NCBI GenBank assembly: GCA_913009575.1
Contig: CAJVWH010000006.1
Coordinates: forward strand, 1-33,592
Direction: 5' to 3'
DNA from: an uncultured bacterium
GTDB lineage: Bacteria > Patescibacteriota > Minisyncoccia > UBA9983
Length of the DNA: 33,592 nt
Below the pieces are notes generated by a model. The model was not told the DNA's origin. It was given only the letters and a program-made list of their open reading frames with translations, and made no database searches. Below are positions 1 to 33,592 of this stretch, piece by piece (the first letter of the stretch is position 1; each line of letters begins with the position of its first letter). Position numbers and translations under genes: made by a program.

Positions 1-8
1 ATCAGGGA

Positions 9-1013
9 TTGGTTAAAAGAGTAACAGCACATCCGCCTCTTAGAGTGGTTTTCGTTGAGCTAACTAAAAAATGCAATCTGCGGTGCGAGCACTGCTATGT
101 TCCAGATTGCAGTGTCCTTGAGGCAAAAGCGAACACTAGTTCAATAACCTTTGGTGATATCCGCGATTTAATTTCGCAAGTCGATGAATTAGGGGTAATG
201 GAACTCCAACTCACGGGAGGAGAACCGTTCATGCTACCCTACATTCTTGATATTATTAAAGAAGCTCAGAGTAGATTAATTCCTTGTTCGGTTTTTACCA
301 ACGGAACATTGATGACCGAAAAAGTTTTCAGATACATATCTGAAAACAATTATGGCTTGATTTTTTACATCAGCCTAGATGGTTATCAAGAAACTCATGA
401 TGCTTTTCGCAAACACCGAGGAGCGTTCCAAAAGACCGTTGCGACAATCAAGCGACTGTTGCAAATAGGTTGCGACGTTAGAATCAATACTTCGGTCGGG
501 AGGCACAATATTACGGAAATGCACCAATTCATCGAATTCGTAAAAAATGAATTCGGTGCTTTGCACAGACTGGTTAGCGTAGAACCGATTGGCCGAGCCA
601 ACGCTGAAATGATCGTTTCCGCGGAGGAGTTTGCGAATCTACTTCAAGAAAGTGGTAACACCTTTGAGTTTCTTGACAGCCATGATTCAATAGCGGATTG
701 GACAACTCCTGCTTGTGGCATTGGTTCGTCAATGCTATTCATTGATGCGTACGGTAATGTATCGCTTTGTCCGACTTTGACACAGCGAGAAAATCCAGAG
801 TTCTTGGCTGGAAACGTAGCTCATTCTTCTTTGAAAGACATCTGGGAGAACTCCCTGGCTTTAAAAAAAATCAGAGGGTTCCAGTGCAGAGAAGTGGAGC
901 AATGTCGTTTTCGCGAACTCTGCAAGGGAGGTTGCAGAAGTCGAGCTTATCTTGCTACCGGTGATGTAAATTCACCTGATCTCGCAATGTGCTTACTATA
1001 CAATGAGAGATAA
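9..1013 (+). CDS. Radical SAM / SPASM-domain protein (possibly 5'-truncated by the window edge)
   Basis: CNLRCEHC (CxxxCxxC) radical SAM motif, LTGGEPF, and a C-terminal Cys-rich SPASM-like region (CGIGSS...CPTL...CREVEQCRFRELCKGGC). The track start is TTG and the frame is open to the window edge. Confidence 0.9.
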   Translation: MVKRVTAHPPLRVVFVELTKKCNLRCEHCYVPDCSVLEAKANTSSITFGDIRDLISQVDELGVMELQLTGGEPFMLPYILDIIKEAQSRLIPCSVFTNGTLMTEKVFRYISENNYGLIFYISLDGYQETHDAFRKHRGAFQKTVATIKRLLQIGCDVRINTSVGRHNITEMHQFIEFVKNEFGALHRLVSVEPIGRANAEMIVSAEEFANLLQESGNTFEFLDSHDSIADWTTPACGIGSSMLFIDAYGNVSLCPTLTQRENPEFLAGNVAHSSLKDIWENSLALKKIRGFQCREVEQCRFRELCKGGCRSRAYLATGDVNSPDLAMCLLYNER

Positions 1014-1018
1014 ACTTA

Positions 1019-1051
1019 AGCCCAATTATTCTTGATTGGGCTTTATTTTTT
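1019..1051 (+). terminator. Rho-independent terminator
   Basis: AGCCCAAT-TATTCTTG-ATTGGGCT followed by TTATTTTTT, just after the radical SAM stop codon. Confidence 0.85.
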
Positions 1052-1076
1052 GGCTTTAAAATGATAAAATTTATTT

Positions 1077-1835
1077 ATGAATATACCAAAAGTAAAATTT
1101 ACCAATATTTCATTATCCAAAGAAGTTGATTGGATACACGGTTTTTTATTTCAAAATGAGTGGGGTTGGGGTAAATATATAATCAAAAAACATCCTAAAA
1201 TTAAAAAAGTTTTTTCTTTTAAAGATGAGAGAGAGCGAGTTAAGTTTTTAAGAAATTATATAATTCAGTTTAAAAAGGATAATCAAAAATTAATAGAAAA
1301 AAATAAAATAAAATATCAAACAGAATGGCAGAAAATAGAAAAAGATTTTTTGATTACGCTTTCGGAAATTATACAAATCAATTGGCCTAAAAACAGGAAA
1401 ACAATTAAAGCAATGATTTCAATTAATCCAATCTGTCCTCGTTTTTTAAACGATTGGAGTTTTTCCATTTTCTATAACTATAAAAAAATGTCTCACGCTA
1501 TGGAAGTGATTATGCATGAATCTTGTCATTTTTTGTATTTTGAAAAATGGAAAAAACTATATCCAAAAGTGGATAACAAAAAATTTGAATCACCTTATAT
1601 AGAATGGCATTTAAGCGAAATAATTGCTCCGATTATTTTAAACGATCAAAGAATAAAAAAAATATTGAAGCAAAAAGCTGTTTTTTATAAAGAGCATGAA
1701 AAAATAAAAATAAACAACAAAACAGCTCCAGAATATTTTACTGAGCTCTATAATAAAAGTAAAAATTTTGAACAATTTTTGGATAAAAGCTACAAAGCCA
1801 TTAAAAAAAATAAAAATCTATTTAATTGCAAATAA
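1077..1835 (+). CDS. Hypothetical protein with HExxH zinc-metallopeptidase-like motif
   Basis: Long AT-rich ORF; contains VIMHESCHFLYF (HExxH) and a downstream EWHLSEI that could supply a third ligand. Confidence 0.65.
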   Translation: MNIPKVKFTNISLSKEVDWIHGFLFQNEWGWGKYIIKKHPKIKKVFSFKDERERVKFLRNYIIQFKKDNQKLIEKNKIKYQTEWQKIEKDFLITLSEIIQINWPKNRKTIKAMISINPICPRFLNDWSFSIFYNYKKMSHAMEVIMHESCHFLYFEKWKKLYPKVDNKKFESPYIEWHLSEIIAPIILNDQRIKKILKQKAVFYKEHEKIKINNKTAPEYFTELYNKSKNFEQFLDKSYKAIKKNKNLFNCK

Positions 1836-1913
1836 GGAGTTTTGAATTTTGGGCATTCACCCCTTTAATTCCCCTCTGCCCAAATTACTTCGCAACTTCT
1901 CATACACGCAAAC

Positions 1914-2026
1914 GTTAGGCGAAATAAATTTTAGCTCAACAAAAATATTTTTTGCTTTTATATTTATATCAACCAATAAAAAGGCGATGTAATCGTAGCG
2001 TTTAGCTAAAATTTACATCGCCTAAC
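1914..2026. repeat. 113-bp element bounded by 27-bp imperfect inverted repeats
   Basis: GTTAGGCGAAATAAATTTTAGCTCAAC (1914-1940) versus reverse complement of 2000-2026, GTTAGGCGATGTAAATTTTAGCTAAAC; 24 of 27 identical. Confidence 0.8.
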
Positions 2027-2049
2027 AGCATGTATCTGGCTCTCATTAT

Positions 2050-2066
2050 GCAAGGCTGAGCCTTGC
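2050..2066. repeat. Perfect hairpin GCAAGGCT-G-AGCCTTGC
   Basis: 8-bp perfect inverted repeat with a 1-nt centre. Confidence 0.8.
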
Positions 2067-2081
2067 ACATTTGCTTGCACA

Positions 2082-2179
2082 CGGTATATCTGGTTCTCCT
2101 CTCGGCTCGGGGCTCACGCAAATTTCGCAAAAAATCTATTGATTTTTAAGGAATTTTTTGCGAAACTTTGGATATACCG
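2082..2179. repeat. Nested inverted repeat (large stem-loop)
   Basis: Outer CGGTATATC (2082-2090)/GATATACCG (2171-2179); inner TTTCGCAAAAAAT (2123-2135)/ATTTTTTGCGAAA (2153-2165); both perfect. Confidence 0.8.
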
Positions 2180-2249
2180 ATACATTGTGTGAAATTCAGA
2201 CGGCTTGCTAAAATTATTAAACTGGAATCAGTAAAGATTTATTTAATAA

Positions 2250-2663
2250 TTGAAGCCCTTGATCATTGATATGATTAAAAAAATTAGCAAATCTATATAC
2301 TGGATTCCAAGAATATTGGCGATATTATTGATTCTTTTCTTGATGATATTTTCATTAGACGTTTTTGAACTTGGACTGACTGGCTGGCAGGTGGTCGCCG
2401 CTTTCTTCATACATAACCTTCCTTCTTTGATTTTGGCGATTGTTCTGTGGATATCATGGAAGTATGAAATTGTCGGAGGAGTTGTTTTTATTATTGCAGG
2501 TGTCGCTCACATGATATTTTTACTTGTAAGGGCGGATGTTGAACCTTGGTATATATCTTTTCTTATTTCGCTGATAATTGATGTGCCGGCATATCTTATA
2601 GGGGTTTTGTTTCTCATTGGTTGGTTCAAGAAGAAAGAACAATGGAAGCCAACCGAATTCTGA
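2250..2663 (+). CDS. Small multi-pass membrane protein (start may be ATG at 2271)
   Basis: Several hydrophobic helices; ORF track start is TTG, with an in-frame ATG at 2271. Confidence 0.65.
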   Translation: MKPLIIDMIKKISKSIYWIPRILAILLILFLMIFSLDVFELGLTGWQVVAAFFIHNLPSLILAIVLWISWKYEIVGGVVFIIAGVAHMIFLLVRADVEPWYISFLISLIIDVPAYLIGVLFLIGWFKKKEQWKPTEF

Positions 2664-2776
2664 AATTCCCCTTTTCTTGAAATATTTTTTCTATTTGTCA
2701 GTTTGTAAATTAAATACAATATAGTAAAATATTATCAAAGGTCAATCAACAATTAATTCAATAATTTCAAATTATT

Positions 2777-3352
2777 ATGGAAAATTTAAAGGGGACAAAA
2801 ACGGAGCAAAATTTATTGAAATCGTTCGCCGGCGAATCGCAGGCGAGAATGAGATACGATTATTTCGCGAAGCAGGCGAAAAAGGAGGGTTTGGAGCAAA
2901 TGTCCGCCGTTTTCGCGGAAACCGCGTTGAACGAAAAGGAGCACGCCAAGAGGTTTTTTAAGTTTTTGGAGGGGGGAGCGGTTGAGATTACAGCGATTTA
3001 CCCCGCCGGAAAAATCGGGAACACTCTGGAAAATTTGAAAGCGGCGGCGGAAGGGGAGAAAATGGAATGGGGCGAATTGTATCCGCGATTCGCTGATGCC
3101 GCGGAAGAAGAAGGTTTTACGGAAATCGCGGAGGCGTTCAAAAATATCGCTTCCGTTGAAAGAGGGCACGAGGAAAGGTACCGGAAGCTGTACGAGAATA
3201 TTGAGGAAGGAAAAGTTTTCAAGAGAGGGGAGACCGTGATTTGGAAATGCAGGAATTGCGGTTATATTCACGAGGGGCCGGAGGCGCCTGAGAAGTGCCC
3301 CGCCTGCCTGCACCCGCAATCCTACTTTGAACTCAAGGCGGAAAACTATTAG
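2777..3352 (+). CDS. Rubrerythrin
   Basis: Ferritin-like diiron domain (EKEHAKRFF, ERGHEERY) plus C-terminal rubredoxin-like CRNCGYIHEG...CPAC. Confidence 0.95.
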   Translation: MENLKGTKTEQNLLKSFAGESQARMRYDYFAKQAKKEGLEQMSAVFAETALNEKEHAKRFFKFLEGGAVEITAIYPAGKIGNTLENLKAAAEGEKMEWGELYPRFADAAEEEGFTEIAEAFKNIASVERGHEERYRKLYENIEEGKVFKRGETVIWKCRNCGYIHEGPEAPEKCPACLHPQSYFELKAENY

Positions 3353-3370
3353 TAAGCATAATGTACAAGT

Positions 3371-3397
3371 AATGTGCAAGGCTCAGCCGTGCACATT
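3371..3397. terminator. Intergenic hairpin between convergent rubrerythrin and priA-like genes
   Basis: AATGTGCAAGGCT-C-AGCCGTGCACATT, 13-bp arms with one mismatch; no strong T-tract, so termination is inferred from position. Confidence 0.5.
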
Positions 3398-3403
3398 AAG
3401 TGC

Positions 3404-5302
3404 TTATAGCAAGCTTTCCGGGTCCACGTTTATTTTCCACGCCGGCGGCAACGAGGAGAGAATTTGATGAAGCTCCCGCTCTTCGCTCGGCCACTTTTGT
3501 GGCTCTATTTTGAGTAAAATGTGCCACGAATAAATATTTTTTATTTTTGGTGTGAAAGCGGGATATGATAAAGGGTGCCATTTCTCCAGTTTTTCCTCAA
3601 GCGCCTGAATTTCTTTTTTCAGCGCTATTTTATTTTTGTTTTCTTTTGTTATTTTAATCAAGGTTTTAAACGGAGGATATTGGAATTGTTTTCTTGTTTC
3701 CAATTCCTTTTTATAAAAACCGGAAATATTCCCCCTTATTGCGTCATCAAAAAGCGGTTGGTCCGCCATTCTGGTTTGTATTATAAACGTTTTTTTTGCG
3801 AGTGTCTTCAATCTTAGAAGAAGATTAAAAATTTTTTCGTTTATTCGGAAATCCGGGAGGGCAAAAAGAGAGTCAACGGAAACCGCCGCCACTCTGTCCA
3901 CCGGAAAATTAATATGGGAAAAAATCATTTCGGTTCCAATCAGAACACTTCCCGGGCTGTAAAGAAATTTTTCGGCAATTTCATCACCTTGTTTTTTGGT
4001 TTTGACCGCGTCGCTGTCCATCTTGAATAATTTAACCTCCGGAAAAAATTTTGAAATTTCTTCTGCTATTTTTTGCGTTCCGATTCCCAGAGTTTGCAAA
4101 CGCCAGCTTCGGCAATACGGGCAGCGTTCGGAGGCAGTCGTCTTTTTCAGGCATTTATGGCAGATAAATTCCACTTCCTTTGTTTTGCCGTTTTTTTTGT
4201 GCAATACCAATGGCGTGTCGCATTTTTCGCATAAGATGGTTCGGAAACAATCGTTGCAGATCGTGGTAGGGCTGTGTCCGCGCCGGCCCGCAAAAAGAAT
4301 AACATTTTCATTTTTCACGCGTGCCATTTCAATCATCTTTCTGATATCTTGCCCAAGGACTGAAAAGATTTTTGTTTTCTGCCATTCAACGGAATCTTTT
4401 TTGCTCATATTGGAGATAGTTTGTTCCGCCTCTGAGAGCGTTCTTGAAACCGGGCCTTGCCCCATTCTGAAGTATGTTTCACTCCTCATTATATTATCTC
4501 CGAAAATCAGTCGCAACCCGGTTTTTGAAGACAATATTTCCGCAGACTTCCTTGCGTCTATATACGGCCGGATTTGCGATTTGTAGAGAGACGAACTTTC
4601 ACGTTCAACGATTAAGGTTCCTACATTCTTTCTGGGAAGAGAGAGAAAAGATTTTGTAGCGATTATCAAAATCGGATGTCTTTCATTAAGCACCCGTGTC
4701 CATACCTCTCTGATTTTTTTCTTTGGCATTTTGGCGTAAAGGACCATAGTATATTCCTCAATTCCCTTTTTTAGTTCTGAAGAAAATTCTTCTATTTCTG
4801 CCGCCGAAGGGAGACAGAAAAAAACCGATTGTTTTTTGGCAAACTCTTCTCTGATGACACTTTTGTAATATTGAAGGCGTTCTTTTTTTTGGGCTTGAAA
4901 AAGAATTGTCTCATTTTTGGTCCAGGCAAGGTTGGGGCCATTCCGAATTTTGTGCTGAACTATGGGTGGATTTTCCAAAATTACTTGAGGAGTGAAATTT
5001 TTAATAACCGGACCGACGGGAGAAACAAAATAATCAGCTATTTCTCCGCAAGCTTCAATGAATTCGGAACTAACGAAAGAGTCCGACTTGACGGACTTAA
5101 TCGCCTTGAGAACAAACTTGGATTTTTTCACGGATGTTTTTATTTCTTTTGTTTCTTGAACAGACACCACCAATGCCGGCACTATTTTTTTTCGGATAGG
5201 TACGGTTATCAAGGCGCCGGCTTTGATTTTTTTTGAGCTGAAATATGAAAGGCTTTCTTTGAAAATATCTTTCGCGATTGGTATAACTGTGAGAATTTTC
5301 AT
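3404..5302 (-). CDS. priA: PriA-like primosomal protein N', helicase motifs apparently degenerate
   Basis: Zinc-binding Cys set (CNDCFRTILCEKCDTPL...CHKCLKKTTASERCPYC), LGIGTQKIAEEI, GTEMIFSHINFP, LPDFRINEKIFNLL and ETRKQFQYPPF align with the PriA C-terminal half. Confidence 0.85.
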   Translation of the reverse strand: MKILTVIPIAKDIFKESLSYFSSKKIKAGALITVPIRKKIVPALVVSVQETKEIKTSVKKSKFVLKAIKSVKSDSFVSSEFIEACGEIADYFVSPVGPVIKNFTPQVILENPPIVQHKIRNGPNLAWTKNETILFQAQKKERLQYYKSVIREEFAKKQSVFFCLPSAAEIEEFSSELKKGIEEYTMVLYAKMPKKKIREVWTRVLNERHPILIIATKSFLSLPRKNVGTLIVERESSSLYKSQIRPYIDARKSAEILSSKTGLRLIFGDNIMRSETYFRMGQGPVSRTLSEAEQTISNMSKKDSVEWQKTKIFSVLGQDIRKMIEMARVKNENVILFAGRRGHSPTTICNDCFRTILCEKCDTPLVLHKKNGKTKEVEFICHKCLKKTTASERCPYCRSWRLQTLGIGTQKIAEEISKFFPEVKLFKMDSDAVKTKKQGDEIAEKFLYSPGSVLIGTEMIFSHINFPVDRVAAVSVDSLFALPDFRINEKIFNLLLRLKTLAKKTFIIQTRMADQPLFDDAIRGNISGFYKKELETRKQFQYPPFKTLIKITKENKNKIALKKEIQALEEKLEKWHPLSYPAFTPKIKNIYSWHILLKIEPQKWPSEERELHQILSSLPPAWKINVDPESLL

Positions 5303-6114
5303 AATTTGATTTTTATTAGAGCCCCTTCTTCAAGTATATAAACCGCCGATTCTTTTTTATAAGTTGTAAAAAACGGTTTTTTTCCTTTATAAATCGGCTG
5401 CATATTTTTTCCGCCCCTTTCATCAATTTCAACGGCAAAAATTCCGTTTTGAACTGCCACAATAATCACATCATTTCTTCCCGGGTAAAATTCGGCGTTT
5501 CTTATTGAAAATTGGGAATTTAACACAAGAATCTTATTTTCGTTCATATAATAAGGACGTGAGTTTTTACCTCTCAGCCATTCCACCCAGACTTTGTTTT
5601 TTTTGGGATTCCACCATAATTTTTCCCGTTCGTGATTACTAAATCTTTCCAATATTTCCGTTGTTGTTCCCGTTTGCATATTTTTAAGCAAACCAAGAAT
5701 TTTTTCGTATTTTGAAGACTCCAACGGGGAAAAATTTTCTTTCAACAAAACTTTTCCTTCGGGATTTTTAGGCAGGATAAGCGCCCGAGCTTCTGTCACA
5801 AACTGTTCTTTTACTTTTAATTCTTTCGCCCATGGCCAATATCCTTGTTTTCCGACCAATATGGAATATGTTCCCGGTTTAAGGTTCTCTAAAAACAGCC
5901 CATCTTGCAGTATATTGGTTTCTTTTTCCAATTTGTTATCCACGAAAATCTGTGAACCGGAAACCGGCGATGAAATATAAATTCCTCCTGTTTTGACCAG
6001 TTGTAATTTGGAGTTGAGATGATATCCCAAACTATAAAGAAGAATTACCGGCAGTGCAGCCAAAAAAAACAAGGTGCATAGTATTAGAATTATCCTCCGT
6101 TTTTTAAGTGTCAT
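5299..6114 (-). CDS. PEGA-domain membrane-anchored protein
   Basis: N-terminal hydrophobic helix; GGIYISSPVSGSQIFVDNKLEKETNILQDGLFLENLKPGTYSILVGKQGYWPWAKEL is PEGA-like; 4-bp overlap with the priA-like start. Confidence 0.75.
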   Translation of the reverse strand: MTLKKRRIILILCTLFFLAALPVILLYSLGYHLNSKLQLVKTGGIYISSPVSGSQIFVDNKLEKETNILQDGLFLENLKPGTYSILVGKQGYWPWAKELKVKEQFVTEARALILPKNPEGKVLLKENFSPLESSKYEKILGLLKNMQTGTTTEILERFSNHEREKLWWNPKKNKVWVEWLRGKNSRPYYMNENKILVLNSQFSIRNAEFYPGRNDVIIVAVQNGIFAVEIDERGGKNMQPIYKGKKPFFTTYKKESAVYILEEGALIKIKL

Positions 6115-6190
6115 TACCCTTATATACTCGCAGAAAACTAAAAAAAAGCAAACATTTTATTTTGAAAGAATTATGGAAAAATGAAACAAG

Positions 6191-6220
6191 AAAAAAGGCG
6201 CTGATTATTATCGGCGCCTT
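6191..6220 (-). terminator. Rho-independent terminator of the lipoprotein gene
   Basis: Minus strand AAGGCGC...GCGCCTTTTTT with T-tract, immediately 3' of the 6232-6861 ORF. Confidence 0.75.
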
Positions 6221-6231
6221 TATCGCGTTTA

Positions 6232-6861
6232 TTAATATCCGCCATATGCCAGTCCGTAAGCGTAATGCCCCAGTTCAAACTCTATAACGGGACACAGTAT
6301 ATCTCCTATACCCGCGTAGAATGTATAATCATAAGGGCTTTCTTCCCCTGTGATTTGTTCCATCTGTTCAACTGTCAGCCAAGTGTGGGGAGGAGAAAAG
6401 AAATCAGCAGGCGGTCCATATCCGCGCCACCTTCCATAGATAGAGGCGAAGATTGTGTTCTCGTTTTCGCTGAAAACTCCGGCGCAAAGGCCTGATGCTG
6501 ACAGTTCTCTTGAACAGGAAAATGCGAATGCGTCAAATAAAATAAATCTTACATTTACCCTAATCTTGCCGCAATCAAAATCTTCGTGGTTGTTGCAAAA
6601 TTCTTTTGTCCTGGTGTCTACCGAGGACAAAAGTTTGTCCGTTATTTCATCCGGGTTTGTGATGACTCTATCTGGCAGGTATAAATCATGAGTATATAGG
6701 CTGTCGGGAATAAGCACATGAAGCCCGTTAGGACTTTGATACCATTCTCCTTTTGGCTGAGAAATTCCTGTATCATCTCTCCCACAGCCCATTAAAAGAA
6801 AAGGGAATAATATAAGCAGAAACAGTAGCAGTACGCTGCAACTTTTAATGTTTTTCATCAC
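6232..6861 (-). CDS. Predicted lipoprotein
   Basis: Signal peptide with lipobox-like LLMGC; minus-strand AGGAGG-type Shine-Dalgarno upstream. Confidence 0.75.
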   Translation of the reverse strand: MMKNIKSCSVLLLFLLILFPFLLMGCGRDDTGISQPKGEWYQSPNGLHVLIPDSLYTHDLYLPDRVITNPDEITDKLLSSVDTRTKEFCNNHEDFDCGKIRVNVRFILFDAFAFSCSRELSASGLCAGVFSENENTIFASIYGRWRGYGPPADFFSPPHTWLTVEQMEQITGEESPYDYTFYAGIGDILCPVIEFELGHYAYGLAYGGY

Positions 6862-7028
6862 ATATCCTCCTTTTTTGTTTTTTATTTTAAAACAAACTAT
6901 CTTTAAATCTGATCATATATTAGCATTTTTTAAAAAAAAGTCAAATCATAAAAAAATGAGCCAAGAAATTGGCGCCTTTTTCCGAAGTAGTGCGTTAAGT
7001 TGTGAAATTTGGAAAAGTTTGAGAGAAT

Positions 7029-8363
7029 GTGAACATGGGTTCTTACATCATCAATGGCGGAGAAAAATTGAAAGGGAATGTTACGGTCAACGCCTCCAAA
7101 AATTCAGCAGTGGCGATTTTAATCGCTTCTCTTTTAAATGACAAAAAAACTGTTATTAAAAATTTACCCAAAATTGAAGAGGTTTTCAGAATAATAGAAG
7201 TTTTGGAGAGTATTGGTGTCAAGACAAAATGGAAAGGGCGCGCGCTTGAAATATGCCCGCCTCCAAAGATTGATATTAAGAAGATTGATAAGGAGGCGAC
7301 AGGCAAAACCCGCAGTATAATATTGCTTATTGGGGTTCTTGTCCATAAAATTGAAAATTTTGATTTGCCAATGTTGGGTGGATGCAAACTTGGCAGAAGA
7401 ACGATAATGCCGCACATTTACGCTCTTGAAAATTTTGGAATAAAAATAAAATCATTTGGCGGAAGACTAAATATAAGCCGCGAAAAATTGTGTCCCTGCA
7501 ATGAAATCATAATGTATGAATCTGGCGATACGGCAACTGAAAATGCCATACTTGCCGCTTCGTTGATTCCGGGCCGGACTGTTATAAAATTCGCCTCTGC
7601 CAATTATCAGGTACAGGATCTGTGTTATTTTTTGAAGAAGCTGGGAGTTCGTATAGAGGGAATAGGCGTGACCACTTTAACAATTTACGGCAAAAAAAAG
7701 TTAAACAAGGAAATTTCATATTATTTGACGGAAGACCCCGTTGAGGCGATGCTTTTCTTGTCCTTGGCGGCAGTGACAAAATCGTCAATTACCATAAAAA
7801 GATGCCCCATTGAATTTTTGGAGCTAGAACTGTTCAAGTTGAAAAAAATGGGTTTTAGGTTTAAGATACTTAAAAGATATAAGGCAAAAAACGGCTATGG
7901 CCAGCTGGCTGACATAAAGACTTTCGCTTCAAATCTGTCCGCCCCGGCGGAAAAGCTTTCAGCAAGGCCTTTTCCCGGACTAAATATTGATAATCTTCCG
8001 TTTTTTGTGCCCATTTCCAGCCAAGCAAAAGGCGAAACATTGATTCATGATTGGGTTTACGAGAATCGCGCCATTTATTACACTGAATTGAACCGGCTTG
8101 GGGCGAAAATAAAACTTGCCGATCCTCATCGTGTTTTCGTAGAAGGTCCGGCAAAATTAAGGGGAGCGGAAATTGCTTGTCCTCCCGCGCTTCGTCCATC
8201 GGCAATTATTTTGGTGGCGATGCTTGGAGCGAAAGGAAAGTCAGTTTTAAAAAATACTTACGCGATTGAAAGAGGATACGAAAATTTAGTGGAAAGATTA
8301 AAAGCGCTTGGCGCAAAGATATATAATACAAATCAACGAATGGTATCCGAATGCAACGAATAA
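7029..8363 (+). CDS. murA: UDP-N-acetylglucosamine 1-carboxyvinyltransferase (MurA family); start may be 7035
   Basis: YIINGGEKLKGNVTVNASKNSAVAILIASLL, LPMLGGCKLGRRTIMPH (catalytic-Cys loop), ARPFPGLNIDNLPFFVP, IERGYENLVERLKALGAKI. Confidence 0.9.
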   Translation: MNMGSYIINGGEKLKGNVTVNASKNSAVAILIASLLNDKKTVIKNLPKIEEVFRIIEVLESIGVKTKWKGRALEICPPPKIDIKKIDKEATGKTRSIILLIGVLVHKIENFDLPMLGGCKLGRRTIMPHIYALENFGIKIKSFGGRLNISREKLCPCNEIIMYESGDTATENAILAASLIPGRTVIKFASANYQVQDLCYFLKKLGVRIEGIGVTTLTIYGKKKLNKEISYYLTEDPVEAMLFLSLAAVTKSSITIKRCPIEFLELELFKLKKMGFRFKILKRYKAKNGYGQLADIKTFASNLSAPAEKLSARPFPGLNIDNLPFFVPISSQAKGETLIHDWVYENRAIYYTELNRLGAKIKLADPHRVFVEGPAKLRGAEIACPPALRPSAIILVAMLGAKGKSVLKNTYAIERGYENLVERLKALGAKIYNTNQRMVSECNE

Positions 8364-8433
8364 CAAATGCTACAAGTAAAATTATTCGCAATTTATATCA
8401 TTCACATAAGATTTGTAGATTAATATTGCATTT

Positions 8434-9447
8434 ATGTCATTATTCATAAAAAAACTTGGAATTGATTTGGGAACGGCAAATACGCTTGTTTTCGTGCCCG
8501 GAGAAGGAGTGCTTTTAAATGAGCCATCAGTGGTGGCTGTGTCTATGCCGGAAAACAAGGTTTTGGCGGTTGGCGACGAGGCAAAGGTGATGATAGGGAA
8601 GACCCCAGACACCATTACAGCTTACCGTCCAATGAAAGACGGAGTTATTGCCGATTATCGCGTTACTGAAGCGATGTTGAGATACTTTATTTCAAAGGCG
8701 TTGGGAAAATGGAATATATTCAAGCCAGAAGTCATGGTTTCAGTGCCAGCGGGAGTAACCTCAACCGAAAGAAGGGCCGTAGTGGAGGCCGGCATAAAGG
8801 CTGGAGCAAAATCGGCGTATGTCGTAAAGGAACCGATTTTAGCCGCTATTGGAGCCGGTATCCCGATTCATGAACCGACCGGGCATATGATTGTTGATAT
8901 AGGAGGAGGAACCACGGACGTAGCGGTAATTTCGCTCGGAGGCATTGTGGCTTCAACTTCCGTAAAGGTGGCGGGGAATAAGATTGATGCCGCCATTGCC
9001 GATTATGTCAAAAAAAATTTTAATCTGGCGATTGGAGACAGAACCGCGGAAAATATAAAAATACAAATTGGTTCAGCGGTGACAATTGAAGATGAAATAA
9101 CTTATAAAATCAAAGGCAGGGATTTTTTGACGGGGTTACCGAGAAGTGCGGAAGTTTCAACCAATGAAGTTGTTAAGGCGATAGATGTTGAGTTAAAAGA
9201 AATGATGAAAGCGATAAAGGCGGTTTTGCAGGATACTCCTCCCGAACTTGCCTCTGACATTATTGATAACGGCATTATTATGACGGGCGGATCTTCGCTC
9301 CTACGCAATATAGATGAACTGGTTTTCCGCTCCACGGGTGTCAAAGCGGTAGTGGCGGAAGATTCTTTGCTTTGTGTTGCCAAAGGCACGGGCATCGCCC
9401 TTAACCACCTAGACGTCTACAAAAAAAGTATTATTGCGAAGAGGTAA
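8434..9447 (+). CDS. mreB: Rod shape-determining protein MreB
   Basis: KLGIDLGTANTLVFVPGEGVLLNEPSVVA, DIGGGTTDVAVISLGGIV, GGSSLLRNID. Confidence 0.97.
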   Translation: MSLFIKKLGIDLGTANTLVFVPGEGVLLNEPSVVAVSMPENKVLAVGDEAKVMIGKTPDTITAYRPMKDGVIADYRVTEAMLRYFISKALGKWNIFKPEVMVSVPAGVTSTERRAVVEAGIKAGAKSAYVVKEPILAAIGAGIPIHEPTGHMIVDIGGGTTDVAVISLGGIVASTSVKVAGNKIDAAIADYVKKNFNLAIGDRTAENIKIQIGSAVTIEDEITYKIKGRDFLTGLPRSAEVSTNEVVKAIDVELKEMMKAIKAVLQDTPPELASDIIDNGIIMTGGSSLLRNIDELVFRSTGVKAVVAEDSLLCVAKGTGIALNHLDVYKKSIIAKR

Positions 9448-10273
9448 TTTTTTTCAGGAGTTTTATGTCTTCTATGACTTCCGGCCAGTCGGTTTCGCAG
9501 ATTAAATCTATTTTGTTTTTCTTCGCGAATTGCGCGAATTTTTTGAACGCTTCACCGCCGATTTTTCCTTCACCAATGTGGGCGTGGCGGTCTTTCCGTG
9601 AACCGGTTTCCGTCAAACTGTCGTTGGAGTGAATCAGCTTCACTTTTTCAATTCCAATCCACTTGTCCAAAATTTTCATATTTTTTTCAAAATCGTTTTT
9701 CCAATCGTAGCCGGAGGCGAAGCCGTGCTGGGTGTCCAGACATATTCCGGCGAGTTTCGGCGAGTTTATCGCTTTCATTATTTTTCCGATTTCTTCAAAA
9801 TCGCCGCCGATTATTTTTCCCGCTCCGGCGGAGTTTTCAATGAGCAGTTTAGCGGAACCGCCGTATCCGTCCAAAACTTTTTTCAGTCCCTCAACAACCT
9901 TGTTTTCGGCTATCGCATAGCCGAATTCTTTCGCGCTTCCAAGGTGGGTCATCACATATTTCGCTCCCAGAGCGCTCGCGCGTTCCAGCTCGTCCCTTAT
10001 CGCTTTGATTGAGCCGTAGCGGACGCGGTTGCTTGCCGAGGCGAGATTTATGTAGTAGGGAGTATGGACATAAACATTTTCAATTTTGTTTTTCGCGATT
10101 TTGTTTTTGAAGTTCTTGATTATCTTTTCGTCCAGCTCCGGTGATGCTCCGCCTTGCGGGGAGCGGGTGAAAATCTGCATCACCTCGCAACCGGCGGCAA
10201 CGGCCCACTCAGGCGCTTTATCAACCCCTCCGGCTATGGAAACATGGCATCCAACCTTTGTCATTATATCCAT
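9431..10273 (-). CDS. nfo: Endonuclease IV (AP endonuclease)
   Basis: GCHVSIAGGVDKAPEWA, HTPYYINLAS, HLGSAKEFGY, ICLDTQHGFASGYD, LIHSNDSLTETGSRKDRHAHIGEG. Confidence 0.95.
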   Translation of the reverse strand: MDIMTKVGCHVSIAGGVDKAPEWAVAAGCEVMQIFTRSPQGGASPELDEKIIKNFKNKIAKNKIENVYVHTPYYINLASASNRVRYGSIKAIRDELERASALGAKYVMTHLGSAKEFGYAIAENKVVEGLKKVLDGYGGSAKLLIENSAGAGKIIGGDFEEIGKIMKAINSPKLAGICLDTQHGFASGYDWKNDFEKNMKILDKWIGIEKVKLIHSNDSLTETGSRKDRHAHIGEGKIGGEAFKKFAQFAKKNKIDLICETDWPEVIEDIKLLKKITSSQ

Positions 10274-10293
10274 TATATATTAAGATGTGGTTT

Positions 10294-11382
10294 ATGTCGT
10301 TATCAATAGGAATCGTCGGTCTGCCGAATGTGGGGAAAAGCACGCTTTTCAAGGCGTTGACCAAAAAGCAGGTGGACATACAAAATTATCCCTTCTGCAC
10401 CATTGACCCGAACGTGGGCGTGGTGAAGGTTCCGGACGAACGCCTGCAAAAGCTGGCGGAGTTTTCACGTTTCGCGAAGACGGTTCCGGCGGCGGTGGAA
10501 TTTGTGGACATCGCCGGCCTGGTGAAAGGAGCTGCCGAAGGGGAAGGGCTGGGAAACAAATTTTTGGCGAACATCCGCGAGGTGGACGCGATTTGCGAGG
10601 TCGTGCGCATATTTAAGAATGAAAAAATTACTCATGTCCATAATAAGATTGACCCGGAAAACGATATTGGGGTTATAGAGACGGAATTGATTTTGGCTGA
10701 TTTGGAAACGGCGAACAAGAGCGAGCGCAATCTTGAAAAAGAAGTCAGGGCGGGGGACAAGGAGGCGATAAAAAAAATGGAAGCGGTTAAAAAAATCAAG
10801 GCGACTTTGGAGAAGAGCGAGCCGGCCAGAAAGGCCGGGCTGGATGAGGATGAGCCGGCGCTCGTGAAAGACTTGCATCTGCTCACATTCAAGCCGATTC
10901 TTTATGTTTTTAATGTTTCGGGGATGGAGAAAGATTGGAAGTTGCCCTCCTCCATTACGGACACAGAGGGAAATGATTCCGGAGGGCAAACTTCCAATCT
11001 TTCTCAAAATGTTGTTTTGGATATTAAACTTGAAGAGGATTTACTGGAGATGAACGAGGATGACAAGAAGGAATTGGAGGTGAAAAGCGACTTGGATAAG
11101 CTCATCGTGGAGGCGTATAAATTGCTCGGGCTTATGACTTTTTTCACGACCGGCGAGGACGAAACGCGCGCGTGGACGATTAAAAAAGGTTCAACGGCGC
11201 CGCAGGCGGGCGCGGCAATACATACCGACTTCCAAGAGAAATTTATACGAGCGGATGTCATAAATTGGAAAGATTTGCTGGATGCCGGCTCTTACGCCGT
11301 CGCCCGCGAAAAAGGCCTTGTCCGAACGGAGGGGAAAGATTACATTGTGAAAGACGGCGATGTTATAGAATTTAAAATATAA
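10294..11382 (+). CDS. ychF: Redox-regulated ATPase YchF (OBG family)
   Basis: MSLSIGIVGLPNVGKSTLFKALT, PFCTIDPNVGVVKVPDERL, DIAGLVKGAAEGEGLGNKFL, C-terminal TGS domain. ATG at 10294 is the better start than the track's 10258. Confidence 0.95.
   Translation: MSLSIGIVGLPNVGKSTLFKALTKKQVDIQNYPFCTIDPNVGVVKVPDERLQKLAEFSRFAKTVPAAVEFVDIAGLVKGAAEGEGLGNKFLANIREVDAICEVVRIFKNEKITHVHNKIDPENDIGVIETELILADLETANKSERNLEKEVRAGDKEAIKKMEAVKKIKATLEKSEPARKAGLDEDEPALVKDLHLLTFKPILYVFNVSGMEKDWKLPSSITDTEGNDSGGQTSNLSQNVVLDIKLEEDLLEMNEDDKKELEVKSDLDKLIVEAYKLLGLMTFFTTGEDETRAWTIKKGSTAPQAGAAIHTDFQEKFIRADVINWKDLLDAGSYAVAREKGLVRTEGKDYIVKDGDVIEFKI
10927..11005. repeat. In-frame palindromic element inside ychF
   Basis: GAGAAAGATTGGAAGTTGCCCTCC (10927-10950) and GGAGGGCAAACTTCCAATCTTTCTC (10981-11005): 24-bp complementary arms with one extra A, 30-nt loop. 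Confidence 0.9.
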
Positions 11383-11426
11383 CAGTCAGTTTTCTTTTTT
11401 TACGAATGTGGTATAGTAATATCATT

Positions 11427-11921
11427 ATGAAACGCGTAAATTTTAAAAAATTAATTCTTGTTCTTGGAATTATTATTGTACTCAATTTGTTTTTTAATTA
11501 CGGGATAAAAACTTTTTATCATTCGCCTAAGCGCGGGGATTTTTGCGGGCGGGAAGAATTTGTTCCAAAGCCGCCTCTTTTAATGAAACAAGAGAGTGTG
11601 GCCGATTTTGACAGCGGAAAATATGAAAAACAGTTGAAAGCGCAAAAGGAATGCAATGAAAATTATCAAACAGCCCGAGACCTTTACAATAGAAATGTTT
11701 TTGTGTTTTTAATTATCACCGGTATAATTTCAATCATTGTCGGATTTTTAATCACACAAGCGGAAGCGGTTTCCTTGGGGCTTTCTTTTGGTGGCCTGCT
11801 TTCATTGATTATCGGCACCATCCGTTATTGGTCGGCAATGAATGATTATCTGCGATTCATAATTTTAAGCATCGCGCTCGCGATTCTAATTTGGATGGGA
11901 ATTAAAAAAATAAAGGATTAA
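11427..11921 (+). CDS. Small membrane protein
   Basis: Several hydrophobic segments; ATG at 11427 is preferred over the upstream start in the track. Confidence 0.6.
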   Translation: MKRVNFKKLILVLGIIIVLNLFFNYGIKTFYHSPKRGDFCGREEFVPKPPLLMKQESVADFDSGKYEKQLKAQKECNENYQTARDLYNRNVFVFLIITGIISIIVGFLITQAEAVSLGLSFGGLLSLIIGTIRYWSAMNDYLRFIILSIALAILIWMGIKKIKD

Positions 11922-11923
11922 AA

Positions 11924-14440
11924 ATGCGTTCATATAATCCCCAAAAAATAGAGTCAAAATGGCAAAAGGTTTGGGAGGAAAAAGGTTTTTATAAGGCGGA
12001 AGATTTTTCCAAAAAACCGAAATATTATTGCCTGATTGAATTTCCTTATCCGTCCGGGGACGGTCTGCATGTCGGGCATATCAGGAGCAATACCGCCATG
12101 GATATCATCGCCCGCAAGCGGAGAATGGAGGGTTATAATGTGCTTTATCCGATCGGGTGGGACGCGTTCGGTCTTCCGACAGAGAATTACGCGATCAAAA
12201 TAGGCGTTCATCCGTCTGTTGTTACCAAACGGAATACGGACAAGTTCAGAAAGCAGCTTAAGGCGATCGGCTTTTCTTTTGATTGGAGCAGGGAAATAAA
12301 CACCACTGACCCGGAATATTACAAATGGACGCAGTGGATTTTTTTACAATTTTACAAAAAAGGGCTCGCGTATAAAAAAAAGATGCCGATAAATTGGTGC
12401 CTTTCGTGCAAAACGGGACTGGCGAACGAGGAGGTCGTTGACGGCAAATGCGAACGCTGCGGCGGAGAGGTGGAGAAGAGGGAAAAGGACCAGTGGATGC
12501 TGGCAATTACAAAATACGCCGACCGGCTGGCGAAGGATTTGGATGATGTTGATTATCTGGAAAAAATCAAAATCCAGCAGAGGAATTGGATAGGGAAGAG
12601 CGAAGGGACTTTGATTAAATTTGGAATCGTCGGAGAGGGTGAAGAGCTTGCTCCTCAAGGTCAGACCTCCTCCCGCCCTCAGGGCTCCTCAAGGTCAGAC
12701 CTCCTCCCGCAAGTTGAGGTTTTCACTACAAGGGTTGATACGCTTTTTGGCGCCACTTATTGTGTTCTTGCGCCGGAGCATCCGCTCATTGGCGAATTGA
12801 AGGGGCAAATTGAAAATTGGGACGAGATTGAAAAATATCGCCAAGAGGCCGCCCAAAAAGCGGAAATGGAAAGGACGGCGGAAGGGAAAGAGAAGACAGG
12901 GGTTGAATTGAAGGGCGTGAAGGCGGTGAATCCCGCGAACGGGGAAGAGATTCCGATTTTTGCCGCGGACTACGTTTTGGGACATTATGGAACGGGAGAG
13001 GTGATGGCGGTGCCGGCGCACGACGAGCGGGATTATGAGTTCGCGAAAAAGTTTGGGTTGCCGATAAAGCAAGTAATCGCCGGAAATACGGAAACGGAAA
13101 TTCCCGCCTCCTCCGGTGGAGCGTTCACGGGAGATGGCGTTTTGGTCAACTCCGGAGAGTTTACCGGCATGGATTCAAAAAAAGCCCGCAGCGAAGTCAC
13201 GAGATGGCTGGAGAAAAGAGGACTTGGCGGCAAGAAAACAACTTACAAACTTCGCGATTGGATTTTTTCGCGGCAGCGTTATTGGGGTGAGCCGATACCG
13301 ATTATTTTTTGCGGGAAGTGCGGAGAAGTTCCGGTTCCGGAAAAAGATTTGCCGGTAAAGCTTCCCGAAGTGAAAAAATACAAACCGACTAATACCGGCG
13401 AATCTCCACTGGCAAGAATTGACAAATGGGTTAATGTGAAATGCCCGAAATGCGGAGGAAAAGCGGAAAGGGAAACGGATACCATGCCGAATTGGGCCGG
13501 CTCGTCCTGGTATTTTTTACGCTATGCAGATCCGAAGAATTCGGAAGTGCCAGCGGATAAAAAGAAATTGGAATACTGGATGCCGGTTGACTGGTACAAC
13601 GGCGGGATGGAGCATACAACCCTGCATCTTCTTTATTCGCGTTTTTGGAATAAATTTTTGCATGATATCGGAATTGTTCCGGTAAGCGAGCCGTACAAAA
13701 AAAGGACCGCCCATGGAATGATTCTTGGAGAGGGCGGGGAAAAAATGTCAAAGTCAAAAGGGAATGTCGTAAACCCGGACGATATCGTGAAAACTTACGG
13801 GGCCGACACCCTGCGTCTTTATGAGATGTTTATGGGCCCGTTTGATCAGGCGATTCCGTGGAGCGCGGAGAGTATGATAGGATTGAGAAGGTTTCTGGAA
13901 AAAATTTGGAAATTGCAGTACCGCTTGACCCACTTGGAGACTAAGTCTCCAAGTGGATTTGGAGACTTAGTCTCCAAATTGGAGGCGGAAGTTCACAGGA
14001 CTATTAAAAAAGTGACGGAAGATATTGAGGAAATGAAATTCAACACGGCGATTTCACAAATGATGATTTTGGTTAATGAAATGGAAAAACAAAAAGAAAT
14101 AAGCGCCGTTGATTATTCCTTGATTATCACCCTCTTGGCTCCTTTTGCTCCGCACATCGCCGAAGAATTATGGAGCTTGTTGGGAAATAAAAATTCTGTC
14201 TTTGGAGAGTCTTGGCCCGAATATAATCCGAAAAAAATCAAAGAAAATTTCTTTAAATTAATTATTCAAATAAACGGAAAAACTCGCGATATATTGGAGG
14301 TTTCTGATGGAATTTCGGAAGAAGACGTTCGGGCGTTGACATTGGAACGAGAAAATGTTAAAAAATGGATAAAGGACAAACCGATTAAAAGAGTTATTTT
14401 TGTTTCAAATAAACTTATTAATATAGTAATCAATAATTGA
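11924..14440 (+). CDS. leuS: Leucyl-tRNA synthetase
   Basis: FPYPSGDGLHVGHIRSNTAMDI, GWDAFGLPTENYA, editing domain EVFTTRVDTLFGATYCVLAPEHPL, GGEKMSKSKGNVVNPDDIV. Confidence 0.97.
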   Translation: MRSYNPQKIESKWQKVWEEKGFYKAEDFSKKPKYYCLIEFPYPSGDGLHVGHIRSNTAMDIIARKRRMEGYNVLYPIGWDAFGLPTENYAIKIGVHPSVVTKRNTDKFRKQLKAIGFSFDWSREINTTDPEYYKWTQWIFLQFYKKGLAYKKKMPINWCLSCKTGLANEEVVDGKCERCGGEVEKREKDQWMLAITKYADRLAKDLDDVDYLEKIKIQQRNWIGKSEGTLIKFGIVGEGEELAPQGQTSSRPQGSSRSDLLPQVEVFTTRVDTLFGATYCVLAPEHPLIGELKGQIENWDEIEKYRQEAAQKAEMERTAEGKEKTGVELKGVKAVNPANGEEIPIFAADYVLGHYGTGEVMAVPAHDERDYEFAKKFGLPIKQVIAGNTETEIPASSGGAFTGDGVLVNSGEFTGMDSKKARSEVTRWLEKRGLGGKKTTYKLRDWIFSRQRYWGEPIPIIFCGKCGEVPVPEKDLPVKLPEVKKYKPTNTGESPLARIDKWVNVKCPKCGGKAERETDTMPNWAGSSWYFLRYADPKNSEVPADKKKLEYWMPVDWYNGGMEHTTLHLLYSRFWNKFLHDIGIVPVSEPYKKRTAHGMILGEGGEKMSKSKGNVVNPDDIVKTYGADTLRLYEMFMGPFDQAIPWSAESMIGLRRFLEKIWKLQYRLTHLETKSPSGFGDLVSKLEAEVHRTIKKVTEDIEEMKFNTAISQMMILVNEMEKQKEISAVDYSLIITLLAPFAPHIAEELWSLLGNKNSVFGESWPEYNPKKIKENFFKLIIQINGKTRDILEVSDGISEEDVRALTLERENVKKWIKDKPIKRVIFVSNKLINIVINN
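12650..12710. repeat. Two 27-bp direct repeats with palindromic cores inside leuS
   Basis: GCTCCTCAAGGTCAGACCTCCTCCCGC at 12650-12676 and identically at 12684-12710; includes palindromes AGGTC-A-GACCT (twice) and GCCCT-C-AGGGC. Confidence 0.9.
13930..13979. repeat. Double palindrome inside leuS
   Basis: CCACTTGGAGACT-A-AGTCTCCAAGTGG (13930-13956) directly followed by ATTTGGAGACT-T-AGTCTCCAAAT (13957-13979). Confidence 0.95.
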
Positions 14441-14445
14441 TAAAA

Positions 14446-15474
14446 ATGGCAGTGTTCACATTTAACCCGGAAATCGTCACAAAGTCTCTTGTTGGCGGTC
14501 TCAAAGACAGAAACAGGGACGTTGTTTTACAACGTTTTGCTCTTGGTGTTTCCCCGGAAAGGAAAACACTTGAATCTATCGGGCAGGATTACGGAATTAC
14601 CCGAGAGCGTGTGAGGCAGATAGAAAGTTTCGCCCTAAACTCAATAAAAAAAAGCGAAAGTTTTTCGTCCGCCAAGAGCGCTTTCGCGGAATTAAGAAAT
14701 ATTATTAACAAAAAAGGAGGGCTTATGGCAGAAGATGATATTCTTGATTTTCCGGCTGGTGGAGAGAAAGCAAAAAATCATATTTATTTTCTTCTTGTTC
14801 TCGGAGAAAATTTTACAAAAATGAAAGAGGATGATGAATTTCGCCACCGTTGGGTGGTTGAAAAAAAGAAAGCGGAAATGATACATCAAATTTTAAGAAA
14901 TTTACACCGAGAAGTGAGTGAAAGTGATTTGATTCCCGAGGAAGAGATTATATGGAAAATTAAAAAATACACTAAAAATATTTTAAAACAAAAAATATCC
15001 AATGAAATAGCACGTTCGTGGCTCAATATTTCAAAATTTATGGCATCAAATGTTTTTGGAGAATGGGGAGTAGCATCTTCCGCGAGTATTCACCCAAGGG
15101 GAATGCGCGACCTCGCCTTTCTTGTTTTGAGGAAACATGGTTCCCCGATGCATTTTACTGAAGTGGCAAGCGCGATTTCCGAGTTTTTTCCAAAAAAGGC
15201 GCACCTGGCGACAGTGCATAATGAATTGATAAAAGATAACCGTTTTATTTTAATGGGACGCGGAATATATGCCTTGGGTGAATGGGGCTACAGTCCCGGA
15301 ACGGTTCGCGAAGTGATTAAAAATATTCTAAAGTCAGAAGGTCCGCTTCAGAAAGAGGAATTAATAAATCGCGTTTTAAAAGAAAGGTATGTGAAAGAAA
15401 ATACCATCCTTGTTAATCTCCAAAATCGCGAATATTTCAAGCGTGACCACAAATCAAGATACATTCTCACATAA
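14446..15474 (+). CDS. Sigma-70 region 4-type HTH fused to HARE-HTH-like domain; putative transcription factor
   Basis: N-terminal ESIGQDYGITRERVRQIESFALNSIKKSE matches sigma region 4; C-terminal RDLAFLVLRKHGSPMHFTEVASAISEFFPKKAHLATVHNELIKDNRFILMGRGIYALGEWGY resembles the HARE-HTH/RpoE-delta fold. ATG at 14446. Confidence 0.75.
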   Translation: MAVFTFNPEIVTKSLVGGLKDRNRDVVLQRFALGVSPERKTLESIGQDYGITRERVRQIESFALNSIKKSESFSSAKSAFAELRNIINKKGGLMAEDDILDFPAGGEKAKNHIYFLLVLGENFTKMKEDDEFRHRWVVEKKKAEMIHQILRNLHREVSESDLIPEEEIIWKIKKYTKNILKQKISNEIARSWLNISKFMASNVFGEWGVASSASIHPRGMRDLAFLVLRKHGSPMHFTEVASAISEFFPKKAHLATVHNELIKDNRFILMGRGIYALGEWGYSPGTVREVIKNILKSEGPLQKEELINRVLKERYVKENTILVNLQNREYFKRDHKSRYILT

Positions 15475-15494
15475 AATTATGATATATTAATAAT

Positions 15495-16691
15495 ATGCCG
15501 TTATCGCAAATGGCAATACAAGAATTTTTTAACGGTCTCGCTTATATCGTGTGGGATTCGTGGTTTTTATGGTTACCTGTTATTCTTAGTCTTACATTTT
15601 GGAAATTGTGGATTTATTATATTCACGCGCGTTTCATTAAAGGAGGCAGCTGGATTCTTTTGGAAATGAAATTACCAAGAGAAATAATGAAAAGTCCGCA
15701 GGCGATGGAATCAGTTTTGAACGCGTTCCATATTACCAGAGACGGTAATTTTAAAGAAAGGTTTTGGAAAGGTTTGTTAAGGGTGTGTTTCAGTTTAGAA
15801 ATAGCGAGCATTAATGGAGAGATACATTTTTTTATTTACACTCAGAAGTTTTTTAGAAATCTTATTGAAGCGCAAATATATGCCCAGTATCCGGATGTGG
15901 AAATTATGGAAGTTGACGACTACACCAAAATTTCATTGGATGAAAGTTTTGGTGAGGAATGGAATTCTTGGGGAGCGGAATTTCAATTAACCAAGGAAGA
16001 CCCTTACCCCATTAAAACATATATTGATTACGGATTGCATGAAACCGCCGCGAAAGAAGAGCAAAAGACGGATCCAATTACTTCATTTTTGGAACTGATA
16101 GGTTCTTTGAAAGAAGGTGAGCAGGTTTGGTTTCAAATTCTTATTCGGGCGACAAAGAGTGATTGGAAAGAAGAGGCAAAAAAGATTATTGATAAAATGA
16201 TGAAACGAGACGAAAAGCCGAAAGAAGGGGAAGACCGTGTCAGTATGGGTGCTTTAATGCTTTCCCCCGGCGAGAGGGATGTTGTTCAAGCGATTGAACG
16301 CGATGTTTCCAAACTCGGCTTTGATGTCGGAATCAGAACTATTTACGTCGCCAGAAAAGATAGTTTCAACGACATAAACAAACCGGCGCTGATAGCGGTC
16401 ATGAAGCAATATAATTCTGCGAACTTGAACGGATTTAAGCCGGTCAACACGACATCGGTTGATTATTTTTGGCAATTTAAAAAAATCAGGGAACCAAAGA
16501 TGAAAGCGGTGATGCTTGATGCTTTTCGCCAGCGTTCCTATTTTTATTGGCCATACGAAAGGAAATCTTTTGTCTTAAATACTGAAGAATTGGCGACCAT
16601 ATATCACTTCCCGGGCAAGGTGGCGGAAACTCCGACCTTTGGCAGGGTTGAAGCGAAGAAGAGCGAGCCGCCCGCCGGGCTTCCGATATAA
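15495..16691 (+). CDS. Conserved membrane-anchored protein of unknown function
   Basis: N-terminal TM segment followed by a long soluble region. Resemblance to CPR proteins near VirB4-like ATPases is from memory only. Confidence 0.6.
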   Translation: MPLSQMAIQEFFNGLAYIVWDSWFLWLPVILSLTFWKLWIYYIHARFIKGGSWILLEMKLPREIMKSPQAMESVLNAFHITRDGNFKERFWKGLLRVCFSLEIASINGEIHFFIYTQKFFRNLIEAQIYAQYPDVEIMEVDDYTKISLDESFGEEWNSWGAEFQLTKEDPYPIKTYIDYGLHETAAKEEQKTDPITSFLELIGSLKEGEQVWFQILIRATKSDWKEEAKKIIDKMMKRDEKPKEGEDRVSMGALMLSPGERDVVQAIERDVSKLGFDVGIRTIYVARKDSFNDINKPALIAVMKQYNSANLNGFKPVNTTSVDYFWQFKKIREPKMKAVMLDAFRQRSYFYWPYERKSFVLNTEELATIYHFPGKVAETPTFGRVEAKKSEPPAGLPI

Positions 16692-16693
16692 CG

Positions 16694-17635
16694 ATGCGAT
16701 TTTCAAAAAGGACATTATTTATTTTCGCGGCGATAACGATTTTGATATCATTGATTGCCGCCGGACGGTTGTTAGCCGCCCCACCGAGCGGTTTTCCGGT
16801 TGGGAGGTTGATTGGCGTTGAAAACGGTTTAAGTTTATGGCGCGTAGGCGCGCAACTTGAAAAGGAGAGTGTTGTCAGATCAAGAGTCTTTTTTGTTTTT
16901 TTGGCAAAATTGGAAGGAAAAGAGAACAACATAAAATCAGGCGACTATTTTTTTGAAAGGCCTATTTCGGTTTTTGGCGTCGTCAAACGCCTTGGCACGG
17001 CGGGCTTCGGTCTTGACCCGATAAAAGTTATGCTGCGTGAAGGTTTAACATTAAAAGATATTGCAGGAGTCTTCAGTAATTTTAAAAATTTTGACAAGAA
17101 AAAATTCTTGTCAGACACGAAAGGAATGGAGGGATATCTTTTTCCGGATACTTATTTTTTCTCGCCAAACGTGGACGAAATGGGAGTTGTTAAAATAATG
17201 ACAAGGAATTTTAAGAAAAAGGCCGGTAAAATAGATTACGACACCCTTATAATGGCATCTTTGATAGAGAAGGAGGCTGCCGATTATAAGGACCGCAGAA
17301 TTGTTTCCGGAATTTTATGGAAGCGTTTGAAGGAGGGAATGCCTTTGCAGGTGGATGCCGTTTTTCCGTACATTATCGGAAAATCGAGCCGTTTGCTTAC
17401 GCTGGATGATTTGAAAATAGACTCGCCGTATAACACATATCTTTACAAGGGTTTGCCCCCGGCGCCGATATGCAATCCGGGCTCGGATGCCATAGACGCC
17501 GCGCGCAATCCGGAAAAATCACCTTATTGGTTTTATCTTTCCGACAAAAAAGGCGTTACTCATTTTTCCAAAACTTTCGCGGAACACAGGAGAAATAAGG
17601 CGAAATATTTAAGACAAAAGAAAGGGCTTGATTAA
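16694..17635 (+). CDS. mltG: Endolytic transglycosylase MltG (YceG-like)
   Basis: LMREGLTLKDIAGVF-like region, LEGYLFPDTYFFSP-like EGYLFPDTYFFSPN, MASLIEKEA, LQVDAVFPYIIG, SPYNTYLYKGLPPAPICNPG, PYWFYLSDKKGVTHFSKTFAEH. Confidence 0.93.
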   Translation: MRFSKRTLFIFAAITILISLIAAGRLLAAPPSGFPVGRLIGVENGLSLWRVGAQLEKESVVRSRVFFVFLAKLEGKENNIKSGDYFFERPISVFGVVKRLGTAGFGLDPIKVMLREGLTLKDIAGVFSNFKNFDKKKFLSDTKGMEGYLFPDTYFFSPNVDEMGVVKIMTRNFKKKAGKIDYDTLIMASLIEKEAADYKDRRIVSGILWKRLKEGMPLQVDAVFPYIIGKSSRLLTLDDLKIDSPYNTYLYKGLPPAPICNPGSDAIDAARNPEKSPYWFYLSDKKGVTHFSKTFAEHRRNKAKYLRQKKGLD

Positions 17636-17639
17636 AAAA

Positions 17640-17780
17640 TCAGGCCTTCTTCTTTTCTCCAATAAAAAACTTTCTTTTGGTGGCATTTTTGTGCCACCTT
17701 GTAAGGAGCTTTAAAAGCTCCTTTTTGGATTTGGTTGGTTTCCCAACCAAATCTTTTTTTGAAATTTTTTTCAATTTCAT
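17640..17780 (-). CDS. Candidate 46-aa lysine-rich small protein (not in ORF track)
   Basis: Minus-strand AAAGGAGGTGAAAAATG start; translation MKLKKISKKDLVGKPTKSKKELLKLLTRWHKNATKRKFFIGEKKKA*; convergent with mltG, divergent from mnmA. Confidence 0.6.
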   Translation of the reverse strand: MKLKKISKKDLVGKPTKSKKELLKLLTRWHKNATKRKFFIGEKKKA

Positions 17781-17828
17781 TTTTCACCTCCTTTTGTATT
17801 TTAGCAGGTTTGTATTATTATTCAATGT

Positions 17829-19028
17829 ATGCGAAACGGGAAAAAGAAAACAAAGGTTTTTGTCGCCATGTCAGGCGGGGTGGACAGCTCTGTGGCGGTC
17901 TTATTGCTCAAACAAAAGGGATATGATTTGGCGGGGTGTTTTATAAAGGGATGGTATCCCGCTGGGTTTATGTGTGATTGGAAACGGGACAGGCGGGACG
18001 CGATGAGAGTTTGCGCCAGGCTCGGCATACCATTCATCACCATTGACGCGGAAAAGGAATACAAGCGGGAGGTGGTGGATTATATGATACGCGAATACAA
18101 GGCCGGGAGGACTCCCAATCCGGACGTGATGTGCAACAAGAACGTCAAGTTCGGCGTGTTTTTGGAGAAGGCTTTGGAAATGGGCGCGGACAAAATCGCC
18201 ACTGGACATTATGTTAGGTTGCGCCGCGCCCATCAAACGCCGGCCGATCACTTGGAAGTTGAGCTTCCACTTGGAAGCTCAACTTCCAAGTGGCGGTTAC
18301 TTCAAGCCAAGGACAAAAACAAGGACCAATCATATTTTCTCTGGATGCTTACGCAGGAGCAATTAAAGTATTGTATGTTTCCAATCGGCAATTTACTGAA
18401 ACCGAAGGTTAAAAAAATCGCCCGCGAGGCCGGGTTGCATACGGCGGAGAAAGATGAGAGCATGGGAGTTTGTTTTATCGGTGAATTTAATATGGTTGAT
18501 TTCTTGAAGAAGTACATTAAGCCCAAAAAAGGGAAAGTCGTTACCGCGGATGGCGAAGTGGTCGGCGAGCATGAGGGAGCGGTTTTTTATACGATAGGCC
18601 AACGCCACGGATTCGGTGGCGGTGGCGGCATTCCTTATCACATTGTGGCGAAAGACATTAAGAAAAATTTATTGATAGTTGCGGACAAGGCGCGCGAAGG
18701 TGAGTTTTATAAAAAAGAAGTGGAAATTGAAAGTGTAAACTGGATTTCCGGCGAATCGCCAAATCACTTGGGAGCAGGGCACCCAAGTGCACTTGGGTGC
18801 CCTGCTCCCAAGTTGCTGAAGGCGCGCATCCGTTACCGCCAGCCGCTTCAATCCTGCAGAATTATTGTTCCAAAAAACTCCCAACAAAATGGTGTTAATA
18901 AAATGCGGTCGCTTAAAAATAACACCATTTTGGTAAAATTTTTCAAACCGCAGCGCGCCGTTACCCCAGGGCAGTCATTGGTTGTTTATGACGGTCAAAC
19001 GATGCTGGGAGGAGGAATAATAAAATAA
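17829..19028 (+). CDS. mnmA: tRNA 2-thiouridine(34) synthase MnmA
   Basis: VFVAMSGGVDSSVAVLLLKQKGYD, RTPNPDVMCNKNVKFG, KDQSYFLWML, MGVCFIGE, IRYRQPLQSC, VKFFKPQRAVTPGQSLVVYDG. Confidence 0.96.
   Translation: MRNGKKKTKVFVAMSGGVDSSVAVLLLKQKGYDLAGCFIKGWYPAGFMCDWKRDRRDAMRVCARLGIPFITIDAEKEYKREVVDYMIREYKAGRTPNPDVMCNKNVKFGVFLEKALEMGADKIATGHYVRLRRAHQTPADHLEVELPLGSSTSKWRLLQAKDKNKDQSYFLWMLTQEQLKYCMFPIGNLLKPKVKKIAREAGLHTAEKDESMGVCFIGEFNMVDFLKKYIKPKKGKVVTADGEVVGEHEGAVFYTIGQRHGFGGGGGIPYHIVAKDIKKNLLIVADKAREGEFYKKEVEIESVNWISGESPNHLGAGHPSALGCPAPKLLKARIRYRQPLQSCRIIVPKNSQQNGVNKMRSLKNNTILVKFFKPQRAVTPGQSLVVYDGQTMLGGGIIK
18249..18292. repeat. Perfect palindrome in mnmA (copy 1)
   Basis: CACTTGGAAGTTGAGCTTCC-ACTT-GGAAGCTCAACTTCCAAGTG; 20-bp perfect arms. 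Confidence 0.97.
18766..18813. repeat. Perfect 48-bp palindrome in mnmA (copy 2)
   Basis: ACTTGGGAGCAGGGCACCCAAGTG|CACTTGGGTGCCCTGCTCCCAAGT; 24-bp perfect arms, no loop. Confidence 0.97.
18885..18932. repeat. Inverted repeat in mnmA (copy 3)
   Basis: CAAAATGGTGTTA (18885-18897) / TAACACCATTTTG (18920-18932), 13-bp perfect arms, 22-nt loop. Confidence 0.9.
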
Positions 19029-19049
19029 TTTTTATGATATATTAAAAAT

Positions 19050-20045
19050 ATGCTGAAAAAACAATATCTTCCCAAAGAAAAAATTATAAGCATTTTGAAT
19101 GAATATAATATTGGAGTTATAAAAAAAATTGAACCTTTGGCTACAAGCGGAAATATAAGTTATATTGTTTTAACGGACACTGATGAGTATTTTTTGCGTA
19201 TTTCTCCAGATGGAATAAGATGGCGATCTCGAGGCGAAATAGAAGCGGAGCTGGAATTAATTAGTTTTTTGTCTGAGAAAGGAATTCCCGTTATAAATGC
19301 GGAATTGCAAAAAAACAAAGAAACAGTCATTGAACTAGATAATAAATTTGGATATCTTAGAAAATACAATAGAGGGGAAGAAATATTAAGTCCTGATACA
19401 AAACATCTTAAAAAGTTCGGCAGAATCCTTGGGAAATATCACAAAGCAATTGAAGGATATAGGACAAAAAACCATAGAAAGCATACTTGGGATTTGGAAG
19501 AAACAAAGAAAAACTTTAAACAAAACAAAGAAATAATTTTAAAAAGCAGTTTTTCTAAAAAGGAAGAATTTATAGAAAAATTTGAGAAGGAGATATTTCC
19601 GCTGAATTTTCCAAAAAATCTTCCATTGGGAACAATTCATGAAGATTTAGGCAAAAGGCATGTTATTTGGAGAAAAGACAGCATTATTGGAATTATAGAT
19701 TTTGATAGATGTTATTTTGGAAAAATAATTTTGGATTTGGGGCAGGCATTGCGCGGATGGTGCTTTATTGATGATTGGTCAAATTGGAGCAATAAAAATT
19801 TTAAAGCGATTTTAGAAGAATACCAGAAAGAAAAAAAATTAAATGGTTTGGAAAAAGAATATCTTATAGATGCCGTTAAATTTGCAGTATTGGAAAGGGG
19901 ATTGTCTTTTTGTCTGCGTTTTATTTTGGTTACGCAAGATCCTGAAGACGGTGATTACGCGATGAATTCAGTTTCTGAAAACGGGTTTTTAAATATTATA
20001 GAAAAAAACAGGGATAAAATTGAGCAAATAATAAAAGCCGCTTAA
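19050..20045 (+). CDS. APH-family phosphotransferase
   Basis: LGTIHEDLGKRHVIW...GIIDFDRCYFGKIILDLGQAL resembles the catalytic and DFD motifs of the APH/choline-kinase-like family. Confidence 0.75.
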   Translation: MLKKQYLPKEKIISILNEYNIGVIKKIEPLATSGNISYIVLTDTDEYFLRISPDGIRWRSRGEIEAELELISFLSEKGIPVINAELQKNKETVIELDNKFGYLRKYNRGEEILSPDTKHLKKFGRILGKYHKAIEGYRTKNHRKHTWDLEETKKNFKQNKEIILKSSFSKKEEFIEKFEKEIFPLNFPKNLPLGTIHEDLGKRHVIWRKDSIIGIIDFDRCYFGKIILDLGQALRGWCFIDDWSNWSNKNFKAILEEYQKEKKLNGLEKEYLIDAVKFAVLERGLSFCLRFILVTQDPEDGDYAMNSVSENGFLNIIEKNRDKIEQIIKAA

Positions 20046-20079
20046 TTTTGTTGTAAACATACAACAAAATTAAGCGGCT
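20036..20079. terminator. Bidirectional hairpin spanning two convergent stop codons
   Basis: AGCCGCTTAATTTTGTTGTA-AACA-TACAACAAAATTAAGCGGCT: 20-bp perfect arms covering the stops at 20043-20045 (+) and 20078-20080 (-). No canonical T-tract. Confidence 0.75.
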
Positions 20080-20623
20080 AGATGTCCAATCTGAATTTTG
20101 GTCCCTTGGAAGACCAATACGACCGGATAATAGTATGAGGATAAGGACTGACCGCCTGTAAATCTTCACGAATCCATTTTTTCCTGTTTTTGAAATCATG
20201 GATTAATGCCTTTGTAATCGGCAGTATGTTTCGCCAATCTTTTTCTTTGCCAGTCCCTCTCCATCCCGTCTCTGCTTCCCAAGAAAACTTACCCTGATTA
20301 AACCAAGCAATAATTCTTGGAAGCCAAAAAATCAGGTGTGTCAGGAAGCCAGTTTTTACATACAGAATCAAATCGTAGCTTTCCAGCGGCAATACAGCAG
20401 ATTTTAACGGGCCGTGTACATCTTCTATAATATACACGATTTTTTCTGAAAAACTTTCTGGCAGTTTTTCAAGGCAATCCTTGTCTGTAGGATCCCTAAG
20501 TTCTTTGAATTCATCAGCGTCGTAATGGACTACCGATAAACCAAAGGATCTTAGTTTTTTTATTAGCACCCTTCGCAAAGTGCTTTTGCCGGTTATCCCG
20601 ACTGCTGTAATGAGAATTTTCAA
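20078..20623 (-). CDS. P-loop kinase-like protein; probable TTG start at 20623
   Basis: KILITAVGITGKSTLRRVLIKKL (Walker A-like GxTGKST). AAGGAGGTG Shine-Dalgarno fits a TTG at 20623 better than the track's GTG at 20635, which overlaps that site. Confidence 0.7.
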   Translation of the reverse strand: MKILITAVGITGKSTLRRVLIKKLRSFGLSVVHYDADEFKELRDPTDKDCLEKLPESFSEKIVYIIEDVHGPLKSAVLPLESYDLILYVKTGFLTHLIFWLPRIIAWFNQGKFSWEAETGWRGTGKEKDWRNILPITKALIHDFKNRKKWIREDLQAVSPYPHTIIRSYWSSKGPKFRLDI

Positions 20624-20692
20624 TGTTGTTCTCACCTCCTTTTTAATCTGCCCACATTATAACAAACTGAATTTATTTGTCAAGGTCAAAAT

Positions 20693-20717
20693 AAAAGAGC
20701 GGAAATACCGCTCTTTT
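20693..20717. terminator. Rho-independent terminator, T-tracts on both strands
   Basis: AAAAGAGCGG-AAATA-CCGCTCTTTT, lying between the Cys-rich smORF and the kinase-like gene on the minus strand. Confidence 0.8.
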
Positions 20718-20737
20718 TAACTGTTTTTTCTCATTTC

Positions 20738-20869
20738 TTATCTGCATCCGTGGCAGCCGCTGCACTGCCTGCAGATAATTCTTTTTCCCGACGAATTTAT
20801 AATATCCATCGGGAAATTCATAACCTTTTCTTTTTTCAGTATTGGCTTTGCATAAGGTTTCTTTTTCAT
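20738..20869 (-). CDS. Candidate 43-aa Cys-rich peptide, RiPP-precursor-like (not in ORF track)
   Basis: Minus-strand GAGAGGAGAGGTAAAAAAATG; translation MKKKPYAKPILKKEKVMNFPMDIINSSGKRIICRQCSGCHGCR*; followed by a terminator. Confidence 0.75.
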   Translation of the reverse strand: MKKKPYAKPILKKEKVMNFPMDIINSSGKRIICRQCSGCHGCR

Positions 20870-20970
20870 TTTTTTACCTCTCCTCTCTATATTTATTTGT
20901 TAATTTTGTTCTAGTTTGATATTACCGCAAAAACTGGAAAAAAGCCAGATGTTTGATATTATAAACAACA

Positions 20971-22761
20971 ATGGCATCAAAAGAAATTAGGCGAAAATTT
21001 TTGGAATTTATGGAGAGCAAGGGACATAAAATTGCGCCTTCGTCTTCGCTTGTTCCGGAAAACGACCCATCGGTGCTTTTTACCACTGCCGGAATGCAGC
21101 AATTTAAGCAGTATTATCTTAATCCCGGCGTGGCAAAGAATTCCAGAATTGCAACGAGCCAGAAATGCGTAAGAACGGTTGATATTGATGAAGTGGGGGA
21201 TAGTACGCATCTTACTTTTTTTGAAATGCTGGGCAATTTTTCATTTGGATATCCCAATAAAGAAAACTCGTATTTCAAGAAAGAAACCATAGAATATGCC
21301 TGGGAATTTTTGACGGAAGAGTTGGGCGTTGATAGAACAAGAATTTACGCGACTTATTTTAAGGGTGAAAAAGGAGTGCCGGAAGATAAGGAATCATTGG
21401 AATTGCTGAAAACAATAAAGGGACTCAAAGAGATAAAACCGCAGGGGTTTGAGGATAATTTTTGGTCGCTTGGAACCGAGAATTCCCCGGGCGGGCCGAC
21501 CGTTGAATTTTACATAGACGAGATTGAAATATGGAATTGCGTTTTTAACGAATATGTTTTTAGAAACGGCAAGTATGAACCGGCGGAAAATAAAGGTGTT
21601 GATACGGGTATGGGACTGGAGCGATTGGCGACAATAATGCAGGGCAAGGATAATGTGTATGAGACAGATTTGTTCACGCCGATAATTAAAAAAATAGAGC
21701 TATTGGCAACGAAGTCCGGTGTCGTAGCTAATGTGAGGATTATTGCGGACCATATCAAAGCAAGCGTTTTTATAATCGCTGACGGGGTTGTTCCTTCAAA
21801 TGTTGGCAGAGGATATGTGTTGAGGCGCCTGATTAGGCGCGCAGTTCGTTACGGAAAATTGTTGGGCATTGTTTTTTTTACTTCTAAGATTGCCGAATCA
21901 GTGATAGAAATTTACAAAGATGTTTATCCTGAAATTAAAAAAAATAAAGAGAAAATTTTTGGCGAATTGGGCAAGGAAGAAGAGAAGTTTGGAAAAACTT
22001 TGGAAAAGGGATTGCAGGAAATTATAAAATTTGAACCTAAATTTAACGAAGCCACTGGATTTTTGGAGTTTGGGATAAATGGACAAGCACTTTTTGATAT
22101 TTATCAGACATATGGTTTCCCGTTGGAAATGAGTTTAGAAGAATTGGATAAAATTTACTCTAAACATGAAATTGGTATTCCTGCAGATTTTAAAGAAGAT
22201 TTAAAAAAGTGGTTTGAGGAAGAAAAAGAAAAATGGAAAAATCAATTTCAGGAAGAATTGAAAAAACACCAAAAACTTTCCAAAACCGCTTCCGCCGGAA
22301 TGTTTAAGGGCGGGTTGGCTGACTCCGGAGAGGAGGCGGCCAAATTGCACACCGCCACGCACCTTTTGCAGGCGGCGTTGCGCGAGGTTTTGGGCGAACA
22401 TGTCACGCAGAAGGGAAGCAATATTACCGCGGAGCGGTTGCGTTTTGATTTTTCCCATCCAGAGAAATTGACTGACGAGCAGAAAAAGAAAGTGGAAGAA
22501 ATCGTGAACGAAAAAATTAAAGAGAATTTGCCTGTTGTTTGCGAAGAAATGAGTGTGGAGGAGGCGAAAGAAAAGGGGGCGCTCGGAGTCTTTGATGAAA
22601 AATACGGCGACAAGGTGAAAGTTTATTCCATCGGAGATTTTTCTAAGGAAATCTGTGGCGGTCCGCACATTAAATCAACCGGTGAATTAGGTCATTTTGA
22701 AATCAAAAAAGAAGAAGCAAGCAGTGCGGGGATTAGGCGCATCAAATCGGTTTTGGAATAA
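20971..22761 (+). CDS. alaS: Alanyl-tRNA synthetase lacking the C-terminal C-Ala region
   Basis: RRKFLEFMESKGHKIAPSSSLVPENDPSVLFTTAGMQQFK, editing-domain HTATH and CGGPH; ends at SSAGIRRIKSVLE. Confidence 0.95.
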   Translation: MASKEIRRKFLEFMESKGHKIAPSSSLVPENDPSVLFTTAGMQQFKQYYLNPGVAKNSRIATSQKCVRTVDIDEVGDSTHLTFFEMLGNFSFGYPNKENSYFKKETIEYAWEFLTEELGVDRTRIYATYFKGEKGVPEDKESLELLKTIKGLKEIKPQGFEDNFWSLGTENSPGGPTVEFYIDEIEIWNCVFNEYVFRNGKYEPAENKGVDTGMGLERLATIMQGKDNVYETDLFTPIIKKIELLATKSGVVANVRIIADHIKASVFIIADGVVPSNVGRGYVLRRLIRRAVRYGKLLGIVFFTSKIAESVIEIYKDVYPEIKKNKEKIFGELGKEEEKFGKTLEKGLQEIIKFEPKFNEATGFLEFGINGQALFDIYQTYGFPLEMSLEELDKIYSKHEIGIPADFKEDLKKWFEEEKEKWKNQFQEELKKHQKLSKTASAGMFKGGLADSGEEAAKLHTATHLLQAALREVLGEHVTQKGSNITAERLRFDFSHPEKLTDEQKKKVEEIVNEKIKENLPVVCEEMSVEEAKEKGALGVFDEKYGDKVKVYSIGDFSKEICGGPHIKSTGELGHFEIKKEEASSAGIRRIKSVLE

Positions 22762-22787
22762 AAAATAATAATGTTATAATGTAATCA

Positions 22788-23984
22788 ATGAGTACCCTTG
22801 GTTTTAACAAAAAGAAAGAAGAGGTTATCGCTGTTTTTGATGTTGGGAGCGCTTCAGTCGGTGGGATGATTATTAAAACGTGTCCAGAAAGTAAACCGGA
22901 AGTTATAACTAACGCGCGAATTCCGATAGATTTTCTTTTGGATGTAAATTTTGAAGCTTTTTGGCGCTGCGCACGCAATTCACTCAAAAAAGTTATTGCG
23001 GAGCTTCTAAAAGATTCGCCACGCGGAGTTGACAAGATTTTTTGTACTTTTTCCTCCCCGTGGTTTATTTCACAAACAAGAATCATAAAAGTAAAAAGAG
23101 AAAAATCATTTGAAATAACTGATGATTTTCTAAAAAAACTTATTGATAATGAAATAAAGATTTTTGAAAGCCAATGGCAGTCCAAAAATCATCATTCTTT
23201 AGCCGGTGGCGCGGCGAATAAATGTGAGCTTGTGGAATATGATGTTATGAAGGTGTTTTTGAACGGATACCATACGTTAAAACCAATTGGCAAAAACACA
23301 AAAACGCTTGAAGCGTATATTTATATAAGCTTGGGAATTAAGGCGATTAATGAAGAGATAAGAGAAATTATTTTGAAAAATTTCGGGAAAGAAAAAGTTG
23401 TTTTTCACACCTTACCGATTGTTTCCTTTTCCATTCTGGAAGAGATTATAAAGCCGGAAGATGGATATATTTTTATTGACATTGGCGGAGAAGTAAGCGA
23501 TATTTCGTTGGTGCGCAGAGGTGTTTTGGAGGAGACGGTATCTTTTTCAAAGGGCGCGAACACTTTAATAAGGCACGTTGCGGTTAGATTCAAAACTTTT
23601 GTGAACAATGCACTTTCACTGGTTGAAAGGTTTAAAAATAAACATATGAACGTTTCCGATTCTAAAAAGATGTCGCTGCTCATTGACAAGGCGAAAAATG
23701 ACTGGTGCAGTTTTTTGCGAGAATCCTTATCCGAAGTCTCAGGGGGAAAATCTCTGCCGCAAGACCTTTTTTTGATGAGTAACGGCGATATCGGCCGTGA
23801 ATTTGTTGAATGTGCGAAAGACGATTTTTTTTCTCGCTTTACGATTTTGGGAAAAACTTTTAATGTAAAACAGATTCTGTCCGGAAGTTTAGAACATTAT
23901 TTTCTTTTTAAAAAAAGTTTTAAAAAGAAGAAAGACCTTTTTTTGATGATGGAATTTCTTTTTGTTTTGAAATCATATGAGTAA
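22788..23984 (+). CDS. Actin-like ATPase, FtsA/PilM-like
   Basis: EVIAVFDVGSASVGGMII, GYIFIDIGGEVSDISLVRRGVLEETVSFSKGANTLIRHVA. Confidence 0.7.
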   Translation: MSTLGFNKKKEEVIAVFDVGSASVGGMIIKTCPESKPEVITNARIPIDFLLDVNFEAFWRCARNSLKKVIAELLKDSPRGVDKIFCTFSSPWFISQTRIIKVKREKSFEITDDFLKKLIDNEIKIFESQWQSKNHHSLAGGAANKCELVEYDVMKVFLNGYHTLKPIGKNTKTLEAYIYISLGIKAINEEIREIILKNFGKEKVVFHTLPIVSFSILEEIIKPEDGYIFIDIGGEVSDISLVRRGVLEETVSFSKGANTLIRHVAVRFKTFVNNALSLVERFKNKHMNVSDSKKMSLLIDKAKNDWCSFLRESLSEVSGGKSLPQDLFLMSNGDIGREFVECAKDDFFSRFTILGKTFNVKQILSGSLEHYFLFKKSFKKKKDLFLMMEFLFVLKSYE

Positions 23985-25233
23985 AAAAATAATCCAAGAT
24001 ATAATAATAAAGAAAAAAACCGCCCAAAGGACGAGAATTGAGGAAAAAAAAGATAATCCTCCGATTAGAATTCCAAGGCGGAAACAGAGAAAGATAATTT
24101 CTTTTAAAAGTATCTTTTGGTTTGCTTTTTTTGCATTGTTGATATTTGCGTTTTTTTCCGCTTTAGGATTCTTTTCCTCTGTTTCAATAAAAATTACGCC
24201 CAGACAAGAATTTATCGCGGTAGATTCTGATTTAAAGGCAAAGCGCGGCGGAGATGGGGGAATTTTGCCATTTGAAACAATACGAATGAAACGTACGGAA
24301 AAGTTTGTCGGGAAATCCACTGGAGTTGAAAAAGTTGAAGATATGTCCAGTGGGAAGATAGTAATTTACAACGCTTTTAGCTCAAAATCGCAAGTACTTA
24401 TAGCTCGTACTCGCTTTGAAACTCCCGAGGGGAAGATTTATCGCATAAAAAAGCGCATTACAGTGCCCGGAGCAAAAATTAAAAAAGGGAAAATTGTTCC
24501 AAGCTCCATTGAGGCGGTTGTTTATGCCGATAAATTTGGGAAGGAATATAATATTGGCCTTAGTGATTTTTCCATCCCAGGTTTTAAGGGCGATCCGCGG
24601 TATAAAAAGTTTTACGCGCGTTCAAAAACGGAAATGAAGGGCGGTTATGAAGGAACGGTTTCAATTATCACTAAAAAAGACATTGCCGAGGGCAGCGATA
24701 ATTTAAAGAAAAAAATTAAAAATTATTTGTTAGAGTCTCTTTCCAAACAAATACCCTTGGGTTTTTTGCTTTATAAAGGAGCTTCAATTTTTAATTTTTC
24801 CGAATTGGAGAACAACCCCGTTCCAGGCGACAGAATTGAAAAATTTGAATATGGTTTAAATGGCGAGGTTGTCGGTTTTCTAATTAAAAAATCTAGCTTA
24901 GAAAAAGAAATCGTGAAGAGATACTTGAAGGATAGTATGGATGAAGTGGGCATCGTCAATATTGATGGATTTGTATTTAAACTCTTTAAATACGATAGAG
25001 AGAAAAATGAAATAATCTTTAATTTAAAGGGCAAAGCGCACTTTGTATGGAAGATTGATACCGATTCCCTTTTGGGCGATTTGGTAAAGTCCCCAAGAAG
25101 CGAATATAATTTAGTCTTTAAAAAATATCCCGCTATTGAAAAGGCGGAGATAATTTTCAGGCCTTATTGGTGGCATTATTTGCCAAAAAATAAATCACAT
25201 GTTCATTTTGAGCAGATTCTGAAGTCGGGATAG
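23977..25233 (+). CDS. Hypothetical membrane-anchored protein
   Basis: Basic N-terminus, one TM segment, long extracytoplasmic region; overlaps the upstream gene by 8 bp. Confidence 0.65.
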   Translation: MSKKIIQDIIIKKKTAQRTRIEEKKDNPPIRIPRRKQRKIISFKSIFWFAFFALLIFAFFSALGFFSSVSIKITPRQEFIAVDSDLKAKRGGDGGILPFETIRMKRTEKFVGKSTGVEKVEDMSSGKIVIYNAFSSKSQVLIARTRFETPEGKIYRIKKRITVPGAKIKKGKIVPSSIEAVVYADKFGKEYNIGLSDFSIPGFKGDPRYKKFYARSKTEMKGGYEGTVSIITKKDIAEGSDNLKKKIKNYLLESLSKQIPLGFLLYKGASIFNFSELENNPVPGDRIEKFEYGLNGEVVGFLIKKSSLEKEIVKRYLKDSMDEVGIVNIDGFVFKLFKYDREKNEIIFNLKGKAHFVWKIDTDSLLGDLVKSPRSEYNLVFKKYPAIEKAEIIFRPYWWHYLPKNKSHVHFEQILKSG

Positions 25234-25346
25234 CCGTTCCAACCCCAAAAGCCCCATCTTCCGGGTCCTTGCTTTACTTTTGCGTTTTTAGGAGTATATT
25301 GAAATTAGACGGAGTAGAAAAATTCATATAAAAAGGAGGTATAGTC

Positions 25347-25823
25347 ATGAAAATGAGCCTACTCATTTTAGACATGATTACTTTTGAGTGGTTGACTGAT
25401 TTCATTTTCGTAATACTACTTTTCGTTTTCGGTACCGTGTTCCTGTTAATTGCCGGAGAGAAAAGGAAGAGAAAAATCCTTTGGGTTGTGACAACTTTTA
25501 TGGGTCTTTTTCTAATAGCGGCCTCCATGGCAATTATCGTGGTGGGCGTGAAAAATTCCTATAGCCGATTATCCACGGGAAGAGAGTACGTAATCAGAGC
25601 GGTAATTCCCGGGTTGGTAACCACAATAGTTGTTGCGGAGCGGGCCAATAAAGTGTTGGCGATGAAAATGGATAAAAAGTTGTTGCCACTGGGCCTTAAG
25701 GTAGGCGATGTTGTCATCCGCACAAATCTGGGAATGAAAAGATTGAGTTTGAAAAAAGGGCGAAGGTTTCCAAAACGGATTCCCCTGTGGAATCCGCGGA
25801 AACAAAGAAAATTTAATTTTTAA
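25347..25823 (+). CDS. Hypothetical protein with two TM segments and basic C-terminus
   Basis: AAAAAGGAGGT Shine-Dalgarno upstream of ATG; two hydrophobic helices; followed by a terminator. Confidence 0.65.
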   Translation: MKMSLLILDMITFEWLTDFIFVILLFVFGTVFLLIAGEKRKRKILWVVTTFMGLFLIAASMAIIVVGVKNSYSRLSTGREYVIRAVIPGLVTTIVVAERANKVLAMKMDKKLLPLGLKVGDVVIRTNLGMKRLSLKKGRRFPKRIPLWNPRKQRKFNF

Positions 25824-25828
25824 TTTTC

Positions 25829-25863
25829 AGAGGTTTGGTTGTTAGCCAAACCTCTCCTTTTTA
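25829..25863 (+). terminator. Rho-independent terminator
   Basis: AGAGGTTTGG-TTGTTAG-CCAAACCTCT followed by CCTTTTTA. Confidence 0.8.
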
Positions 25864-25920
25864 TTGTTATTTACTTGACATATTTACACGCATTTTGTTA
25901 TACTGTAAAAGTTGAAATAA

Positions 25921-26136
25921 ATGGCAGACAGGTCTGAAAAAACAGCTATAGGAATGGTCACAGAGGCATTACCCAATGTTACTTTTCGTATTAGATTTGA
26001 AAACGGGAAGGAAATTCTCGGGTATTTGGGGGGTAGGATGAGAAAATACAGAATTAGGGTATTGGTGGGGGATAAAGTGAAAGTTGAAATGAGTCCATAT
26101 GGAGAGACAAGAGGCAGGATTGTTAAAAGATTATAA
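25921..26136 (+). CDS. infA: Translation initiation factor IF-1
   Basis: [50 protein letters not shown]. Confidence 0.95.
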
Positions 26137-26214
26137 AATACAAATAACGGATTGATATTAACACACCAATATGCGAATTCGCAGATATTTTAAAATTAAT
26201 AGTTAGTATTATTT

Positions 26215-26331
26215 ATGAAAGTTAGGGCTTCGGTCAAAAAAATTTGTAAAGATTGTAAAATGGTCAGGAGAAAAGGCCGGCTTTATGTTATTTGTAAAAA
26301 AAACCCGAAACATAAACAGCATCAAGGATAA
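26215..26331 (+). CDS. rpmJ: 50S ribosomal protein bL36 (not in ORF track)
   Basis: Translated directly: [38 protein letters not shown]; stop overlaps the rpsM ATG (TAATG). Confidence 0.97.
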
Positions 26332-26714
26332 TGAGAATAATAGGAGCAAACATACCGGATAATAAGAGATTAGAAGTGGCACTCACTTATATTTTTGGAA
26401 TTGGCAAGACCAAGGCGCGGGATATTTTACATAAAGCGAAAATACCTCTCTCAAAAAAAGCGTCCGAACTTTCCACTGATGAAACAAGCGCGATGAGGAA
26501 GTTGGTTGAGAAAAATAGAATTGAAGGTGATTTGCGGCGCGAAATAGCATCAAACATCAAAAGGTTGAAAGAAATAAAATGCTATAGGGGAACCAGACAT
26601 ATTAAGCGTTTGCCGGTAAGAGGACAGAGAACTTCCACTAATTCCCGCACGGTGCGTCCATACAGGGGTCGTTTGACGATGGGAAGCGGAAAAAGAAAGA
26701 TGGATAAAAAATAA
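26331..26714 (+). CDS. rpsM: 30S ribosomal protein uS13
   Basis: [29 protein letters not shown]...RHIKRLPVRGQRTSTNSRTVR. Confidence 0.97.
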   Translation: MRIIGANIPDNKRLEVALTYIFGIGKTKARDILHKAKIPLSKKASELSTDETSAMRKLVEKNRIEGDLRREIASNIKRLKEIKCYRGTRHIKRLPVRGQRTSTNSRTVRPYRGRLTMGSGKRKMDKK

Positions 26715-26728
26715 GATATAAAAAAGTC

Positions 26729-27160
26729 ATGGGAAAAAAACGCATCATAAAAAAATCAAGCGAAAGGGGCGCGTCCAGAGTAAGACAGGGTATCGGCAGG
26801 TTGCCCAAAAGGAAACTTTCCACGGGAATTTTACATATTCAATCCACTTACAATAATGCCCTTTTAACCTTAACCGATAAAGAGGGCAACGCCGTTATGC
26901 AGTTATCAAGCGGAGCAATGGGTTTTAAGGGGGCCAAGAAAGGAACCCCGTTCGCTTCTTCAAAGGTCGCTGGTATTCTTGCGGATAAGGCAAAAATGAT
27001 AGGCGTAAAAGATGTAGATGTGATTGTAAAAGGAGTGGGTGCCGGCAGGGAATCTGCTATTCGTACTTTTGCCAACAAGGGAATCGGAATAAATTTAATC
27101 CGCGACATTACACCAATTCCACATAACGGCCCAAGACCACCAAAGCCAAGGCGCGTGTGA
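26729..27160 (+). CDS. rpsK: 30S ribosomal protein uS11
   Basis: GILHIQSTYNNALLTLTDKEGNAV...DITPIPHNGPRPPKPRRV. Confidence 0.97.
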   Translation: MGKKRIIKKSSERGASRVRQGIGRLPKRKLSTGILHIQSTYNNALLTLTDKEGNAVMQLSSGAMGFKGAKKGTPFASSKVAGILADKAKMIGVKDVDVIVKGVGAGRESAIRTFANKGIGINLIRDITPIPHNGPRPPKPRRV

Positions 27161-27165
27161 TTATG

Positions 27166-27216
27166 CCGATATGCAAATGTAATGCCAATACTGCAAATTG
27201 CGAATTTGCAAATCGG
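27166..27216. repeat. Inverted repeat upstream of rpsD
   Basis: CCGATATGCAAAT (27166-27178) / ATTTGCAAATCGG (27204-27216), one mismatch, with inner GCAAATTGCGAATTTGC. Confidence 0.75.
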
Positions 27217-27239
27217 TATAAAATTCATTAATTTGAATC

Positions 27240-27878
27240 ATGATAGACGATAAATGTAAAAAATGTAGAAGGGCGGCACAGAAATTGTTTTTAAAATCCG
27301 GAAAATGTTATACCGCCAAATGTCCGCTTACCAGGAAACCATATATTCCGGGTATTTTTGGCAAAACGAGAGGGAAACATTCCAAGCGGGGGGTATCGGA
27401 ATACGGTTCACAATTGCGTGAGAAGCAGAAAATAAGATTTACTTATGGTTTGCGTGAGAAGCAATTTTCCAATTATGTAAAAGAGGCGAAGAAAAAATCC
27501 GAGATAGATGTTTCTGCAGCTCTTTTTAATATTCTTGAATCCCGTCTTGATAATGTTGTTTTCCGTCTCGGACTTGCGGAATCCAGATCAAGGGCGAGAC
27601 AGATTGTTTCCCATGGACACATAATGGTTAACACTCGAAAAGTGAATATACCTTCTTATAGAGTAAAACTCGGGGATAAAATTTATATCAGGCCGCAATC
27701 TCTTTCAAAGGGAATTTTTAAAGATTTGGAAATAAGGTTAAAAAAATATGATTCATCTTCTTGGTTAAAACTGGATAAGGATTTAACTTCCGGCAATGTC
27801 GCCGGTAAACCGGCTATCGGAGATGAAATGGGAATGGAAGACAGTTTAAACGTCATAATGGAATTTTATTCAAGATAG
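27240..27878 (+). CDS. rpsD: 30S ribosomal protein uS4
   Basis: Cys-containing N-terminus (CKKCRRA...CYTAKCP); ESRLDNVVFRLGLAESRSRARQIVSHGHIMVN. Confidence 0.97.
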   Translation: MIDDKCKKCRRAAQKLFLKSGKCYTAKCPLTRKPYIPGIFGKTRGKHSKRGVSEYGSQLREKQKIRFTYGLREKQFSNYVKEAKKKSEIDVSAALFNILESRLDNVVFRLGLAESRSRARQIVSHGHIMVNTRKVNIPSYRVKLGDKIYIRPQSLSKGIFKDLEIRLKKYDSSSWLKLDKDLTSGNVAGKPAIGDEMGMEDSLNVIMEFYSR

Positions 27879-27939
27879 ATTTATTCGCAATGGTCATTTT
27901 GTGCCAAGTGCGTATGTCGCGAATGGCAAAAGGATTTTT

Positions 27940-27973
27940 AAAAATGTTTTGTTTAACGATTACAAACATTTTT
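27940..27973. promoter_or_regulatory. Stem-loop upstream of rpoA
   Basis: AAAAATGTTT (27940-27949) / AAACATTTTT (27964-27973), perfect 10-bp arms. Confidence 0.65.
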
Positions 27974-28016
27974 TATCCTTTAATTTTATAAATTATCAGT
28001 AATTTTAAACAAAAAT

Positions 28017-28997
28017 ATGGATTATGACATTTCATTGCCGTTGAAACCGAAAGTTGTCTATGAAGAGGATAATAAGGGTGTGTACGAGATTGACGGACTT
28101 TACGCCGGTTATGGGCATACTTTAGGCAATTCATTAAGAAGGATTATTTTATCTTCATTGCCAGGTTCGGCTGTGACCAAAGTGAAGATAGAAGGTGCCT
28201 TGCATGAGTTTTCCACGATTTCAGGAGTAAAAGAGGATGTGATAAATATACTTCTAAATCTCAAAAAACTGAGGTTTAAGATGCATACTGACGAGTCACA
28301 AACAGCAACAATTTCTGTTAAGGGAATAAAAAATATAACCGCCAAAGACATCAATCTTCCGTCACAATTGGATATTTTGAATAAAGATCAGCATATTGCT
28401 TCTTTGACAAACAAGGACGCTAAATTAGAGATGGAATTTTCCGTGGAAAAAGGATTGGGGTATGTTTCCAGAGAGGGCTTGCATAAAGATAAACTTGATG
28501 TCGGAGTAATAATATTGGATGCTGTTTTTACGCCAATAAGAAGGGTGAATTATGAAGTGGAAAATATGCGTGTAGGCGAACGCACTGATTATAACAGGCT
28601 TCGTTTCACTATAGAAACAGATGGAATTATTTCTCCCAAAGATGCTCTTGAAAAATCCATAGAGATTATGATAGAACATTTGAAAGCAATCGTTGGTTTT
28701 AAAGAAAAGGAGAATCTTGAAGAATTTAAGGATGGCGAGGAAACTGAAGGAGAGGAGGCTCCGGAACCAGAGGATAAAGAAGAAAAGGTTGAGGATAAAG
28801 AAATATTAAAGACAAGAATTGAAGATCTGCATCTCTCTTTCAGGGTGTTAAACGCACTTTCGGCGGTTGGCATTAGAACCGTTGGCGGGCTTGTCAGAAA
28901 AAAAGAAGAAGACCTTTTAGCATTAGAAGGAGTTGGAAAGAAGGCAATTCAGGAAATCAGAAGAGCATTGGGTAACTATGGATTGATATTGAAATAA
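28017..28997 (+). CDS. rpoA: DNA-directed RNA polymerase subunit alpha
   Basis: GLYAGYGHTLGNSLRRIILSSLPGSAVTKVKIEGALHEFSTISGVKEDV; C-terminal LHLSFRVLNALSAVGIRTVGGLVRKKEEDLLALEGVGKKAIQEI. Confidence 0.97.
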   Translation: MDYDISLPLKPKVVYEEDNKGVYEIDGLYAGYGHTLGNSLRRIILSSLPGSAVTKVKIEGALHEFSTISGVKEDVINILLNLKKLRFKMHTDESQTATISVKGIKNITAKDINLPSQLDILNKDQHIASLTNKDAKLEMEFSVEKGLGYVSREGLHKDKLDVGVIILDAVFTPIRRVNYEVENMRVGERTDYNRLRFTIETDGIISPKDALEKSIEIMIEHLKAIVGFKEKENLEEFKDGEETEGEEAPEPEDKEEKVEDKEILKTRIEDLHLSFRVLNALSAVGIRTVGGLVRKKEEDLLALEGVGKKAIQEIRRALGNYGLILK

Positions 28998-29081
28998 ATC
29001 GTTGGAAATCAAGCGTTTTGATGGACTAACGGCAATAAATAAGATATAGTTATTTTATTATTGAGATTTAATTTGATTTAC

Positions 29082-29104
29082 GAAAATGTTTAAGAAACAT
29101 TTTC
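29082..29104. promoter_or_regulatory. Stem-loop upstream of rplQ
   Basis: GAAAATGTTT-AAG-AAACATTTTC, perfect 10-bp arms, then TGTTTTT. Confidence 0.7.
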
Positions 29105-29117
29105 TGTTTTTAACAGG

Positions 29118-29465
29118 ATGAATCATAAAACGAAAGGAAGAAAATTGGGGAGAAAAATAAATGCGAGACGAGCCTTACTTAGGTCGTTGGCTGTTAATCT
29201 TGTCAGGGACGAAAAAATCAAAACAACAGAGGCAAAGGCCAAAGAATTACGCCCGTATATTGAAAAAATCGTCACAAAGGGGATAAGAAGCGATTTGAGC
29301 GCCAGAAAGATGGTTGTCGCAAAAATAGGCGCGCCGGCTGCTAAAAAAGTTTTTGAAAAAATCGCTCCCAAATATAAGGAAAGGAAAGGAGGATACACAA
29401 GAATTATCAAAATGCCGTTGAGGCGCGGAGATGCCGCCAAAATGGCAATAATAGAATTCGTATGA
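29118..29465 (+). CDS. rplQ: 50S ribosomal protein bL17
   Basis: MNHKTKGRKLGRKINARRALLRSLAVNLVRDEKIKTTEAKAKELRPYIEKIVT. Confidence 0.97.
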   Translation: MNHKTKGRKLGRKINARRALLRSLAVNLVRDEKIKTTEAKAKELRPYIEKIVTKGIRSDLSARKMVVAKIGAPAAKKVFEKIAPKYKERKGGYTRIIKMPLRRGDAAKMAIIEFV

Positions 29466-29806
29466 TTGAACAAATTTTAGATGTGAAAAATAAATCGTTG
29501 GGGAGGGCTGCTTCAGAGGCCGCAGCCGTTTTGCGTGGAAAAAACAGGCCGGATTTCGCTCCGAATCGGATTCCCGATATTAGATTAATTATAGAAAATA
29601 TTGATAAAATAAAAATTACCGGCGACAAATTGAAACAAAAAAAATATATTAGGCATTCAACATATCCAGGCTCTTTAAGAGTTGATAAACTTGAGGACAT
29701 TATTAAGGGCAAGGGGATTAAATATGTTTTTGAAAAAGCGGTAAGTGGAATGCTTCCCAAAAATAAATTAAAGAAAGAGGCCATAAAAAGATTAATTATT
29801 AAATGA
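29462..29806 (+). CDS. rplM: 50S ribosomal protein uL13 (short)
   Basis: LDVKNKSLGRAASEAAAVLRGKNRPDFAPNRIPD...YRHSTYPGSLR-like KYIRHSTYPGSLR...AVSGMLPKNKL. Confidence 0.95.
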   Translation: MIEQILDVKNKSLGRAASEAAAVLRGKNRPDFAPNRIPDIRLIIENIDKIKITGDKLKQKKYIRHSTYPGSLRVDKLEDIIKGKGIKYVFEKAVSGMLPKNKLKKEAIKRLIIK

Positions 29807-30267
29807 TTAAAAACATGGTTGAAAAAAAAGAGAAAAAAAAGAAGACAAAAATAAAGCCCCAAAAGAAAACGCAGGACTCCAAATATATTGAATCTGTGGG
29901 AAGGAGAAAAACTTCTTCCGCCAGAGTGAGGCTATTTAATAAGGGTGATGCCGAAATCATCGTTAATGGAAAAAAAATGGAGGAATATTTTCCAACGGTG
30001 GAATTGCGCAAGGTTATTGAAGAACCGTTAAAAAAAATGAAATCTTTGGATAAATTCATGATAACCGTAAAAATTTCTGGAGGGGGAATTCATTCGCAGG
30101 CCGAGGCATTGAGGCATGGCATCGCGAGGGCACTTACCCAATTTAACACTGATTTCAGAAAACGCCTTAAAAAGGCCGGAATGTTGACCAGAGATCCACG
30201 AATGAAAGAACGCAGGAAATTTGGTTTAAAAAAAGCAAGAAAATCTCCACAGTGGTCCAAGAGATAA
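29803..30267 (+). CDS. rpsI: 30S ribosomal protein uS9
   Basis: YIESVGRRKTSSARVRLF...GGGIHSQAEALRHGIARAL...ERRKFGLKKARKSPQWSKR. Confidence 0.97.
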   Translation: MIKNMVEKKEKKKKTKIKPQKKTQDSKYIESVGRRKTSSARVRLFNKGDAEIIVNGKKMEEYFPTVELRKVIEEPLKKMKSLDKFMITVKISGGGIHSQAEALRHGIARALTQFNTDFRKRLKKAGMLTRDPRMKERRKFGLKKARKSPQWSKR

Positions 30268-30309
30268 TACCCTTGTATTTGTTTGGAAAATTTATTATTA
30301 TAATTATCA

Positions 30310-30891
30310 ATGGTAAGGGGAAAAAACACTCAGATGACCTCCGGCAATGAAGAAGACGGCGGAGAAAATGACATTGAATTGGAATATGAGAATTCTTCTG
30401 TAGCTTTGAAGTTGAAAAAGTTACGTGATAAATTGAATGAATGCCAAAAGCAAAAGGATGAATATCTGGCAGGATGGCAGAGAACAAAGGCGGATTTTAT
30501 AAACGCCAGAAAAGATAACGAAAAAAAGAGGAAAGAGTTTGAAAAAATGGCGGATGCTTCTTTGTTCGGTGACCTTTTATTAATCGCTGATGGTTTTGAA
30601 ATGGCTTTCAAGGATGATGCTTGGCAAAAACTTGACAAGACATGGCAAGATGGTATAAAATACTTATATAATCAATTTATAAATGTTTTTAAAGAACATA
30701 ATCTTGAGCCAATAAAGGCGCTTGGAAAGAAATTTAATCCTGAAGAGCACAATGCTGTTGGCGAGGTTGAAGTAGTGGATGAGAAAAAAGATGGAATAGT
30801 GGTTGAAGAGCTTAGAAAGGGATATAAATTATATGACAAGGTTTTGAGACCGGCTCAAGTTAAGGTCGGAAGATTACAAATAACAAATTAA
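30310..30891 (+). CDS. grpE: Nucleotide exchange factor GrpE
   Basis: EYLAGWQRTKADFINARKDNEKKRKEF...EHNAVGEVEVVDEKKDGIVVEELRKGYKLYDKVLRPAQVKVG; directly upstream of dnaK. Confidence 0.93.
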   Translation: MVRGKNTQMTSGNEEDGGENDIELEYENSSVALKLKKLRDKLNECQKQKDEYLAGWQRTKADFINARKDNEKKRKEFEKMADASLFGDLLLIADGFEMAFKDDAWQKLDKTWQDGIKYLYNQFINVFKEHNLEPIKALGKKFNPEEHNAVGEVEVVDEKKDGIVVEELRKGYKLYDKVLRPAQVKVGRLQITN

Positions 30892-30936
30892 TGCGAACGT
30901 GCATACATTTGTAAAAAATTAATAATTGATATTATT

Positions 30937-32856
30937 ATGAAAATTTTAGGAATAGATCTAGGTACAACTAATTCTGCGATGGCAGTCATGGAGGGAGGTG
31001 AACCGAAAATTCTTGAAAATGAGGAAGGTAACCGCACGACTCCTTCCATTGTCGCTATTTCCAAGGCCGGCGATCGGCTTGTTGGTTTATTGGCAAAGAG
31101 ACAATCAATCACAAATCCGGAGAATACCATTTTTTCGGTTAAGCGCCTTATTGGAAGGAAATTTTCCGATAATGAAGTAAAGAAAGACAAAGAGATGATG
31201 CCGTATAAAATTGAAGAGTCTAAAGAGGGCGGTGTTGTGGTTAAAATGAACGGTAAAACTTACAGACCTGAAGAAATTTCTGCTATGATTCTTCAAAAAC
31301 TCAAACATGATGCAGAAGCGCATTTGGGAGAAAAAATAGAAGAGGCGATTATTACAGTACCGGCTTATTTTGACGATTCCCAAAGAAAAGCCACCAAGGA
31401 TGCGGGGGAGATTGCCGGATTAAAAGTGAGGAGAATCATCAACGAACCTACTGCGGCGGCCTTGGCTTACGGATTTAATAAGAAAAAAGACGAGAAAATT
31501 GTCGTTTATGATTTTGGAGGAGGTACTTTGGACGTATCGGTTTTGGAAGTTGGAGATGATGTGATTGAGGTAAAATCTACCGGTGGAGATACTCATTTGG
31601 GTGGAGATGATATTGATCAAAAAATAATCAATTGGATTATTCAAGAGTTTAAAAAAGAAAGCGGCATTGATGTATCCAATGATTTCTTAGCTCTTCAACG
31701 GTTAAAAGAAACAGCGGAAAAAGCCAAGCATGAACTTTCCAGTACAACGGAAACGGAAATCAACATTCCATTTATCACTTCCGATGCCTCCGGCCCCAAA
31801 CATCTTTTGCTCAAATTAACCAGAGCCAAGCTTGAAGAGTTGGTTGATGAATTTATTAAGAAATCAATTGAAATAAATAAAAAAGTGGTTGACGCTTCCG
31901 GTTTTAAAGTCAACGATATTGACGAGGTGATTTTAGTCGGAGGACAAACAAGAATGCCCGCCATTCAGAACGCGGTGAGGGAATTTTTTGGCAAGGAGCC
32001 GAATAAATCAATTAATCCCGATGAGGTTGTTGCACTTGGGGCGGCTGTACAGGCGGGAATCATGCAGGGAGATGTTAAAGATATTCTTCTTCTGGATGTC
32101 ATTCCGCTCTCTTTCGGTATTGAAACTTTTGGCGGTGTTTGCACGAAATTGATTGAAAAAAATACAACTATTCCCGCCAGCAAGAGCCAAGTTTTTTCAA
32201 CAGCCGCGGATAATCAAACATCCGTGGAAATTCACGTTTTGCAGGGTGAACGCGAGATGGCCGCTGACAATAAAACTCTTGGAAAATTTATTCTTGATGG
32301 CATTCCGCCAGCCCCAAGGGGTATGCCGCAAATAGAGGTGTCATTTGACATTGATGCCAATGGAATTTTGAATGTAAAGGCGAAAGATAAGGCGACTGGA
32401 AAAGAACAGTCAATCCGCATTGAGGCATCTTCCGGTTTGTCAAAAGAAGATATTGAAAAGATGAAGAAAGATGCCGAGGCGCACGCGGAAGAGGACAAAA
32501 AGAAAAGAGAATTGGCGGACGCGCGCAATGTGGCTGATACTCTTGTTTACACTGCCGAGAAATCATTGCGGGAGGCCGGAGACAAAGTTCCTAATGAGAC
32601 CAAAAAACAAATTGAGGAGAAGATTGAGGCGCTTAAAAAAGTGAAAGACGACGAAGATGTTTCGTCAATTAAAAGTGCCACCGAAGAATTGTCAAAATCA
32701 ATCCAGCAAATTGGCGAATTGCTTTACAAACAGGCACAATCCGAATCTGGGCAAGTCTCGCCCGATGGCGGACAAAAACAGAGCGAACAGCAGTCCGGGG
32801 AGAATAAAGACGGGAATAACGCCCGCGACGCGGATTTTGAGGAGAAAAATGAATAA
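30937..32856 (+). CDS. dnaK: Chaperone DnaK (Hsp70)
   Basis: [90 protein letters not shown]. Confidence 0.98.
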
Positions 32857-33403
32857 AAATTACTTAGTTTTTGTTGTTTTTATTCTTTTTATTCTTTTGG
32901 CACAAGTGGCTTATGCCGACTACCCTTCATTGCAGAATAATGATTGCACTCTCATAAATGAATTCGCTGGCGATGACGGCAAAGAATATCTGATAAACAG
33001 CAATAGTGTTTGCTCGCCGTATAATGCAGTGGGTACTACTACACCAATTAAAGTTCAGATTTTTAGCAAATGTGTTAACGGCGATGTTTATAATCCTCGT
33101 TTTGATGTTTTTACCTACAATGGAGTAAGAGGGACCGAAATCGGAGGTTCAGATTTATATCAAGAGGGAGAAAATTTTCCTTTGTTTGTCTGCGACAATC
33201 TTGACAGAAACTTAGACGGCTTAATAAAAATACCAATGGGAACAAACAGGTCTTTTTTTGTCGTTATTTCCAACGCGACCAGTTCCGCTTCCGTGGTGGA
33301 TCTTTTTGAGAAAGGAACAGGAAATCTAAATTATGCCCTAGCACATTTTGACGTGAAAAGCAGACAGCCCCACTCAACCTTACACAATAAGGTCATCCCC
33401 TAA
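32849..33403 (+). CDS. Hypothetical secreted protein (start corrected to 32849)
   Basis: [27 protein letters not shown] signal peptide; the upstream part of the track ORF lies inside dnaK. Confidence 0.65.
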
Positions 33404-33475
33404 CTGGAAGTCTATTTGACGGCACAAAAGTTGAGGGCAGCGATACTGTGCGGGTTATTCATAAACATAAACACC

Positions 33476-33592
33476 ATGAACATGAATAGTAAAAAAACAA
33501 TAACAATTATTCTTGTTATTATTCTCATTGCTATTCTATTAGCCGCTGGTTGGTATTGTTTTATTAGGCAAAAAAAACAAACAGAAAATTCA
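33476..33592 (+). CDS. Partial membrane protein, truncated at window end
   Basis: MNMNSKKTITIILVIILIAILLAAGWYCFIRQKKQTENS..., open to the last base. Confidence 0.55.
   Translation, partial: MNMNSKKTITIILVIILIAILLAAGWYCFIRQKKQTENS

Follow-up and report, generated by a model that had tools for sequence, protein, structure and literature searches.

REPs, REPINs and RAYTs are well known, and REPs that lie in frame within genes are known too. The RAYTs of E. coli and Stenotrophomonas cut and join REP in vitro (PMC8266576), and the mobile unit is held to be the REPIN and not the single REP (PMC3116915). In subclass 2.4 the tnpAREP gene is known to contain REPs, and subclass 2.1, characterised by NH[YF]H and Y[IV]HLNP motifs and a length of about 238, has no REPs (PMC6006769). 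PMC3733652 reports intragenic in-frame REPs in Opitutus terrae, Rickettsia and others, and describes Rickettsia RPE-4 and RPE-6 as CGTC-tagged REPs. CPR groups are mentioned neither in PMC6006769 nor in the parts of PMC3733652 consulted, and a literature search found no paper on REPs in CPR.

The window that we analysed, a stretch of 33,592 nucleotides, is contig 6 of a 651,712-bp, 39-contig genome with CPR gene content, and it holds palindromes in frame within mnmA and leuS (Table 1). We consider it very likely (probability of roughly 0.87) that they are REPINs, non-autonomous elements of a RAYT system in Parcubacteria, and that they were spread by a Y1 HUH transposase.

Table 1. Elements and host genes of the window; positions are those of the window.
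Feature	Position	Strand	Description
REPIN 1 in mnmA	18249..18292	.	two inverted ACTTGG-type REPs, core GGAAGTTGAGCTTCC and its reverse complement; in frame; encodes HLEVELPLGSSTSKW
REPIN 2 in mnmA	18766..18813	.	48 bp (23+2+23), core GGGAGCAGGGCACCC; in frame; encodes HLGAGHPSALGCPAPK
REPIN in leuS	~13932..13979	.	48 bp, core GGAGACTAAGTCTCC; in frame; encodes HLETKSPSGFGDLVSK
mnmA, tRNA 2-thiouridylase	17829..19028	+	hosts two REPINs; Pfam, PDB alignment
leuS, leucyl-tRNA synthetase	11924..14440	+	hosts one REPIN; Pfam
E2 element in ychF	10930..11002	+	conserved ~30-nt loop (CTTAAGAACGGTCATAACGGGAAATTCTACGG or CTTCCATCACGGACATAACGGGAAATGATTCC), ~21-bp variable covarying arms; not an ACTTGG REP
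ychF GTPase gene	10258..11382	+	E2 host; Pfam; true start codon may lie further downstream
E3, possible third in-frame hairpin in mnmA	18885..18932	.	CAAAATGGTGTTA ... TAACACCATTTTG around AATAAAATGCGGTCGCTT

Like the REPIN and REP-RAYT systems of Pseudomonas and enterobacteria (PMC3116915, PMC2817692, PMC8266576), the system comprises short palindromes, inverted doublets and dispersed copies, with a cognate Y1 transposase gene that stands between REPs of its own family, and with several RAYT/REP pairs per genome. Unlike them it has no GTAG foot, its copy number is low, over half of the copies studied are intragenic, the RAYT gene itself carries in-frame copies and a REP overlaps the RAYT promoter. 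With TnpAREP subclass 2.4 (PMC6006769) it shares a transposase gene that has REPs to either side and in-frame REPs within; however, the inserts here stand before HUH and after Y, whereas those of subclass 2.4 stand between them, the motifs are LNPNH and YVNLN where that subclass has NH[IFV]H and YIxNNP, and a GT[AG]G foot is missing here. The intragenic GTAG/CGTC REPs of PMC3733652 resemble ours in being in-frame palindromes in housekeeping, replication and repair genes and often dimers, encoding 20-30 residues; they differ in their ends, and no transposase was found for the CGTC REPs, in contrast to the dedicated one here. What is new is the lineage, the ACTTGG/CCAAGT ends that come without a GTAG or CGTC foot, the clade of RAYTs with LNPNH and YVNLN motifs, and the promoter overlap.

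The first-pass annotation of this DNA had claimed a palindrome with perfect arms in frame within MnmA, further copies elsewhere in mnmA and in leuS, and a family of such elements in conserved genes, with conserved ends and each nested from two half-palindromes, and all of this is borne out. The first copy reads CACTTGGAAGTTGAGCTTCC-ACTT-GGAAGCTCAACTTCCAAGTG and folds as single-stranded DNA with -23.6 kcal/mol (z -11.2), the second mnmA copy has 24-bp arms that are 100% complementary, the leuS copy is as real as these two, and the halves proved to be two inverted REPs, that is, a REPIN. Hairpins with arms of at least 10 and a loop of at most 6 number three in the 13 genes of the window, exactly the two mnmA copies and the leuS copy, against a mean of 0.07 in 100 synonymous-codon shuffles, which rules out chance or codon bias as the source of the palindromes. 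MnmA (399 aa) has three Pfam MnmA domains in the correct order, and the elements give MnmA and LeuS extra loops, each of about 14-16 residues, with peptide stretches such as HLEVELPLGSSTSK and, from the leuS copy, HLETKSPSGFGDLVSK.

A genome-wide search with CACTTGGN{6,36}CCAAGT gave 16 matches at seven sites, and the reversed pattern none. Besides mnmA and leuS, these sites are gatB (in frame), one on contig 1 and two on contig 9, where they flank a Y1 transposase gene; the palindrome is thus a short repeat in multiple dispersed copies. The REP is 23 nt long, ACTTGG-NNNN-NNN-NNNN-CCAAGT, and the REPIN is an inverted pair of it, usually 48 bp, with pairs of 23+2+23 bp in mnmA, leuS, gatB and relatives; a strict script scored 14 of 106 elements as pairs, while in many others the second half is degenerate or overlaps. 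Relatives carry the 23-mer with a wide variety of stem interiors, complementarity being kept. The initial claim that the interiors vary stands, but not that they differ completely: the leuS core is found again in gatB, at the contig 1 site and around the contig 9 RAYT gene. No conserved 5' tetranucleotide such as a GTAG or CGTC foot was found at the REPs, whose flanks have a weak CC ahead of ACTTGG and, following the upstream RAYT copy, a GTGG that extends the pairing. Copy number is low, each genome having about 5-25 exact copies. Among 380 sampled genomes of the phylum, palindrome families are confined to the window's class; the other classes in the sample give at most one match per genome, with stems that are not consistently complementary.

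Three Y1_Tnp (PF01797) genes are present in the genome, on contigs 9, 21 and 7, and PF01797 scores above its cut-off in loci L017, L019 and L306. An invariant H82-x-H84 and Y142 provide the HUH motif and the catalytic Tyr of the RAYTs; NCBIfam REP_Tyr_transpos is matched below its 80-bit cut-off. Both L017 and L019, which are RAYTs of this genome, are flanked by REPs of their own family. On contig 9 the RAYT gene is preceded at 15 bp by a REP and followed at 13 bp by a REPIN, and it contains two further REPs in frame. That of contig 21 (L017), whose Tyr motif YIHLNP agrees with the Y---NP signature, is accompanied by other palindromes, ATCCAAGG...CCTTGGAT, found at loci L052, L053, L057 and L059. 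A second family was predicted from these palindromes before the genome was searched, and the search yielded four new sites (control 0), of which three are in frame within miaA, polA and ligA and the fourth is intergenic near a likely tRNA gene. Near the third RAYT-like gene (L018, contig 7:31458-31688) there is no recognisable REP; similar RAYTs of relatives (L063, L164) have tcatcgacgtc-type palindromes.

Among relatives, most of the larger RAYTs are accompanied by palindromes of their own directly ahead of the gene or behind it, and an in-frame copy frequently lies inside. The ACTTGG REPs go with RAYTs that have the HUH motif LNPNH and the Tyr motif Y[VI]NLN. These LNPNH RAYTs form one clade (99% SH-aLRT), nine of whose ten members carry ACTTGG REPs; conversely, nine of the ten RAYT loci labelled TTGG...CCAA fall in the clade, the tenth, L162, having a TTTGG-type palindrome. 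In the clade Y[VI]NLN is followed by D, N, S, F or Y, which departs from the class 2 Y---NP signature. Most other RAYTs of these genomes match subclass 2.1 in motif and length, yet REPs are present. A phage origin of the LNPNH RAYT was rejected, as no relative was found in viral contigs.

A larger set of 80 LNPNH-clade loci was drawn from GTDB contigs, record titles naming CPR groups among them; some of its records coincide with those of the relatives, so that despite its greater size it is not an entirely independent set. ACTTGG REPs occur at the gene in 60 of the 80 loci, and upstream, inside and downstream in 46; in the remaining 20 of the 80 no ACTTGG REP was found at the gene. REP density at these loci is 46 times that found more than 400 bp away. 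The stems mostly agree within a locus and differ between loci with compensation, a few clade loci mixing stems. The internal copies are found around codons 50-70 and 140-160, and 70 of 72 share one frame. A TATAAT-like box lies within 12 nt past the upstream REP in 26 of 50 RAYT loci, as against 4 of 51 downstream REPs, and in 17 of the 26 its offset leaves 17 nt from TTGGNN. In many loci the REP thus belongs to the promoter region of the RAYT, and it is reasonable to suppose that the RAYT may regulate its own expression through the promoter REP.

The palindromes had at first been likened to the RPEs of Rickettsia. In-frame insertion is indeed shared with the palindromic elements of Rickettsia, but the CGTC tag is missing here, and since the same palindromes stand on both sides of a RAYT gene and within it, the elements are most closely related to REP/RAYT systems with a cognate Y1 transposase rather than to the RPEs. 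RPE-like elements of independent origin, spread by another enzyme and landing frequently around RAYT genes, would account for in-frame inserts in housekeeping genes, which RPEs also show, and for the relative G005, which has 24 exact ACTTGG palindromes and no detectable Y1 transposase at 92% completeness. We regard such an origin as improbable in view of the clade-specific tie of RAYT to REP ends, the stems that agree within most RAYT loci and differ between them, the fixed positions at the RAYT gene, a second family that was found after being predicted, and the lack of a CGTC foot. Because G005 has no detectable RAYT, and because neither mnmA core matches a RAYT seen in the window's own genome, the G005 copies and both of these cores may have been left behind by RAYTs that have since been lost.

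The insertion sites were compared among relatives represented by one genome per species. Alignment places both MnmA sites in loops that are short in most relatives and missing from solved MnmA structures (gaps against 2hma). At the first site the MnmA of G005 has 16 extra residues, YVRLR|NLETGFPSALGNPVSK|LLQARD, and at the second another REPIN; in G010, G006 and G008, REP-like peptides of other sequence occupy one or both loops. The leuS site is filled in the window's genome and in G010, a relative assigned to the same family, and not in G005. In GatB, removal of HLETKSPNQLGDLVSK leaves ISILPKTKHKLGTKVEV, which aligns without a gap to relatives such as ISLRPKGKEKFGTKVEV; the insertion is exactly 48 bp, or 16 codons, and this exact removal indicates that the usual unit is 48 bp, two 23-nt REPs with 2 nt between them.

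Selection on the reading frame was assessed with the 106 elements of this genome and 10 others, 56 of which lie inside non-RAYT ORFs of at least 190 aa. The preference for a reading frame asserted in the first-pass annotation extends to these copies: 32 use the frame xLExxxPS (22.2 expected), 21 use LGxxxSK (15.7) and 3 use TWxxxxQV (18.2), expected counts being derived from the frames open in each element. The depletion of TWxxxxQV (frame c) was equalled in 0 of 200,000 simulations (P<5e-6), although copies of one genome are interrelated, so that the effective sample is below 56. It follows from this depletion that the inserts are translated and that selection filters their frames. Host genes supported by Pfam are gatB (twice), dnaG, fmt, gyrA, tgt, tatD, glyA, secD, gpmI, tpiA, ligA, recR, uvrB, rsmE and several tRNA synthetases, including AlaRS, CysRS and MetRS. 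The same DnaG loop has different REPs in three genomes by sequence, two of which are confirmed by Pfam.

The recurrence of elements at the same loops of MnmA, DnaG and GatB across several relatives could also be expected of immobile hairpins kept for the benefit of the host, through mRNA stability, translation pausing or protein function. Such hairpins would nevertheless be hard to reconcile with different stems at the same loop, their absence from other close relatives, host genes of widely different kinds and the 40 of 106 copies that lie outside long ORFs; tolerated insertions fit better, and we hold a host benefit to be quite improbable, more so than an independent RPE-like origin.

The transposase itself was also modelled. 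An LNPNH RAYT gave an AlphaFold model (pLDDT 85) whose best PDB match is 4er8, the E. coli RAYT-REP hairpin complex (E 1.2e-4), with modest similarity (TM 0.43-0.53). The peptide of the first internal REP falls in residues 52-66 of the model, a region of low confidence that is probably disordered. MITE-like remnants of an IS200/IS605 element, with paired ends joined, are the least probable source, for although that family belongs to the same enzyme superfamily (PF01797) and has subterminal hairpins, the RAYTs here are about 220 aa long and have YVNLN or YIHLNP and not the IS200 Y---Q motif (PMC6006769), this genome has three distinct RAYT genes and not several copies of a single IS, and the best fold match is a RAYT.

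Under the REPIN reading, a REP hairpin exposed in single-stranded DNA would be recognised by its own RAYT, in this genome that of contig 9, and the RAYT would cut and join the hairpin and so spread REPs, with the REPIN rather than the single REP as the likely mobile unit. Homology and co-evolution point to this recognition and transposition, and we infer from them that the elements themselves are mobile. As genes are tightly packed with little intergenic DNA, many insertions would land in coding DNA, and the survivors would be those that are multiples of three, contain no stops, sit in tolerant loops and use one of the two mild frames (xLExxxPS or LGxxxSK).

The ychF palindrome (10927-11005), which had been counted as a probable member of the family, does not belong to it: it lacks ACTTGG ends and, with its conserved loop and variable arms, represents a different element, E2. 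In seven E2 copies from ychF and gatB of this genome and its relatives, 23 of 25 pairs have changed on both sides. A covariance model found 57 copies, which are spread over 10 of 105 genomes and confined to the window's family and one other. Across 33 distinct sequences, in an alignment fitted to the structure, 93.5% of cells pair and covariation is 0.854, compared with 0.249 when shuffled and at most 0.265 when partners are slid. Of the copies looked at, 21 full-length ones are in frame in ORFs of at least 250 aa, hosts besides ychF and gatB being a class-V aminotransferase, a tyrosine recombinase, ksgA, leuS and tsaD. Rfam offered no credible match for the ychF hairpin, the best being miRNA precursor models far below their gathering scores. 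E2 was also considered as a REP of the RAYTs examined; the only clear E2 near 37 RAYT loci lies about 575 bp from the HUH region of L161, so there is no link between E2 and these RAYTs. The E2-bearing loops of GatB and YchF, checked for arms that are inverted copies of host sequence, are hypervariable. The E2 copy in ychF of G005 (L387) is seemingly interrupted by another hairpin-like insertion (GCCCGCC ... GGCGGGC). The leuS frame of G001 (L450) includes a NUDIX domain (PF00293, 1.8e-13) inside the synthetase as well, and about where G001 has its E2 element, LeuS of the window has an insertion (12650-12710) with a 27-bp direct repeat (GCTCCTCAAGGTCAGACCTCCTCCCGC twice).

E3 may be a further case: its loop AATAAAATGCGGTCGCTT is the same in G010, with compensated arms, and is present without arms in G004, and among the loci examined it occurs only in the mnmA of three genomes. 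Elsewhere in the window, an intergenic inverted repeat at 1914-2026 has 27-nt arms, 89% complementary and 59 nt apart. A broader proposal, to which we give even odds, is that at least two unrelated hairpin elements, the RAYT-linked REPINs and E2, which has no Rfam entry, repeatedly invade essential genes of Parcubacteria in frame, and that the RAYT controls its own expression by means of the REP that lies within its promoter and gene.

E2 raises a separate question, namely what makes and maintains intragenic hairpins whose loops are conserved and whose arms change freely. For the REPINs, the reading that we favour would place REP/RAYT systems in Parcubacteria, where they remodel essential proteins encoded by very small genomes. 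With one stem sequence per RAYT, they would offer a natural series for learning how an HUH enzyme reads its hairpin, and the frame bias would be a direct record of the peptide insertions that essential proteins tolerate.
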